Origin: Sulfurisphaera ohwakuensis
Lineage (GTDB): Archaea > Thermoproteota > Thermoprotei_A > Sulfolobales > Sulfolobaceae
DNA length: 64,000 bases
Direction of reading: 5' to 3'
Assembly (NCBI RefSeq): GCF_009729055.1
Contig: NZ_CP045484.1
Location: 496,001 to 560,000, forward strand
Shown one piece after another: positions 1-64,000 of the stretch. A program made the translations under genes and the position numbers. Each line of letters starts with the position of its first letter. The stretch's first letter is position 1. The notes below the pieces were generated by a model, which did not search any database, was not told where the DNA came from, and saw nothing but the letters and a program-made list of their open reading frames with translations.

Positions 1-619
1 AAACTGTATATATTTTCTTTCTTGGCAAGGGCGTAATCCTTAACCATATTTCCGTTATAATTCCTAATGTTCCTTCACTTCCGACAAAGAGATGGACTAG
101 ATCATATCCCCCTCTATTCTTTCTTAATGGTTCACCAACCTTAATGACTTTTCCGTTAGGTAAAACAACTTTTAATGCTAAAACCCAATCCCTAAAAGTT
201 CCGTATTTTACACCTCTCATTCCTCCAGATGAATTTGCTGTTGCGCCTCCTACAGTACATAAGAAAAAGCTAGCTGGATCTGGGGGAAAGAAAAAGCCTT
301 TCTTATTTAATTCCTTATTTAAATATTCAAGGTTAACTCCAGGTTGTACATGAGCATACCAGTCTATCTCGTTTATTTCTATTATCTTATTCATGTATTT
401 GCTCATATCAAGAAGAATACATCCTTCACACATTAAATGTCCAGAAAGGCTTGTCCCAGCACCCCAAGTTACAATAGGTGTTTTAGTCTCTCTGGCATAA
501 TTAACTACTTTGACAATTTCCTCTTCATTCTTTGGGTAAACAATTATTTTAGGTTTAACCTTAAATCCTACAAAATCTTCTCTTTCTTCTCCTTGGGTAT
601 ATTCAATTCCTTCAAGCAC
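1..619 (-). CDS. FAD-linked oxidase (GlcD/D-lactate dehydrogenase type), C-terminus outside window
   Basis: The reverse strand is open from a GTG at 619 to the window edge, giving 206 residues of a protein that is normally about 450. The FAD-binding (PCMH-type) half is clear: GAGTSLSG at residues 53-60, PPDPAS at 112-117, [11 protein letters not shown] at about 123-133 and GSEGTLGI at 180-187. Enzymes of this family oxidise 2-hydroxyacids such as glycolate or D-lactate and pass electrons to a quinone or other acceptor. The GTG lies two bases after the stop of the upstream PaREP1 gene, so the two are probably co-transcribed. The substrate cannot be told because the C-terminal cap domain is missing from the window. 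Confidence 0.85.
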
Positions 620-621
620 AA

Positions 622-1065
622 TTAATCATTATAATACTTTGTAATAATTTTTTTGATGTTTTCGATTCTCTCTTTTATTTCCTTTTCACCTGGTTGCCTG
701 TCTATCAACGAGTATACTGAAGATAAATAAGAGCTTAAACCTAATTTTTCCGCTATCTTTTCCATGCTTTTTGGTGTCCATTTACCCTCGTTTTCGTTTT
801 TAATTGCTTCATCAATTTTTTTAGATAAAGCTAGTGAGCGTATTATAAGTTCTACTGATTTACAAAGCTTATCGACTGCCTCACTTAAATTTCCTCCTTT
901 AAGAAGTTCACATGCTCTCTCTAAAGTTATTTGACTTAACTCAGAATAAATTTTGGGTTTTAAGTCATCATTAATGTTAAATGAGCTTAGAACTAGTTCT
1001 GCAATATCAGCCTCATCAACGTTCATTCGTATTAACTCTTTAACGAGTGTTGGCGGTAATCTCAC
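622..1065 (-). CDS. PaREP1-family protein
   Basis: 147 residues. The N-terminal [18 protein letters not shown] segment and the helical stretch around residues 40-80 ([19 protein letters not shown], then a [15 protein letters not shown] helix) match the PaREP1 pattern known from Thermoproteota. It is all-helical, HEPN-like in appearance, with no catalytic motif I can identify. It sits 34 bases downstream of the flavoprotein gene and 2 bases upstream of the FAD oxidase gene, consistent with one transcript. PaREP1 proteins have no established function; a nucleic-acid or toxin-related role is only a suggestion. Confidence 0.7.
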
Positions 1066-1099
1066 AGAATAGTAAAAATTTGCCGGAATTAAAAAGCGT

Positions 1100-2227
1100 T
1101 TATACTGTTAAAGATGCATGATAAGGGACATTAAAGGCAGAATTTACAAGTAATCTACTATATATTTTTTTAATTAAAATATAATTTCTGTTAAAATCTA
1201 GTAATAATTTGATTCCTTCTTTTCCCTTATCAAATCTCAGTATACCACTATTATCACCAGCCTCCATAATGCACAGAACACCTTGAGAGTAATATTCTCT
1301 ATTTAAATGAAGAAAATGAGTTACAGCATTCTCAGCTGAAATCATAGCACTCCTAGCCGTTTTAGCTGGAATCATACCCTTAGCTAAGTCTCCAAGAGCA
1401 TAAATTCTATCGCTATGTAAAAAGTAAGGTAATTTTACTGGGACAAAACCAGAATCGTCAGTTAAACCGGATTTTATTATTACTTCTGGGGCTGAAAGAG
1501 TTGGAAGTACAGATATAACGTCAGCCTCAATCTCCTGATCATTACCTAAAATGACCTTGTTCTTCCTTATTTCCTTTACATATGTACCTTTTATCACTTT
1601 TATACCTCTTCTCTGAAAATATCCGTTTGCTTTCTCAGCAATCTTATCATTTTGTAAAATCCCAAATACTCCCTTAGGACTTTGAGTAACTAAATAGACT
1701 TCTCCCTTTATTCCTCTCTTTCTTAAAATATACTCAGAAATTAGGGCAACTTGATAAGAGGGTCCTTCAATTGGACTATTTCTAGCATTACCAACTAAAA
1801 TTCTTACACCGTCTTCGGCACTTTCCAAAGCTTTTTTCAATCCTAAAAAGCCCTCAAGAGTGTGATGCATAAACGCAAACTCATGTCCTGGTATTTTCTC
1901 AAAGTTTTCCTCATAAGCACCACCCAATGCAATAAATAAATAATCGTAATCGAAAGTACCCTTAGTGGTTTTAACTTCTCTAGTTTGTGGTAAAATTTCA
2001 GTCACTTCTCCCTCAACGAAATCTATGTTTTTTACTCTTAATGCTTCTTCAGCATTAAATTCAGTATCCTCAATTTTAACCTCGTTAGTAAGTAATAAGG
2101 GAAAAATAGTATTCTCTCTGACTGTTTTACTTCTTGAGATAACTGTGATTTCGGCGTTTGAAAACTCCCTAATCCTATGTGCAACTGTTAATCCCGCATA
2201 ACCCGCACCTAAAATTAGAATTTTCAT
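1100..2227 (-). CDS. NAD(P)/FAD-dependent oxidoreductase, NDH-2/sulfide:quinone reductase-like
   Basis: 375 residues with an N-terminal Rossmann FAD motif (ILGAGYAGLTVAH, residues 4-16), a second dinucleotide-binding region near residue 140, and the C-terminal FAD-contacting YALGDLAKG at about 277-285. The layout and the late VLCIMEAGD segment are those of the NDH-2/SQR superfamily of peripheral membrane quinone reductases. That segment holds the only cysteine, so the catalytic cysteine pair of sulfide:quinone reductases is absent. An NADH:quinone-type or other dehydrogenase role is therefore more likely than sulfide oxidation. It is the first gene of a minus-strand run with the PaREP1 and FAD-oxidase genes. 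Confidence 0.75.
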   Translation of the reverse strand: MKILILGAGYAGLTVAHRIREFSNAEITVISRSKTVRENTIFPLLLTNEVKIEDTEFNAEEALRVKNIDFVEGEVTEILPQTREVKTTKGTFDYDYLFIALGGAYEENFEKIPGHEFAFMHHTLEGFLGLKKALESAEDGVRILVGNARNSPIEGPSYQVALISEYILRKRGIKGEVYLVTQSPKGVFGILQNDKIAEKANGYFQRRGIKVIKGTYVKEIRKNKVILGNDQEIEADVISVLPTLSAPEVIIKSGLTDDSGFVPVKLPYFLHSDRIYALGDLAKGMIPAKTARSAMISAENAVTHFLHLNREYYSQGVLCIMEAGDNSGILRFDKGKEGIKLLLDFNRNYILIKKIYSRLLVNSAFNVPYHASLTV

Positions 2228-2390
2228 ACTTTAATGACTATTTATGAAAATAATAAGCTAAACGGTATATGTAGATTAACAAATACTTCTAGTCACTCCT
2301 CCAACTCTTAAAAGAGATTGTTTTTCATTCCATTACCTTTTATTACATAATTTGGCAAAAGTTTAAATTAGTTCGGGAGGATACTAATTT

Positions 2391-3245
2391 ATGAATAAAC
2401 TCGCAACGGTAATTATAGCAGTATTATTAGTAGGAATAATTGCCGGAGTTCTTATTTTTACAATAGGAAAAGCTAATGTAGTAAAGGCAAACAATTCAAA
2501 TACTATTAACTACCAAACTTTGGGAACAATAAAAATATATAATGTGTCAGCATTAACACCATTTCTTTCAAATTATGTGAACTCCTCTTATGTTAAGCTC
2601 GCTTCAGACGTAGTTGAGTACGGTATACTTAATTTCATCAAAATCAACACTAGTAAAGCTGTAATAGGCTATTTCAAGGCTGGTCCTTTATCATCATTAG
2701 CTTTCTATCAAATAAATTCTACATTAACCTCGCACGGTTTTAAGTATGCTGAATATAAGACCCTACTTTATGATTATAACTTAACAACCGCTGTAGGATT
2801 TGATGGGAATTACTTTTATCTAGTCCATCAAAATTCCTCGAATGAGAATTTGACATTAACCTTACTCTATTACCTATACACTAGCAATAAGACTTTCTCT
2901 CCATCATCGACAAACATAATAGCAAGTGGTACGTTTAGTAAAGGTAACTTTACTGCATATTCGAAGAATTCCTCAATAATAATTCAAGGATATTTTAGTG
3001 CAAGCTACAACAATTTAACAAAGATCCTTAGATTCTTTAACTTCACCACGACAAACTTCACAATAGCAGGTAAAGTTATCTTTAAGAACTCTACTGTTAC
3101 AGTGTACTCGATTACTACGTTTTATAACAATAAATCAAATTATGTTATGATAGGTGTTAAGGAGATAAATTCGAACCTTGTGTATTCTGTAGGAATTATA
3201 TCATCTCAAGAAATAAGTGAAAATGAGGTTTTGAGCTTACTATAA
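2391..3245 (+). CDS. Secreted or membrane-anchored protein of unknown function
   Basis: 284 residues. Residues 5-26 form a single hydrophobic segment followed by a Ser/Thr/Asn-rich domain with many N-x-S/T sequons (for example NSS, NTS, NLT), typical of extracytoplasmic glycoproteins of Sulfolobales. No catalytic motif is recognised. A GGAGG stretch about a dozen bases before the ATG may serve as a ribosome-binding site. The gene lies 33 bases upstream of a multi-span membrane protein on the same strand, so the two may form a transport or surface unit. Confidence 0.65.
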   Translation: MNKLATVIIAVLLVGIIAGVLIFTIGKANVVKANNSNTINYQTLGTIKIYNVSALTPFLSNYVNSSYVKLASDVVEYGILNFIKINTSKAVIGYFKAGPLSSLAFYQINSTLTSHGFKYAEYKTLLYDYNLTTAVGFDGNYFYLVHQNSSNENLTLTLLYYLYTSNKTFSPSSTNIIASGTFSKGNFTAYSKNSSIIIQGYFSASYNNLTKILRFFNFTTTNFTIAGKVIFKNSTVTVYSITTFYNNKSNYVMIGVKEINSNLVYSVGIISSQEISENEVLSLL

Positions 3246-3278
3246 TAAATATTTTAGTCTCTTTTTTGATATTTAACT

Positions 3279-4607
3279 GTGAATTTCAAAGTCATAAAGT
3301 ATTTTCTTCTTTCTAGGTTTACAAAGCCTTTCATCCTAGGCACTTTAATATTTCTATTCTTTATTATTATTACATATTCAGCATTAGCTAATAGCATTTT
3401 TGAACCCAGAATTTTTAATAGTTTAAAAATAAATTTTGCTGAATTTGTGACTTTCTTTGTTATCTTTAGCGGTTTTTCTTCTACAGTACAAAAAGCTGAT
3501 TATGATTTTCTTTTTACATCTCCTCTAAAGAAGGGTGAAATATCATTACTATATATGATAGCTTCAATACTCTTAGGTGGAGGATATTTTATTGTTCTAG
3601 GGATTATGTTTTTGTTTATTTACTCTATGCCACTAAGTCTTTTAACGCTTTTGTCTTTTTCTATCTTCGGTATTGCTGTTAGTAGTTTATCTCTAGTTAA
3701 AGAGAAGATTTATCTTATCGTATTTACAGCAGTTTGGGTTTGGTTCCCATTTTTCGGAATACAATTTTCTCCTACATCAATATTATTCGGAAAACCATAT
3801 TTAGGAATTATCTCTTCTCTAGTATATTCTATTCCAGTTATATATAGATCACTGTCAGATCCCCAAATTCAAGTTTCAAGCCAAAAGGGGGAAATAGCAA
3901 AGAGTATTATAAAATATAGTAATAGTAAAAACTTTCTTATAAAGCATTTCATTTTAACCTACGAATTTGCTTGGGGTTACGGGAATTCGTTATCTGGTAG
4001 AAAACTTTTCTATTATGTTCTATATTTTCCAAAAGTAATTGCCATCTCTGTTTTATTTGCCATAGTATATTATAGCATCTTTAAACTAGTTGATTTCACC
4101 TTTTATGATATTGTAGCACCATCTGTTGTAATTTTAGCATTTTTAATGAGTATGGGAATTTATGCAATATCCCAAGAAAGACCCTGGATTGTTTTTGTTT
4201 CGTTGGATAGGGGATCATATTTATCAAAAAGAATTTTATTTAAGTCTCTTCAGAATTCTCTAATCGCACTTCCCTTTGCTTTATCAGATATAGTATTAGG
4301 GTATCCTTCTTTAGGAATTACGTTGTTTTTCGGATCATTAATGGGCTACTCCCTCACTTCTTATCTCTCCAGTAAATTAAACCCTATACAATTCAGAGGA
4401 GAGGTATACAATTATAGAGCGGGAAGCGGTATGTTACTGATTATTTTTTCTGAGTATATGGTAATGGGAGTTTCCGTTATCTCTGCTTTATCCTTAACAT
4501 CCTCACTTGTTTTTACTGTTATCTCTATTATTATCACTATCTTAGTTATCAGAAAGAAGAACTGGGAAACTATTTCCTATGAGCTAATTGAAAAGGGTTT
4601 TGTATGA
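3279..4607 (+). CDS. Polytopic membrane protein, ABC-2 permease-like
   Basis: 442 residues beginning with GTG at 3279. About ten hydrophobic segments are visible (for example residues 17-37, 55-67, 90-115, 120-140, 245-270, 275-297, 325-355, 380-425). The N-terminal half resembles ABC-2 type exporter permeases, including a TSPLKKGEISLLYM stretch like the short cytoplasmic loop of that group. No ATPase gene adjoins it, so either the ATPase is elsewhere or the function differs. A 16-bp inverted repeat follows its stop codon. Confidence 0.6.
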   Translation: MNFKVIKYFLLSRFTKPFILGTLIFLFFIIITYSALANSIFEPRIFNSLKINFAEFVTFFVIFSGFSSTVQKADYDFLFTSPLKKGEISLLYMIASILLGGGYFIVLGIMFLFIYSMPLSLLTLLSFSIFGIAVSSLSLVKEKIYLIVFTAVWVWFPFFGIQFSPTSILFGKPYLGIISSLVYSIPVIYRSLSDPQIQVSSQKGEIAKSIIKYSNSKNFLIKHFILTYEFAWGYGNSLSGRKLFYYVLYFPKVIAISVLFAIVYYSIFKLVDFTFYDIVAPSVVILAFLMSMGIYAISQERPWIVFVSLDRGSYLSKRILFKSLQNSLIALPFALSDIVLGYPSLGITLFFGSLMGYSLTSYLSSKLNPIQFRGEVYNYRAGSGMLLIIFSEYMVMGVSVISALSLTSSLVFTVISIIITILVIRKKNWETISYELIEKGFV

Positions 4608-4643
4608 CTATATAAACTATATAGTGTTATATAGTTTTTATAG
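4608..4643. terminator. Long AT-rich inverted repeat directly after the stop codon
   Basis: Arms 4608-4623 and 4628-4643 are 16 bases each with one mismatch and a GTGT loop, starting at the base after the TGA of the membrane-protein gene. It could form a stable hairpin in the transcript's 3' end and stands between two plus-strand genes, so it may mark a transcript boundary. Archaeal termination mostly uses T-tracts, so the function is inferred. Confidence 0.45.
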
Positions 4644-4723
4644 TTTATTTAGGGATATCTATTTACCCGTTAAAGAAACTTTAGACATAAGATATAAAAG
4701 AAAAAGGTATAATACTATATCTT

Positions 4724-5278
4724 ATGATAAAGATTCTTTTTTTAACTAATGATAAAAAGTTCTACTATGATGGCAAAAGAATAAAAGAAGTAAAATACAT
4801 AAAAGATCTAAACGGAGCTGAAGTTAGGTTTGCAAGGCCAATGATAGTATATGATGTTGATTTACCCCTCTCATATTTCGTAGAAGAGTTGGGAAATTTT
4901 ACTTTAGGAGATTATACCCTTACTCAACTTACACAAATTCTTTATTTTAATAATTCTATAGTCTATGTAAACCACGAAAAAAAGGAGATTGAAATACTCG
5001 TGGAAGGTGGAAAAGTAATAAAACTTCCTTACTCTTCGCTTCCCTTCCTAAGGTATTACTTAGCAAAGATAGGAAGAATATTACTAGAAAGTATCTCATT
5101 CGAGTATCTCGAAACTCTTTCCGACTCCAAAATCGATGAATTGTTCCTTAGTGATAAGACTCTTGGCGAGATTACCAGAACAGTGAGAAGGGGCAATTTT
5201 AGAGGCTTGAGAAGAAAGCTTATTAATAACATCCTTAACGTGTTGATCATCAGAAGAAAGCAAATGAAATCCTCCTAA
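4724..5278 (+). CDS. Hypothetical protein with a long antisense-overlapping tail
   Basis: 184 residues, not recognised. Residues 1-124 look like an ordinary mixed alpha/beta soluble protein (repeated KKFYYDG, KEIEILVEGG style strands). The last 60 residues are encoded antisense to the conserved C-terminus of the MBL-fold gene on the minus strand, are Arg/Lys/Leu-rich and may be a run-on produced by loss of an earlier stop codon. Its ATG is preceded by an AT-rich promoter-like stretch (gatataaaag near 4690). Confidence 0.55.
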   Translation: MIKILFLTNDKKFYYDGKRIKEVKYIKDLNGAEVRFARPMIVYDVDLPLSYFVEELGNFTLGDYTLTQLTQILYFNNSIVYVNHEKKEIEILVEGGKVIKLPYSSLPFLRYYLAKIGRILLESISFEYLETLSDSKIDELFLSDKTLGEITRTVRRGNFRGLRRKLINNILNVLIIRRKQMKSS

Positions 5279-5938
5279 AACAGCGTATATTTTATCTACA
5301 CCGGTAACTTCTTTTGCATAATTTATAATATTTAGGATATTAGAATGACCACAACCAGTTAAAATAACAAGTCCCCTAGGAGTATTTATAAATAATGCAA
5401 TATCATCATATAGCTTATCTTCCTCAACACCCTCTTCTGATGCCTTAAATAATCCAGAATTATATTCCTTATATCCATATCTCTTTACTTCACCGCTAAA
5501 CATAACCCCTTTAGTAAACTCTAATGGCTTTTTAGTAAGTATTAAATTGAAATTTTTCTCTAATTCCTCCCTTGTTAAAGGTAATCCTATATACTGTAAT
5601 CTCCTACTCCAATTTAGAAACTTCTTCTCAGTGATAGAAGGATGAGCAATCAATGTTTTTCTTTTCAGAAGTTCAAGAAGTTCCTTATTTCCTAAACCAC
5701 CAGTATGATCTGAATGACCGTGACTTAAAACTACATAATCAACTTTTGATAAATCTATACCTAAGAGTTTGGCATTGTGAAGTACTGGTAATCCAGAATT
5801 TCCTACGTCATACAATATTCTGATCTGATCAGCTTCAATATATGCCGAGAATCCCCATTCACCAATTAGCGGAGGAATTATTGTGCTAGTGAAATTGTCG
5901 CTTAAGACCGTTATTTTTAACTTTTTAACTTGTTCCAT
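5096..5938 (-). CDS. MBL-fold metallohydrolase, dihydropteroate/RFAP-synthase-like family
   Basis: 280 residues. The metallo-beta-lactamase motif HGHSDH lies at 73-78, with TGCGHSN near 195 and GGFHL near 220 followed by APSHC near 250. This series of motifs is that of COG1237, MBL proteins annotated as similar to the methanopterin-pathway ribofuranosylaminobenzene synthase. All metal ligands appear present, so it should be an active hydrolase; the substrate in Sulfolobales is not known. The 3' end overlaps the convergent plus-strand gene by 183 bases, and since the overlapped region carries family-conserved residues, this gene is the one with its normal length. Confidence 0.8.
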   Translation of the reverse strand: MEQVKKLKITVLSDNFTSTIIPPLIGEWGFSAYIEADQIRILYDVGNSGLPVLHNAKLLGIDLSKVDYVVLSHGHSDHTGGLGNKELLELLKRKTLIAHPSITEKKFLNWSRRLQYIGLPLTREELEKNFNLILTKKPLEFTKGVMFSGEVKRYGYKEYNSGLFKASEEGVEEDKLYDDIALFINTPRGLVILTGCGHSNILNIINYAKEVTGVDKIYAVLGGFHLLSSDDQHVKDVINKLSSQASKIAPSHCSGNLAKSLITKEQFIDFGVGKSFEILE

Positions 5939-5968
5939 AAACTTTTTTCTTTTTGATAGTTTATATTT

Positions 5969-6640
5969 CTAAAACCCTGGAAGTTTTGCTTTTATCTTTA
6001 ATTTATTTAACGCTCCCCACATTGCAGCAACATTTTCTGAAACTACTGGCATATCTAAATCCTCATGTAAGTATTGAACAGCTTCATAAGTTGAAAGTGC
6101 TGTACAAGCAATATATACTGCATCAGCCTTAAGAACTTCATCTAAGTGCCTTTTTACTAACCTATATATTGTGAAAATTGGTGTATTTGAGATGTCTATT
6201 CCTCTAATTTTCCCCAATCCATCATAGCCAACTATTTCAAACCCCTTATTTCTCCACCATTCTACTTCTTCCAAAGTCCTCTCCTTTATATAAGGAGTTC
6301 CTATCCAAAGTTTTCTAACATTTAATTTCTTAAGTAGTTCATATACAGATTCTTCAGGTATAACTACATCTTTTATTACCCTCTTTATAACATGAGCATG
6401 TTTATGAGTACCATAAGTTCTACCGTAAATAATTGTGTCTGAGACTTCAGCTAACAAAGAGTAAGAGTATTTCAGTTCTTTCTCAAATTCCTCTAAATTT
6501 TCCGGTTCGCATCCCCTAGTAGGCTTCATTCTCGTTGAGTGTATAGAAACACCTTCTGGTGCCATTTTCCATAAATCGTATTCCATTCCTGCATTATTAG
6601 CTGGCAATATAACTCCTATTCTACCTCTTCCTCCAGGCAT
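5969..6640 (-). CDS. Asp/Glu racemase-maleate isomerase superfamily protein lacking the N-terminal Cys
   Basis: 223 residues. The start [16 protein letters not shown], the central IGTPY and the late [11 protein letters not shown] are signatures of the aspartate/glutamate racemase, maleate isomerase and arylmalonate decarboxylase superfamily. The C-terminal catalytic cysteine is present (IACTAL), but the position expected to read Y-x-C-T-x-G reads YGRTYG, so the N-terminal catalytic cysteine is replaced by Arg. Enzymes with a single cysteine in this superfamily include arylmalonate decarboxylase. A paralogue with the same change occurs at 16872-17504. It lies 30 bases upstream of the MBL gene on the same strand. 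Confidence 0.8.
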
Positions 6641-6676
6641 TGTAACTTTTTTATTATATGTAACTATAAAAGTTCT

Positions 6677-7378
6677 GTGAGTATTAAGACAAAAATTAGA
6701 AAAGCAATAAAGGATTTTTTTCAGTATGAGAAGGAAGGAGATAAGAAGATCTTAAAGAAAGCTTTATCTCATATCAAGTTCGAGAATGGTTATTTTATTA
6801 TTAGAGATGAGAAGATTAAAGCGGATAAAGAAGAAGACGTAATTGGAGTCTTTCTTGCTAATATACCATATATAGTACTAGGGAAAGGCGAGTTGCATTG
6901 GGATTTACCAGATAAAGTGATAAAAATTCAAAATAGTGCGCTGAAACTATTGGAATGTGGACTAAATGATGTTGCAACATTGGAAATTTATTTAGTTATG
7001 GAAATGGCTTTGAGATCTTTATATTCAGAATATGTTAAAAGCGGGGTAATTATTCAATATAAGGATAAGAAAATTAAAGTTAATAATATAGATTATAGGC
7101 GCTTAAAACTTTATATAAGAAGAAAAGGGTGGAGCAAGTATAAGGTTAGAGTTAATGGAGAGGTTTTCCCTTATTCTCAAGGTTCATTATTAAGTTGGGC
7201 TGAGAAATTTATGGATGATAAATTAAGTTTTGCTTTTAGGCTATCTGTAAATGTTAGGAATCTTTTAGCTCACGGAGAGGTAGAATGGGACTTATTTCCT
7301 ACAGTAAGAAGTCTAGAATCAGCCTCTCATGCTTCATGGTTAGTATTTCAGAAACTAAAAACTTACATGAAATCTTAA
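6677..7378 (+). CDS. HEPN-like protein with an R-x4-H motif
   Basis: 233 residues, GTG start, divergent from the racemase-like gene. It is rich in charged residues and mainly helical. Near residue 202 the sequence [11 protein letters not shown] contains R-N-L-L-A-H, an R-x4-H motif of the sort found at the catalytic site of HEPN ribonucleases. The preceding [19 protein letters not shown] and [13 protein letters not shown] helices fit the HEPN four-helix core. No MNT or other antitoxin gene adjoins it. RNase activity is an inference from the motif; a non-catalytic HEPN role is possible. Confidence 0.55.
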
Positions 7379-7561
7379 CTACTTTTAAAATATGTTTTCC
7401 TTAACATATTATGAAATGGAAATAAATAAGTTTGTTTAATACTTACTTATATATTCACTTAAAAAATCGTAGTACCATTCTCTTGTTTGTATATAACTTA
7501 AATTGAAGGAAAAGAGTTTCACTGAAATTCCTTTTAATAACGATGGGATTTAGAAGTAAAA

Positions 7562-7568
7562 TTTATAA
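7562..7568 (+). promoter_or_regulatory. TATA box of the Sso10a-type gene
   Basis: TTTATAA is centred about 27 bases before the ATG at 7593. This is the spacing expected for a leaderless Sulfolobales transcript starting at or next to that ATG, and it favours ATG 7593 over the in-frame TTG at 7590. Confidence 0.6.
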
Positions 7569-7592
7569 GTTTCTTTCGGTTATTAGTATTTG

Positions 7593-7898
7593 ATGACAGA
7601 AGCCCAAGTTGGAAGAAAAAAGAGGACTAGGTATGAAATAATACATGATATACTATCTCAATGCGAGAATGGAGCAAAGAAAACTTGGTTAATGTATAAG
7701 GCAAATCTAAGCTATGAACTAACAAACAACTACATAAACAAGTTAGTAGAAAAAGAGCTAATTGTGCAAAAAGATGGTCTATATTATTTAACTGATAAGG
7801 GCAGAAAATTACTAGATCTCCTCAAGGACTATAAGGAGAAGAAATCTGGTTTAGATAAGGTAGTTGCCCAAATAAAAGAGATCTACGGAGAAGACTAA
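7593..7898 (+). CDS. Sso10a-type winged-helix DNA-binding protein
   Basis: 101 residues from ATG 7593. The sequence RTRYEIIHDILSQCENGAKK, followed by TWLMYKANLSYELTNNYINK and a wing ending in YYLTDKGRKLLDLL, is the HTH_45/Sso10a winged-helix fold. The C-terminal 25 residues would form the antiparallel coiled-coil dimer arm of that family. Sso10a proteins are small, abundant chromatin-associated DNA binders in Sulfolobales. It stands alone, transcribed from its own leaderless promoter. Confidence 0.85.
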   Translation: MTEAQVGRKKRTRYEIIHDILSQCENGAKKTWLMYKANLSYELTNNYINKLVEKELIVQKDGLYYLTDKGRKLLDLLKDYKEKKSGLDKVVAQIKEIYGED

Positions 7899-7944
7899 AT
7901 TTTTTAAAACTAAGCTTTTTATTTTTCTTTCTCAATACTCCTTT

Positions 7945-8523
7945 ATGAACGTTGTAATTTTTGCTTCAAGTAGAGAAGCAGATATGGAAGAACCAGTTTT
8001 TTGTGATAGAGACAGTGTTAAAGTGGATGTAAGTAAATGTACTGGAAGGAGTATATCAGTTACACCTTTTATAGCTAGGTATCTAAAAGACCTCGGATTT
8101 CATGTCACTGTTATTGATCCCTTTGCTGATGATACTCCATATGAAGCTGATAACGTAATAAAAGGTACCAGTTTTCAAGTACCCGATGAAATAGTAAAAG
8201 ATGCTTATGTAATAGTAGCTACAAGGCACGTCTATGATACCTGGGCCATAATGAAATCTATTTTAGGAGGTGCTAAAGAGATTTTTGTTATCATGAGTAT
8301 AAAGAGAGCTAAAGTAATAATGAAAAGGCTTTTACAAGCCGGAATTTCTAAGGAACATATAAAAAGATTAAGAATACCAGCCGGATTAGATATTGGTGCA
8401 AAGAATGAAAAAGAGATTGCTTTAAGCATAGTTGCAGAAATTCTAGCTGTATCCAGGAATGCCAGTGGCAGACCTCTTTCTGAGATTAAGGAATTCAGTA
8501 AAGTAGTAGAGGAATTAGAATAA
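7945..8523 (+). CDS. XdhC/CoxI-family protein
   Basis: 192 residues. The middle is a Rossmann-like domain (VIVATRHVYDTW at about 91-102, AKEIFVIMSIKRAKV), and the stretch RIPAGLDIGAKNEKEIALSIVAEILA at about 142-167 matches the XdhC C-terminal signature, usually followed by molybdenum-hydroxylase genes. XdhC proteins bind and help sulfurate the molybdenum cofactor of xanthine-dehydrogenase-type enzymes. No hydroxylase genes are nearby. Its last 9 bases overlap the convergent zinc-ribbon gene. Confidence 0.75.
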   Translation: MNVVIFASSREADMEEPVFCDRDSVKVDVSKCTGRSISVTPFIARYLKDLGFHVTVIDPFADDTPYEADNVIKGTSFQVPDEIVKDAYVIVATRHVYDTWAIMKSILGGAKEIFVIMSIKRAKVIMKRLLQAGISKEHIKRLRIPAGLDIGAKNEKEIALSIVAEILAVSRNASGRPLSEIKEFSKVVEELE

Positions 8524-9009
8524 TTTTGTACCGCAGTTAAGGCAGAATTTAGCTCCAGGAGGATTTTGATAACCGCATTGTGGGCATCTGATTCCGGCAG
8601 TTTGTGCCATTGGTTGGCTCATTGGTTGCTGAGGAGTTGGCATAGGTTGTTGTTGCATTGGTAAAGGCATATCATACATTCCATCGGTTATTTGCTTATC
8701 GATTGTTCCAAACAGTCTATGGTTTATTAGTTCTCTACCTAAAGGTCCTATATGTTCTTCTTCAACAATTATCGAAAACTCATTTGGATAACCCCTAAGC
8801 CTTACTATAACATTTTCAACATGATGAAGGTGACCTTTTTTCATAGCCCTTATTTCATAATCATAGTACTGCGGCATACCGGGTTGCATCATCATTGGTG
8901 TAGTTAATTGCATAACTTGACTTTCCCAACCCTCACTTAGAAAGAGGTTATTAATTTCTTGGGCTAAAAGGGGTATGTTAACATATCTACCAGTATAGGT
9001 CTTCTGCAT
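8515..9009 (-). CDS. Zinc-ribbon protein, paralogue of 61165-61677
   Basis: 164 residues in three parts: an N-terminal alpha/beta domain of about 100 residues beginning MQKTYTGRYVN, a Met/Gln/Pro-rich linker at about 112-137, and a C-terminal zinc ribbon CPQC...CLNC at about 142-160. The same architecture and the same MQKTYT-x-x-YVN start occur 52 kb away. The protein is unlikely to be secreted. A TTTATTTA stretch about 30 bases upstream of the ATG could be its TATA box. Function unknown; the ribbon suggests a scaffold or nucleic-acid/protein contact. Confidence 0.75.
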   Translation of the reverse strand: MQKTYTGRYVNIPLLAQEINNLFLSEGWESQVMQLTTPMMMQPGMPQYYDYEIRAMKKGHLHHVENVIVRLRGYPNEFSIIVEEEHIGPLGRELINHRLFGTIDKQITDGMYDMPLPMQQQPMPTPQQPMSQPMAQTAGIRCPQCGYQNPPGAKFCLNCGTKLF

Positions 9010-9216
9010 AATTAAGAATAATGTGAAAAGTAAATAAACCTTTCCCTTTCATAAAACCTTATGTTTACTTATACTTTACTATCAGAATATTTTTAATTAA
9101 AACATTTGAAATAAAAAAAGATTAAAGTGAGGCTCTTATTTGTAATTATTAATTCGAAAAGTGTTTCTCTATACTACGTTAAAAAACTAAAAAGTTTTAA
9201 TGAAAATATCAAAAAT

Positions 9217-9225
9217 GCTTATAAC
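9217..9225 (+). promoter_or_regulatory. TATA box of the ammonium transporter gene
   Basis: GCTTATAAC is centred 28 or 29 bases before the ATG at 9250. It lies inside the longer open frame that begins at GTG 9127, so it argues that translation starts at 9250 on a leaderless transcript. Confidence 0.55.
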
Positions 9226-9249
9226 CAATTTAGAATTAAATGGTTATCG

Positions 9250-10806
9250 ATGGAAATTCAAAAAACCTTTTCCCAAACTAATCTTATAAAGTTATCAATA
9301 ATACTAATCAGTTTTTCCATCATTCTATTATCGTTGCACCCGTTTGGACAAACATCATCAAATACTACAGCAGAAATACAGAGTTTAAATCAAAGTATTT
9401 TAGCTTTAGAAAATCATACAGCAGATTATCCATCTGCAGCGGTTCCTAGCTGGTTAGATACTGGTAGTAACGCATGGATGCTTACGGCTGCAACATTCGT
9501 AGGTCTTCAAAGCGTTCCTGGTGTAGCACTATATTATGCTGGATTATCTAAAAAGAAATACGCTGTAAATTCTGCATTAATGGTATTTTATGCTTTTGCT
9601 GCAGTTTTAGTTGTTTGGATGATAGCTGGCTATAATGCTGGTTTTGGTCATCCCGCATTACTTAGTATTAATGGTTATGGAATTTTAGGTTATCCAGTTC
9701 CAGCATGGTTAGGCCATTATGAAGCTAGTCAAACAATATATGGGCCAACTGGAACGCCAGTGGATATTCCAACATCTACTTACATATTCTTCCAGTTTGT
9801 CTTTGCTGCAATAACTCCAGTATTATTAGCTGGCGGAGTATTAGAGAGAATGAATTTCAAAGCATGGATGATATTTGTACCCTTCTGGAGTTTATTAGTA
9901 TATAGCCCAGTAGCTTATTGGTTATTTGCAGGAGGATGGTTATACCAACTAGGAGCAGTAGACTTTAGTGGAGGATATGTAATTCATGTAGATGCTGGTG
10001 TTGGTGCGTTAGCTGCTGCATTAGCAATAGGTCCCAGATTAGCATCTGAAAGAAAATTAGAAGCTCATAGTCTACCATTGGTTCTTGCAGGAGCTGGGTT
10101 AATTTGGTTAGGATGGGATGGGTTTAACGGTGGTGATCCAGGCGGTGCAACAATTGATGCTGCAATAGCCGTATTAAACACAAATATTGCAACAGCTGTG
10201 AGTGCAATAACCTGGATGTTAATGGATATGGCATTCTTTAAGAAGCCGACATTAGTAGGTGCAACAAGTGGTGCAGTAACTGGATTAGTAGCTATTACAC
10301 CAGCTGCAGGATACGTAAATGGTTGGGAGGCAATACTTATTGGAATTGCATCTGGAAGCATACCGTGGTTATCTCTATATAAATTTGAGCCTAGACTAAA
10401 AGTTGATGATACATTAGGAGTATTCTCCACCCACGGTATTGCAGGAATAGTAGGAGGATTACTAACTGGTGTGTTTGCAGATCCCAATGTAACTAAATAT
10501 GTATTACCGGGTTTAACTGGTGCATTATATGGTAATTTCTATCAGTTAGGAATACAAGCCGCAGCTGCTGCTATAGTATTTGTTTATGATTTTGGAGTAA
10601 CTTTTGGCTTATTGAAGCTAATAGGATTGTTCGTACCATTGCAAGCACCGCCAGATACATTGGCAATTGGTGATTATGCAATGCATGGAGAAGTAGCATA
10701 TTCTGAACTATTAGCTACTTTACCAGAATCTCAGATAAAGAAGGAAGAAATTAGGGAAGAGGCACCAGAAGAGAAAGAAGATCCAGATAAGAAAAAATCT
10801 GACTGA
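9250..10806 (+). CDS. amt: Ammonium transporter Amt
   Basis: From ATG 9250 the protein has 518 residues. It begins with a hydrophobic signal-like segment (residues 12-28) and then eleven transmembrane helices typical of Amt/Rh channels. Family signatures are plain: [45 protein letters not shown] and [16 protein letters not shown], the latter two carrying the twin pore histidines. The C-terminal tail is highly charged (Glu/Lys-rich). An upstream in-frame GTG at 9127 would add 41 poorly membrane-like residues and lies before the TATA box, so I reject it. No GlnK/PII gene adjoins it. Confidence 0.92.
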
Positions 10807-11051
10807 TTTTTATTAAGATACAATTCTTTATTTTTTCTAGTAAAAAGATAATTCTTTGGTAACTTTTTATAAACTCTAATATTTTCCAGATAATACTTTC
10901 TATAAAATCATACAAAAAAGAAGAAGCTCGCGTTTAATTTCAAGAATAGATCTCATATTAGATATAGAGATAGAACTGTATATCTTATAAAAGTGTCATT
11001 ATAAATAGGATGAAGGCCCATAAATATGAATTATGAGAAATTATAGTTGGA

Positions 11052-11395
11052 TCAAAATTCCTCATAAACGTCAATGAATTTTTATACCACTCCTCATACT
11101 CCTTTTTTGTTACAACGTGAAGTTCTAGCGGATCTCCAAAACCTATCTTCTCTTTAATTAGCGAGGATATTACAGCTTTATCCCAGGCACTCTTTCCCTT
11201 TTCAGTTATAATAAGTACATCTATATCACTATCAATTCTATAGTTTCCTCTAGCTATTGAACCGAAGAGTATTACTCTACATTCTGGGTCAATATCCTTA
11301 ACACATATTCTTTTTATTTTTCTAACGTAGTCCCTAGCCTTAGTCAGGATCTCCTTTCTCTCACTCCACCACTTATATAATTCCCAATACGTGTA
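11052..11395 (-). pseudogene. Decayed MNT-type nucleotidyltransferase (antitoxin of an HEPN-MNT pair)
   Basis: The frame reads ...YTYWELYKWWSERKEILTK..., then FGSIARGNYRIDSDIDVLII, the minimal nucleotidyltransferase motif GSxARG...DxDVL, and continues to ELHVVTKKEYEEWYK. There is no ATG, GTG or TTG between the preceding in-frame stop at 11414-11416 and the motif. After EEWYK the frame shifts: adding one A to the AAAAA run near 11074 gives the family-like tail KKFIDVYEEF and a stop at 11052-11054, whereas the unshifted frame runs on to a stop at 10985 through unrelated sequence. The partner HEPN gene directly upstream is also disrupted. Confidence 0.75.
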
Positions 11396-11744
11396 GGATC
11401 TCCTCGACCACTTTCAAAGCTTTCTCAACAGTATTTTCCTCATATCTATAAGGTAAATATCTTGCTGTAATATATGACTGTTCAATCAGATCTAAAAGTA
11501 CATCTTGCTCGTTTATTATCCTCTCTAATTCTTTATTTTTTGTTATTTCAATAACTTATTTCATTAACCTCTTCACGTCACGAGTCTTTTCAAAACTTCC
11601 GGTAAGTTGATAAAGCGTATATTTCAGAGAAAGTTGTAATGCTTGTTCAAGGCTAAACATTGCAAGATTATATTTACCCTTACTTAGGTTATCCTTAGCG
11701 TTAGTAAAGAAATCAATTGCGTTCTCTTTTAAGTATTCTGCCAT
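11373..11744 (-). pseudogene. HEPN-domain gene interrupted by an in-frame TAA
   Basis: The first 62 codons (MAEYLKENAIDFFTNAKDNL..., MFSLEQALQLSLKYTLYQL) and the later 59 codons (VIEITKNKELERIINEQDV, then ITARYLPYRYEENTVEKAL and VVEEILHVLGII) together make a normal COG2250 HEPN protein of about 123 residues. They are in the same frame, separated only by TAA at 11556-11558. The 3' end overlaps the nucleotidyltransferase frame, the usual HEPN-MNT arrangement. A single nonsense change has inactivated the gene unless the stop is read through. Confidence 0.8.
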
Positions 11745-12020
11745 AGAATAAAATTACAACATATCTTTATTATATTTAGCTTAGGAAGAAGAATATCTAA
11801 GATTTGGAAGGGATCTAAAAGACGGAAAGGTTTAGGGCGAAGTAGAAAACGTTCTTCATAATATAATGAAGATAAAACTCAGAGAGAAAATAATTATACT
11901 GCCTGAGTTAAATTACTTGCATTTCTACAAATTTTAGTATATAGCAATATCTTAATCTAGTGTATAATCGTTAATAAAGAAAATGCCTTTTAATAAATTT
12001 ATGTTAAATAACGGCTTTAT

Positions 12021-12046
12021 TAAAGATATACATCAGTATATCTTTA
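12021..12046. repeat. Perfect 11-bp inverted repeat
   Basis: TAAAGATATAC and its exact complement GTATATCTTTA are separated by ATCA. It lies about 245 bases before tldD with no gene attached. It could be an operator or the hairpin of a small RNA; nothing else identifies it. Confidence 0.5.
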
Positions 12047-12259
12047 AAAAGTTAAATTAGATGTCTACTAGTTTCTAAGAAATACAGAGTTTAAATATAT
12101 TATTTTCAAGAGATTTTTATCATATATAGAAAATATTTTACTTATACTTAGGAATTAGATTTTCCTTAATATCATTAAGTAGTGTACTACTTTTTTGCAC
12201 TTAAATTATTCAAATTAGAGGTCTTATTAAGTTGAAAGCAAAAGTCTTATGTAAAGGAA

Positions 12260-12267
12260 TTTATAAT
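12260..12267 (+). promoter_or_regulatory. TATA box of tldD-tldE
   Basis: TTTATAAT is centred about 28 bases before the tldD ATG, consistent with a leaderless transcript. Confidence 0.5.
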
Positions 12268-12291
12268 AGTTAGTATATACCTAAATAACTT

Positions 12292-13677
12292 ATGGATCTA
12301 AATGTACTTCTGAAAAAGTTTTCTGAATTCAAGTATGTTGAGGTAAGGGAACATAAAATAAGTTCTACACACTTCTTTGTTATTAATGGTTCCCCTGCTG
12401 GTTTAGCTAGTGTAAGTCATTCTGGTTACAGTGTTAGAGCATTTAAGGATTCTGCTATGTACTTTACTTCTTCTTCAGATGTAGAGGATCTATCTCCTTT
12501 GTCATTTTCTTTAAAAGAATGGGAAAAAGGCTACTCTGTGGATCAGAGAACAAGCGGGGAATACTCAGTCAATGAAAAGGAGAAAATAAAAGATGTACCA
12601 CTTGAAGAAAAACAGAAAATTTTTGTTGAAATTTCTAATAGTCTAAAAAATATAAAGGTTAATTCCAGGATAGTTTCTGTCATTTTCAGTTATTCTGAAT
12701 CAGTTGAGGAGAAGAATATTTTGTTTGAAGACGGTACTACTGTTCATGGGTTAGTGCCAAGAATTCATGTCTCGGCAAGTGTTTCAATGGTTAGTGATAA
12801 GGCTAGTGCAACATTTTATGAGGAATTTGGAGGTAGTGGAGGTTTTGAGTTGATAAAAATTTGGGACATAGAAAATGTATTGGCTGAGAAAATCAGAAAC
12901 ATTGATGAAATACTTACAAAGGGTAAAGGAGTTACACCAGGTAGGAAAGATGTAATATTCAGTAATATGTTATCTGGTATAATGGCTCATGAGTCTGTAG
13001 GTCATCCATTTGAGGCTGACAGAGTTCTTGGTAGGGAATCGGCTCAAGCTGGTTTAAGTTATTTAGTTAATAGAAATTTTGGTGAGAAAATTGGTTCTGA
13101 CATTGTTAATGTTATTGATGATCCAACGCTTCCTAACAGTTCTGGTTTTTACTTAATTGATGATGAAGGTATTAAGGCTAGGGCGAAGTTTTTAATAAAA
13201 GATGGAAAGATAAACGAATTACTTCAAGATCGATTTTCAGCATATAAATTCGGTGTGAGTAGTAATGGTTCTGCCAGGGCTTCAAGATTTGATAGAGAGC
13301 CGTTAGTTAGGATGTCTAACACTTTCTTTATGCCTAGTAATTTTACATTTGATGAGCTTCTCGAGGATGTTAAGGACGGTATTTATCTAAAATCCTATAT
13401 GGAATGGAATATTGATGATCTGAGAATTGGTCAACGCTATATAGGTCTGGAAGCTTATGAAGTTAGAAATGGTGAAATTAAAGAACCATTATTATTCCCT
13501 GTTATTGAGGGCACAACTTTTGAATTCCTATATTCAATCGACGCTATAGATAATACTTTAAAGTTTTACTACGGTACTTGCGGAAAAGGAGATCCGGATC
13601 AAGGTATCCCAGTTTGGATGGGTGGGCCAAATATGAGATTAAGGAATATTTCCGTAAAGGTGAGAGGTTATGAATGA
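12292..13677 (+). CDS. tldD: TldD-family metalloprotease subunit
   Basis: 461 residues. The zinc motif HESVGH at residues 233-238 and the conserved MLSGIMAHESVGHPFEADR context are diagnostic of TldD. The C-terminal GTCGKGDPDQGIPVWMGGPN is also a family signature. With TldE it forms a heterodimeric protease that degrades unfolded peptides; TldD supplies the catalytic zinc site. The downstream tldE start overlaps its 3' end by 8 bases, so the two are translationally coupled and driven from the leaderless promoter near 12264. Confidence 0.92.
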   Translation: MDLNVLLKKFSEFKYVEVREHKISSTHFFVINGSPAGLASVSHSGYSVRAFKDSAMYFTSSSDVEDLSPLSFSLKEWEKGYSVDQRTSGEYSVNEKEKIKDVPLEEKQKIFVEISNSLKNIKVNSRIVSVIFSYSESVEEKNILFEDGTTVHGLVPRIHVSASVSMVSDKASATFYEEFGGSGGFELIKIWDIENVLAEKIRNIDEILTKGKGVTPGRKDVIFSNMLSGIMAHESVGHPFEADRVLGRESAQAGLSYLVNRNFGEKIGSDIVNVIDDPTLPNSSGFYLIDDEGIKARAKFLIKDGKINELLQDRFSAYKFGVSSNGSARASRFDREPLVRMSNTFFMPSNFTFDELLEDVKDGIYLKSYMEWNIDDLRIGQRYIGLEAYEVRNGEIKEPLLFPVIEGTTFEFLYSIDAIDNTLKFYYGTCGKGDPDQGIPVWMGGPNMRLRNISVKVRGYE

Positions 13678-14926
13678 GGAACTAATTAAGCTAATGGAAA
13701 GTTTAAAAGACTTTGATGAAGTTGGTATATTTCAACTTAAGACTAGGAAATTGTTAGTTAAGTTTGTTTACAGTGAAATTGTAGAAGTTCAAAGGCTTGT
13801 GAATACTGAATTAAATGTTATAGTAAGAAAAGGGAATAAGTATTTAGCAGTGTCTTCAAATGGTGAGATAGATGTTGAAAAAATTAAGGACATGTTTAAT
13901 GTAGTCAAAGAAGCCTTCCTAACACCAGTTTTTAGCGACAATGACAGAGAGCTAAAATCTATCAGTTATTCTAACCTAAAAGATATCATCGAGAAAGGTG
14001 ACATAAGTTCTATTGTTGAAAACATTTACTCCTCTGAGTTTCCACTATCTGGAATACTTCAAGTGAGTGAGAATTCTCTCTCTTTGGTTACTTCAAAAGG
14101 TTTTAACGGATTAACTGTAAAATATTCAGCGGATGGATACTTTAGGGCTTTTAATAAGAACTATTCCGGCCAATGGGCTTTCTATTCAGATTCTTTATCA
14201 CCTTTAAAGGACAGCATAAAACAAGCAAATGTCTTAGCTTCAATAGATGGAGAGACAAAGGTTTATGATGGAAAATACGATGTAGTACTTTCACCGCTTG
14301 TTGTTGGAAACTTAATGAGTGATTTTAGTTATTTCGCTTCAGCATTCAGTGTATATACGGGTTCATCATTCTTATACAATGTAAAGCAAGGTGATAAGAT
14401 AGCTAGCGAGAAGTTAAGTATTTACGATGTCCCTAATAAGTTAGGTACTAGAGAATTTGATGATGAGGCAACGTTTACTTACGACAAACCTTTAATAGAA
14501 AATGGTATATTTCAAACGTTACTTTATAATAATGAGCTGGCAAAATTAATGAATGCTAAGTCAACTGGAAATGCTGGTATTATTTCTCCGATTTCTTTTG
14601 GAATTGAAGTTAAGGGTGGTAATGTAAAGTTTGATTCTCTTCTTTCTGGTAATGTAATCTTTATCAATAATAATTGGTATACTAGGTATCAGAATTACTT
14701 AGAAGGAGCTTTCTCAACTGTTTGTAGGGATGCCGTAATTGTATATAAAGATGGTAAACCCATAGGTAATGCTGGAAGGATTAGGATTTCTGATTATATT
14801 CCTAGAATTTTAAAAAATATAGAAGAAGTTTCTAAAGAGAGTTTTGCTGTGAAATGGTGGGATGCCCCATTACCGACGATATCTCCCTTTGTCCTAGTTA
14901 AGAATGTAAATATAACTAGGGCTTAG
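13670..14926 (+). CDS. tldE: TldE/PmbA-family protease subunit
   Basis: 418 residues, weakly similar to TldD in fold but without the HExxxH motif, as expected for the non-catalytic TldE/PmbA partner. The segment YDVVLSPLVVGNLMSDFSYF (about 203-222) and the late GNAGRIRISDYIPRIL are typical. A GGTGAG stretch just before the ATG can act as a ribosome-binding site inside the tldD end. It would pair with the TldD above. Confidence 0.88.
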   Translation: MNEELIKLMESLKDFDEVGIFQLKTRKLLVKFVYSEIVEVQRLVNTELNVIVRKGNKYLAVSSNGEIDVEKIKDMFNVVKEAFLTPVFSDNDRELKSISYSNLKDIIEKGDISSIVENIYSSEFPLSGILQVSENSLSLVTSKGFNGLTVKYSADGYFRAFNKNYSGQWAFYSDSLSPLKDSIKQANVLASIDGETKVYDGKYDVVLSPLVVGNLMSDFSYFASAFSVYTGSSFLYNVKQGDKIASEKLSIYDVPNKLGTREFDDEATFTYDKPLIENGIFQTLLYNNELAKLMNAKSTGNAGIISPISFGIEVKGGNVKFDSLLSGNVIFINNNWYTRYQNYLEGAFSTVCRDAVIVYKDGKPIGNAGRIRISDYIPRILKNIEEVSKESFAVKWWDAPLPTISPFVLVKNVNITRA

Positions 14927-14969
14927 TATTTTTTTAATAGTTCAGACTCGAAACACTTATTAAATAACT

Positions 14970-16406
14970 ATGAGACAATATCTTATGGATAAAAGGAACA
15001 TTATTCTTGCTATAGTTATGCTTGGAACTATGATGGCGGCTGTGGATAGTACTGTAGTAATTTTAGCTTTACCAGTAATAGTCCAAGATTTACATACAGA
15101 CTTTTTCACCGCGATTTGGGTAATAATTCTTTACATCTTTGTAGTCCTAGTCCTAACAACACAGTTAGGCAGGCTAGGCGACAGGGTAGGTAGGGATAAA
15201 GTGTATAATTGGGGATTTGTTGTATTCACTATTGGTTCCGCATTGTGTGGTGCTTCACCAAACATTGGTTCTTTAATAACGTTTAGAGGTATTCAGTCGT
15301 TAGGTGGAGCTATGATGCAGTCAACTGGTGGTGCTGTAATTGCAGATAACTTTCCTCCTAATGAGAGAGGTAAGGCCTACGGATTTACATCAATAGGTTG
15401 GAACGTTGGAGCAATGCTTGGCATAATTCTAGGTGGGATCATAACTACATTTATCGGTTGGAGATACATCTTTTATATTAATATTCCAATAGGTATTATA
15501 GCATCTATCTTGAGTTTTAAATTTATAAGAGCGAAAGAGGTTACTGAAGGACGATTTGATATCCCCGGAACAGTTCTTCTTGCTTCTTCCTTATCTTTAA
15601 TAAGTTATGGTGCAGCTGACATTGCGGGAGAAGGTTTAGTTCTTAAAAACGAAATAATGATACTAGTTGGATTAATAGTCTTCGTAGGATTTCTTCTTGT
15701 AGAGAAAAGAGTAAAGAATCCTATAATTGATTTCTCCGTATTTCAAAACAGAGTTTTAACTTATTCATTATTTGCGTCATTTTTCCAAAGCCTCGGCTAC
15801 TTATCAGTCGCATTTATAATAATTATGTATTTACAAGGTGTTAGAGGACTAACTCCCTTTCAAGCGTCGCTTTTGCTAGTTCCAGGTTATGTAATTGCCA
15901 GTTTAATTGCACCATTTACTGGTAAGCTATCTGATAAGATTGGTTCGAGAATTCCCGCAACACTAGGAATGGGATTAATGATTATTGCAATATTCCTTTA
16001 TATAAGTATAGCTACTGGTATAAATACTCCTTTAATTAATGTAATATTTGCTAGCCTTGTAGGGGGTATTGGTTCATCATTTTTCTATCCAGCAAATAAT
16101 AGTGCTATAATGGCTAATGCGAGAAGAGGAATCTATGGTGGAGTTTCTGGTTTACAAAGAACTTTAGCAAATATGGGTTTGCTTTTAAGTTATGTGCTAG
16201 CAATAACTATCTCATCTCTTACAGTTCCAAGATATGTGGCATTTGAAGTATTCTTAGGGACTTATAATGGTAAGATACCAGCTCAATTCATTACTGGTAT
16301 ACATTCAGCACTAGTACTAGGGGCTATTATTCTGTTCATAGGATTAGTATTATCGGCATTAAGAGGAAAAGAGATAAGGAGCAATCTGGTCTCGCCCACA
16401 TCATAA
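14970..16406 (+). CDS. MFS transporter, DHA2 (14-TM) drug exporter type
   Basis: 478 residues with about fourteen hydrophobic helices. MFS signatures include [16 protein letters not shown] in helix 1, [17 protein letters not shown] (motif A) near residue 67, and [17 protein letters not shown] followed by [19 protein letters not shown] near 130-165. This is the DHA2 proton-antiport exporter group. It starts 43 bases after tldE. The substrate is not inferable. Another member of the same group lies at 59349-61031. Confidence 0.85.
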
Positions 16407-16871
16407 ACTTATACTAAAATTTTTATGGTAGCAAAAACATAATAATTACTGTCTCTTTCATCACCCTGAAGGGCTATGGTTCTCGGTATATAAGGGGTTA
16501 CAGTACTTTACGGGTGTTACTCCATTACACAGTACTAAAAAGTAAAGAATGCTTTTCACTTTGTTTACTACTTTTCCAATTATCTTCTTCATATAGCTAT
16601 TCAAATCACTGTGCAATTTATAATTAAACGGACAGCCAACAATATCCCTAGGTTGCCCCCTTACCTATAAAATCTTAAGAATAATATTTTATCCTCTATA
16701 GCCTAGTAGAATATATATGTCTAAAACGAAACATAATCTTCTAATTAACTATAGTTAAAAAATCAGAAAAGATAAAGTATGTCAGTATTGTTATATCACT
16801 ATTACTAAGCTAAGATATAATATAAAATTGGATAAGAAAAAGATAAATCAGTAAGACGATATAAGTACTTT
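16407..16871 (-). mobile_element. Gene-less stretch with a probable relic of a tnpB-element right end
   Basis: The minus strand of about 16450-16625 ends with ...TATACCGAGAACC, then AGCCCTTCAGGGTGA, resembling the CCGAGAA...GCCCTTCAGGGC right ends of Sulfolobus IS200/IS605 elements; the intact element here ends CCGCCCTTCAGGGCGG. Upstream in the same direction an open piece reads KIIGKVVNKVKSILYF and VLCNGVTPVKYC, possibly a tnpB C-terminal remnant. The remaining bases to 16871 show no gene, only AT-rich promoter-like sequence. This is a weak call. Confidence 0.35.
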
Positions 16872-17504
16872 ATGATTTCATTAATAATTTCTGAGGAAAA
16901 TCCTACACTACCCAGAGATGTTAATGATCTATATCCAGGCAAGTTTAGGATTTTCACAATGAAATACTATCCTGGGCATGGAATAAGGAAAGATGAACAA
17001 GAAAGAATGTTTAAAGAATTAGAGAAAATAAAGAAGCAAGTAGAATTAGCTGATGCTATATTTTACGCTAGGTCATATGGAGTTTTTTACAGGCCGGGAA
17101 TGGAAAAGATGAAAAAGTTCTTCTCTAAACCAGTTCTTATTGCTACTGAGTCAATTATTACTAGACTAAGAGAATTAAATGCTAAGAAAATTTATGTTAT
17201 AACTCCTTATAATCAAAGAAGACACGAATACGAAATTAAATGGCTAAGAGATTGGGGATTTGATATTGTTGGCTCTATAAGCCTAGGAAGAACTGGTGGC
17301 GAGGCAATAGCTTCTACTCCGCATGAGTTGGTTATCGAGGCTACAAAGATTGCTCATCAATCCTCAGCCGATGCCATTTATATTGCTTGTACTATTCTTT
17401 CTACTCTTCCAATCCTTAAGGAATTGGAGGGCAGACTTCCTGTTGTTACTGCTTCCTCTTCTCTCTTTGAAGTTGCAAGGGAAAAGAAGCTCATTGATTT
17501 CTGA
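16872..17504 (+). CDS. Asp/Glu racemase-maleate isomerase superfamily protein, second paralogue
   Basis: 210 residues, homologous throughout to the product of 5969-6640 (for example [41 protein letters not shown]). The C-terminal catalytic cysteine is retained (IACTIL), while the N-terminal site expected to carry a cysteine reads YARSYG. The enzyme should therefore act with one cysteine, as arylmalonate decarboxylase does, rather than as a two-cysteine racemase. Its last 141 bases overlap the 3' end of the convergent gene at 17364-18251. Confidence 0.8.
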
Positions 17505-18251
17505 GAGGATCATTAACAAATCCCTTGCCCAAATTGTGAAAACTATATCTTTGTCAAGGTTAGTAAAACCGTATGGGTGAAGAATCCTAGAAAGATTTGC
17601 GTATATTTTTAAGAGAGAATTAGAATTTTTACCTACTGTTTCACAAGCTAAGGCTATTAGTGCACTAGCTTTTGGCATGGCTAATATAAAATATTTTGCA
17701 TCATTTTTACAATATTTACATTTTATCTCCTTTTTATTCCTTTTCATTCCTAATTCTGAAAAAATTTCATGAATAGACATTGCATATTTCTCCCATTTTA
17801 GATGTTTCTCACAAACTGGTACACCAGTAAAGTAAATAGTAGTAGCATTCACTTCCCTTATTCCAGTATATTTTCTTATTTTAGTTAATGCTTCTCCACC
17901 AGAACGGATTATAAAACCATCATCTACTAGTTTATGCCAATCCATGTTCTTTAATGCTTCATAATAAGCAGTTGTCGTATGAGTAATAAATGTTGAAAGA
18001 GATGCTCTCTCTATTAGAAACCTGTTATTCTCTTCAGCCGAATGAAGAAAACCTAAAATGGCATTTTTATAACCAACTTTCATCGCATTAATCATATCTT
18101 CTCCAAGAAGAACATTCTCAATAAGCTTAGATTCATCTATAATTACTTTTTTTATTAATTTTTTGAATTTATCATCTGATGGAGGTGCTTTCTTTATAAC
18201 GCTCAAAGTCCCTTCTGTCGTCGATAAAAATTTTATCAACTTTTTATCCAT
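17364..18251 (-). CDS. Hypothetical protein with a putative metal-binding Cys/His segment
   Basis: 295 residues, not recognised. Near residues 148-183 the sequence has PVCEKHLKW and [13 protein letters not shown], a C-x2-H ... C-x2-C arrangement that could bind zinc. The rest is mostly helical, without a signal peptide. The final 47 codons lie antisense to the conserved C-terminus of the racemase-like gene, are rich in Arg, Asn and Ser ([12 protein letters not shown]), and look like a recent extension. Confidence 0.6.
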
Positions 18252-18299
18252 TGATTTAGTAGAGGAAGAAATAAATTTTAACTTTATTTACATTTTCAT

Positions 18300-18980
18300 A
18301 TGATTTGCATAGGACATAGAGGAGCATCAGCTTATGAGCCAGAGAATACTATAAGGGCTTTTAAACGAGCTATTGAAATGGGTTGTAAAGGAATAGAAAT
18401 GGATCTAAGAAAGACAAAAGATGGAAAGATAATTGTTATTCATGACGAAACTGTGGATAGGACTACAAACGGTAAAGGAAAAGTGAGTGAAATGACTATA
18501 GACGAGATTAAGAAACTTGACTCTCACGGAGAAAAAATACCTTTACTTTCTGAAGTATTAAGTGAGGTAAAAGCAGATCTCTATCTATTAGAAATAAAAG
18601 AAAGCGGATATGAGGAGCAGATTGTGAGTGAGGTAAAAAGTTTCAATCTATTAGATTCCGTTATATTCATTTCGTTTAATTATGATTCGTTAAAGAAAAT
18701 TAAGGAAAGCGGAGGAAAAAGGATAGGACTAATTTATTCTTCCCTTCCTTCACCGATAAAGATTGCTAAGAGTATTGGTGCTTATGCTATGTTGCCTAAA
18801 TACAATCTGTTGAATAGAACAGAAGTTCATGAACTGAAAAGAAATAAGTTCTTCCTAATACCATGGGTAGTTAATGACGTTAGTATTTTGGAAAAGATGG
18901 TTTACTATGGTGTTGATGCAATAGCTACAGATAAACCAGATATTATGAAACAACTAAAAATCATTCTTTCCAAAAAGTGA
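18300..18980 (+). CDS. Glycerophosphodiester phosphodiesterase
   Basis: 226 residues. The GDPD signature is complete: IGHRGASAYEPENTIRAF at 4-21 with the catalytic His, GCKGIEMDLRKTKDGKIIVIHDE at 28-50 with metal-binding Glu/Asp and the second His, and a late WVVNDVSILEKM. This TIM-barrel enzyme cleaves glycerophosphodiesters to glycerol phosphate. No signal peptide, so it is cytoplasmic. It is followed 41 bases later by a metallophosphoesterase gene. Confidence 0.9.
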   Translation: MICIGHRGASAYEPENTIRAFKRAIEMGCKGIEMDLRKTKDGKIIVIHDETVDRTTNGKGKVSEMTIDEIKKLDSHGEKIPLLSEVLSEVKADLYLLEIKESGYEEQIVSEVKSFNLLDSVIFISFNYDSLKKIKESGGKRIGLIYSSLPSPIKIAKSIGAYAMLPKYNLLNRTEVHELKRNKFFLIPWVVNDVSILEKMVYYGVDAIATDKPDIMKQLKIILSKK

Positions 18981-19021
18981 AGATAGATTAAATATTTAAA
19001 TGTAAAGGGGAAATTTATCCA

Positions 19022-19999
19022 GTGGGGCTTTTTAGAAGAAAAGCTGAACCTCAAGTTGACAAAAAACAAATGATAAAAATCTTATATACAAGTGATTTAC
19101 ACGGCTCTGATATTGTATTTAAAAAGTTCTTGAATGCTGGATTACAGTTCAAAGTCGATGCCTTCATAATAGGGGGCGATTTAGCTGGAAAAGCATTATT
19201 TGCGATTGTTGATCTAGGCAATGGAAGATACAAGCTAGATAACCAAGAATTTGGAAGGGATGGTTTACAAAAAGTTATTGATGAAATCAGAAATCAGGGA
19301 AACTATTATACTATAGTTGATCAGAAGGAGTTTGAAGAGATGCAAAGTAATAAGAAGATTGTAGATGAGAAATTCAAACAAGCTATGAGTGAAGTTGTCA
19401 GAGGATGGATAAAAATTGCGGAGGAGAAACTTAAAGGAACAAACATACCTATTTACGTAAATTTAGGCAATGACGACCCAGAATTCTTATTTGATGTTAT
19501 AGCTGAAAGCGATATAATGCATAAAGCCGAAGGAGAGGTAATAAGAATAGGCGATCATGAGATGGTATCTTATGGCTATGTTAATCCAACTCCTTGGCAC
19601 ACACCAAGAGAACAAGATGAAGAAACACTTTATAAAAATTTAAAGGAAATAGTAAATAAGGTAGAAGATCAAAGTAAAGCTATTTATAACTTTCATGCTC
19701 CACCATTTAATACACATCTTGATAATGCACCACTCTTAGATGAAAATCTTAAACCAGTAGTAAAAGGAGGAGAAATAGTATTTACTCATGTAGGTTCAAA
19801 GAGTGTTAGAAAGATAATAGAGGAATATCAACCACTAGTTGGGCTTCACGGACATATACACGAATCCAGAGGATTTGATAAGATAGGTAGGACAATGGTA
19901 TTTAATCCAGGCAGTGAATATAGTGAAGGCATACTTCATTCACTATATTTAGTTCTTGAAGGGGACAAAATAAAAACATATATGTTTAGGAACGGATAA
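19022..19999 (+). CDS. Metallophosphoesterase (calcineurin-like)
   Basis: 325 residues with a GTG start. Metallophosphoesterase motifs appear in order: [10 protein letters not shown] (about 21-30), [10 protein letters not shown] (about 48-57), NLGNDDPEF (about 148-156), NFHAPP (about 223-228) and [11 protein letters not shown] (about 278-288). All the residues for a two-metal site appear present. An insertion between the second and third motifs (about 60-140) is helical. The substrate is not predictable. It probably shares a transcript with the GDPD gene. Confidence 0.85.
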
Positions 20000-20137
20000 T
20001 ATTTTATACAAGAGTAATATAATGACAGTACTTATATGTAGAAATCTTTTCGCTATTTCATGTTAAAAGAGTATAATAAATTAGTTAATTCTTTCTATTG
20101 CTTAAATCTAACTATCAACTTATAAAGTTTAGGGGTT

Positions 20138-20190
20138 CAAAGGGGGCGAAAAACCTCGCCTTTTAAGGCGGGGATGGATAGCCCCCTTTG
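20138..20190. repeat. Nested hairpin at the left end of the TnpB element
   Basis: Outer arms CAAAGGGGGC (20138-20147) and GCCCCCTTTG (20181-20190) are exact complements. Inside, CCTCGCC (20154-20160) and GGCGGGG (20167-20173) pair with one mismatch. A subterminal hairpin of this sort marks the ends of IS200/IS605 elements. The GC content stands out from the surrounding DNA. Confidence 0.65.
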
Positions 20191-20228
20191 TAGAAATATT
20201 TTTTAATCCACTCTCGAACATTTTATTA

Positions 20229-21461
20229 ATGCCCAACGTAGGGTTCCGCTTTCGTGCATATGTTGACGATCAAACAATTAGGGCGTTAAAAGCCCAGTTG
20301 AGGTTAGCATGTGAGATGTACAACACCCTACGCTGGGCAGATATCTATTTCTACCAAAGGGACGGAAAGGGTCTTACACAAACGGAGTTAAGACAGCTCG
20401 CTCTAGATCTAAGAAAGCAAGATAAGGAGTACCAACAACTCTACTCACAAGTAGTACAGCAAATTGCCGATCGTTATTACGATGCTAGGGATAGGTTCTT
20501 CAAAGGTCTAGCACACTTTCCTAAGGAGAAGAAACCCCATAAGTACTACTCTCTTGTTTACCCACAAAGTGGGTGGAAAATACTTGAGAGCAGGGAAATA
20601 AGGACTAAGAGTAGGAAGAATAAGAAGAAGCTGGTGTTATTGAGGTTATCAAATCTCGGCGTGTTTAAGGTCATTGTTCATAGGGACTTCCCGCTTGACA
20701 AAGTAAAGAGGGTGGTAGTTAAGCTAACACGTTCAGAGAGAGTATATGTCTCCTTCATAGTTGAAGGTGTTGGATTCTCTCAACTTCCAAAGACTGGTAA
20801 GGTAGTTGCAATAGATGTTGGGGTAGAGAAACTCCTAACCACGAGTGATGGATTCTATTTCCCTAACTTGAGACCTTATGAGAAGGCACTTGAGAAGATA
20901 AGGAAACTCCACAAGGTTCTCTCGAGGAAAGAGTTCTTGTCGAAAAATTGGTTTAAAGCAAAAGTGAAGTTAGCTAGGGCTTATGAACACTTGAAGAACT
21001 TGAGACAAGACTTCTATATGAAGTTGGGTAAGTGGTTTGCACAACATTATGACGTTGTAGTAATGGAGGACATAGATGTTAAACAATTGGTGGAGGAGTC
21101 AGAAAGGAAGTTGAGGATGAGGTTGCACGATGTTGCATTCCATGAGTTGAAGAGAATACTAGGATATCAGTTGGAAAAATATGGAAAGAAATTGTTGTTA
21201 ATAAACCCAGCATATACTTCAAAGATGTGTGCCAAGTGCGGGTACGTAAAGAGAGAGTTAACTTTGACTGACCGTGTGTTCAGCTGTCCTAAGTGTGGTT
21301 GGGTTACTGATCGTGACTATAACGCTTGCTTAAACATATTGAAGAGATCGGGGTGGGAGCCATCCTTAGTGCCTGTGGAGCTCCACCCTCTACCCGTAGC
21401 GAAAAGCTACGGGCAAGGTGGGGCTATGAAGCAGGAAGCTCCGCCCTTCAGGGCGGGGTAG
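20229..21461 (+). CDS. tnpB: TnpB (OrfB) RNA-guided nuclease of an IS200/IS605-type element
   Basis: 410 residues. The RuvC-like residues are intact: D196 in [13 protein letters not shown]280 in VVVMEDIDV, and D361/D363 in TDRDYNAC. The zinc finger C-x2-C ... C-x2-C lies at about 334-356 (CAKC, CPKC). The N-terminal RNA-binding half is full length. No tnpA transposase adjoins it, so this is an IS1341-like, TnpB-only element that could transpose only with TnpA supplied in trans. TnpB proteins are the ancestors of Cas12 and use an RNA from the element's 3' end. Higher GC than its neighbours supports transfer. Confidence 0.92.
21375..21460 (+). ncRNA. Structured right end of the TnpB element, probable omega-RNA scaffold
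   Basis: Three palindromes lie in 86 bases overlapping the tnpB 3' end: GTGGAGCTCCAC (21375-21386), CCCGTAGC/GCTACGGG with loop GAAAA (21393-21413), and CCGCCCT/AGGGCGG (21441-21456). For IS200/IS605 elements the omega-RNA comes from this 3' region and its guide is the flank just beyond the right end, here the sequence after about 21465. The exact element boundary and processing are not visible in the sequence. Confidence 0.55.
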
Positions 21462-21482
21462 CTCACATGAAATATAATTCCC

Positions 21483-22070
21483 TTACTGACTGGAGTTCTG
21501 TAATCTTTTTCTTATCCAATTTTCTATTATATTCCAGATTGTTGAATATTGCTGCCCTAGTGGCGTATGCTTCATATTGGGGATAATATGCAGTTCGCAA
21601 TTGCCGCCATATTTCTTTATCTCCTCGCACATTACAATTGAATGCTCCTTAGATACTATCTCATCATTCTCTCCGTGAATTAACAATACGTCTTTTAATT
21701 TGTCAGCATATTTTAGAGGTGAGTAATCGAATTCGTAGTCTGGTAGTTTTATTAAATCTTCGTAAATCTTATGTTGTATAGTTCCTTGAGGAAACTTAGA
21801 AAGATACTCCTTTTGCTTTCTCCTATCTGAAGGTGCTGAAACTGCAATAACACAACTACCTCTCAACGCTCCAACAATTAGTGCAATAGTTCCTCCTCTT
21901 GAATGGCCAGCAATACAGTCAAAATTATATTGTAAAGCTTTTTCAACACCTTCTTTTACTTCAATTTCAAAATCGGGTACAATAACCTCACCAAAAGACC
22001 TTAATGGTTTAGCTAACCACTCTACTTTCTCTGGTGAAGAGCCCTTTCCATGAATAACTAGACTTCTCAT
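21483..22070 (-). CDS. Alpha/beta-hydrolase
   Basis: 195 residues. The nucleophile elbow GHSRGG lies near residue 56-61, the acid in HGENDEIVS near 133-140 and the catalytic His in NMKHTPLG near 166-173, giving a complete Ser-Asp-His triad. An early [15 protein letters not shown] loop forms the oxyanion hole. It overlaps the upstream thioesterase gene by 4 bases, so the two are coupled. The right end of the TnpB element lies about 20 bases past its stop, so the element inserted just downstream. Confidence 0.85.
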
Positions 22071-22516
22071 TCATTAACCCTCTTCATAAACTCATTAAAA
22101 TCCACAATGACTCTTTCATGAATTCCTTCACCAATCTTCTTATCCTTATAATATGCCTCAACCTTAAATTTAAGCTTCTTACCATTTATTTCAATTAATG
22201 TTGATTTCACTCTAACCTCACTTCCAATAGGTGCTGGAGCTAAATGCTTAACATCAACGTGATACCCTACAGTAGTCTTATCTTTCTCTAAATATTTTTG
22301 AGCCAAGGTAAAGGATACATCTTCCATAAATGCTATCATTATTGGGGTAGATAATACGTTAACTGCACCGCTTGAGACAGCAGATGCCGAATGCTCAGGC
22401 TTTACTATAAAAGTTTTTTCTAACGATTCTCCAACTTTCACAATCACAGATAAAAACCCTACTTTTTTAAATCTTTCACTAAAGGGTTGCCTTATGGATT
22501 TTTGTAGATTGCTCAT
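22067..22516 (-). CDS. Hot-dog fold thioesterase, fluoroacetyl-CoA thioesterase-like
   Basis: 149 residues. [27 protein letters not shown], followed by [19 protein letters not shown], is the signature of FlK-like hot-dog thioesterases (a Glu/Asp-His based site). The natural substrate is likely some acyl-CoA; fluoroacetyl-CoA is only the name-giving case. First gene of a two-gene unit with the hydrolase. Confidence 0.8.
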
Positions 22517-22625
22517 TTTGAATTTAATAAAAGCCGATGAGACCTAAAACTTGAGAGAATTAAAGGATCCAAGCAGTAACTAATGATTAATAAGAATAAT
22601 TAGCCTCTATTCTAAATGATATTTT

Positions 22626-23318
22626 ATGTTAATTACTGCACCTTTTGCAGGCCCGGTTTCGTTCCCCTTATTAGTTGCTAAAGTACTAAGTAAAGTAAAC
22701 TTTGAATTAAAAAACAGTTGTGAAACAAATGAGATTGGAGACGTTGTTCTTGATTCAATTACAAATGTGGCAAGACTCAGGTTAAAAGGGTATAGAATCG
22801 TAGCGGGAGTATTCGTTAAAATGTACTCGTTAATAGGCAATAAGAACTCTGAGGTAATTTACACTATTAGGCAAGGGACTTTAGCTGACTATAATGCTAG
22901 ACTTTATGCAAAATTAACTAACAAAAAGGAAGTGGTTAATACTACTCCAGAAGATGCTCTAAAGAGGGCAGAAGAGGGGAAATTAGCATTAGTCGGTATT
23001 GAAGTCAAATTAGGAGAGCTATTCGAGGATGAAATGATGAAACTTAACCATTTTGTACCACAATGTGTTATTTATTCAAAAACCTATCCAACAGAAGTAA
23101 TTGAGGCTTATGAAGAGGGCATTAGACTAATGAGGGAAAGACCAGAAGAGTCTGCATTAATTATCTCTTCGGCAAGCAAATACTATTCACTGCAAGTAAT
23201 GAAGAATATTATTCATGTTTATAATCACAGATTAACTACAAAGGGAGATGATTTAAGTAAGAGTATTGAATTATATAGTTTAGTTAAACCGGAAGTGAAA
23301 GACCTTGAAATTTACTAA
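22626..23318 (+). CDS. DUF3834-type protein, solute-binding-protein-like
   Basis: 230 residues matching my memory of the Sulfolobales-specific DUF3834, thought to be related to periplasmic-binding folds. Visible are [17 protein letters not shown] at the N-terminus, [18 protein letters not shown] near 78, and a helical C-terminal half ([19 protein letters not shown]). There is no signal peptide, so it is not an exported binding protein in the usual sense. Its 3' end overlaps the MBL-fold gene start by 14 bases, so the two are coupled. Confidence 0.65.
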
Positions 23319-24090
23319 AAATATAGAAGTTATCCCTGGAAGTCCTAATACTTTAATTTATGATAATAGAGTTGTAATAGACCTTGGTGGTAAAAATTCA
23401 AGCCTCGATATAAATGCTGAAGTCCAATTAGCAACTCATGGACATAGTGATCATATTGCTGGATTATTAAAAAAGGCTAATGTTAAGTATTTACCGAAAG
23501 AAGATTACTGGGCTTTAACATTAATGGGAAGAAGGGCTATGATTTACGGCTTTAGTTCTAAAGATTCACCTTTGTTCACATATGATTTCATAAAAGATAA
23601 CTTGAGTGAAGATTTTAAAGATGTAGAAATACAGAAAATAAAAATGCCCGGACATACTCCTGGTCATACAGTTTACATAGTAGATAGTGTGCTTTACGCT
23701 GGTGATGCGTTCTTTGGGCAAAAAGTGCTTGAAAATTTTGGAGTGCCTTTTTATACTGACTTTTGGGAGGCGTTAAATTCTCTTTATAAAATAAAAGAGT
23801 TGATTAAGAGTGTTGATTATGTTGTTATCGCTCATGGTCCAATTTATACTAATAAGAGAAAGATGGAAGAGTTATTAGATTTTAATATCTCTTTTAATGA
23901 AAAGTTAGTTCAAAAAGTCAAGGATCTAATTACTGGAAATGAAATGACTGCTGAGGAGGTAACTTATCGCATTTCTAGAAATAGAGACGTTGCAAATATT
24001 CTTTTAAACTCGGTTACTATAAAGTCTATTCTATTTCAAGTAGCTAAAAACATTAGGGTTAGTGAGAAAGGAATTTTATTTTCAACTTGA
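23305..24090 (+). CDS. MBL-fold metallohydrolase
   Basis: 261 residues, TTG start inside the end of the DUF3834 gene. Metal-binding motifs: [10 protein letters not shown] (about 46-55), GHTPGHTVY (about 117-125), LYAGDAFFG (about 131-139) and VIAHGPIYT (about 174-182). The C-terminal 48 residues form a small helical extension ([19 protein letters not shown]...) whose DNA is repeated almost exactly at 24932-25076. Substrate unknown; family members hydrolyse thioesters, lactones or RNA. Confidence 0.82.
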
Positions 24091-24091
24091 T
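23947..24091 (+). repeat. Direct repeat copy 1 (3' end of MBL gene)
   Basis: 145 bases identical to 24932-25076 apart from one substitution (A at 24008, T at 24993). This copy is the real C-terminal coding sequence of the MBL-fold gene. Similarity continues weakly beyond it: the AT-rich 24119-24167 resembles 25122-25167, the promoter region of the next gene. Confidence 0.9.
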
Positions 24092-24360
24092 GTCATATTA
24101 CATAAGATTTTTAATATGTATAATTTTGCTAAAATTTTTATAATATAAATTTTTAATATAACAAAATAAGTCTTATTATAGACAAATAGACAAAATTTGT
24201 TAATGTTTTCAGTTAGGTAAGGAATTACGCTTCATCGTAATTATTACTTATTATTTAGTCAATAACTAGTTACTTAGCTTAATTATTTTTTCCTATAGTT
24301 CCAAACTCAACTTTTAACAAGTTTATTTGCATTATTTTATATATTAGACCATTATCTTTA

Positions 24361-24879
24361 TTATCCTTGCATTTCCTTTAATAGCTCATCAATCTTTTCC
24401 GATATTTCCTTAACCTCGTACTTAGGGAAATAGGTGTGTATTATCTTTTTGCTCTCCTTTACGACGGTAATTAAATCCTTAAATACTTCCTCCTTTTTAC
24501 TGTATACGCTAAAACCTGGTTCAAATCCATTATACTGATATTCATGAAGATCTAACGCTATCCTTACAAGATTTATAATATCAATTCCTATATTCTCTAA
24601 CATTCGTGCTAAACCATACATACTGTGAGTTGGAACTATATGTGCCTTCTTTTTAATCCACTCTCTCTCCCGATCATCTTTAGCTAGACTAAGTAATTTA
24701 TCTTCATTAGTTACTATAAAAGCACTTAGTAGTGCTTTCACACCACTGAAAGCTTTTCCAGCAGAGTTTCTTGTATATCCTTCCTTCCATAATGTGAGGG
24801 AAAGAAAGAGATCCGACAAACTCTCAATTATTCTAGCTTCAACGTATTCTTCTCCAATCTTATATAGATCCATTTCCAT
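24361..24879 (-). CDS. PaREP1-family protein between direct repeats
   Basis: 172 residues. The helices ARIIESLSDLFLSLTLWKEG and NSAGKAFSGVKALLSAFIV, the PTHSMYGLARML motif and LHEYQYNGFEPGFS are typical PaREP1 features. It lies in the 840-base insert between the two copies of the 145-bp repeat, on the opposite strand to its neighbours. The 24092-24360 stretch on its 3' side is non-coding and very AT-rich. A mobile or gene-cassette character is possible but no transposase is present. Confidence 0.7.
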   Translation of the reverse strand: MEMDLYKIGEEYVEARIIESLSDLFLSLTLWKEGYTRNSAGKAFSGVKALLSAFIVTNEDKLLSLAKDDREREWIKKKAHIVPTHSMYGLARMLENIGIDIINLVRIALDLHEYQYNGFEPGFSVYSKKEEVFKDLITVVKESKKIIHTYFPKYEVKEISEKIDELLKEMQG

Positions 24880-24931
24880 AAGAATACTTTCTCGTAGTAA
24901 GATAAAAGTTTATGATACTATAATCCAATTA

Positions 24932-25076
24932 ACTGCTGAGGAGGTAACTTATCGCATTTCTAGAAATAGAGACGTTGCAAATATTCTTTTAATCTCGGTT
25001 ACTATAAAGTCTATTCTATTTCAAGTAGCTAAAAACATTAGGGTTAGTGAGAAAGGAATTTTATTTTCAACTTGAT
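24932..25076 (+). repeat. Direct repeat copy 2 (orphan MBL gene end)
   Basis: Repeats the last 48 codons and stop of the MBL-fold gene with one substitution, at an offset of exactly 985 bases. The copy is detached from any gene: the open frame through it runs back into sequence antisense to the PaREP1 gene and is not a real protein. It lies just before the oxidase promoter. Confidence 0.9.
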
Positions 25077-25140
25077 TTATGGGATTTCATAAATTTCATA
25101 AATTTTTGATATACTATAAATGTAAAATTTCGCCAAAAAT

Positions 25141-25147
25141 TTTATAA
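25141..25147 (+). promoter_or_regulatory. TATA box of the oxidase subunit I gene
   Basis: TTTATAA, centre about 25144, would place transcription start near 25170, after the in-frame TTG at 25163 and about 14 bases before the ATG at 25184. A degenerate copy of this region follows the first direct repeat. Confidence 0.45.
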
Positions 25148-25183
25148 TACAAATTTTTAATATTGCAATTCAACTCTGTTCAC

Positions 25184-26752
25184 ATGAACGGTTTAATAAA
25201 ATTCATCGTGAACCTGTTCCAGTTAGATAAAGACTGGATCACAAAAATAACAATGGCTATGATTGTGCTAAGTATCATATGGGGATTACTAGGAATTATT
25301 GACGCTTTAATGGTTAGAATACAGGAGGCATCTTGGGGTTTGATGCAATTATTACCCCTAACGCCACAAGAGTATTATGCCTCTATAACACTTCATGGTA
25401 TGAGAGATTTATTTGGTTTTGCACAGCAACTAGAGTTTGCAATTTTCACTTATTTTACGTTTAAAATGTTAAATATACAGCCAAGGGCAAAGTGGATATA
25501 CAACCTCGCATTTATACTTTTCAACATTGCGTTTATGTTACTTGAAGGACCTATTCTAATAACAGCAGCTCAAGGATTTGATAACTATTTTTCTGCAGAA
25601 GGCTGGTATTATTTATCGCCCCTTGGAATCCCTAATTACTCACTTTATGTAGTTTCACCATTATGGTATTATGGTTGGATGTTAATTGACATAGCGACAT
25701 ATATGCAGACTATTTGGCTGATCTATCATTATTACGTTGCAAGTAAAACTACTAAGGAAAAGTTACCGATCTTTTTAGTATTTGTGTTAATGGATATATT
25801 ACTCTATGCTATAGGTTACTCTGGTGAAACTGTAGCTAATGTTTGGGATATATTAGCTTTTGCCGGTATTGTTGGATTAAATGTAATTGCTAACCAAATT
25901 GCATTTGGAATCCTATGGCATGCAGTAGTTTATATGGCTTGGCTGCCAGCCGTTGCTGCAATGTATTTATTAATTCCAACTTTAGCTAATAAACCTCTCT
26001 ACAGTGACAGAATGGGTAGAGTTGCAGCAGTACTTTACTTAATTTTCTCTAACAACGTGCCCATTCACCATTTATATATGGTCGATTTGCCAATAGCAAT
26101 AAAGGTCCTTACTGAGATACTTACTTATGGGGTAGTTTTACCTTCATTAATGACATTCCTTAACTTATGGGCTACAGCTAAAGGTGCACAAGTTTCATGG
26201 AATATTCTTACAGCATTTACTGTTATGTCATTTACTGGTTCAATTTTCTCTGGCGTAACTGGAATCTCTAATGCAACAATAACTTTTGATGCTGTAATCC
26301 ATGAAACTATGTGGGTTGTCGGTCATTTTCATGGTTTTATCTTACTCTCTATAGTCCCAGCTGGTTTTGCAATACTATATTTAATGATACCAATGATGAC
26401 TGGAAGGCAATGGTATTCTACAAAGTTAATGTGGATTCACTTCTGGGGCTATTTAGTTGGAGCATCAATGGTAGTTATAGGGTTTGATGAACTAGGGCTA
26501 ACTGGTTTATTAAGAAGAGATGAGACTTATCCTTTGACCTCTACGTTCATTTCTGGTGAAGTTTTATCAACTGTAGGTGCAATAATAGCTGATTTAGCTA
26601 CAGTTGTATGGTTATTTAATGTTATTTTAACTTTAATAAGAGGAAGGACTACTGTGGTTTCAAGTTTACAAGATTCAATTAATATCGTTATGGCTCAATC
26701 TACCGTATCTAGAATAGAAATTGAAAAAATAGCAAGGAAATTAAAGATTTAA
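25184..26752 (+). CDS. Haem-copper oxidase subunit I, DoxB/FoxA-like
   Basis: 522 residues from ATG 25184 (an upstream TTG at 25163 would add 7), about twelve transmembrane helices. Metal ligands are visible: ITLHGMRD (haem His), GILWHAVVY (CuB His with a Tyr four residues on, like the cross-linked His-Tyr pair), [10 protein letters not shown] (two CuB His) and VVGHFHGF (both haem His). It should be a terminal oxidase core that reduces oxygen. No subunit II, cytochrome b or Rieske gene adjoins it, unlike sox or dox operons. Whether it belongs with DoxB (quinol oxidase) or FoxA (iron oxidation) cannot be decided from this sequence alone. Confidence 0.82.
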
Positions 26753-26788
26753 GATTAGTTTTTTATTTTTTAACTCTCAATTTCTTTA

Positions 26789-26836
26789 GTGCTGAGGTGC
26801 CGCGGAACTGATTAATGATGATGTTTGACTGTCTGA
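26789..26836 (+). ncRNA. Candidate C/D-box sRNA
   Basis: In order: GTGCTGA (C-like, one mismatch to RTGATGA) at 26789-26795, a 12-base spacer, CTGA (D') at 26808-26811, a 3-base gap, ATGATGA (perfect C') at 26815-26821, an 11-base spacer, and CTGA (D) at 26833-26836. This spacing is that of archaeal dual-guide methylation RNAs. The first spacer is GC-rich against an AT-rich background. The C-box mismatch is at a normally conserved base, and I found no rRNA target by memory, so the call is tentative. The rest of 26753-27198 holds no gene. Confidence 0.35.
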
Positions 26837-27198
26837 GTATAGTCTCGAGTGTTTTGTATAATAATAAGTCTTAAGAGCCTAAGTAATCCTTCCCAAATCA
26901 CTACACGGATTAAAAGGTAAACCTCTAATCTTAGCTAATACTAGCTTGAAGTGCAGTCAAAATATATAGTGTTTTCATAGTAAATCAAAGGGAAAATGAC
27001 ATTTGTAAATTAAGAGTATGATTTAATGATCAAATATTTTTAACTTTTTCCAAAACCTTATCTCAAGGCTAGAGCGTTTTCCCTTCGTAACTAATATGAA
27101 AAATACCATATTTATTATTAAATGCATAACTTTGCTAAAATCTAATAAAAAGATCAGAAAACTTTAAATTATATAACTATAAATATATTTTTTAATTT

Positions 27199-27785
27199 AT
27201 GACCATGGGAAAGTTAACATATGTAGTCATTATAATATCTGTGATAGTTATAGTATCTTTATTTTGGATAAACTTTCCATCAATATTTCCTCCTAGCATT
27301 AAGGAGATGAGAAATACTTTTAGTGCAAGTGTTACAACACCTACAGTTAACGTCAACGGAATTAACAGTACAACATTTAGCCTAAGTTTTTCCATTAAAG
27401 TTTCAATTCCAGATTACTCTGGAAGAGTTTTTCTTGCCTCTGGAGTAATTCCATTAGGAGCAAATCCTTTAGTTATCTCCCTCAGTCCTTCTTACCAAAC
27501 ATTACACCGCCAGCAATATATAGCAGTTTTCCCGCTAAAACTTTCTGGGTAATGTTATTGAATTCAACAATATATACGGAAAATAAAACCTTCAGAGTAA
27601 GTTTAGATGCAGTCTCGACCCCAAACAATAACTGGGTCTTTTTAAGTCAAGGCTTTAACTTAAACGAGACTCCAGTAGTGTGGATTATAGTATTTGAAAA
27701 CCATCACGCTTACAGAATAGGGGTAATAGAATTCGAAAGAATTGGAGAGGGCTTGCTTTATATCCCTAAGATAGAAAGATGTTAG
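27199..27785 (+). pseudogene. Small membrane-anchored extracytoplasmic protein split by a frameshift
   Basis: The first frame (27199-27552) gives an N-terminal membrane anchor (residues 5-25) and a beta-rich domain; the second (27552-27785) gives NSTIYTENKTFRVSLDAVS to the end. Read upstream past its ATG, the second frame stays sensible (PNITPPAIYSSFPAKTFWV), whereas the end of the first becomes unlikely (TLHRQQYIAVF). A one-base indel near 27480-27495 would join them into one protein of about 195 residues. Size and topology recall DoxA, the small subunit of thiosulfate:quinone oxidoreductase, but I do not recognise enough to name it. Sequencing error is the alternative to decay. Confidence 0.5.
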
Positions 27786-27800
27786 AATGTATAACATCTT
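27776..27800. terminator. 9-bp perfect inverted repeat at the gene end
   Basis: AAGATGTTA (27776-27784) and TAACATCTT (27792-27800) flank a 7-base loop and cover the stop codon of the split gene. It may form a 3' hairpin of the transcript. Confidence 0.45.
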
Positions 27801-28339
27801 AAAGAAAAATAATAAAAGATTGCTTAATGTGTATATGCTCTAATTCAATTTCTATTACATTACTTGAAGACCCTTGAAAATCTTATATCCTAAAATCGAA
27901 CAAGTCAGGTTTAGATTGAATTTAATTTACTTTTACACTTCATTAGATTTTAGGCAAGGAATTCTGAGAGCGATTTTTCTTTCATAAACTTAATTACCTT
28001 AGTAATTTGAGTTTATCTTTTTTAATCAAGACTAATCCTCTTAGGAATTCATATAGGTTAATATATCGGTATAATAATCTATGAATTTCTATAGAAAAAC
28101 ATATTAGAAAGAATAGATTAACTTAAGGCGAATCCAATGAAGTCTTTACTATGGTATTTCAGTCATTTATCCTCATTATTATAGGTAATATGTTTAGGTC
28201 CGCCATCTAATATACAAACTTTCCTCAAAAATTACTGTTTACTAGATTTTTCTGAATTTTATTAATCTTATTTTTTATGATGAAAAAGAGATTATAATAC
28301 TGAGTAGGACTTTTTAGGTATTATTTCTAATAATTACTT
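27801..28339. other. Gene-less AT-rich stretch
   Basis: About 540 bases with no convincing frame or RNA. The last 40 bases presumably contain the promoter of the gene at 28340. An ATGATGA...CTGA pair near 28278-28304 exists but the spacer is 16 bases and AT-only, so I do not call an sRNA. Confidence 0.4.
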
Positions 28340-29173
28340 ATGAGTGAAATATACTTTGAGAAGAATGAGAACAGAGTTGTTATCTTTGCTGGGAACTACT
28401 ATGCAATCTTTGAAGGAAATAGTGTAAAGGGAAAAATAGAAACACAAGGGCTAAAGGTAGAGTTTGAAGGCAAAATAGATAAATTACCAGATACTAAAGA
28501 GGAAGCGAATGAGATAATTAAATCATTATTTTACCAATCGCCAAAAAGAGTAAGTTATGGTGCAGTAGTTGAGGCAGAAAATGACAAGGTACGGGTTAAA
28601 GCTTGGGGAATAACGATAAATGATATAAATGCTTTATTCAATCGTCTTTCAGAAATGAAACCTTTGCCTATTGATGTAACTAAGCTATCATTACAATATG
28701 ATATGCCCTTACATAAGGTAAAAAAGATAATAAAAGATAATCCTTTGAGGCTTCAAGAAGAAGCGTATAAATTTACTATTTCAAATTTTGGTAATAGGTT
28801 ACCGCGAATTGAAGAGAAAGATAACTTCAAAGTCATTTTAGATGTAGTGGAAGATGGTGGGATTCTAATTCTAGTATATAAAGGAGAACAAATTTATAAA
28901 GCTAAAATAAGTTTTGCTACCTTATATAAATACTTAGAAATGAATCCAAAAGAACTAATAGAAGAAGCGTTTAATTTACTTGAGGGGTTAGTTAATTTGC
29001 AAGGAAAAGCAAGTAGTGATAGTAATATTCTACCGGGAATAGTAGAAGGACAAAGAAAGAATGGGAAATTTGTAATAAAGAGTGAGAACGAAGAAGCAGA
29101 AATACCGGCAGAGAGCTATGATGATGTAAAAAGGTTTCTTTCCTCTCTACGAAGAGAAGTATATTTATCATAA
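28340..29173 (+). CDS. Hypothetical soluble protein
   Basis: 277 residues, not recognised. Two similar-looking halves can be seen: each has beta-strands with FEGNSVKGKIET or YKGEQIYKAKIS followed by a helical segment ending in a run such as EANEIIKSLF or KELIEEAFNLLEGL, so an internal duplication is likely. Acidic and Lys-rich, no signal peptide or Cys motif. A second small gene follows 38 bases downstream on the same strand. Confidence 0.6.
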   Translation: MSEIYFEKNENRVVIFAGNYYAIFEGNSVKGKIETQGLKVEFEGKIDKLPDTKEEANEIIKSLFYQSPKRVSYGAVVEAENDKVRVKAWGITINDINALFNRLSEMKPLPIDVTKLSLQYDMPLHKVKKIIKDNPLRLQEEAYKFTISNFGNRLPRIEEKDNFKVILDVVEDGGILILVYKGEQIYKAKISFATLYKYLEMNPKELIEEAFNLLEGLVNLQGKASSDSNILPGIVEGQRKNGKFVIKSENEEAEIPAESYDDVKRFLSSLRREVYLS

Positions 29174-29211
29174 AAAATTATTAATAGCCTATTTTTATAC
29201 ATTATCCTAGT

Positions 29212-29511
29212 ATGGATGTAAAAGTTATTCATGAGAAAATAAGATCACTTGTTGATGTAGTAGATGAGGAAAAGCATGAACTTAGAGGTAGGACTAAGAA
29301 CGTTTATGTTATTCAGAGATACACAAGAGATAATAATAGTGAAATTGAAGAGATCTATATTTCATCGCCTCAAGTTAACATTAGCTTAGTTATAAATACA
29401 AGAGGAATTTCATCAGTAACTTATGTAAAAGATGGAAAAATAGAGGGTAAAAATCTAAATGAGGAAGAAATTCAAAAAATAATAGATGATATAATAAAAA
29501 TCCTTTCTTAA
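29212..29511 (+). CDS. Small hypothetical protein
   Basis: 99 residues, not recognised; helix, three or four strands (NVYVIQRYT, EEIYISSPQVNISLVINT), then an acidic helix. It may be co-transcribed with the 277-residue gene before it. Its stop overlaps the end of the convergent carbonic-anhydrase gene by 4 bases. Confidence 0.6.
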   Translation: MDVKVIHEKIRSLVDVVDEEKHELRGRTKNVYVIQRYTRDNNSEIEEIYISSPQVNISLVINTRGISSVTYVKDGKIEGKNLNEEEIQKIIDDIIKILS

Positions 29512-30071
29512 ATTTGCTTACAATTACCAGATGAACAATCATAAATTTCCTTAAATCCCAACTTTTCTTTAGCTATATAAATATCAGCAGAAACATCACT
29601 TAGCGAGGATGATTGTAATATATATGCACCAACTTCTTTTGCTCTCATATTTGGTAGATAGAAATAGACTTTTGTTATTCTATTAGGCCATTTTAATTTA
29701 CTAACATCTATTAACTCCGTCTTGATATTATTAGTAATTTGTTTTAACATCTCCTCATTTATTGAGGCATTTATTCTCTCTAATTCCTCTAATGTCTCAA
29801 ACTTAACTTTTCTGAATTGTTTAACTAACTTATTTTCCGCTTCTTCATTTACTTTATCATTGTTTTTTATAACATTGAACACTAGTTTCATTGCAGCGCA
29901 ATCAGTATGTGGTAAATATATTATTTCATCTGGTTTAATCTCCTTTAATCTATTTATAAACTCATTCACATTGGCACCAGCGTTCCTAAATATTAATGTA
30001 TTATTATCAGCTCTTTTTTGTATTTCTTCAGTTAATCTGTAATCCATACAAGAGATTATTACCTTTACCAT
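29508..30071 (-). CDS. Beta-class carbonic anhydrase-like protein
   Basis: 187 residues. The zinc ligands C8, H55 and C58 (SCMDYRL and PHTDC) and the Asp10-Arg12 dyad of beta-carbonic anhydrases are present, as is the FRNAGANV loop at 28-35. The C-terminal half (100-187) is divergent and ends in CSSGNC, an additional pair of Cys. The family interconverts CO2 and bicarbonate; in Acidianus/Sulfolobus relatives it has been adapted to CS2 and COS hydrolysis, so the substrate is open. Single gene with its own promoter. Confidence 0.75.
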   Translation of the reverse strand: MVKVIISCMDYRLTEEIQKRADNNTLIFRNAGANVNEFINRLKEIKPDEIIYLPHTDCAAMKLVFNVIKNNDKVNEEAENKLVKQFRKVKFETLEELERINASINEEMLKQITNNIKTELIDVSKLKWPNRITKVYFYLPNMRAKEVGAYILQSSSLSDVSADIYIAKEKLGFKEIYDCSSGNCKQI

Positions 30072-30235
30072 GGGTAAAAATTAATCTTTATAACCTTTAT
30101 CTATTATTATTATTAATTAATAAAATTGATATAAGTAAGTATACTCAAGATTAAGATTAATCTGAAGGACAACTAATAGTAATGATAGATATTTATTTTA
30201 TTTAAATGTAAAAAAGAAAGACAAATCTATTATTT

Positions 30236-30514
30236 TTATTTATTACAAAAACATATTATAAAGGAATTTTCTTTTAAATCTATGGAGTAGAAGACTCTAA
30301 CTTTATTTTTTCCAATATCCTTTATTATTTTTTCCAATTCTCTATTGCTACTAGGTAAAATTACTATAAATTTCGTACTTTCATTATCAAATACAAATTT
30401 GAAGAATCTATATATATCTTTGATAAGTATAAAATTAACAATATGACAATCTTTACAATCATAAAGCTTCAATAGTTCAGTTATACTAGACTCTATCGAT
30501 TCTACATTTACCAC
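30236..30514 (-). CDS. Small protein with C-x2-C, tandem paralogue A
   Basis: 92 residues. Similar in pattern to the neighbouring 97-residue protein: an N-terminal helix, LYDCKDCHIVNF at about 17-28, FFKFVFDN, KFIVILPSSNRELEKII, and a C-terminal EDSFIIC-like end (KENSFIICFCNK). The C-x2-C may bind a metal or take part in redox. Family not recognised. Confidence 0.6.
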   Translation of the reverse strand: MVNVESIESSITELLKLYDCKDCHIVNFILIKDIYRFFKFVFDNESTKFIVILPSSNRELEKIIKDIGKNKVRVFYSIDLKENSFIICFCNK

Positions 30515-30604
30515 TATAGTTCACTCAATATAAAATTTAATAGAACTAAAATATAAATATTTCTTTCTCTGTTTTCTCTTAAATAAATTTAAATGAGAAT
30601 GATG

Positions 30605-30898
30605 CTATCTCCTATAACAGATTATGAAACTATCTTCTCTTAATAGATCGCTTAGAAAAGCATAGAGTGATATATTCTTGCTTCTTGCAATATTTTTAGA
30701 CATCGATATAAGCGCTTCACGATCACTTCTACCAGAAGGGAAAATAATAGCTAAAGTCTTTTTATCAGAGATGATAAAATTTAAAAATTTTGAATAATCC
30801 AAAATTAAATTAAATTTATATAAATAACATTCATTACAACCAACTATTTTTATCATGTCCTTAATGTTTGCTTCAACATAACTGTCTAGGTTAATCAT
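30605..30898 (-). CDS. Small protein with C-x2-C, tandem paralogue B
   Basis: 97 residues, paralogous to the gene 90 bases downstream: IVGCNECYLYKFNLI at about 18-32, KFLNFIISDKKTLAIIFPSG, and the end REDSFIICYRR. The two probably arose by tandem duplication. Its ATG is divergent from the NSUN-type methyltransferase gene by about 43 bases. No known family. Confidence 0.6.
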   Translation of the reverse strand: MINLDSYVEANIKDMIKIVGCNECYLYKFNLILDYSKFLNFIISDKKTLAIIFPSGRSDREALISMSKNIARSKNISLYAFLSDLLREDSFIICYRR

Positions 30899-30941
30899 TA
30901 CTTACTATAAGACTTTTATGAAATAACTTTAAAAAGGCTAT

Positions 30942-32054
30942 ATGAAAATACACAATGATTTTTCCCATATGAACAGAAAAATAGAAGCTTTTTCTCTTGC
31001 TATAGATCTTATCAAGAAAATGAAAATTCAGCCCGAAAAAGCATTTGATATTTCTTTTAGAAAACTGAAACTAAAAGATAATAGAGAAACTTTGTATCAA
31101 GAATTTTTGCGAGTGATTAAAAATTATTACTACTATTCAGAGCTATATCCTGATAAAGAAATAGAAGAGATTATAGCATACTCGCTTAAAGAAGACAAGA
31201 TAGCATTACCACAATGGGTTAAGGAAAGATTGTCCTACATAAAATTGGATGATTTCTCGAAACTTTTTCACAAAAAAACCTGGATTAGGGTTAATACTTT
31301 AAAAGTTAATGTTAAAGAGGCCATTAGTTCGTTAATGAAAAAAGGCTTTGAACTAGTAAGAGATGACTTTGACTTTCTATTTCAAGTAACTCGTTCTCCT
31401 TTTAGAATATCTAAGACAGAAGAGTTTCAGAAAGGCGAAATTGTAATACAGGATAAGGCTAGCGTTTATGTTGTTACAGTACTTGATCCTAAACCTTATG
31501 AAAGAATTTTAGAAGTAGGTAGTGCTCCGGGAATGAAGACTTCTTTAATACAACAGTTAACTAATAATAAAGCTTATGTCATAGCCCTAGATATTTCTGA
31601 AAAAAGGATACAAGTTCAAAGGGAACTAATGGAAAAAATGGGTGTAGAAAATTATGAGCTAATCGTGGCTGATGGAGAAAATTTACCAATAAAAGAAGTT
31701 GACAAAATCCTAATTGATGCTCCGTGTAGTAATAGTGGTACTATAAACGCTGATCCAAGCGTTTTCTTAAGATTAAATAAGAACGAGGTGATTAAACTTT
31801 CGAGATTACAAAAGGAAATTGTAAGAGAAGCTTCAAAGTTGCGTAAACCAGTAATATACTCAACATGTTCTCTATTTCCAGAAGAAGGAGAAAAAATAGT
31901 AGAGGAATATTCAGATTATTTAATTAAGCTTACTGATGATCCTACACATTACGGCTATATGAGAAGTAAAGTTTGGTTAAGAGTAATGAGATTTTACCCT
32001 CATATTCATGGTACTGAAGGATTTTTTATATCTAAATTAGATTTTTCTAAATGA
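30942..32054 (+). CDS. RNA m5C methyltransferase, NSUN/RsmB/Nop2 family
   Basis: 370 residues. The SAM motif LEVGSAPGMKTSLIQ lies near 190-204, DAPCSNSGT near 260-268 and STCSLFPEEGE near 307-317, giving both conserved cysteines of the family, the second the catalytic nucleophile. The N-terminal 90 residues are an NusB/RNA-binding-type helical part. It methylates C5 of cytosine in tRNA or rRNA; the target here is not known. Its stop overlaps the TenA start (ATGA). Confidence 0.88.
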   Translation: MKIHNDFSHMNRKIEAFSLAIDLIKKMKIQPEKAFDISFRKLKLKDNRETLYQEFLRVIKNYYYYSELYPDKEIEEIIAYSLKEDKIALPQWVKERLSYIKLDDFSKLFHKKTWIRVNTLKVNVKEAISSLMKKGFELVRDDFDFLFQVTRSPFRISKTEEFQKGEIVIQDKASVYVVTVLDPKPYERILEVGSAPGMKTSLIQQLTNNKAYVIALDISEKRIQVQRELMEKMGVENYELIVADGENLPIKEVDKILIDAPCSNSGTINADPSVFLRLNKNEVIKLSRLQKEIVREASKLRKPVIYSTCSLFPEEGEKIVEEYSDYLIKLTDDPTHYGYMRSKVWLRVMRFYPHIHGTEGFFISKLDFSK

Positions 32055-32668
32055 TGAGGCTTTCAGAATTCTTAAGGGAAAACTCACCTTGGGAGGAATA
32101 TGTTAACCATGAATTTGTAAGAGAAATGATTGACGGTACACTTCCACAGAAAAAATTCAGATATTATTTACTGCAAGATGCTAAATATGTTGAAGAAATG
32201 TTAAGAGCTCTACTTAGGGCTTCTGCTCTGGCTCCCCTAGATAAATCATTGAAATTATTACATGTAATTTTATCAAGTAGAGATAAAGGAACGGAAGTTA
32301 ATAATTATCTTTACTCAAGACTTGGGATAACTCAAGATGAGATTAGAAGGACTAAAATGAATGATGTAAATTATGCTTATACTAGGCATTTAAACTATTG
32401 GGCAGAAAGAAGTTGGGAATTCTTTCTAGTTGCATGGACTCCTTGCATGTGGGGTTATTTCGAGATAGGTAGAAAAGTAGTAAATTCTACTAACGACCTA
32501 TATAAAGCTTGGGCTTCTTTCTATTCCTCAGATGATTACAAAAAGAGAGTTGATATAATATTAGAAAATCTAAACTCAATTGAAGTAGATAAGGATTTAG
32601 CCTCAGAAATATTTAACAGAAGTGTAAAGTATGAAATACAATTTTGGGATTCAGCATTAACGATTTAA
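32051..32668 (+). CDS. tenA: TenA-family thiaminase/aminopyrimidine aminohydrolase
   Basis: 205 residues. The TenA signature is present: YYLLQDAKYVEE (Asp near residue 43), the conserved cysteine in AWTPCMWGYFEIG near 134, and the C-terminal Glu in KYEIQFWD. The cysteine type (TenA_C) salvages thiamine by hydrolysing aminopyrimidine or thiamine derivatives. Starts ATGATG over the preceding gene's stop, so coupling is likely; functional link with the methyltransferase is not obvious. Confidence 0.85.
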   Translation: MMRLSEFLRENSPWEEYVNHEFVREMIDGTLPQKKFRYYLLQDAKYVEEMLRALLRASALAPLDKSLKLLHVILSSRDKGTEVNNYLYSRLGITQDEIRRTKMNDVNYAYTRHLNYWAERSWEFFLVAWTPCMWGYFEIGRKVVNSTNDLYKAWASFYSSDDYKKRVDIILENLNSIEVDKDLASEIFNRSVKYEIQFWDSALTI

Positions 32669-32692
32669 GCTTTTACAATCTATTTTCATCTT

Positions 32693-33394
32693 GTGAAAAT
32701 AAAAAATGTAATTATTCTATCAGCAGTAACATTTTTTATCTTACTCTTAATTCTTCCATATCTACTTCAACCTTTTGAAGTACCTCTTAATACTTTCTTT
32801 AAAGTGAGCAATATAGATTATACAGAAGGTAATTTCACTTGTATTGTTTTTGTTAGCTGGTACGGTTGTCCTTATGGTGCTGCGGATAGCTGGATACTCT
32901 ATGCTTTTTTATCTCATTATGGCAAAATTTCTTTTAACATTTCATATTCAGATCCAAACGATATTTATCCTAATACTCCAGCAATAATTTTCTTAAACTT
33001 TACTCCAAAAGCATTTATTCACTTCAAGTTCCTATATCTTTATAACCGTTACCTTAATGCTACTGCTAACGGAACTATAGTAAATAATTTCGTAAATTAT
33101 GGTCTTGAAATAATAAAAACAGAGTTTCCACAATTCTATCCTTATGTAAAAGAATACATAACCGAAAAATGGGCCTCTGGAAGTTTCTTTCAACCAATAG
33201 CTTATATGGGAAATCCATCCCATATTCCAACTTTTATAATTATTAGTGATCAAAAAGGGACATATATGCTAATAGGACACATTGTAAGTCCCAGCTACTT
33301 CTCTGAATATAATGCAACTTATTTGCTTAAGAACTATAATAACTTATCATTTATCCAGGAAGGAGTTAGTATACTGGATGAGTATATAAATTAA
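32693..33394 (+). CDS. DUF929-type extracytoplasmic thioredoxin-like protein
   Basis: 233 residues with GTG start at 32693. N-terminal anchor at residues 7-27, then FVSWYGCPYGAADSWILYAFL near 52-72, where a single Cys stands in the position of the thioredoxin CxxC, as in DUF929 of Sulfolobales. N-glycosylation sequons are frequent. The C-terminus follows a thioredoxin-like pattern (IPTFIIISDQKGTYMLIGHI). Redox activity with one cysteine is doubtful. Confidence 0.6.
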   Translation: MKIKNVIILSAVTFFILLLILPYLLQPFEVPLNTFFKVSNIDYTEGNFTCIVFVSWYGCPYGAADSWILYAFLSHYGKISFNISYSDPNDIYPNTPAIIFLNFTPKAFIHFKFLYLYNRYLNATANGTIVNNFVNYGLEIIKTEFPQFYPYVKEYITEKWASGSFFQPIAYMGNPSHIPTFIIISDQKGTYMLIGHIVSPSYFSEYNATYLLKNYNNLSFIQEGVSILDEYIN

Positions 33395-33620
33395 ACAAGG
33401 CATGGGGTAAGCTATCCACATAACGTAATACCTTTTGAGGAGTATAGTAAAGAAAAATTATTTTGCTTAGTAATTTATATGAATAGTTCCCGTTTTTAGG
33501 TAATAAGATCTGTTGTTTTAAAACAGATATTGTTATCTAATTTTTTTTTAAAACTTAAAATTTCAAGAAAATAAATACAATTTCATGAGCAAAAGGGACT
33601 CGTTACATTAAACTTATATA

Positions 33621-35555
33621 ATGATAAGAAAAGTTTTATCCATGAATAGGGAATTACTTGCTACATCTATTTTAGCTACAGCTGGTACTTTTGTTATATA
33701 CATAATTTCTCCTAGTTTTCTCCTTTCATCCCCCTTACTCCTTCTAGGTCTTATATTTTCCTATATTGGTTCCTTTTATAGATACGTAACTCCAGTTACA
33801 TTCTTACTTTCTCTAATCCCTTTATTCTTCATTAAATCTATTTATGCATTCGTTGGTATTGCTATAGGAATTCTAGGTATACTAATTCCTTGGGTATGGG
33901 AGTTAATCATACTAATTGGTTATATAATATTTCTTTTACTCCCTAATTTAGTGACAAATATTGGTATACAACCTATAATATTCTCTTACGCAATTTACTC
34001 AGCTCTTGCTTTTGCAAATATTAGGGCGATGACTGGAAAAGGATATCCTGCAGTCGTAAAAATTGAAGGTTTAACTACTTGCTATGCAGAAGTTAACGGT
34101 GTATTTACAACTATTAATCGTATTGTAAGGGATAAGAAAAGAGTGGAGATAAGACTATGCCCTCAGTACTTTAACGGTATATATTATGTACCAGATACTG
34201 CAACAATAACAGCTAAAGAAGGACAAGTTAAAGTGGTAAAGTTCTCAGCTACTAACAACTTACCAATAGATAAATTTCCTCATTGTTTCTCTTACTTTTA
34301 TGCTAAAGGTTTACCAATGAATGCTTCATGGTCTATAATTATTAACAATGTAGAGTATACTTCTAAAGATTCTAACTCACCAATAATAGTTCCAATGCCA
34401 AATGTCTTAGAAGTTATGTGGAATGCAAAAGATATAATAATAGGTAATGTCATCTTTAGGCCTTTAACTTATTCGGGAATCGCAAAAAGAGGAGAGAAGA
34501 TTATTATCGAGTATAATAGTTATGTTACACAACAACAAGTTGCTTTACCATCTCAACAACAAAAGAATTTACCACCTCTAGATAAGTGGGATCCTAATTT
34601 GTGGATCGGAAAAGAACTTTATGGATACAGAGTAGTTTCAGTCATCGGTTCTGGTGGTAGTGGTTATGTTCTAAAAGCTGAGAAAGATAATGTGTTTTAC
34701 GCAGTAAAAGTTTTCTCTCTATCCCAATTATCGCGCGCACAACTCACTATATCCGCTTCTTCAAGCTTTGATGAGATGTTTAAAGAGTCTGAGACGTTAA
34801 AGCAACTATCAAGAAATCCAAAGTTTGTAACAATTTTAGGCTTTTACATAGATTCGAATAATATTAAATCAGCATTGAAGGGAGACGTTAATACATATTA
34901 TAACTATCCACCCGCAATAGTAATGGAGTTTATGGAAGGAGGTACAGCAAAGGACTTATTAACAACATCAATTATATATTCCACCTATTGGCCTCTTATT
35001 GTTAAAGAGATTATCAAAGAAATTGCATACGCCTTGGACTTTCTCCATTCAAAAGGGTTCGTGCATCTTGATGTAAAACCAGAAAATATCTTCTTTTCTA
35101 GAAATTTAGGAAATAATCCGGAAGAAATATATAAAAATATTTCTAGTTCAATAAAATTAGGAGATTTAGGTTCTGCTGTAAGAATAGGTGAAAGATTTTA
35201 TCAAGCTACTCCTTCTTATTCTCCCCCAGAGCAGATAGAAGCTATAATCACTGGTAAGGGTGCAGATCCGAAAATGGATATCTTTGCACTAGGAATGACA
35301 GCTTATGTCCTACTCACTGGAAAAAATGATAATCCGATTTCTGACAATCTAAATAAAGCTATTGATGCATATATGGCTGGGAATGTTGGAGAAGCATTAA
35401 AACTTATACAGAATGCAAAACAAATACTATCTTCTTGGAGACCTATATTACCGCAAAATACACTGAATGAACTTACTAGAGTGATAATATACAGTATAAA
35501 CATTAATCCAGTAAGTAGACCTTCAGCAAAACAAATAGTCGACTTACTTAAGTAA
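33621..35555 (+). CDS. Membrane Ser/Thr protein kinase
   Basis: 644 residues. Five or so transmembrane helices lie in residues 12-140, followed by a beta-rich segment of about 150 residues with three Cys and then a kinase domain from about 335. Kinase motifs: IGSGGSGYVLKAEKDNVFYAVKVF (Gly loop and Lys), HLDVKPENIFF near 480, GDLGSAV near 513 in place of DFG, and PSYSPPEQIE near 532. The active-site residues are complete, so it should be an active Hanks-type kinase. The beta segment could be a sensor. Single gene. Confidence 0.88.
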   Translation: MIRKVLSMNRELLATSILATAGTFVIYIISPSFLLSSPLLLLGLIFSYIGSFYRYVTPVTFLLSLIPLFFIKSIYAFVGIAIGILGILIPWVWELIILIGYIIFLLLPNLVTNIGIQPIIFSYAIYSALAFANIRAMTGKGYPAVVKIEGLTTCYAEVNGVFTTINRIVRDKKRVEIRLCPQYFNGIYYVPDTATITAKEGQVKVVKFSATNNLPIDKFPHCFSYFYAKGLPMNASWSIIINNVEYTSKDSNSPIIVPMPNVLEVMWNAKDIIIGNVIFRPLTYSGIAKRGEKIIIEYNSYVTQQQVALPSQQQKNLPPLDKWDPNLWIGKELYGYRVVSVIGSGGSGYVLKAEKDNVFYAVKVFSLSQLSRAQLTISASSSFDEMFKESETLKQLSRNPKFVTILGFYIDSNNIKSALKGDVNTYYNYPPAIVMEFMEGGTAKDLLTTSIIYSTYWPLIVKEIIKEIAYALDFLHSKGFVHLDVKPENIFFSRNLGNNPEEIYKNISSSIKLGDLGSAVRIGERFYQATPSYSPPEQIEAIITGKGADPKMDIFALGMTAYVLLTGKNDNPISDNLNKAIDAYMAGNVGEALKLIQNAKQILSSWRPILPQNTLNELTRVIIYSININPVSRPSAKQIVDLLK

Positions 35556-35629
35556 GAAATTCTTCATTTCCCTTTAGTTACTATAAACTGTTCGAAAGCT
35601 TTATAGATTAGTAATTAAAGAAAAGTGTT

Positions 35630-36997
35630 ATGAAATATGATGTAACTGTTATTGGTGCTGGAGGCGGAGGTTACCCTGGTGCATTCAGATTAGCTAAATC
35701 TGGATATAATGTATTGATGGCTGACCCTAAAGGAGAATTAGGAGGAAATTGTCTTTATAGTGGCTGTGTCCCATCAAAGACAGTAAGAGAAATGGTACAA
35801 TTAATTTGGAGAACAAGTAGAGTATTAAAGCAAGAAATTAAAGTGGATTTTGAAAGAATACAAGATCATAAAGATTTTGTTCAAGAGACAAGATTTAAAC
35901 AACATAAAAGAGAACTTTCTGAGTATAGTAGTATAACATTTTATAAAGGAGTAATTAAGATAAAAGATCCAAATCATGTAGTTGTAAAGACTGAAGATAA
36001 AGAAATAGAAGCAGAAACACGTTATATAATCATTGCCTCAGGTAGTGAACCGTTTAAACCACAATTTCCTGGAAGTGAATATTGTATAACAAGTGATGAT
36101 TTATATAGTTATAAAACTCCACTAAGAAAATTACCACAAGATATGGTTATAATTGGTGGTGGATATATTGCTATTGAAACAGCCTCAATCTTTAATATTT
36201 TAGGTGTCAAAACTCATTTGTTAGTTAGAGGTGATAGGGTTCTAAGAGGCTTTGAAGACGAAATAGTTAATACCCTGTTACCTATTTTAAAACTCGATAT
36301 AATTTATAACGCACCAATTCTTGAAGTAAAGAAAATTAAGGAAGATGAATTTGAAGTCATATATAGTAGTAAAGATGGTGCAAAGAAAAGTATTAGAACA
36401 AATTTGGTCCTACTAGCTACTGGTAGAAAACCAGTATTGCCAGAAGGGATAGAAAACACTGGAATTGCTTTAGATAAAAGAGGATATATAGTTATAGATA
36501 ACGCAATGAGGACCAATCTTCCAAACGTTTTTGCTACTGGTGACGTTAATGGTAAAGCACCGTACTTTCATGCTGCAGTCAGAATGAGCATTGCTGCAGC
36601 TTATAATATTATGGCAAACGGTTCTCCTATAGACTATGTAGATTACAAAAGCATACCAGTTACAATTTATTCAGTTCCTTCAGCTTCTTATGTAGGAATA
36701 ATGCCGAGTGAGGCTAAAAGAATGGGAATAGAGATTATGGAGGCAACATATAATATGGAAGATGAAGTCATGGCACAGATGTATGATGAAAGAGAAGGTA
36801 TGTTGAAACTAATCTTTGAAAAAGGTAGTCTAAGATTAATAGGTGCTTGGATGGTTGGAGTGCATTCTCAATATTTAATTAATGAACTTGGACAAGCGGT
36901 GCTTCATGGTTTAACCGCAAAACAGCTAGCAAGTTTTGCAGACCAACACCCCTCAACAAACGAGATTATTGCGTATGCTGCAAGGAAAGTGTTATAA
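35630..36997 (+). CDS. Dihydrolipoamide dehydrogenase-like flavoprotein disulfide reductase
   Basis: 455 residues. FAD motif VIGAGGGGYPGAFRLA (7-22), redox-active disulfide C41-x4-C46 in GGNCLYSGCVPSKT, NAD motif IGGGYIAIETASIF near 175-188, second FAD motif FATGDVNG near 301-308 and the C-terminal His-Glu pair in DQHPSTNE near 441-445. This is a complete group I disulfide reductase. No 2-oxoacid dehydrogenase genes are near; mercuric reductase or a related reductase is an alternative, but no N-terminal HMA domain is present. Confidence 0.85.
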   Translation: MKYDVTVIGAGGGGYPGAFRLAKSGYNVLMADPKGELGGNCLYSGCVPSKTVREMVQLIWRTSRVLKQEIKVDFERIQDHKDFVQETRFKQHKRELSEYSSITFYKGVIKIKDPNHVVVKTEDKEIEAETRYIIIASGSEPFKPQFPGSEYCITSDDLYSYKTPLRKLPQDMVIIGGGYIAIETASIFNILGVKTHLLVRGDRVLRGFEDEIVNTLLPILKLDIIYNAPILEVKKIKEDEFEVIYSSKDGAKKSIRTNLVLLATGRKPVLPEGIENTGIALDKRGYIVIDNAMRTNLPNVFATGDVNGKAPYFHAAVRMSIAAAYNIMANGSPIDYVDYKSIPVTIYSVPSASYVGIMPSEAKRMGIEIMEATYNMEDEVMAQMYDEREGMLKLIFEKGSLRLIGAWMVGVHSQYLINELGQAVLHGLTAKQLASFADQHPSTNEIIAYAARKVL

Positions 36998-37194
36998 CAT
37001 TATTTTTTAGCTCATAATTTTCTCAGAACTGAAAAATAAGGTACTATGACAATATATATTTATTCTTAGTTAAGTTAGTAAATACGAATTAACTCATAAA
37101 CTCTATGTAAATTAAGGGAAATCAAAGAATATAAATTATTAAAAAACTTATGTATAATCAATTAGAGAATTTAATGAACATTAACAAAATTTTC

Positions 37195-37982
37195 CTATTC
37201 TATCTCTTCAGGTTTTATAACTATTCTAGGATATTTACAAATTACAATTCCTCTATATGAATCTATTTTCTCCAAAGAAACTTCTCTGAAGAAAATCTTA
37301 CATATTCCTAAAATTTCAACAAAATCCAGAACTTTAAGTCTACAATAGCTTTATTCCCACTAATTAAATTTATATAAATTCTTCTAAATATTCCTCTAAT
37401 CTCATCATAACCTACATGTAATGAAATTAGTATCTTATTTTCAGTTATCTTTTCTGGCAAAACATGCTTATATCTCCTATTAATAATATCCAAAAGCATA
37501 TTCATATCCTGGATTAATAAAATTCCGTCCTCTTTTAGACTTAGAGATGCAGAGGAAAGGAACTTGATCATGTCTAAAGTTGAAAAGTGTGGATGAGAAT
37601 TACCGTACATTAAAATTACATTGGCCTTAACTCCAGGCTTATGAATTTCTCTTGCATCTAGTACATGGGTTTCCGACTTAAAAACCCAATTCCTTTCTCG
37701 AGAACTCTTTTGCTTTCTCTAATGCTTTTTCTCTTAAATCTATAATAATTAACTTGCTTACCTCAAATTTTCTATCTATTAACGACTTTGTTAGTGAGAT
37801 ACCACCTATACCGTTCCTCCAGCTACTTCTAAAATTATATACTTTTTTCTCGGGAAATCAAAATTTCTAAAAAGATTTATAGGAGCTTCAAATCTTCTCT
37901 TGCCTATCTCCCTATCAATATCTTCTGGCTATTCTATTAGCTCAAAGATTTTAGACGCATCTTTTCTAAGATCAGAAGTCAT
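37195..37982 (-). pseudogene. Decayed SAM-dependent methyltransferase
   Basis: Starting from ATG at 37982, the frame gives MTSDLRKDASKIFELIE, then TAG, then PEDIDREIGKRRFEAPINL and KYIILEVAGG, the SAM motif. A shift near 37815 continues as GIGGISLTKSLIDRKFEVSK and LIIIDLREKALEKAKEFS; another near 37690 leads to THVLDAREIHKPGVKAN and MYGNSHPHF, and a third near 37325 restores KVLDFVEILGICKIFF to the natural stop at 37195. So there is one nonsense and at least three frameshift lesions. The protein was a class I methyltransferase of about 260 residues. The 37308-37610 open frame is only the longest intact piece. Confidence 0.8.
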
Positions 37983-38178
37983 TAGAGAATTTTAATCAAT
38001 TAAGTATATAATTTTTCTATACGTGTTAGATGAGTCATGCACTATAGCTGATTCAAACTTTATTGAAATCCGAATAACATTATATGTTAGATTCGTTAAT
38101 CAAAATCTTCAATTAGGTATTATATCACAAATGTATTTAACATTACGATAAGGAATTCTCCTAGAAAATTTGAAGCTT

Positions 38179-38811
38179 TTAGTAAGCTGATTTTCTTAGA
38201 TAATGTCTAGTCACTAAAAATCCTACAATTCCTAAAATCAATGTAGGTAAAGATGCTGTAAATAGATTTCCATGAGTTAAATGTACATATGCAGTTAAAG
38301 AATCTACAAAACCTAGCGGTGCCACAGACAAGAGATACTTTATATCTTTTTTCCAGTAACTTAAATAAGCGCAAACACCCCAGCTATAATGAACTAAGAG
38401 AGAGCTACTTCTATCCATAATTTTTACCGCTATTAACATGAGCATAGGAAGATTCTCATTAGGTAAAAATACTGATTCTAACATCGGTATAAGACCTACT
38501 AAAACCCCATTCTCCCAGAATGCCAAAGACACTCCATAAGTTTGAGGATGCTTGTTAGTATATCTCACAAATAGATATGCAAATCCGGGCTCAGTTATTG
38601 CTGTTAGAAGTCCGTATACAAGATATGTTAATAACTGAGGTGTTTGGAAGAAATTCAGAAAAAAGAGTTGAATTATAGTCTTGCTAAAAATTGCTGAAAA
38701 ATAGGCTGCTGCAGCTATCATAAGGATCAAAAAGTTCCTTTTTACTAGAAATAAGGGAATAACACCAATTATAAAGGAAATTAGGGCTAAGATAAACGCA
38801 TCAATATACAT
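38179..38811 (-). CDS. Polytopic membrane protein, YhfC-like intramembrane-protease candidate
   Basis: 210 residues with seven hydrophobic segments. The sequence has AITEPGFAYLFVRY, FWENGVLVG and DRSSSLLVHYSWGV, an order of acidic and His-containing motifs resembling the YhfC/CAAX-protease-like families (EE..R, GHG..E, ER..H). Several of the usual residues differ, so activity is uncertain. It is 21 bases downstream of a wHTH regulator gene on the same strand and likely forms a two-gene unit with it. Confidence 0.5.
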   Translation of the reverse strand: MYIDAFILALISFIIGVIPLFLVKRNFLILMIAAAAYFSAIFSKTIIQLFFLNFFQTPQLLTYLVYGLLTAITEPGFAYLFVRYTNKHPQTYGVSLAFWENGVLVGLIPMLESVFLPNENLPMLMLIAVKIMDRSSSLLVHYSWGVCAYLSYWKKDIKYLLSVAPLGFVDSLTAYVHLTHGNLFTASLPTLILGIVGFLVTRHYLRKSAY

Positions 38812-38832
38812 AATGTACTGTGTATAATAGCT

Positions 38833-39351
38833 TTATTTAAGACTAGTTTTCGTTGATGAAAAGAGAAATTCTCTAGCTCTTTCTGTAATATTTTTAATTT
38901 CATCTAAGTTCTCCAGAATTGTATCAAAGTTTGCAAAAATATCTAATATAATAGCATAATCTATAGGATCTACATTAGAAGGTATATCATTGTATTTTAG
39001 CATTTTCTCTGCTATCTTTTCTCTAATTTTTTCCACACTTAGAAAAATCTCTCTCACTGTAGGGTCTTTTGGTGTAACATCTGGTGATAGCGTTAAGATA
39101 TAATACACAGCTTTAGCTCTATAGAACTTCACATTAAAATTTCCTCTTTTTTCAGTCCTCGTTACTTCGATCAAACCGTATTTTTCAAGTTTTCTTAACC
39201 TCCTCCATATTGTAGTTAACGGGATTTTCAACTTTTCAGATACTTGCGATGGGTTAAGTGAATTATGTATTAATAACTTTACAATTTCTATGTTAATAGG
39301 ATCTAGAAGAAGACTCCCTTGTTCTTTGTTTAATATCATTAATCTTTGCAT
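38833..39351 (-). CDS. Winged-helix transcriptional regulator (ArsR/TrmB-like)
   Basis: 172 residues. Residues 15-75 form a winged helix: LDPINIEIVKLLIHNSLNPS, EKLKIPLTTIWRRLRKLEKYG, LIEVTRTEKRGNFNVKFY. The C-terminal 100 residues are helical and may bind a ligand or dimerise. It probably regulates its own operon including the downstream membrane-protein gene. The non-coding 39352-39704 stretch lies upstream. Confidence 0.75.
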   Translation of the reverse strand: MQRLMILNKEQGSLLLDPINIEIVKLLIHNSLNPSQVSEKLKIPLTTIWRRLRKLEKYGLIEVTRTEKRGNFNVKFYRAKAVYYILTLSPDVTPKDPTVREIFLSVEKIREKIAEKMLKYNDIPSNVDPIDYAIILDIFANFDTILENLDEIKNITERAREFLFSSTKTSLK

Positions 39352-39409
39352 AATATATTTAATGAATATAAAAACTTTAAATTTTGATAGAGCTTAATAT
39401 CCTATAGGT

Positions 39410-39560
39410 TAAGGAGTAGGAAAGCTTTGTCAGGGTGTGGATAGCCTCCTACGGTTGCAAACTCAGGTCTGTTAGAACCATAGCATGTAGTGTCTCCCTA
39501 TATTTATATACTCCTTTGTTGAAACATTTTTATTGATGCTAATGGTGCTCTTCCCTAGCT
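39410..39560 (+). mobile_element. Possible relic of a TnpB-element left end
   Basis: GGTGTGGATAGCCTCCTACGG at 39435-39455 resembles GGGGATGGATAGCCCCCTTTG of the intact element's left hairpin, and AACATTTTTATTGATG near 39521 resembles its AACATTTTATTAATG start region. No tnpB frame follows. The remaining part of this 353-base gene-less interval (39352-39704) has nothing further that I recognise. Confidence 0.35.
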
Positions 39561-39704
39561 AAATGAGACTGTGGGAGAAGGAGAACTATCATCTCTCTTT
39601 TACGGGATCTGGAGGCATTATATGACAAAATAAACTACAAGCCTCGCCTTTTTACGATGAATCTCTCATAGATAAACCCTCAACTTCATACGAAGGCGAA
39701 AAAG

Positions 39705-40076
39705 TCAAATGAGTCTAAGCCCGTATTCTTCTAGTCTTCTAAAATGTTTCTTGTTGTTCGTTCTTAAAGCTAGGTTATTTGCTATACATATGGAAGCTAT
39801 GAGTAGATCGGGGTCTTCTACTAAATTTCCTTTTTTCCTTAGATCTGCATAAATTCTTGAAGCTATTTTTAAAGAACTATTATCTATACACAGTACGTTA
39901 AGATTAGCCTCAATCCAAACGTTAAACTCGTCTACATTTTTCCCTATAAATGCTAATCCCCTTAAGAACTCATAAAGATTAACACATGTAGTGTAATAAC
40001 CTATAATTTCTCTAGGGTCTCTCTTGAAAGAATCAATAAGTATATCAGTATCTAAGCAAATTCTCTCACTTTCCAA
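39705..40076 (-). CDS. vapC: VapC-type PIN-domain toxin
   Basis: 123 residues. PIN acidic residues are all visible: Asp9/Asp11 in CLDTDILID, Glu in NLYEFLRG near 35, Asp in DPDLLIASICIANN near 92, and the late RTNNKKHF. The domain is a magnesium-dependent RNase that in VapBC systems cleaves tRNA or rRNA. The gene overlaps the upstream antitoxin gene by 25 bases. Confidence 0.85.
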   Translation of the reverse strand: MESERICLDTDILIDSFKRDPREIIGYYTTCVNLYEFLRGLAFIGKNVDEFNVWIEANLNVLCIDNSSLKIASRIYADLRKKGNLVEDPDLLIASICIANNLALRTNNKKHFRRLEEYGLRLI

Positions 40077-40273
40077 TTCTTCCTATCCTCCAGTACTAGC
40101 TTTTTCAGTGTTTCCGCTTCCTCCTCAGTTAACGTTGGTGCATTCTCCTCCTTAAATACTTCTTGGAAAAATTCATCCCAGGTTAAAGGCTTATCCAACT
40201 TAATCTCCATTTCTTTTTTCTTCCTTTCAAGCAGTTCTTTGATCTCTTTGCTAACACTTATTGTAGATTTCAT
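40052..40273 (-). CDS. vapB: VapB-type antitoxin
   Basis: 73 residues: MKSTISVSKEIKELLERKKK is a ribbon-helix-helix/CopG-like N-terminus, followed by an acidic helical tail (EEENAPTLTEEEAETL-like) that would wrap the VapC toxin. The arrangement, overlap and size are those of VapBC pairs. It should bind its own promoter. Confidence 0.75.
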   Translation of the reverse strand: MKSTISVSKEIKELLERKKKEMEIKLDKPLTWDEFFQEVFKEENAPTLTEEEAETLKKLVLEDRKNWKVREFA

Positions 40274-40525
40274 ATGTAATTATATAATTACATAATTATA
40301 TAAGTTTAATGAAGATGAAACCGATAATCTCAAGATAGATGGTGATATGACAAACTAAAAGGATTAGATTAGCAAGAAGTATAATAAAATCTCTTTAATA
40401 AAGAACTAAAGTTGTTATAAGGATAACCTAATTCAAATTATTGCAAAGAAATACAATGTAAGTTTTTTCTACATACTCTTCCAAAACCCGTTAACACTTA
40501 AAATATGTTAATCATACTATATCTA

Positions 40526-40894
40526 GTGAAGAGAGTAGAGGATTGGTTAAAGCAAGCTGAGAGGGACTTAGAAGAAGCTCGTTATGCAAGGTCTGGAGGA
40601 TACTATGAGCTTGCATGCTTTCTTTCTCAACAATGTGCAGAAAAAGCAGTTAAAGGCTTATTACAGTTTCAAGGTATCGAAAAAAGAGGCCATTCGATAT
40701 CTCACTTATTAACAAATCCGCCTGCAGATATTTTGCAATGTGCGATCTTTCTCGATAAGCAATACACTCCTTCACGTTATCCGGATGTTTATTATGAGGG
40801 ATCACCATACGAATATTACACCGAGAAAGATGCAGATGAATGCATAAATTGTGCGATTAAAATACTTAATTGGGTAAAGGGACAAATAAAATGA
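40526..40894 (+). CDS. HEPN-domain protein (toxin candidate of HEPN-MNT pair)
   Basis: From GTG at 40526 the protein has 122 residues: KRVEDWLKQAERDLEEAR, GGYYELACFLSQQCAEKAVK, then KRGHSISHLL with R-x5-H, a catalytic HEPN motif, and the family C-terminus. An in-frame ATG at 40505 would add seven hydrophobic residues not seen in the family. It overlaps the MNT gene start by 4 bases (ATGA). This is the working counterpart of the decayed pair at 11.1-11.7 kb. Confidence 0.8.
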   Translation: MKRVEDWLKQAERDLEEARYARSGGYYELACFLSQQCAEKAVKGLLQFQGIEKRGHSISHLLTNPPADILQCAIFLDKQYTPSRYPDVYYEGSPYEYYTEKDADECINCAIKILNWVKGQIK

Positions 40895-41244
40895 AATTGA
40901 TAATCCTTTTTGGTTCTAGGGCTAGGGGCGATTACACAGAGAGTAGTGATTATGATGTATTAGTAGTGGATAATGAAATACCCGAAGATCCTAGGAATGT
41001 TTCTAATGATCTTTATCTTCAAATAATGAGAATGTTTCCCGGTGAAGTTGACCCAGTCTTCATGAATACCAATGTATTTCTTAAGAAGTTAATTGAGGGA
41101 ATTCCATTCGTTCTTCAAATTATTGAAGAAGGGAAAGTAATTGAGAAGGATGAAGAATTCTGGAGGCAAGTTATAGAAATATACAACAAGGTAAGACCAT
41201 TATGGGATAGAAAAGGAAATACGTGGATAAGAAAATCATCTTAG
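40891..41244 (+). CDS. MNT-type nucleotidyltransferase (antitoxin candidate)
   Basis: 117 residues from ATG 40891. The minimal nucleotidyltransferase motif GSRARGDYTESSDYDVLVV is complete (G-S-x-A-R-G, D-x-D). Such proteins adenylylate the HEPN partner to neutralise it. Coupled to the HEPN gene by an ATGA overlap. An earlier in-frame start at 40870 is less likely. Confidence 0.8.
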   Translation: MKLIILFGSRARGDYTESSDYDVLVVDNEIPEDPRNVSNDLYLQIMRMFPGEVDPVFMNTNVFLKKLIEGIPFVLQIIEEGKVIEKDEEFWRQVIEIYNKVRPLWDRKGNTWIRKSS

Positions 41245-41718
41245 TGGCAGTTGTTCTAATTTTCCTCAGTAATACGAAATTCCCGATACTACCGATAAAG
41301 TTTTTAGTTTGGCGTTTGGTTAATAACGAAATGTGAGAAGGAATTCCTCAAATTAACTCAAATATGTTTATGGAGTACACTAGATTTGATGAAAATCTTT
41401 AAGCCACGTTAAAGTAGAATAACTGCTAATCTTAGTAAAATTTATTAACGCTTATGGAAAATGTATATTCTTAACTAACACATCTATTTTCGTAATTAAT
41501 TAAGATTAGATTCTAATTTCATAACGTTAATGTATACGCTCATAGTATATTTAAGACTTTTAAAAACTAATTAGAAATTTTGTTCTTAGTTATATGTGCA
41601 TTATTAGTATTATACCTATTAATTTACAAATTAATGTTATAAAAAATGATTTGGTGTTTTATTATGTTTCAAGTTTACATGAGATTTAAATGCTTTATGC
41701 TTTTTTCTCCTCAATCGT
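41245..41718. other. Gene-less stretch after the HEPN-MNT pair
   Basis: 474 bases with no open frame, hairpin or RNA that I can support; very AT-rich with long A/T runs. Confidence 0.4.
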
Positions 41719-43059
41719 TTATTTGCTATATTTCAATGAAGATTTTACAACCTCATCAAGTTCTTTTCCTTTAGTTTCTGGTACGAATAACATTGTTATT
41801 AAACTAGATAAAAACGCTATACCAGCATAAACACCTACCATTGCCCCTAAGCCTACAATATTGACTAGCGATGGGAATAAGGAAATTACAGTAGCTGAAG
41901 CAAATCTATCAACAGCAACGCTTATTGCCTGTCCAGTTCCTCTAACTTTCGTATAAGTTAACTCTGGAGTTACCATAGCTGAACCAATTATTGAAGCTGG
42001 TCCTATCGCAGAGAAGAAGTAGTTTAACATGTAAAATGAAAAGCCTAAAAGTGCAGCTTCTCCAACCAATTCCTTCATTGGCTTAAATCCGAATAAGTAG
42101 GGATCTAATAGTAAAAGTGAATACATAACTAACCATAAAGCAACTCCAGCATAACCAATTGTTATCAATATCTTTCTTCCTACTTTATCAATAAGGTAAA
42201 TACAAAGTAACTGCCCCGGTATTCCAGCAAAGAATTGTGCAACATAAGTGAAGGTTATTGGTGTTAAACCTAAGTTTGATGCAATTACAATAGGTCCGTA
42301 AATTGCGAATGTTGAAGAGTAAATATCATATAGTAACCATAGGACTGAAGCAACAATAATAAATGGTAAAGATGCCTTTAGTCTATTTATAAACTTCTCC
42401 TTATCTACATTTATTCCTAAAAGCAAGCCGTAGTTGGTTTTAATTTTCTGTAATTCATTTTCATCTGGTTTAACTTTCGTTAGAAATTGTAAGGTTTCTG
42501 TGAGTTTTCTTCTCGCCATTATTACTGAAATTGCTGGAATAGCCCCAACTCCTAATACAACCCTCCAAACTAAACTTGAAGGCAGGAAAATCGAGGAAAT
42601 TTGATCTACAAAAGCTGCAAATACTGCTCCTAAACCCCATAACACAGCGAAAGTTATGACCATTAGTTTGCCCCTATTTTTAGCCTCAGCGTTTTCAGCA
42701 ACAATTATCGGTGATAATACATAATCTGCACCAATGCCCATTCCCAATAGCAGACGTGAAACAAACAATTCAACATAGTTTTGAGATATAGCCTGAGCAA
42801 TAGCTCCTATACTCATTAGCGTAACGTCTATTCCATACATTCTTTTCCTTCCTTTAAAATCAGAGAGAATTCCAAAGAGTATTGCAGCAATACCAGCACC
42901 AAAATACGACCCAGCAACTAATATTCCTTCAGTAACTGAGTTCAGTGATATATAATTTGATATTAAGTATATTGTCAAAGAAAGGGAGTAAAGATTATAA
43001 CCATCAGTAAATACTCCCATACCGGAAACCAAAACTGATGTCCAGCTGAGTCTCATCAC
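41719..43059 (-). CDS. MFS transporter, sugar/metabolite:proton symporter type
   Basis: 446 residues (ATG 43056 is the likelier start), twelve transmembrane helices. MFS motifs: [17 protein letters not shown] near 62-78 (motif A), [30 protein letters not shown] near 102-131, and [11 protein letters not shown] near 429-439, the sugar-porter-like C-terminal signature. The substrate is unknown; related Sulfolobales proteins move organic acids or sugars. Confidence 0.85.
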
Positions 43060-43161
43060 TGAATAAGTAAATACTCGAGTATAAAAATTTTAATTAAAAA
43101 TTTGAGGTAAAAGAAAAGTAATTACAGTAATGAATAGCTGTTCAATCACCTTTATTATTTT

Positions 43162-44592
43162 GTGACTCTAATTACTCATGTGTTAGTGAGAAAACCAATA
43201 AGGATGTTATCTGGTGTTACAATAGTCTCTGTTATGACTCATCCTCATAGATGTCCTCACGGTAAATGCATATTTTGTCCCGGTGGTGTAGAATACGGGA
43301 CTCCACAAAGTTATTATGGTAATGAGCCCACATTAATGAGGGCTATAGAAAACAATTATGATCCATTTTATCAAGTTCATTCTAGGTTAAAACAATACGA
43401 AGCAAATAGCCATATTCCTAGTAAAGTCGAGTTAATAATAATGGGCGGAACTTTTCTTTCTACACCTATTGATTACCAAGAATGGTTCGTTTCACAAGCA
43501 CTAGAAGCAATGAACAGATACCCCTCTGACGAAAAACCTAAATTCGTTTATTTAGAGGACGCACAGTTAAGAAATGAAACAGCAAACGTAAGATGTGTAG
43601 GGATGACTGTTGAAACAAAACCAGATTGGGCTAAGGAATGGCATGCTGACCAAATGTTAAGATTAGGAGCAACTAAAGTGGAATTAGGTGTACAAACAGT
43701 TTATGATGATATATTGAAAAAAACTAATAGAGGGCATACAGTTAAAGACTCAATAGAGGCAACTAGGATCCTAAAGGATGCTGGTTTCAAAATTGTGTAT
43801 CACATTATGTTAGGTTTACCTGGGGCAGATCCAGATAGGGATTTAGAAGCTTTTAGAACACTATTTGAAGACCCAGATTTTAGACCAGATATGCTAAAGA
43901 TTTATCCAACCCTAGTTGTTGAAACTGCTCCTTTAGCTGAACTTTGGAAGAGAGGATTTTATAAACCTTATGATACTGAAACGTTAGTTGAATTAATTTC
44001 TGAAATGTACAGATATATTCCCCCATGGGTTAGGGTAATGAGGATACAGAGAGATATTCCAGCAAATATTATTCTTGACGGTAATAAAAAGGGAAACTTA
44101 AGAGAACTAGTAGAGAAGAGGGTAAAAGAAAAAGGTATTAAGAATAATGAAATTAGGTTTAGAGAAGTTGGAATAAGGTGGTTCCATGATGGTATTTTAC
44201 CAAAAGAACCAAAATTAAAGAAGATTGAATATGAAGCAAGTGAGGGCACTGAAGTTTTTCTCTCTTTTGAAGATGATGATGGTATTTTAATTGGTTATTT
44301 GAGATTAAGGTATCCTTCTGGTAAAGCTCACAGACCGGAAATTAATTCAAAGACTACGATTGTTAGGGAGTTGCATGTATATGGTCCAGAAGTCCCAGTG
44401 GATATGTTAGATGATTTTTCTTTCCAGCATAAAGGTTATGGAAGTAAACTATTAATGGAGGCAGAAAGGATTTCGGTGGATGAATTCGACGCTAAAAGGA
44501 TTTTAGTTCTTTCGGGAATAGGTGCGAGAGAATACTACAAGAAAAAAGGATATTATAAGTACGGTCCTTATATGGCAAAAGACCTATCGTAA
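43162..44592 (+). CDS. elp3: Elp3 tRNA U34 carboxymethyl-modifying radical SAM/GNAT enzyme
   Basis: 476 residues, GTG start. Radical-SAM cysteines C31-x4-C36-x2-C39 lie in HPHRCPHGKCIFCPGG; the barrel follows (MGGTFLSTP, TVETKPDW, LGVQTVYDD). The C-terminal GNAT acetyltransferase domain spans about 370-476 (HKGYGSKLLMEAE, ILVLSGIGAREYYKKKGY). It acetyl-modifies U34 of tRNA to cm5U in archaea. Its last 9 bases overlap the convergent HEPN gene. Confidence 0.92.
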   Translation: MTLITHVLVRKPIRMLSGVTIVSVMTHPHRCPHGKCIFCPGGVEYGTPQSYYGNEPTLMRAIENNYDPFYQVHSRLKQYEANSHIPSKVELIIMGGTFLSTPIDYQEWFVSQALEAMNRYPSDEKPKFVYLEDAQLRNETANVRCVGMTVETKPDWAKEWHADQMLRLGATKVELGVQTVYDDILKKTNRGHTVKDSIEATRILKDAGFKIVYHIMLGLPGADPDRDLEAFRTLFEDPDFRPDMLKIYPTLVVETAPLAELWKRGFYKPYDTETLVELISEMYRYIPPWVRVMRIQRDIPANIILDGNKKGNLRELVEKRVKEKGIKNNEIRFREVGIRWFHDGILPKEPKLKKIEYEASEGTEVFLSFEDDDGILIGYLRLRYPSGKAHRPEINSKTTIVRELHVYGPEVPVDMLDDFSFQHKGYGSKLLMEAERISVDEFDAKRILVLSGIGAREYYKKKGYYKYGPYMAKDLS

Positions 44593-44940
44593 AGAGTTGA
44601 TAATGCTTTCTACAAACGATATTATTTCCTTAGCGTCATCCCTAGAAATGCTTATGAGGGACGAATATCTAAACATAATTCTTATTTGATCTAATGCCTT
44701 TATAATTCTCCTATTCTTTCTAAATTCGCTTATCTTATTATCATGTCTTTCAAGAATTCTTAAAAGTCCATCAAAGTCTAAATACCACGGTATAGCTACT
44801 TCATGGTTAATTAAGCAAGTAACTAGATATAAGTAAAGAGCTTCTTCAGCTAATACAGAGGCTATGTCATAAAAACCATGTTCAAAGTTAAGCTTAGATG
44901 CATTTAAGTACTCTAGTGCCTTATTTCTATGTTCTTCCAT
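44584..44940 (-). CDS. HEPN-domain protein, not paired with MNT
   Basis: 118 residues from ATG 44940, which has a GGGGAG ribosome-binding site five bases upstream; an in-frame TTG at 44952 is therefore unlikely. The helices EHRNKALEYLNASKLNFEHG and IASVLAEEALYLYLVTCLI and the late RYSSLISISRDDA segment are the COG2250 HEPN pattern. It directly follows the 2-hydroxyacid dehydrogenase gene and is likely translated from its mRNA. The catalytic R-x4-6-H is not evident, so a binding role is likelier than RNase. Confidence 0.7.
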   Translation of the reverse strand: MEEHRNKALEYLNASKLNFEHGFYDIASVLAEEALYLYLVTCLINHEVAIPWYLDFDGLLRILERHDNKISEFRKNRRIIKALDQIRIMFRYSSLISISRDDAKEIISFVESIINSLR

Positions 44941-44952
44941 AAGTCTCCCCAA

Positions 44953-45846
44953 CTAGATATAATCCTCAATTTTCACTTTATTTTCTCCCTCTCCTTCATT
45001 AAGTATTCTGTAAACATTTTTGCATGCTTGTATAAGTGCATTCTTTAATACTCTTTCATTTGCCGTAGCTCCAGCTATGTGAGGAGTTCCTGTAAAGTTC
45101 TCTAACTCCCACAGTTTAGAGGTAGAAAAATTCTCCTTTCCATTAACTCTCCAAAAAACATCAGTACCAAACCTTACTCCAGGTTTTTCCTTCAAAATCC
45201 TATATATATCATCTTCTACGACAGTCTCAGCTCTACCTACATTTACAATTATACATTTTTCCTTAACTTTTGATAGAACAGAGTAATTCAGTATACCTCT
45301 AGTCTCTTTATTTAATGGAAGTGTATCAACTATAACATCTGCCCTTCCTATAACTTTTTCAAGATCCTTCAGTGAATATTTTTCATCATAATAAGTTCCT
45401 TTAAATGATCTTGATACACCAATGACATACATATTAAAACCTAGCTTTGCTATTTTTGCTACTTCAGATCCTATGCCACCAGCACCTAGAATTAGTATTG
45501 TAGAATTATTCAAGGGATACGTTTCAACTCTTTTTTTCACTCCAACACCCTTAGCTAATGCTAAAATAAGTGCAAAAGCGTGCTCAGCAACTGATATAGA
45601 ATAAGCCCCCGCATTTGAATACAGTAATTGATCTTTCTTTAATAGTTCAAAAGGAAAATCATCAACTCCTGCTGAAAAAGTTTGAATTATTTTTACTTTT
45701 TCAGCTTTAGGTAAAATTTCTCTAGCTTGAGATGGCCAAAGCATTATAATTTCAGCATTTCTTATATCATCTTCTGTAATACCTTCATCTTTTACTGGGA
45801 TTAATCTCTTACATTCCTCGGGTAATTTGACTGTAGAAATAATCAT
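44953..45846 (-). CDS. D-isomer-specific 2-hydroxyacid dehydrogenase
   Basis: 297 residues. NAD-binding ILGAGGIGSEVAKIAK near 118-133, ADVIVDTLPLNKETRG near 167-182, the catalytic Arg in NVGRAE near 200, and catalytic His in GTPHIAGA near 259. The family oxidises or reduces 2-hydroxy/2-oxo acids with NAD(P)H. The N-terminal substrate domain is shorter than in phosphoglycerate dehydrogenase. The gene is divergent from an amino-acid permease and is followed by an HEPN gene. Confidence 0.85.
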   Translation of the reverse strand: MIISTVKLPEECKRLIPVKDEGITEDDIRNAEIIMLWPSQAREILPKAEKVKIIQTFSAGVDDFPFELLKKDQLLYSNAGAYSISVAEHAFALILALAKGVGVKKRVETYPLNNSTILILGAGGIGSEVAKIAKLGFNMYVIGVSRSFKGTYYDEKYSLKDLEKVIGRADVIVDTLPLNKETRGILNYSVLSKVKEKCIIVNVGRAETVVEDDIYRILKEKPGVRFGTDVFWRVNGKENFSTSKLWELENFTGTPHIAGATANERVLKNALIQACKNVYRILNEGEGENKVKIEDYI

Positions 45847-45910
45847 TATTAATAAATTAGCATAAACATATTTATTTGGAAATAGAACTTAAAAATTTAT
45901 AAACTAGAAT

Positions 45911-45948
45911 TATATTCGTCGAACATAAGTTCGCTTTATATATTCGTC
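45911..45948. promoter_or_regulatory. Operator-like repeats around the amino-acid permease promoter
   Basis: Direct repeat TATATTCGTC occurs at 45911-45920 and 45939-45948. Between them the palindrome CGAAC-N4-GTTCG (45920-45933) ends one base before the TATA box TTTATATA (near 45935-45942), which is about 26 bases before ATG 45964. A dimeric regulator bound here would cover the TFB/TBP site. The regulator is not identified. Confidence 0.55.
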
Positions 45949-45963
45949 CGAGAATTAAGACTC

Positions 45964-47493
45964 ATGGCACAAAGGAAATTATTCCTTAGAGAGAGTTCCG
46001 GATTAGTAAAGAATGCTTCTCTCAAAGATTTAGTTATGCTTAACGTAGCTAATATGGGTGCGGGTTTAGCCGTATTTGAGGGTATTTCACCTTATGTAGT
46101 TCAAGGTTCCTTACTTTGGCTAGCAAGCTTAATAACATTTTTAATAACCTTACCTCTAGTGTTTACTTATACGTACTTACTGTTAAAAATGCCAAGAACT
46201 GGTGGGGATTATGTTTGGATTTCTAGAAAATTAAACGGAGCTATAGGCTCTATAATGGGTGTTGCATTTGCTTTTAACATGCCACCTTACTTTGCCTTAT
46301 CAGCATTCTTCTCCGTAGCCTCAATTAACTTAGTATTCTTAGAACTAGGAACACTTCAACATATTTCCTCTTTAATATATTTGGCAAATAACGTTTTTGT
46401 AAACCCTTACGGCGTTTTAACACTTTCACAAGAACTATTGTTTTATGCTTTAGCTGCAATCTCTTTCCTGATAATTATTCTTGTCAACATATTTAGGCCA
46501 AAGTGGGGTTTTACATTAACTACAATTTTAGGAATAATATCTTCACTAACCCTCATAATTGCTATGATTGTTGTAGCAGTTAACATACCAGACTTTCATC
46601 AGAGAATACCGCAATTTTTAACAACTTTTAACATAACTGGCACAATAACTCCTTTCCACTTTAGCTTACCAGCAACACTTTACATGGTACCATTCTTCAT
46701 GTCTTATGCATATATCTGGCTTTATGCTGGTCCAGCAGTTGCTGGTGAAGCAAAAGAAGGATCGTTAAAACTTAATCTAATTTTAGGCAGTGTATTAACG
46801 TTTATAATGATAACTTTTCCATTCTTGATTATGGATTTAGCTGCCGGTCCAGCATTTAACCTTGCCTATTATCCGTCATTTACTTACAACTTCTGGAGTG
46901 TTGCAATTTATTTAGCATCAAATCCAATAATTCAGTGGATTTTAGGAATCGGTTTAATAGCCTGGAATTACTTTATAATGGCTTTTGGTGTCGTAGTTTT
47001 TGCTAGATATATTTTTGCCTTTTCCTTTGATAGATTATTTCCTGCAATTTTTGCTAAACTTAATAAGTATTCTTCACCAGTTTATGCCCATATACTTGAT
47101 TTAATATCTACACTAGCTTTTTTGGCTTTACCATTAATTTCTCCAAGCGGTGCGTTAGCACTTTATTCTTATACTCCATTAGCTATTGCTTATCTTTTTA
47201 TCGTATCCTTAGCTGGAATAAAAGTGGGTTTGAACGATAACGATATAAAACTTCTTACAATGAGCATAATTTCTGCAGTAATAATGGCTGTTGTAGAGGC
47301 TGCGTTGTTAATACCCAGTAACAATTACTCTTTCAGTGTTGTATCAAGTTCTGGAGTAAATTGGATTGCAACTGCTTATATAATTTCTCTCGTAGGTTTA
47401 GGAGTAATATCGTACTTTTTAGCTAAATATTATAGGATGAAAAAAGAAGGAATAGATATATCACTTATATACAAGGAAATCCCACCGGAATAA
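45964..47493 (+). CDS. APC-superfamily amino-acid permease
   Basis: 509 residues, twelve helices. The start [24 protein letters not shown] and the [14 protein letters not shown] loop near 77-90 are APC family features, as is [12 protein letters not shown] near 256-267. It is a secondary transporter, probably for amino acids or polyamines. Transcription from the operator-bearing leaderless promoter is likely. No enzyme gene downstream suggests the substrate. Confidence 0.85.
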
Positions 47494-47534
47494 GTGAAAT
47501 TCTTTTTTAAGTATTACTTAGCAAAATTAGAATC

Positions 47535-48104
47535 ATGCTAAGTATCACCCTCACAGTAAATAAACTTTCAGCATTATCGTATTTATCAAATGTGAAGGTA
47601 CTTGAAAATTTTAAGATAAAAGTGCTTAATGAGTACGAAGTTGAGATTGATGACAAAAAATATGATATAAAAAAGAAGACAAGTTTAACAGAGGTTATAT
47701 ACAATTTTGAGAAAAACTCTTTCTTTGGTAAGAAGAATATGCACTTAAAATTCTCCATCTTACCTAGGAAAGATGGAGTAACTATTTCTATTGATGGTGA
47801 CACTAAACTTCTTGAAAGATTTGACGAAAAGAGTTTTATAAATGGTATAATGGTTGAGGATGCAGAAAAAGTAGCATCTTCTAAAACTTTGATGACTTTA
47901 AGGGTAAAAAGAGATGATATAAGTGAAGTTATAAATATGGCATTAAGCAAAAGTATAAATTCTACTTTACTTTTATGGTTATCATCGGAAAATAAATACG
48001 TAAGAATGAAAATTAAGAATGGAGAATTAGTAGAAAAGGTAGGAGAATTCTCTATTCTTGGAGAAAATGTTGACGTTCTAATCAAACAGTTAGCAGTAAC
48101 TTAG
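47535..48104 (+). CDS. Hypothetical protein
   Basis: 189 residues, not recognised: mixed strands and helices (TLTVNKLSALSYLSNVKVL, VTISIDGDTKLLERFDEKS, NMHLKFSILPRKDG), Lys/Glu-rich, no signal. Two further strand-rich repeats lie in the C-terminus (RMKIKNGELVEKVGEFSI). The open frame on the opposite strand (47507-48085) is a hydrophobic, Phe/Ser-rich shadow. Confidence 0.6.
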   Translation: MLSITLTVNKLSALSYLSNVKVLENFKIKVLNEYEVEIDDKKYDIKKKTSLTEVIYNFEKNSFFGKKNMHLKFSILPRKDGVTISIDGDTKLLERFDEKSFINGIMVEDAEKVASSKTLMTLRVKRDDISEVINMALSKSINSTLLLWLSSENKYVRMKIKNGELVEKVGEFSILGENVDVLIKQLAVT

Positions 48105-48344
48105 TACATCCCTCCCCACCTCATAAAATTTGTCATTTAAAATGTCTCTATTACCTTTTAAGGAGTTTTTGAAATAAACCATCAATTTTATAATCTCAGT
48201 TATTATTTAATATACTTTCCACAATAATACTTAAAAACTTTTTAATGAACCATCAATGATATTATACACTATTTATAATTATTGAATTAAATCGAACGCA
48301 ATTTTACTATATTGTTTAATAAATCATAAAAAAGGCTAACGAGA

Positions 48345-48593
48345 TTAATATGAGTTAAATTTATAAATTCTTCTCTTCCACAATATTTTATCCTTCTCTC
48401 TTATTTCAATAACTCTATGTAAAGGAATAATCGTTTCATCATCATTTAAGTAAATATAATAGTTATCTACTCTTTCGATATTTGAAAAGGGAATCTCACT
48501 TGTTCCCTTAACTCTATCTCTAATTATTAAGTAAATCTCACTTACATCCTTACGGGTGTAAAAAATTTTGTTAATAGCATCCTTTATTCGCAT
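48345..48593 (-). CDS. UPF0248/DUF504 protein (MJ1316-like RNA cyclic group end recognition domain)
   Basis: 82 residues: [61 protein letters not shown], matching the short archaeal DUF504 pattern ending in I-P-x-H-R-I-x-x-I...W-K/R-R. Proposed to recognise RNA with a 2',3' cyclic end. It follows the nitroreductase gene by 5 bases on the same strand. Confidence 0.75.
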
Positions 48594-48598
48594 AAATC

Positions 48599-49153
48599 TT
48601 AGTTCTCCTTTATCCTAATTAACATATTGCCCCACTTATTTAGGAACATCACACTTTCTGGATTTTTCACACTCTTTTCTCTAGGCTTATAGTTAGGATC
48701 TGGATAACCTACGGAAAGTAACGTAACCAGGACTTTATTATCTGGTATTCCTAAAATTTCTTTAGCCTTTTTATTTTCGTAAGCTGCGATCCATCCAACT
48801 CCTAAGCCTACTGAATGTGCTGCCAATACAAAGTACATAATAGCATTTACAACATCGACCATCCAAGTTTCTGGACTTATTTCTGGTTCAGCTACTACAG
48901 CTACACCTATAGGTGCTAAAGCTATGTGTGAAGCTCCTTTATGTAACGTGGAAAGCTTCTTTTTTATCTCCTCATCTATAATAATAATGAATTTCCAAGG
49001 CTCATTATTCATTGAATTTGGTGCATGATTTGCTACATATATTAATTGTTTTATTAACTCTAAATCTACGGGCTTTTGCTGAAAACTTCTCACACTTCTT
49101 CTCTTTATTAGAAACTCAAGAATATCGTTCATATCGTTATATTTCAAGTTCAT
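48599..49153 (-). CDS. Nitroreductase-family FMN protein
   Basis: 184 residues; start may be ATG 49153 or 49132. [15 protein letters not shown] near 15-29 and [18 protein letters not shown] near 42-59 are the FMN-binding nitroreductase motifs, with [13 protein letters not shown] near 118 and [11 protein letters not shown] near 150. Typical NADH-dependent reductase of nitro groups, flavins or quinones. Followed by UPF0248 gene. Confidence 0.85.
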
Positions 49154-49202
49154 CTTAAGAATTTAACTAAAGAGTTTTAAACTGAAAATCAAATGCTTAA
49201 AT

Positions 49203-50132
49203 ATGAATTATACATACAGGCTTGACGAAATTAATCTAAATATGATATCAGTAGTTGGAAGAAAGAGTGCTTACTTAGGAGAACTATATAAAATGGGATT
49301 TGATATTCCCTCTGGGTTTGTTATCTCTTCAGCAGGTGTTAATGAAATACTAAAAGATATTCAGTCAGATATAAATTCAATTTTATCATCTGTAAACCTA
49401 AATAATCAGAGTGATTTAGAAAAGAAAAGTGGAATTATCAGAAGTCTAATCTTAAATTCTAAGATAAGTGAAGAAATAGAAGAGGAAATTTTGGAGAGAT
49501 TTAATTCTTTAAATTCAAGGTACGTAGCAGTGAGAGCTACTGTAACTTCCCCTTTAAGTGGGAGTAGTTTTGCTGGAGAATATGAGACAGACCTCTTTGT
49601 AACAAGAGATAATTTGATAGAGAGTATAAAGAGAGTAATAGCTTCTTATTATAGTCCTAGGGCTATAGCGTATAGACTTTTAAATCAAGATAACTCTGGT
49701 ATAGCAATTCTTATTCAGAATATGATAAATCCTACAGTTGCCGGAACGGCATTTTCATTACATCCCGTGACTGAAGAACCAGATTATGTGTTTATAGAAT
49801 CAGCATTTGGCTTAGGGGAAAGCGTTACAAAAGGACTTGTAACACCAGACCAATATATTATAAGTAAAGCCACAAGAAGTTTAGTTTCAAAGAGAATATC
49901 TAAAAAAGTTGTTAAACTCGTTTATGATTATGAAGAAAAAAGAATAAAGACAATTGACATACAGGATAACTCTGAGAGTTTAAAGGAAAGAGACGCTATT
50001 AAGGTTGCTAATATGACAATTGCTGTAGAAGAAATATTCAAAAGAAATGTAAATATTGAATGGGCCATTGATGGAAATAAGCTCTATTTACTAGAAGTCA
50101 GAGGTGTGAGAAAAATTTACCCAGAAGTTTAA
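49203..50132 (+). CDS. PEP synthase/PPDK N-terminal (PEP-pyruvate-binding) domain, stand-alone
   Basis: 309 residues. VGRKSAYLGELYKMGFDIPS near 19-38 with the ATP-grasp part SPLSGSSFAGEYETDLFV near 118-135, and a C-terminal IEWAIDGNKLYLLEVRGV near 288-305 are those of the N-terminal nucleotide-binding domain of PEP synthase. The central phosphohistidine domain and the C-terminal PEP-binding domain are absent, and the gene ends naturally. This could be an independent ATP-grasp phosphotransferase. Confidence 0.8.
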   Translation: MNYTYRLDEINLNMISVVGRKSAYLGELYKMGFDIPSGFVISSAGVNEILKDIQSDINSILSSVNLNNQSDLEKKSGIIRSLILNSKISEEIEEEILERFNSLNSRYVAVRATVTSPLSGSSFAGEYETDLFVTRDNLIESIKRVIASYYSPRAIAYRLLNQDNSGIAILIQNMINPTVAGTAFSLHPVTEEPDYVFIESAFGLGESVTKGLVTPDQYIISKATRSLVSKRISKKVVKLVYDYEEKRIKTIDIQDNSESLKERDAIKVANMTIAVEEIFKRNVNIEWAIDGNKLYLLEVRGVRKIYPEV

Positions 50133-50368
50133 TCTTTACTTATTTTATAACATTCTTCAATTTCAGTTAAGGCATAAAGCCTTTCTCTAGCATCTTCTAA
50201 GCAAGGTAAAACTTTTATAAGTCCCATTTCTTTCAACTCCTTTAATGCATAACGTAAAGTTCTAGTTGAAAGTCCAGTTATTTCTTTCAACTCTTTAAAC
50301 TTAACAATTTTACGATTAGATATCACTTCAAGAACGAGTTTAGTTGAAGGGGAAAGTCTTTTCATCAA
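50129..50368 (-). CDS. Small winged-helix/MarR-like DNA-binding protein
   Basis: 79 residues (ATG 50365 preferred). KLVLEVISNRKIVKFKELKE, ITGLSTRTLRYALKELKEMG and LIKVLPCLEDARERLYAL form a winged helix-turn-helix. It is convergent with, and overlaps by 4 bases, the stand-alone PEP-synthase-like gene. No effector domain, so it may act as a simple repressor. Confidence 0.75.
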   Translation of the reverse strand: MMKRLSPSTKLVLEVISNRKIVKFKELKEITGLSTRTLRYALKELKEMGLIKVLPCLEDARERLYALTEIEECYKISKD

Positions 50369-50613
50369 AAAGATTTTTGTAAAATTTTATCTTAAAACTT
50401 TTGATAGATGCAAGAAAATTGAATCATTTATTAATGTTTATAGTGTTGTCACTATGGTACTTATACAAGGTATATAAAAACATTATCTTAGCATCTACTC
50501 TCTATAGAGATTAATTAATAAACTTAGACTATACCATGACTACATCAGATTAACGTTTTCCTACACTTAAGGAACATTTTATATCCTTGAATGATGTAAG
50601 GGTTTAACACTAT

Positions 50614-51135
50614 TTACTTAATTTTAAATCCATATTCTTTAACATATAATTCTTGATCTATTTCTTCCCACACTATGAAACTATATAATTTCCCATGAAA
50701 ATTATTTTCTATAATATAAAATAATAACTGAATCAAAATATTGCTTAATGGCCAACTACTCACTATTCCTATTGCTATGCTTAAATTAATTGGAATTGGT
50801 GCTAAATAAAGGGCTAAAAGAGGAAGTATAATAAGTAAGAAAGTTACAATTTGTGTTGTATTAGACTCCTTCTTTTGTAAACTCATTTTAGGTTTTACCT
50901 TATATTCTCTAGTCGTTCTCAATATTTTAATTGCTTTTAAAAGTAAATATTCTCTTACTATTAATAAAATTATTGCGATTGTAATTGATGGAATAATAAA
51001 TGTAATAAAATTTATAAATATAGATATAAATGATAATATTATGAAAACAATGATAGAAATGAAAAAGATTTTATCTAATTTAAATAATCTTTCTTCATCA
51101 GTATAGGTGGCATGCGACATAATGTTCTGGCTCAA
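50614..51135 (-). CDS. Membrane protein, last gene of the dpp unit
   Basis: 173 residues with four hydrophobic segments (about 24-44, 45-65, 95-115, 118-140). Not recognised. It overlaps the ATPase gene dppF by 38 bases, so it is probably translated with it. A transport-accessory role is inferred from position only. An alternative start is ATG 51120. Confidence 0.55.
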   Translation of the reverse strand: MSQNIMSHATYTDEERLFKLDKIFFISIIVFIILSFISIFINFITFIIPSITIAIILLIVREYLLLKAIKILRTTREYKVKPKMSLQKKESNTTQIVTFLLIILPLLALYLAPIPINLSIAIGIVSSWPLSNILIQLLFYIIENNFHGKLYSFIVWEEIDQELYVKEYGFKIK

Positions 51136-52054
51136 TTTCCTTTAATCTTGGCTCTTCTTTCTTACATATTTCTTTCCTAAACGGACATCTTGGATATAAT
51201 GGGCAACCGTTTTCTGGAACTGGAGAATCTGGCTCAGAAAGTTTTGCTTGAATAACGTAACCTGGTTCTGGAATTGGAATTGATGAAATAAGAGCTTGAG
51301 TATATGGATGCTTTGGGTTATCAACTATTTGATCTGTTCTTCCATATTCTACTATTTTACCTAAATACATTACATAAATTCTATCGGCTACATAAGCTGC
51401 CGTAGCTAAATCATGAGTTATCATTAGTATTGAGGTACCTTGATTTTCTCTAAGATTAAGAAAAATATTAAGTATGTCTGCCCTTATAGATACATCTAAC
51501 ATTGATACTGGTTCGTCAGCAACTACAAAGTCTGGGTTTAGTACAATAGCACGGGCAATTGCAACTCTTTGTAATTGTCCTCCAGATAATTGTGTAGGAT
51601 ATGCAACACTAAATTGTTCTGGTGGTGATAAGCCAACAGACTTTAAAATATTGTAGACCATTTCTCTTTCTTCTTGTCTACTTTTAGCTAATTTGTGAAG
51701 CCTTATTCCTTCAGCAACTACATCATAAACTCTGAGTCTAATATCAATTGCATCAAAGGGATCTTGATATATGATTTGATTCTTTAATCTAAATTCCTTT
51801 AATTTCTTTCCCTTTAACTTCGTTATCTCTTTACCATTCCAGAGAATTTTACCGTCTGTCGGTTTAATTAACCCTAAAATTGTTTTACCCAATGTTGTTT
51901 TTCCACTCCCTGATTCTCCAACTAAAGCTACTATCTCTTTTTCCCTAACGGATATATTAACATTATCTACAGCACGAACAACTCCTCTTGGTGTTCTATA
52001 ATAAACTTTAAGGCTTTTTGTTTCAATCATTTTTATCACTTCCTTAAATGACAA
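51098..52054 (-). CDS. dppF: Dipeptide/oligopeptide ABC transporter ATPase (DppF/OppF)
   Basis: 318 residues. Walker [10 protein letters not shown] near 47-55, ABC signature LSGGQLQR near 156, Walker B FVVADEP near 176-182, H-loop THDLA. The C-terminal oligo_HPY domain contains the [14 protein letters not shown] and ACHLY cysteines. It forms the ATPase pair with DppD. Overlaps dppD by 19 bases. Confidence 0.9.
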
Positions 52055-53001
52055 GCCACATAATGAGTAGGACTTACATTAATTAATTGGGGTTCTTCTC
52101 TCTTACATATATCCATGGCTAATGGACATCTAGGATAAAATCTACATCCTTGTGGCGGATTAATTAAGTCTGGTGGCTCACCTGGAATTCCTTGCAATTT
52201 CTCTTTTCTTTTTCTAATATCTGGGATCGACTTTAATAATAATTGTGTATATGGATGAAGAGGAGACTTAAACACTTCTTCAGTCCTTCCCATTTCAACA
52301 ACCTTACCAGCATAAAGTATAACAATATAGTCACTTATTCCAGCAAGTAGTGCTAAATCGTGAGTTACAAATATCATGCTAAATTTTCTTTCATTCTTAA
52401 GATTTCTAATAATATTCAGTATCTGAGCTTGAACAATAACATCTAATGCAGTAGTAGGTTCATCAGCTATCACTAATTCTGGGTTTAATAATAAAGCAGT
52501 AGCTATAATAACTCTCTGTTTCTGTCCTCCAGAAAGCTCAAATGGATATCTATCTAAAACATCTAAAGGTAAGTTAACAGCCTTTAATTGATTAACAATT
52601 AACTCCATAGCTTCTGCCTTACTCATATCTTCATGCGCAAAAATAGTCTCTAAAAGTTGGTCTTTAATTTTATACACCGGATCTAAAACATCCATTGATA
52701 CTTGCGGTATCCAACTTATTTTTTTCCACCTAATTTCCTTATTGAAGATTTTCTCATCAATTTTAAGTATATCTTTACCTTCAAATTCTATCTTTCCGTC
52801 TTTAATTTCAGCGTTTTTAGGCAAAACTTTAAATATACTCTGAACAATGGTAGATTTACCAGATCCTGACTCACCAGCAATACCTACAACGGAACCCTTA
52901 GGAACGTCAAAACTTACGTCATCAACAGCTTTAACATAACCATCTCTCGTTTTATAATATGTTTTTAATCCTTTTATTGAAAGAATAGCACTATCAATCA
53001 T
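52036..53001 (-). CDS. dppD: Dipeptide/oligopeptide ABC transporter ATPase (DppD/OppD)
   Basis: 321 residues. Walker [10 protein letters not shown] near 43-51, LSGGQKQR near 158, Walker B LVIADEP near 178-184, and the C-terminal [14 protein letters not shown]...VACHLRK cysteine segment of oligo_HPY. Two bases downstream of dppC. Together with DppF it powers the permease pair. Confidence 0.9.
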
Positions 53002-53003
53002 CT

Positions 53004-54452
53004 TTATTCTCCTCTTATTCTATATGGGCTTAACACATCTTGTAATGCAGTTCCCAAATAATAGAAAGCTATTGAGAGAAGAACTATACCCAGTCCAGGT
53101 GGAAGAACCCACCACCAAGCAAAACTAGTAGCTGAAGAAGCAGCATCAGTAGCAAATCCTAACATATTGCCCCATGTAGGGAAATTAGTAATTCCTAGTC
53201 CTAAGAAATCAAGTCCCGATTCAATTAATATAACAGTAGGGACATCATATGCTATTTGTGCAAACACTACTCCTAAAATATTAGGTAAAACATGCCTTCT
53301 AATAATATAGAACGAGTTACCACCTAAGGCCTTAGTAGCCTCTATAAATGTTCTACTCTTTATAGATAAGGTTACGGATCTAATTATTTTCATAGTACCC
53401 ATCCATGATAAACCAGCAATTATTAGCAATATCAAGTCAGCCTCACTTATATGAGCTAATACACCAGAAACTAAAAGAACAGTTTCCAGCACAATTATGA
53501 ATGGTAGTCCAGGTATAGTAAGGAAGAAGTCCGTTATAGAATTTAGTATTAGATCAGCTTTACCACCTACATATCCTGCAATAAGTCCTGCTACTAAACC
53601 TATTCCCACAATTAATATAGATGCTAATAAACTAAGTATCAAATCAAATCTAGTTCCATACACAAATTCAGCAAAAACACTAGCTCCGTTATCATCGGTA
53701 CCTAAAATACCAAAAGCTTTTCCTTTATCGCTAAAAATTGGATTAGTTAATATTATCTTAGCTGGAGTATTTCCAAGATTAACTATTGAGATCATAATAC
53801 TAACTTCACTAGGTTTGCCTAAAGTATAGTCTTCAAAAGTTAAGCTGTATATGGTCTGTTCATAAGCACTTAACGAAGCAAAGAATGGACTATTATCAGG
53901 ATTTAAATATAAAGAGTTCACTGTTATTGTGTTAACCTTATTTAAATATAAAGTCTCAATCGGATATGTAAATGCAAATGCATAAGATTCTGGTGCGAAG
54001 CTTTCTAAGAAATATTTAAAGTTAGTTGAATTTATGAAATATACATTTACTTGAACTCCTTGAGTTGTTATTGGCGTTACGTTAAAAGATATCGAAAAGG
54101 AATAAGGAGCAATATACTTCCAATAGAATGTGTAAGTCAAATTAAAATATTTACCTGGTGGGATAGTTATAACATACCTACCATTATTAAAAGAGTAAGA
54201 GGCATTACCAAAAATTTTTGGATTGATCAAAGCGAACTGCATGTTAGGGGGATAAAGTTTGTATTGTGGAAATATAGTGGCCCAAGAAGGAACCGCATAA
54301 GGACCAGCAACAAAATATTCTGTTGTAGAATATGGGTTTGAATAAGGGGTAAGAATAGGTGCTGCTGCAGCTATAAAAACGAATATTGCTATAATGATTA
54401 CTGAGATTATAAAGGATTTTCTATGTAAAAGATCTTTTACAAATTTATTCAT
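53004..54452 (-). CDS. dppC: Dipeptide/oligopeptide ABC permease (DppC type) with a large extracytoplasmic insertion
   Basis: 482 residues, about 180 longer than bacterial DppC. TM1 lies at 13-33; a beta-rich domain of about 200 residues (about 40-255, with N-glycosylation sequons) follows outside the membrane before the usual five helices. The permease signature [22 protein letters not shown] lies near 371-392. The inserted domain likely contacts the solute-binding protein. Overlaps dppB by 4 bases. Confidence 0.88.
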
Positions 54453-55498
54453 TCATACTTCACCCTAGGGTCTATGAACGGATAAACTAAATCTAAAACC
54501 AAAAGTACGATTATTGCATATAGATTAATTATATAGAATACGGCTTCAAGTACAGGAACGTCAAAGGTCTCAGCGGATTTAACTAATAATACACCCATTC
54601 CATAATAATTAAAAATTTCTTCCACGAAAACAGCACCTGCTAAAACAAAGGCAAAATCTATTCCAGTCCTAGTGATAGCAGGAATCATTGCATTCCTAGC
54701 TATATGTTTATATAAAATGGTCCTATTTGGGATCCCTCTAGCTCTAAGATAAGTAGCAAAATGGCTATTTGATGCGTCTATTCCATATGCTCTAGTTAGT
54801 ATCATCCTTACTCCATAAGACAAAAATGTTAAAAGTATAACTGGCAGAGCAATAAACTTGAGTAAACCAGCAACATAAGCAAAACCATGTAGTGGAACTC
54901 CATTTTTAGTTAAAGCATCAGCTATATTAGTTGGAACCCAACCTAACTGGTATCCAAAATAATACAGTACTATCGCAAATATCCAGAAGGCTGGAATAAA
55001 ATACGTAAATATAGCTATTGTGGAATTAATAGTATCAACAAGTTTTCCTTGCTTAGTAGCCGATAAAATTCCTAGTATTATAGCCAGTATTGTACTCAAA
55101 ATTAAACTAGGAATTAATATTAATAAATCAACTGGGATAGCTTGCATAACAAGTGTTGTTATACTTTCATCATAGGTTAAAGAATATCCAAAGTTAAAAG
55201 TTAACATGTTCTTTAAATAATCAATATATTGAATATAAAATGGCTGATTTAGTCCCCATTGCCTATCAATGGCCTCAATTAATGTGCTCCTAGACAAACC
55301 CTTATATGTTGGAGGTACGTAAAAGCTAGCTGGATTTACATGAAATGCGAGAGGTAATACCCTAAAAAGGAAAAATAAGAATGAGATTATAACAATGATA
55401 AGAATAATTCTCTCTATAATCCTCTTTATTAAATATTTTACTGGAATTCTAGTAGAAATAGATGAAAATGCAGACCTTTTCTCTTCCTTGAGTGACAT
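54449..55498 (-). CDS. dppB: Dipeptide/oligopeptide ABC permease (DppB type)
   Basis: 349 residues from ATG 55498; an in-frame GTG at 55516 lies within the TATA/transcription-start zone. Six helices and the permease signature YLRARGIPNRTILYKHIARNAMIPAI near 256-281. First gene of the minus-strand dppBCDF unit; the solute-binding gene is on the plus strand beyond a kelch-like gene, with a divergent promoter between 55499 and 55671. Confidence 0.9.
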   Translation of the reverse strand: MSLKEEKRSAFSSISTRIPVKYLIKRIIERIILIIVIISFLFFLFRVLPLAFHVNPASFYVPPTYKGLSRSTLIEAIDRQWGLNQPFYIQYIDYLKNMLTFNFGYSLTYDESITTLVMQAIPVDLLILIPSLILSTILAIILGILSATKQGKLVDTINSTIAIFTYFIPAFWIFAIVLYYFGYQLGWVPTNIADALTKNGVPLHGFAYVAGLLKFIALPVILLTFLSYGVRMILTRAYGIDASNSHFATYLRARGIPNRTILYKHIARNAMIPAITRTGIDFAFVLAGAVFVEEIFNYYGMGVLLVKSAETFDVPVLEAVFYIINLYAIIVLLVLDLVYPFIDPRVKYE

Positions 55499-55671
55499 AA
55501 GGATAGTCACCAACACTATAATGTAATTCTATCATTTTACTCTCGAATACCTCCTATATAAAAGTTTTCTCAATTTATTTGAGATCATTTACCATTCAGA
55601 ATATAAAAAGTGAAAATTGAAATAATGTTCTTACCAAAAAATTAAAAATAGTTAAACGTGTCACTATTCTT

Positions 55672-56811
55672 ATGAGTATTGTTAGGTTAGCCTTCTTAGC
55701 TGTAATAATAATTGTAATAGGAATAGTAGCCTCTTATTCACTGTATGATTATTTTACTTCACCACATTATAAAATGATTGAGATAAATGATTTCTCGAAA
55801 ATATATTCTTTAATAGTAATAAATAATAATGAAATAATACTTGGAGGTGTAAAAATAATAAATAATACTTTCCCAATAGGGATTGCTGGAATATATTTCC
55901 TTGATAATAACACTTTCATTAATTTTAATATAAGTGAGTATTTTAATGGCGGTTACATTTACAGTTTAGGATATAATGGAACAGCAATATTATTAGGAGG
56001 TAGCACAAGAATAAATGGGACATTGCACACCAGTCTAGTTGAAATAAATCTTCAAAATTACAAAATATACAATCTTTCAAAATTCATTTCACCCTTTTAT
56101 ACTATAGGTCAGATATATGCAATAGATTGGAATGGTGAATATTGGCTTGTAGGAGGAAATGCGTATATTACTGGCGTTGGCCAATCACCCTTTTTGATTC
56201 CATTTTTATTGAAAATAAATAGTTCTGGCTTCTATGATTTGTCCCCTAAATTACCTAGTGATTTTAAAGTTTTAGGAGGCTCTTCAACAATATACTCTAT
56301 ATATAGTAAAAACTCCTCATCAATAATAGTGGGAGGAAATGCAGTAAACATGACAGCTACAATTTACTATAATAATACTTTTTATAACGTCAGTTTTAAT
56401 TTCCTTCATCTTGGAGTTTTACTAACTTCTTACTATTGGAAAGGATATTGGCTCATAGGGGGAGAAAACTTAACGAATCCCGAAAATCCTGAACCCTTCT
56501 TGGCTTATATTAACAATACTCAAGTATATCCCATAAAATTAAAATACCAATTAGGAGTAGTAACCTCACTCTCATCAATAAACAATAATATAGTAATAGC
56601 CTTAAGAGTTCCTTTCATAACAAGTAACGGAACAACGTATGGTAGTGTGATTCTTTACGGTCATAATCTTGAGAAATTAAACACGATTATGTCAAAGCCA
56701 TTTATAGTAATAGAAAATATGGCAACTTATAATAGTATTCTTTATGGAGTAGGTTATGAGCAAAAAGGTAATAATTTTTATGGAATATTGATAATTTTTA
56801 GCAGAATTTGA
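55672..56811 (+). CDS. Secreted, membrane-anchored kelch/beta-propeller-like protein
   Basis: 379 residues. N-terminal anchor at 7-27. The rest contains repeated units of about 50 residues with II(L/V)GG motifs (NNEIILGGV, GTAILLGGS, EYWLVGGNA, SSIIVGGNA, YWLIGGENL), typical of kelch blades, and many N-x-S/T sequons. It would fold as a beta-propeller outside the cell. Divergent from dppB and upstream of the solute-binding gene, so it may assist peptide uptake. Confidence 0.65.
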   Translation: MSIVRLAFLAVIIIVIGIVASYSLYDYFTSPHYKMIEINDFSKIYSLIVINNNEIILGGVKIINNTFPIGIAGIYFLDNNTFINFNISEYFNGGYIYSLGYNGTAILLGGSTRINGTLHTSLVEINLQNYKIYNLSKFISPFYTIGQIYAIDWNGEYWLVGGNAYITGVGQSPFLIPFLLKINSSGFYDLSPKLPSDFKVLGGSSTIYSIYSKNSSSIIVGGNAVNMTATIYYNNTFYNVSFNFLHLGVLLTSYYWKGYWLIGGENLTNPENPEPFLAYINNTQVYPIKLKYQLGVVTSLSSINNNIVIALRVPFITSNGTTYGSVILYGHNLEKLNTIMSKPFIVIENMATYNSILYGVGYEQKGNNFYGILIIFSRI

Positions 56812-56949
56812 AAATTTATCTTTCTGTCATAAAATCTAGTTATCCTCCTTTGTCTTCTATTATACAAAAAATAATGATAAAAATTTCCTCTTTCAAAAAA
56901 GTTAGAGAGATACGAAAAAATATTTAAAGGTGATAAATGAAATTATGAT

Positions 56950-59295
56950 ATGCAAAGTAAATTAGATAAAACAACGATATATATCCTAATAATTTTAATA
57001 GCCGGTATAGCATTATTAAACTTAAATATTGTAGCAACTTCTTACGCTATATCGAACTTTAATGCACCAGTTCTAACTTGGAATCAAGCACGTTATAATG
57101 AACCTTGGGTAGGAACGATAATATATCTATATTCCTATTCTACCCATACAGATGAATACAACGCTCTCATACAAGGTAAAATTGATTTTGCAACTTTAGA
57201 TCATGCTTCAGAGATAAAAACATTATTAACACAGTATAAAGGCACAATATATGTAGGAATATCACCAGTAGAAAGCTTTGGACAATTTGTTTTTGCTTTC
57301 GGAAATAATTTAACCGCTAACTTATACTTCAGATATGCAATAAGCAGTTTATTAAATCCGCAAAATATTACTGCAATTGTTTGGGACAACGGGTTATTAG
57401 GACAAGATATACCATACTTCATAAATCCTAAAATATATAGCGAGTGGTTTAATCCTCAAGTTGTAAGCTATTATGAGCAATACGAATCTTATAATCTAAC
57501 AAGAGCTGTTATGTATTTAGAAAAAGTACCCGGAATCACTCATGTGAATGGTCAATGGTATTACAACGGTAAGCCATTGGTATTAACGTTTATTTATCCA
57601 ACTAGTAGTACCCCAGCCCAAAGATTAGCTAGTTATTTAGAAACTCAAGCGGCTGCTATTAACTTAACAATTAAACCAGAAGCGACTACTTTTGGAGAAT
57701 TGATAACTTTAGCTACAACTCCTCCATATACTGATTTTAACATAACTACTTTTGGATGGATTGATTTAGGTGCTGATGTACCTGCTTGGTTATCAATTTA
57801 TACCGATCCAGCCAATGTTGGAGGATTTTCAAACTCTACAATAGATACGCTTATAACTGAAGCTGCTACTTCCCCAACGCTAAGCGATTCAATTAACTTA
57901 GTAAAACAAGTTGAATATGATTTACAAGTTGAATTACCATATATAATAAATGTTTGGAGTAACGCAATACAAGGAGTATACTTACCAAGTTGGGCTAATT
58001 ATATATACTTAAATGAAACGGCAGTATACTCATTCAGTTTAATGGATATTCATCCAACCAATAGTGCCTTAAATGGTACATTTATATTCTCTTCCGTAAG
58101 TAGCGATTTACCAAGACATATGAATCCTTACGCTAGTGTTAGTCTATATGCGTTTAATACGTTAGATGATCTATATGATTCCTTAGCTGTAGTAAATTTA
58201 ACAATGCCTGCTACTGTATCACCTCAAGCTCTAATACCATGGGTTGCACAGAATTGGAGTATAGTATATATTCATAATGTTACATTACCTGGTGATAAGT
58301 ATATACCAAACGGAACTGAATTAATCGTTAACCTAGTTCACAATGATACATGGATTGATGGGGTTCCATTAACTGCATATGACGTTAACTTTACCATTTG
58401 GTGGTATGATATACCTGGTATGATGGGAACTAATACATTTGATGGACTTCACGTAAACTATACTTATTTAGCTGATAATGACTTTGTTAATACAGATTTA
58501 TTCGGTACTATACCCGCAATAGTATGGACAAATGTAACTGGGCCATATCAAATTGTTATATATTTGAATTCGACAAACTTCCTTAACGTATACTATACAC
58601 TAATTGAGTTTCCAATAGTTCCAGCTCATATATTTAACAAAATTAATCCAGCAATGGTATATGCTGAAAAGATAGCACCATTAATATCCAGCGGTGCATA
58701 TATATGGGGCGAGTGGAATGTGCCTGCAGAGGAAATAGTAGTTCATGCAAACTTACATTACTTTAGAATTAACCCATTACTATTCTTACAAACAGTAAAG
58801 CAAGGCCAAATGGCTACCTTCACAGCTAACATAACAGCATATAGTTGGGATAACAGTACTGATATGCTATTACCAACTCAAATAAGTAATGCTACAGTCT
58901 ATGTCTACTTGAAATATTTGAACGTTCCTGGTCATACATACAGTAATGTTACTATAAATGGTAAACCATATGTAATTATTGCAAAGAATATGGGAAATGG
59001 AATATATCAGGCTACTATTAATACTTCGATGTTACAACCAGGATTATATGAAATAGTAGCTAAAGCAATTTGGACTGTAAATGGACAGATGAGAGAAGAA
59101 TTTAGTTACGGAAGCTTAAATGTAACTCCAACTGTCACGACTACTGTTCCCCCAGTAACTACACATACTACTACAACCACCACTACTACTACAACCACCA
59201 CTACTCCATCAATCAATGTAGCATTAATAGCGGGTATAGTCGTAGTCATAATTATAATTATAGCTGTCGCAATAGTATTATTAAGAAGAAGATAA
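56950..59295 (+). CDS. dppA: Extracytoplasmic solute-binding protein of the dpp transporter, family 5, with stalk and C-terminal anchor
   Basis: 781 residues: N-terminal hydrophobic signal (10-30), SBP_bac_5-type sequence, a Thr-rich O-glycosylated-type stalk (residues about 726-755) and a C-terminal TM with RRR. The order is unusual: NLYFRYAISSLLNP (lobe II type) comes near 120, while DLPRHMNPYASVSLYAFN and LTAYDVNFTIWWY (lobe I type, normally N-terminal) come near 390 and 480. So it is a permuted or double-domain version. It presumably feeds the divergent dppBCDF. Confidence 0.82.
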   Translation: MQSKLDKTTIYILIILIAGIALLNLNIVATSYAISNFNAPVLTWNQARYNEPWVGTIIYLYSYSTHTDEYNALIQGKIDFATLDHASEIKTLLTQYKGTIYVGISPVESFGQFVFAFGNNLTANLYFRYAISSLLNPQNITAIVWDNGLLGQDIPYFINPKIYSEWFNPQVVSYYEQYESYNLTRAVMYLEKVPGITHVNGQWYYNGKPLVLTFIYPTSSTPAQRLASYLETQAAAINLTIKPEATTFGELITLATTPPYTDFNITTFGWIDLGADVPAWLSIYTDPANVGGFSNSTIDTLITEAATSPTLSDSINLVKQVEYDLQVELPYIINVWSNAIQGVYLPSWANYIYLNETAVYSFSLMDIHPTNSALNGTFIFSSVSSDLPRHMNPYASVSLYAFNTLDDLYDSLAVVNLTMPATVSPQALIPWVAQNWSIVYIHNVTLPGDKYIPNGTELIVNLVHNDTWIDGVPLTAYDVNFTIWWYDIPGMMGTNTFDGLHVNYTYLADNDFVNTDLFGTIPAIVWTNVTGPYQIVIYLNSTNFLNVYYTLIEFPIVPAHIFNKINPAMVYAEKIAPLISSGAYIWGEWNVPAEEIVVHANLHYFRINPLLFLQTVKQGQMATFTANITAYSWDNSTDMLLPTQISNATVYVYLKYLNVPGHTYSNVTINGKPYVIIAKNMGNGIYQATINTSMLQPGLYEIVAKAIWTVNGQMREEFSYGSLNVTPTVTTTVPPVTTHTTTTTTTTTTTTTPSINVALIAGIVVVIIIIIAVAIVLLRRR

Positions 59296-59348
59296 AATAA
59301 TTTTTTCTTTTATTTCTTTTTCTTCGGATAAATATAATTAATAAAAAA

Positions 59349-61031
59349 TTATTTTGGATCAGAAGCTTTCATTATATCTCTCTCATATATCACAGTTCTT
59401 CCTCTTAATGCTGATATAATAGCTGCAATAAACACTAGAGTTGCTGAGAAGTAAAATGCAATTTTCAATGAGTCCATAAATGCTGGGGCTATAACAGTAG
59501 GGAACCAATACTTGCCGGTAATAGTTGCTAATGTTGATGGTGGAATTGAATTAACAATACTTGCCGGTAATTGTGACAATATTGTTTTTACTGGATCATA
59601 TCCTAAAAATGCAGCAAATAATGCTGCAGTTGGCGGTATCTTAGCCATTATTGGTGCTAGCTGTGGTGCACCAGCGGCAGTTAAGGCAGAAGTCAAAGTA
59701 CTGGGTAAGTTAAGGTATAATACATCTATAACTATTGTGAAGAATATTCCAATACTTAACGTGCTTCCAGTATTTGTTAACATTGCTCTAATTCCAGATG
59801 CAGAACCTCTATGTTGTGGTGGTGCTGCATTTATTAATGAAGCCATATTTGGTGATACAAATAGACCGTTGCCAACACCCATTATGAAGATTATTATTGC
59901 AAATATTAAGTAGTTAAAATCATAGGGTAATGATGTTAATGCTATTAATCCCGCTCCAAGTATTACTAATCCAACTGTTGCCAGTACCCTAGCCCCATAC
60001 TTATCAGAAAGTCTTCCAGCAATAGTTCCCATTATTCCAAAACCCGCTAATAATGGTAAAAGATACACACCAGCCCAAAACGGAGCTTGTGAATAAGGTA
60101 TACCATGCAATGGTAGCCAAATCGCTTGTAAAAGTAAAACCAACATTAATTGTAATCCTCCAAAGGCAATTTGTGCAAAAAATATTGCTAGGGATGCCAT
60201 AGTAAATGCTCTAACCTTGAAAAGGTCTATCCTAAACATTGGGTCCTTAACTTTAGTTTCTACATAAAGGAAAACTAAGAACAATGCTACACCGGAAGAT
60301 ATACTTGCAATTACATATGGATTAGTCCAACCAGTAGCTGAGGAACCGTAAGGTAAAATTCCATAAGTTATTCCTACCAATATGAGAATTAATGCTACTG
60401 CATATAGTATATTTCCTATTATATCAACCCTTTGATTCCTATTAGGAGGAGTTAATTGTTTTAATGATTTATAAGACCAAATAGTCCCAGCAATTCCTAT
60501 TGGTACACTAACTAAAAATACATCTCTCCAATAAATTGAGGCTAAAATACCGCCTAATATTATTCCAGCAATTCCTCCAAAAATCCCTATTACACCGTTT
60601 AAACCTAATGCAAAACCTCTTTGATTTGGTGGAAACGCTTCAGATAGTACTGCAGCACTATTTGCCATTAAAAAGGCTCCGCCAATTCCTTGAATAATTC
60701 TATAAATTATCAACTGAAGTGCTGCAATACTCCCAGTACCTGGAGTTATATAAAGTAGGATTGAACCTATAGTGAAGATTGCAAAACCCAAATTGTACAT
60801 TCTAACTCTCCCGAATATGTCTGAGATTCTACCAATGTTAACTACTAATATTGCTGATACTATCGAGTAACCAAATAGAATCCATAATAGGTATTGAAAT
60901 GATGTAAATGGGTTTACCTCAATTCCTCTAAATATAGCTGGTAATGATATTAGGACAATGTTAGCATTCATGAATCCCATGAAAACTCCTAGGCTTGTAT
61001 TAGATAGGGCAATCCACTTATACTGAACCAT
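59349..61031 (-). CDS. MFS transporter, DHA2 (14-TM) exporter type
   Basis: 560 residues, fourteen helices. [20 protein letters not shown] near 67-86 (motif A), [19 protein letters not shown] followed by [16 protein letters not shown] near 134-170, and [17 protein letters not shown] near 336-352. Longer than its paralogue at 14970-16406 owing to an extra periplasmic segment around 460-515. Exporter of unknown substrate. Convergent with the SBP gene; the 3' T-rich interval 59296-59340 can terminate both. Confidence 0.85.
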
Positions 61032-61164
61032 AATGTTAAGTAGTGAATAGTTAACTATTAAATCTTTTGTTAATGAAGATTTAAATAATTATTAGTTAAA
61101 ATTAAAGTAAGAAAGCGAATAAAACATAGATTAAAAAAAGCTGGTTAAAGAAAGAAAAGAGGAT

Positions 61165-61677
61165 TTATAAAGGTGAGCCACAATTCATACAGAACCTAGC
61201 ATTTATTGGATTATTATAACCGCAAGCCCTACATGTCTTTTGCTGATATAACATTGGTTGATAAAATGGTTGCGGCTGAAATAGTGGTTGTTGATTCGTT
61301 AAGCTGATTAGCCTTTCAATCTCTTTAATGATGTCTTCTTCAATTTTCAAATTATATACTTCTTCAATACCTTCAATAAATGCTAATGGTGTGAAGACCA
61401 TTGCAGCTATTACATCTTCTGTGACATCAGCAGCTTTTAGCCAGTCACTCATTCCTACATCCACGTTTAAAACTCCTTGTCCTCCAGAAAGTCTTATTGT
61501 GAAAGCTCTATTAGCACCAAAAATAGTCCTTAATATACCTTCTTTTTTAGCTTGAACCACCACATATTGTCCAACTGGTAAGATTTGAGTTTTATAACCT
61601 TTACTAATTAGCCATTGTTCTAATGATAACCCTAATTGATATAAGTTGACGTATACGTTAGTATATGTCTTCTGCAT
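61165..61677 (-). CDS. Zinc-ribbon protein, paralogue of 8515-9009
   Basis: 170 residues: MQKTYTNVYVNLYQLG start, alpha/beta domain of about 125 residues, Gln/Pro-rich linker (QQPLFQPQPFYQP-like), and C-terminal CRACGYNNPINARFCMNCG zinc ribbon at about 150-168. The N-terminal MQKTYT-x-x-YVN and the ribbon match the protein at 8515-9009; the central domains differ more. Divergent from the ribosomal gene eL13. Function unknown. Confidence 0.75.
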   Translation of the reverse strand: MQKTYTNVYVNLYQLGLSLEQWLISKGYKTQILPVGQYVVVQAKKEGILRTIFGANRAFTIRLSGGQGVLNVDVGMSDWLKAADVTEDVIAAMVFTPLAFIEGIEEVYNLKIEEDIIKEIERLISLTNQQPLFQPQPFYQPMLYQQKTCRACGYNNPINARFCMNCGSPL

Positions 61678-61753
61678 TGAGTCTAAATTTGAGTTAAGGT
61701 TAAAAGGTTTTCGTTAAGTTTAGCTTATTATCTCCTACATAAACTTTTTATTT

Positions 61754-61984
61754 ATGGTAGAGCCGATTGTTAAACGCCCTCATTATCGTTTTGAAATTAG
61801 AAAGAAAGATACTAAAGTAGGGAAAGGTTTTAGTTTAAAAGAATTAAAAGAAGCCGGATTGTCCGTACATGAGGCTAAAAAACTTGGAGTCAGAATTGAT
61901 AAAAGAAGAAAAACTTCTTACCCAGAAAATGTTGAAGCCCTAAAGAAATTAAAGGAACAACAAGAGAAGAAACAAGCTCAGTAA
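61754..61984 (+). CDS. rpl13e: Ribosomal protein eL13
   Basis: 76 residues: IVKRPHYRFEIRKKDTKVGK, GFSLKELKEAGLSVHEAKKL, GVRIDKRRKTSYPENVEALK. This is the short eL13 of Thermoproteota, a basic large-subunit protein. Divergent from the zinc-ribbon gene with a 76-base intergenic region. Confidence 0.9.
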   Translation: MVEPIVKRPHYRFEIRKKDTKVGKGFSLKELKEAGLSVHEAKKLGVRIDKRRKTSYPENVEALKKLKEQQEKKQAQ

Positions 61985-62580
61985 TTTTCATTAATTATGT
62001 CTCAGTAAAGTAAACTATCTGCATTGTAGTTATAATGTTTCTTTTTATTAGTTTTTAGATTATAAAAAATCAGTTTATAAAAAAGAAAGAACATAAGTAT
62101 ATTTCTACTGAAAAGATGACAAGCGATACTGTTAATAATTAATCAAAGAACAGAATTTTAAATTAGCTTAGACAAATATTCTAGGAATTATATTAAGCTT
62201 TTGAAGACTGTAGCAGGGGTCTTTCACGGCTCTCTTGCGAATTCACTTTATTTTATCGAATTGATTGTACATTGATAATTGGAGAGACCAAGAAGTTATA
62301 CCACGGACTTAATGGGGATAATGATATACAATCAATTATTTCTTCATAAAATTATACTAAATTAAGAGAATATTACAATTTGCATAAGAAACTTGGCTCA
62401 CACCTTGTAGCATAACTTTTAGCTATAATTACTCACTTTTCATTATTACGTAGATGTTTATTTAAGTGCTTGAGGATTAAGCAGATTAAAAGAAAATTAC
62501 GTTACTAGTAAATATTAATATATCAATAGTTCTCTCAAACTCATATAGTAATTGATTTAAGTACCACAATATATATGAAT
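61985..62580. other. Gene-less stretch downstream of eL13
   Basis: 596 bases, AT-rich, no open frame of note and no RNA signature. A slightly GC-richer patch at 62205-62260 (GTAGCAGGGGTCTTTCACGG) has no identifiable origin. Confidence 0.4.
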
Positions 62581-62582
62581 TT

Positions 62583-62981
62583 ATGGAAGAAGAATATCTA
62601 GTCTTTGATGAAAATGGTAACTTACTAAGAAGGTTTTCTGATATTGAGTCTTTGTATAAGTTTGTTTTGGAAAAGACGAAGGAAGGAAAGAAAGTAAAAA
62701 TAAAAGGTCCATCAAAGGAATATTTTTTAATAGTTTCTGGTAAAAAAATTGAAAAATTTTCAACAGCAGAGGAGGCATTTAAGGAAGCAAAACAACATAT
62801 TCTTAAGGGAGAGAATGTGGAAGTTATAAGCGGAGATGCATATCTTGTCTTTAGCCAGGAAGGAGAATTATTAGGAAGGTTTTCTGATATTGAGTCTTTG
62901 TATAAGTTTGTTTTGGAAAAGACGAAGGAAGGAAAGAAAGTAAAAATAAAAGGTCCATCAAAAATTTATTTATTCTTGTGA
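62583..62981 (+). CDS. Small repeat protein with near-identical first and third units
   Basis: 132 residues made of three units of about 41 residues, each strand-helix-strand: EYLVFDENGNLLRRFSDIES..., EYFLIVSGKKIEKFSTAEEA..., YLVFSQEGELLGRFSDIES.... Units 1 and 3 are encoded in part by an 88-bp perfect direct repeat, while unit 2 is diverged. The protein ends shortly after unit 3. Its stop overlaps the start of the retropepsin-like gene (GTGA), so the two are coupled. Not a family I recognise. Confidence 0.65.
   Translation: MEEEYLVFDENGNLLRRFSDIESLYKFVLEKTKEGKKVKIKGPSKEYFLIVSGKKIEKFSTAEEAFKEAKQHILKGENVEVISGDAYLVFSQEGELLGRFSDIESLYKFVLEKTKEGKKVKIKGPSKIYLFL
62629..62716 (+). repeat. 88-bp perfect direct repeat, copy 1
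   Basis: Identical to 62875-62962 at an offset of 246 bases, which is 82 codons, so both copies are read in the same frame inside the repeat protein. Synonymous sites are identical too, which indicates recent duplication or gene conversion. Confidence 0.95.
62875..62962 (+). repeat. 88-bp perfect direct repeat, copy 2
   Basis: Second copy of the intragenic repeat; ends 16 bases before the TGA of the repeat protein. Confidence 0.95.
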
Positions 62982-63295
62982 GAATAAAGGCTAAGATTAA
63001 CGACGTGGAAGATTGGTTTATTGTAGATACTGGATTTAGTGGCGACATAATGGTTAATTATGAAATATTCGAGAAAATACCTTTTCCTACATTTGATGCA
63101 GGTTTAGTATGCATAACTGAGAATGAATGTTATATAGCTTTCGGAAAGATCTCTACATTTAGAATACTGGGTAATGAAATTAATACTGTAGTATTATGGA
63201 TCCCTCAATTAGATGAAAATTTGATTGGTGAAGGGGCGTTAATAAAACTAGGTTTAGTTATAAACTACAAGGACTTTACGGTTCTTGATCCTTAA
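62978..63295 (+). CDS. Retropepsin-like aspartyl protease (COG5550 type)
   Basis: 105 residues, GTG start overlapping the preceding stop. The catalytic D17-T-G triad in FIVDTGFSGD and the C-terminal NLIGEGALIKLGLVINY, the usual L-I-G-x-x-x-L flap end, fit the small retropepsin-like proteases, which act as homodimers. Physical coupling to a repeat protein suggests they work together. Confidence 0.75.
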   Translation: MRIKAKINDVEDWFIVDTGFSGDIMVNYEIFEKIPFPTFDAGLVCITENECYIAFGKISTFRILGNEINTVVLWIPQLDENLIGEGALIKLGLVINYKDFTVLDP

Positions 63296-63508
63296 TTCTC
63301 GTAATAGAAAGAGTTATTGGTCTATGTTATGATTGATAATGTTAATTTCAGAAACGAGATTCTTTCTAATGTTTATACTTAGTTATGTTTAAAGGAAAAT
63401 GATATTTCTAAGATTATTTGATAAGTTAGAGAGATTTAGCTCTTTTAAGTCTTAGTAAGTATGATTAAAGCTCTGTAAATGAAAAAGAGTGTGGAGATAG
63501 TGTCGTCA

Positions 63509-64000
63509 TTAGGGTATAAATTCTGAGATTAGTCTTCTCTCCCATAAGACTATTGCTATGGAGTGCTTTATCATACTTATACTCCTATTTACTGCCTTTG
63601 TTGCCCTCTTGAAGCGTACAAGCCTATCCCTTAGTGAGGAATGTAGCCCCTCGTTGGGGTTAACCGGTGAGACAATCGTGTGATCCTTTAACCAAAAGTT
63701 GTAATCATCACTCACCCACCATCTGGCAAGTACATTTTAATCTCACTGAAAGTATTCTCATCCCTATCACCAACAGAGTAAACTAGTAGAATCCAAGACT
63801 TGTGTAAACGTAACAAGTAAACTTGTAGAAAGCCCTAGTGTTCCTGCACAAGTAGGCCCACATCTCACCAACAACCTTAGTAACAACCTTACCCTTAACA
63901 AACTCTTTAGCCTTATTCCACTAACTTCTCACACTTCCGCCTACTTAACACAAATAAACACAGTACCCAAAGGTACGTTAAGAACCCTAGAAATAGCCCT
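63509..64000 (-). pseudogene. Decayed IS1-family transposase, running off the window
   Basis: On the minus strand three frames must be joined: KAKEFVKGKVVTKVVGEMWAY (the conserved IS1 E-M-W), then ENTFSEIKMYLPDGG, then VSDDYNFWLKDHTIVSPVNP, HSSLRDRLVRFKRATKAVNR and a family C-terminus. In-frame stops and at least two frameshifts separate them. The upstream part (RAISRVLNVPLGTVF) continues to the window edge, so the terminal inverted repeats cannot be seen. Confidence 0.7.

Follow-up and report, generated by a model that had tools for sequence, protein, structure and literature searches.

What kind of protein is built from three copies of one short unit, and what does it do beside the retropepsin-like protease whose gene it overlaps? 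The question is raised by two forward-strand genes near the end of the 64,000-nucleotide stretch of Sulfurisphaera ohwakuensis DNA that we analysed as a whole (hereafter the window). The first gene (62583-62981) is predicted to encode a protein of 132 residues with three units of about 41 residues each (42, then 40): unit 1 spans residues 5-46 (62595-62720), the diverged unit 2 residues 47-86 (62721-62840) and unit 3 residues 87-128 (62841-62966), after which the chain ends in a final half-strand, YLFL. Units 1 and 3 are 86% identical over the entire unit (141 nt) and share a perfect repeat of exactly 88 bp (62629-62716 and 62875-62962), the longest within the gene, whose copies are spaced by 246 nt, or 2 x 41 codons; chance cannot plausibly account for an exact match of this length inside a gene of 399 bp. 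The stop codon overlaps the GTG start of the DTG protease gene by 4 nt (GTGA). An earlier note on this DNA had described the perfect repeat, the three units with their diverged middle member and the overlap with the protease, and all were found again. A 16-nt block 5' of the repeat gene, TAGTAATTGATTTAAG (62546-62561, forward strand), recurs with the same letters 5' of the ortholog in a second species of the genus and lies about 21 nt 5' of the ATG; it is a candidate BRE/TATA element, to which we ascribe a putative promoter role, and the mRNA is likely leaderless. Scans for sigma-70 promoters, the wrong promoter type for archaea, and for terminators gave matches at chance level.

The second gene (62978-63295, GTG start) encodes a retropepsin-like clan AA aspartic protease of the DTGF type with 105 residues, which scores 62.9 bits against TIGR03698 (clan_AA_DTGF; cut-off 57.35). 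Its catalytic D-T-G (residues 17-19, 63026-63034) is followed by F20, and D17, G19 and F20 are invariant across 18 proteases. In the second conserved motif, LIGEGAL (residues 82-88, 63221-63241), which corresponds to the hydrophobic-hydrophobic-Gly element of retropepsins, G84 and E85 are likewise invariant in this set and L88 is nearly so. The predicted model (pLDDT 92) adopts a retropepsin fold, for which Foldseek retrieved HIV-1 protease (E 6.6e-5, TM 0.66-0.73). The protein also matches the PADLOC profile PDLC01133 PEPT_D, annotated as 'Aspartyl protease, in the type III operon in Sulfolobales' (E 2.1e-18, 64.6 bits, compared with 183 for a member from III-G), and no cas7, cas5, cas10 or csx26 cluster member was found within the locus around the window pair. 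Transposase fragments of one family lie just 3' of each of the genome's two tail-protease pairs (63509-64000 in the window; 9239-9877 in the second locus, L091), and transposase remnants adjoin several of the loci described below; an insertion sequence may have moved or trimmed both pairs of the window genome.

The identity of the repeat unit links this pair to CRISPR. The earlier note had recognised no known family for the repeat protein; this no longer holds, as two stretches of it match the NCBIfam CRISPR ring nuclease profile NF040951 (E 4.5e-8), confined to positions 283-320 of the 322 in that profile. The sequence comparisons identify the unit as the C-terminal tail, about 45 residues long, of CARF7 CRISPR ring nucleases of the Sso1393 (PDB 3qyf) type, and the SSO1393 chain in 3qyf itself shows a weak match to the unit at residues 286-322. 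Only this tail part of NF040951 is matched, no CARF domain was found in the repeat protein, and a search for a CARF remnant 5' of its gene found none. A search of 197 genomes from this order gave matches to the unit that stood out clearly from noise in two contexts only, stand-alone repeat genes and the C-termini of ring nucleases about 322 residues long, and in both contexts the next gene encodes the DTGF protease. Alignment of repeat units with ring-nuclease tails by hhalign scored 52-59. Profile comparison of window-type units gave 35.6 against the tails of III-G Cas7 proteins and 29.7, over about 28 columns, against the tails of ribbon-helix-helix (RHH) partners discussed below, the best control reaching 18.8 (168 control segments); ring-nuclease tails alone tie to the RHH-partner tails only via the repeat units. 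Pfam gave nothing convincing for the repeat protein, with no match to DUF5678 (PF18929) and no RHH or HTH domain, while its homologue in genome G175 reached DUF5678 at E 0.11. The predicted model of the repeat protein shows a bbab arrangement three times (pLDDT 72). A fold search with this single-sequence model found no natural PDB protein above background, its best match being to a designed protein with three repeats (8fjf, Z 6.1). Evidence on the fold is therefore confined to secondary structure; SSO1393 was absent from the fold-search lists, which is uninformative either way.

In each setting in which we found this protease lineage, it is accompanied by such a tail. The first setting is a ring-nuclease gene followed by the protease gene, overlapping by 11-38 nt or touching, in eight genomes (G131, G078, G072 (Metallosphaera yellowstonensis), G175, G108, G125, G146 and G096). 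Tail and protease occur together at 8 of 30 ring-nuclease loci and are both missing from the other 22; the eight comprise six tails detected by HMM with an overlapping protease, one divergent III-G-like tail (gap 0) and one broken ring-nuclease gene, that of G096, in which tail and protease were nevertheless kept. The second setting is the operon of CRISPR subtype III-G, where the protease gene lies between two cas7 genes (G155, G119, G042, G179, G108 and G136) and the neighbours match Cas10g, Cas5_IIIg, Cas7_IIIg and Csx26; a control with S. acidocaldarius returned matches for the protease family and Cas10g. In the six operons with a protease, Cas7 has 384-419 residues and carries a C-terminal extension of the unit pattern, for example RLQLLDENNAVLGEYDTLNEAEKAKEELEKQGKKVRIVPRGVMELL, whereas in three operons without it Cas7 has 319-344 residues and stops just short of the extension, although these three may represent one evolutionary event. 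No GGDD motif is present in the Cas10g of the III-G loci examined. The same gene is split by internal stops at one same place in G119 (L105, 9915-12409, reverse strand) and in a remnant in G131 (L260, 7366-8201, reverse strand); the first 74 and the next 206 residues are identical between the two, pointing to recent transfer or to a common inactivated copy. The third setting is the stand-alone one, in which tandem units precede the protease in the window, at a second locus of the window genome, in G078 and in G175, together with two decayed copies. The coupling described in the earlier note, whose idea of a recognition system depended on the protease neighbour recurring among homologues of the repeat gene, was borne out: the protease lies directly 3' of every intact homologue found.

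The descent of these proteases was followed in a tree of 40 sequences. CRISPR-linked and stand-alone proteases form one clade (100/100) and the RHH-type proteases are placed in a separate one (100/100). Within the CRISPR-linked clade, the four stand-alone proteases form a clade of their own (100/100), which is sister to seven of the eight ring-nuclease proteases (90/95). With the RHH type taken as outgroup, the window pair came from a CRISPR-associated lineage. The remaining ring-nuclease protease, that of G146, groups with a III-G protease (82/87), and the tail of the G146 ring nuclease is likewise III-G-like (29.2 bits versus about 6 for the ring-nuclease model). By its tail type and its position in the tree, this case suggests that tail and protease behave as a cassette that moves as one. 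The locus (L103, 8133-9407, reverse strand) thus looks as if the cassette of a ring nuclease had been exchanged for one of III-G type. Partner types are distributed over the tree with four changes, the minimum possible being three. Neither the protease nor the repeat protein had relatives among the phages, plasmids or IMG/VR contigs searched, and we therefore rejected an origin or spread by viruses or plasmids.

A related arrangement exists outside CRISPR. Among 60 further DTG proteases sampled across the class, a unit-bearing 5' partner overlaps or adjoins the protease gene in 22 of 24 DTGF cases, compared with 2 of 35 proteases of other types (DTGA, DTGS or DTGT; Fisher 7.6e-12), as scored with a partner HMM built from the same surveyed loci; both exceptions read NTGF. 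Counting any close co-directional 5' ORF leaves the direction unchanged without the partner HMM (23 of 24 versus 8 of 35, 1.9e-8). The partner in this sister lineage combines an RHH N-terminus (RHH_1, FitA-like, PSK_trans_fac) with a DUF5678-like bbab C-terminus, and the window genome also encodes such a protein with a DTGF protease (L006/L222). A mirror-tree analysis of the RHH lineage (partial Mantel, 0.42 versus 0.46) did not separate tail-protease from RHH-protease co-evolution. Outside Sulfolobaceae, DTGF proteases without a partner occur at L186 and L195, both from the survey, and at L174, and L172 offers only a doubtful ORF. At L186/L175 (G110:C94) the DTGF protease overlaps a 5' DTGA protease, giving a retropepsin-like tandem that lacks a bbab partner. 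In two genomes of one genus (L177/L178; G155:C1:2202743 and G131:C1:1822886) the catalytic Asp of DTGF-type proteases has become Asn (VNTGF) and the RHH partner gene is retained, intact in L178; pseudo-enzymes or a recent inactivation common to both are possible explanations. In a Chloroflexi MAG (SB0662_bin_28; L173, 5514-6285), a DTGF protease overlaps a 5' gene whose C-terminal half, KFVAIDVDTEDYEVGMD...VLTGQRVGY, resembles a divergent bbab unit, and the module may therefore reach Bacteria.

The stand-alone genes themselves combine constraint with exchange. Compared with the closest relative, G078, dN/dS is 0.13 and 0.12 for the two genes of the window species, with synonymous changes high in places, which indicates that both the repeat gene and the protease gene are under purifying selection. 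In each of the four intact repeat genes, units 1 and 3 of the same gene (95, 96, 91 and 78% identical over 93 nt) are closer to each other than units are between genes (82-87% for the window versus G078, 57-63% for all others). Units 1 and 3 are thus homogenised by recombination, and this is recurrent and common to all four intact genes. A G078 locus that is syntenic with the second pair of the window genome retains a single unit, made of the first half of unit 1 and the second half of unit 3, as expected for the product of a deletion. The earlier note's description of the repeat protein as fast-changing holds for this dynamic recombination between units 1 and 3 and fails for the coding sequences as a whole. 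Unit number does vary, as its proposed comparison of unit numbers had anticipated: all four genes with an intact protease have three units, and both decayed copies, in which the protease is broken, have one.

Taken together, a tail of this kind looks like a dedicated partner, and probably a leash, of these HIV-protease-like enzymes. Our preferred reading, which we hold with somewhat more belief than doubt, is that of a protease with its dedicated partner, in which the portable unit of about 41 residues travels with the DTGF clade, very likely binds it and most likely restrains it in the manner of an antitoxin. The data directly show homology, association, co-variation, descent from the CRISPR-associated clade and the homogenisation of units 1 and 3; physical binding, inhibition, the match to a homodimer, the trigger and the substrates are what we infer from these patterns. 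The repeat partner would be made first and the translationally coupled protease would be captured during its synthesis, after which the unit would hold the enzyme inactive or in place by antitoxin-like docking; where the tail is fused to a carrier, the fusion would put the protease under that carrier's control. Since retropepsins are homodimers, a pair of matching sites would be sensible: units 1 and 3 could provide an equal site for each chain of the enzyme, in place of the two tails presented by a CARF or RHH dimer, just as a ring-nuclease dimer would present its tail twice. The related domain on RHH proteins occupies the position that the toxin-binding part has in type II antitoxins. More tentatively, and with less belief than doubt, we suggest that a portable docking tail plugs one retropepsin clade into different sensors, yielding a cA4-controlled protease on the ring nuclease and a protease switched by target RNA on III-G Cas7, with the window pair as a cassette freed from CRISPR and working on its own as a protease-inhibitor module. 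Compared with Sso2081, Sso1393 is weaker by a factor of about ten (PMC10018336), a property that would fit a sensor with a built-in timer such as CalpL, in which the SAVED domain is also a ring nuclease (PMC11417357). Cyclic oligoadenylate signalling has been lost in subtype III-G (PMC12669027), and there the Cas7 backbone could exert control directly.

Against docking, an identical co-variation would be expected were the tail the substrate of the protease. The enzyme would then trim the tail from the protein encoded upstream, maturing Cas7 or activating the ring nuclease, and the stand-alone repeat would be a cleavable decoy or a polyprotein of tail peptides. The tails track the protease in their presence, and they end in hydrophobic stretches such as VYFLGL, of the kind that retropepsins can cleave. 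That the III-G protease matures subunits has already been proposed by Garrett and colleagues (PMC4390879, section 9.2), and the C-terminal wHTH domain of the Sso1393 orthologue is reported to be auto-inhibitory (PMC10018336), both of which would fit trimming. However, a free protein consisting of tails only has nothing to mature, and for this reason a role as tether or inhibitor seems to us likelier than one as cleavage substrate only. Purifying selection on all three units of the repeat gene and the toxin-binding position of the related RHH-borne domain also speak against trimming, as does the presence of the tail in the crystallised SSO1393 chain (3qyf, residues 286-322), though this chain was presumably made without its protease. 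We regard trimming as a minority explanation that deserves to be taken seriously.

Two further explanations concern the window pair itself, and we give little credence to either. It could be a decaying, functionless leftover of a ring nuclease-protease operon that has shed its CARF part, which would agree with the sister relationship of the stand-alone and ring-nuclease proteases, the two clearly broken further copies, the transposase remnants at several loci and the window genome's lack of a tail-bearing ring nuclease. Yet both genes are intact at four loci in two genera, with the low dN/dS reported above and an invariant active site, every intact copy has kept the three-unit structure, and a CARF remnant 5' of the repeat gene is lacking, which makes decay an improbable account. 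The same sister relationship would fit a regulator of CRISPR signalling in trans, in which the free tail protein and the tailed ring nucleases compete for the latter's protease, the former acting as a decoy or immunity protein, and G078 and G175 each carry an intact solo pair together with a tailed ring nuclease and its protease. The window genome, however, has neither a tailed ring nuclease nor a III-G Cas10 (Cas10g), though it has three Cas10 proteins with an intact GGDD, and a CRISPR role in trans therefore cannot be the sole role there; as a general explanation it appears equally improbable.

The pair resembles several known systems in part. It shares the tail unit, the gene order and the overlap with a DTGF protease with the SSO1393-type CARF7 ring nuclease (Crn1 family), but the window protein has three units and no CARF or wHTH domain and cannot be a ring nuclease. 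The III-G aspartate protease (PDLC01133 PEPT_D; 'asp' in PMC4390879) belongs to the same clade and also follows a tailed protein, Cas7, in overlapping genes, whereas the window pair lies outside a cas operon, with a non-Cas protein as partner. The pairs of an RHH + DUF5678-like protein and a DTGF protease have the same two-gene order, with a related bbab-domain protein first and the protease second; the window partner differs in lacking the DNA-binding N-terminus, and the proteases fall into separate clades. Type II toxin-antitoxin modules are similar in their small overlapping operon with the partner first, their patchy paralogous distribution and the antitoxin-like RHH domain found in relatives, but here the partner has no DNA-binding domain and the putative effector is a retropepsin. 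As the window protein lacks an RHH domain, autoregulation of the toxin-antitoxin type is not available to it. A 2009 survey of toxin-antitoxin systems names Zn-dependent proteases with Xre partners (PMC2701414), and a search of its text for terms denoting an aspartic protease found none. In Craspase (III-E, caspase family) and CalpL (SAVED-Lon), too, a type III effector or a messenger sensor controls a protease; the protease class differs, and docking would here use a separate tail domain. Among proteases, the 2025 CRISPR classification mentions just the caspase and Lon types (PMC12669027).

An aspartate protease in III-G had been described before (PMC4390879; PADLOC). In the literature covered, which is partial and does not prove absence, we found no account of the tail or of how it co-varies with the protease, none of the pairing with ring nucleases, the RHH partner or the stand-alone repeats, and none linking COG5550 or DUF5678 to CRISPR or toxin-antitoxin systems. 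The earlier note had proposed an undescribed recognition or processing system; the conserved coupled pair agrees with this, except that the pair derives from a wider module of protease plus partner and is no isolated system, and processing is one of two live mechanisms.

The role of the III-G accessory protease has been unexplained since it was first noted, and a tail that tracks the protease across Cas7, ring nuclease and stand-alone repeats predicts which partner holds it and which domain to remove. The weak ring nuclease Sso1393 might additionally serve as a sensor that bears a protease. The occurrence of the module outside CRISPR suggests a little-noticed archaeal family of protease-antitoxin pairs. 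If the docking-tail reading is true, these retropepsins would be a third protease class among CRISPR effectors, and the window pair would represent a CRISPR effector cassette that has escaped to a toxin-antitoxin-like life.
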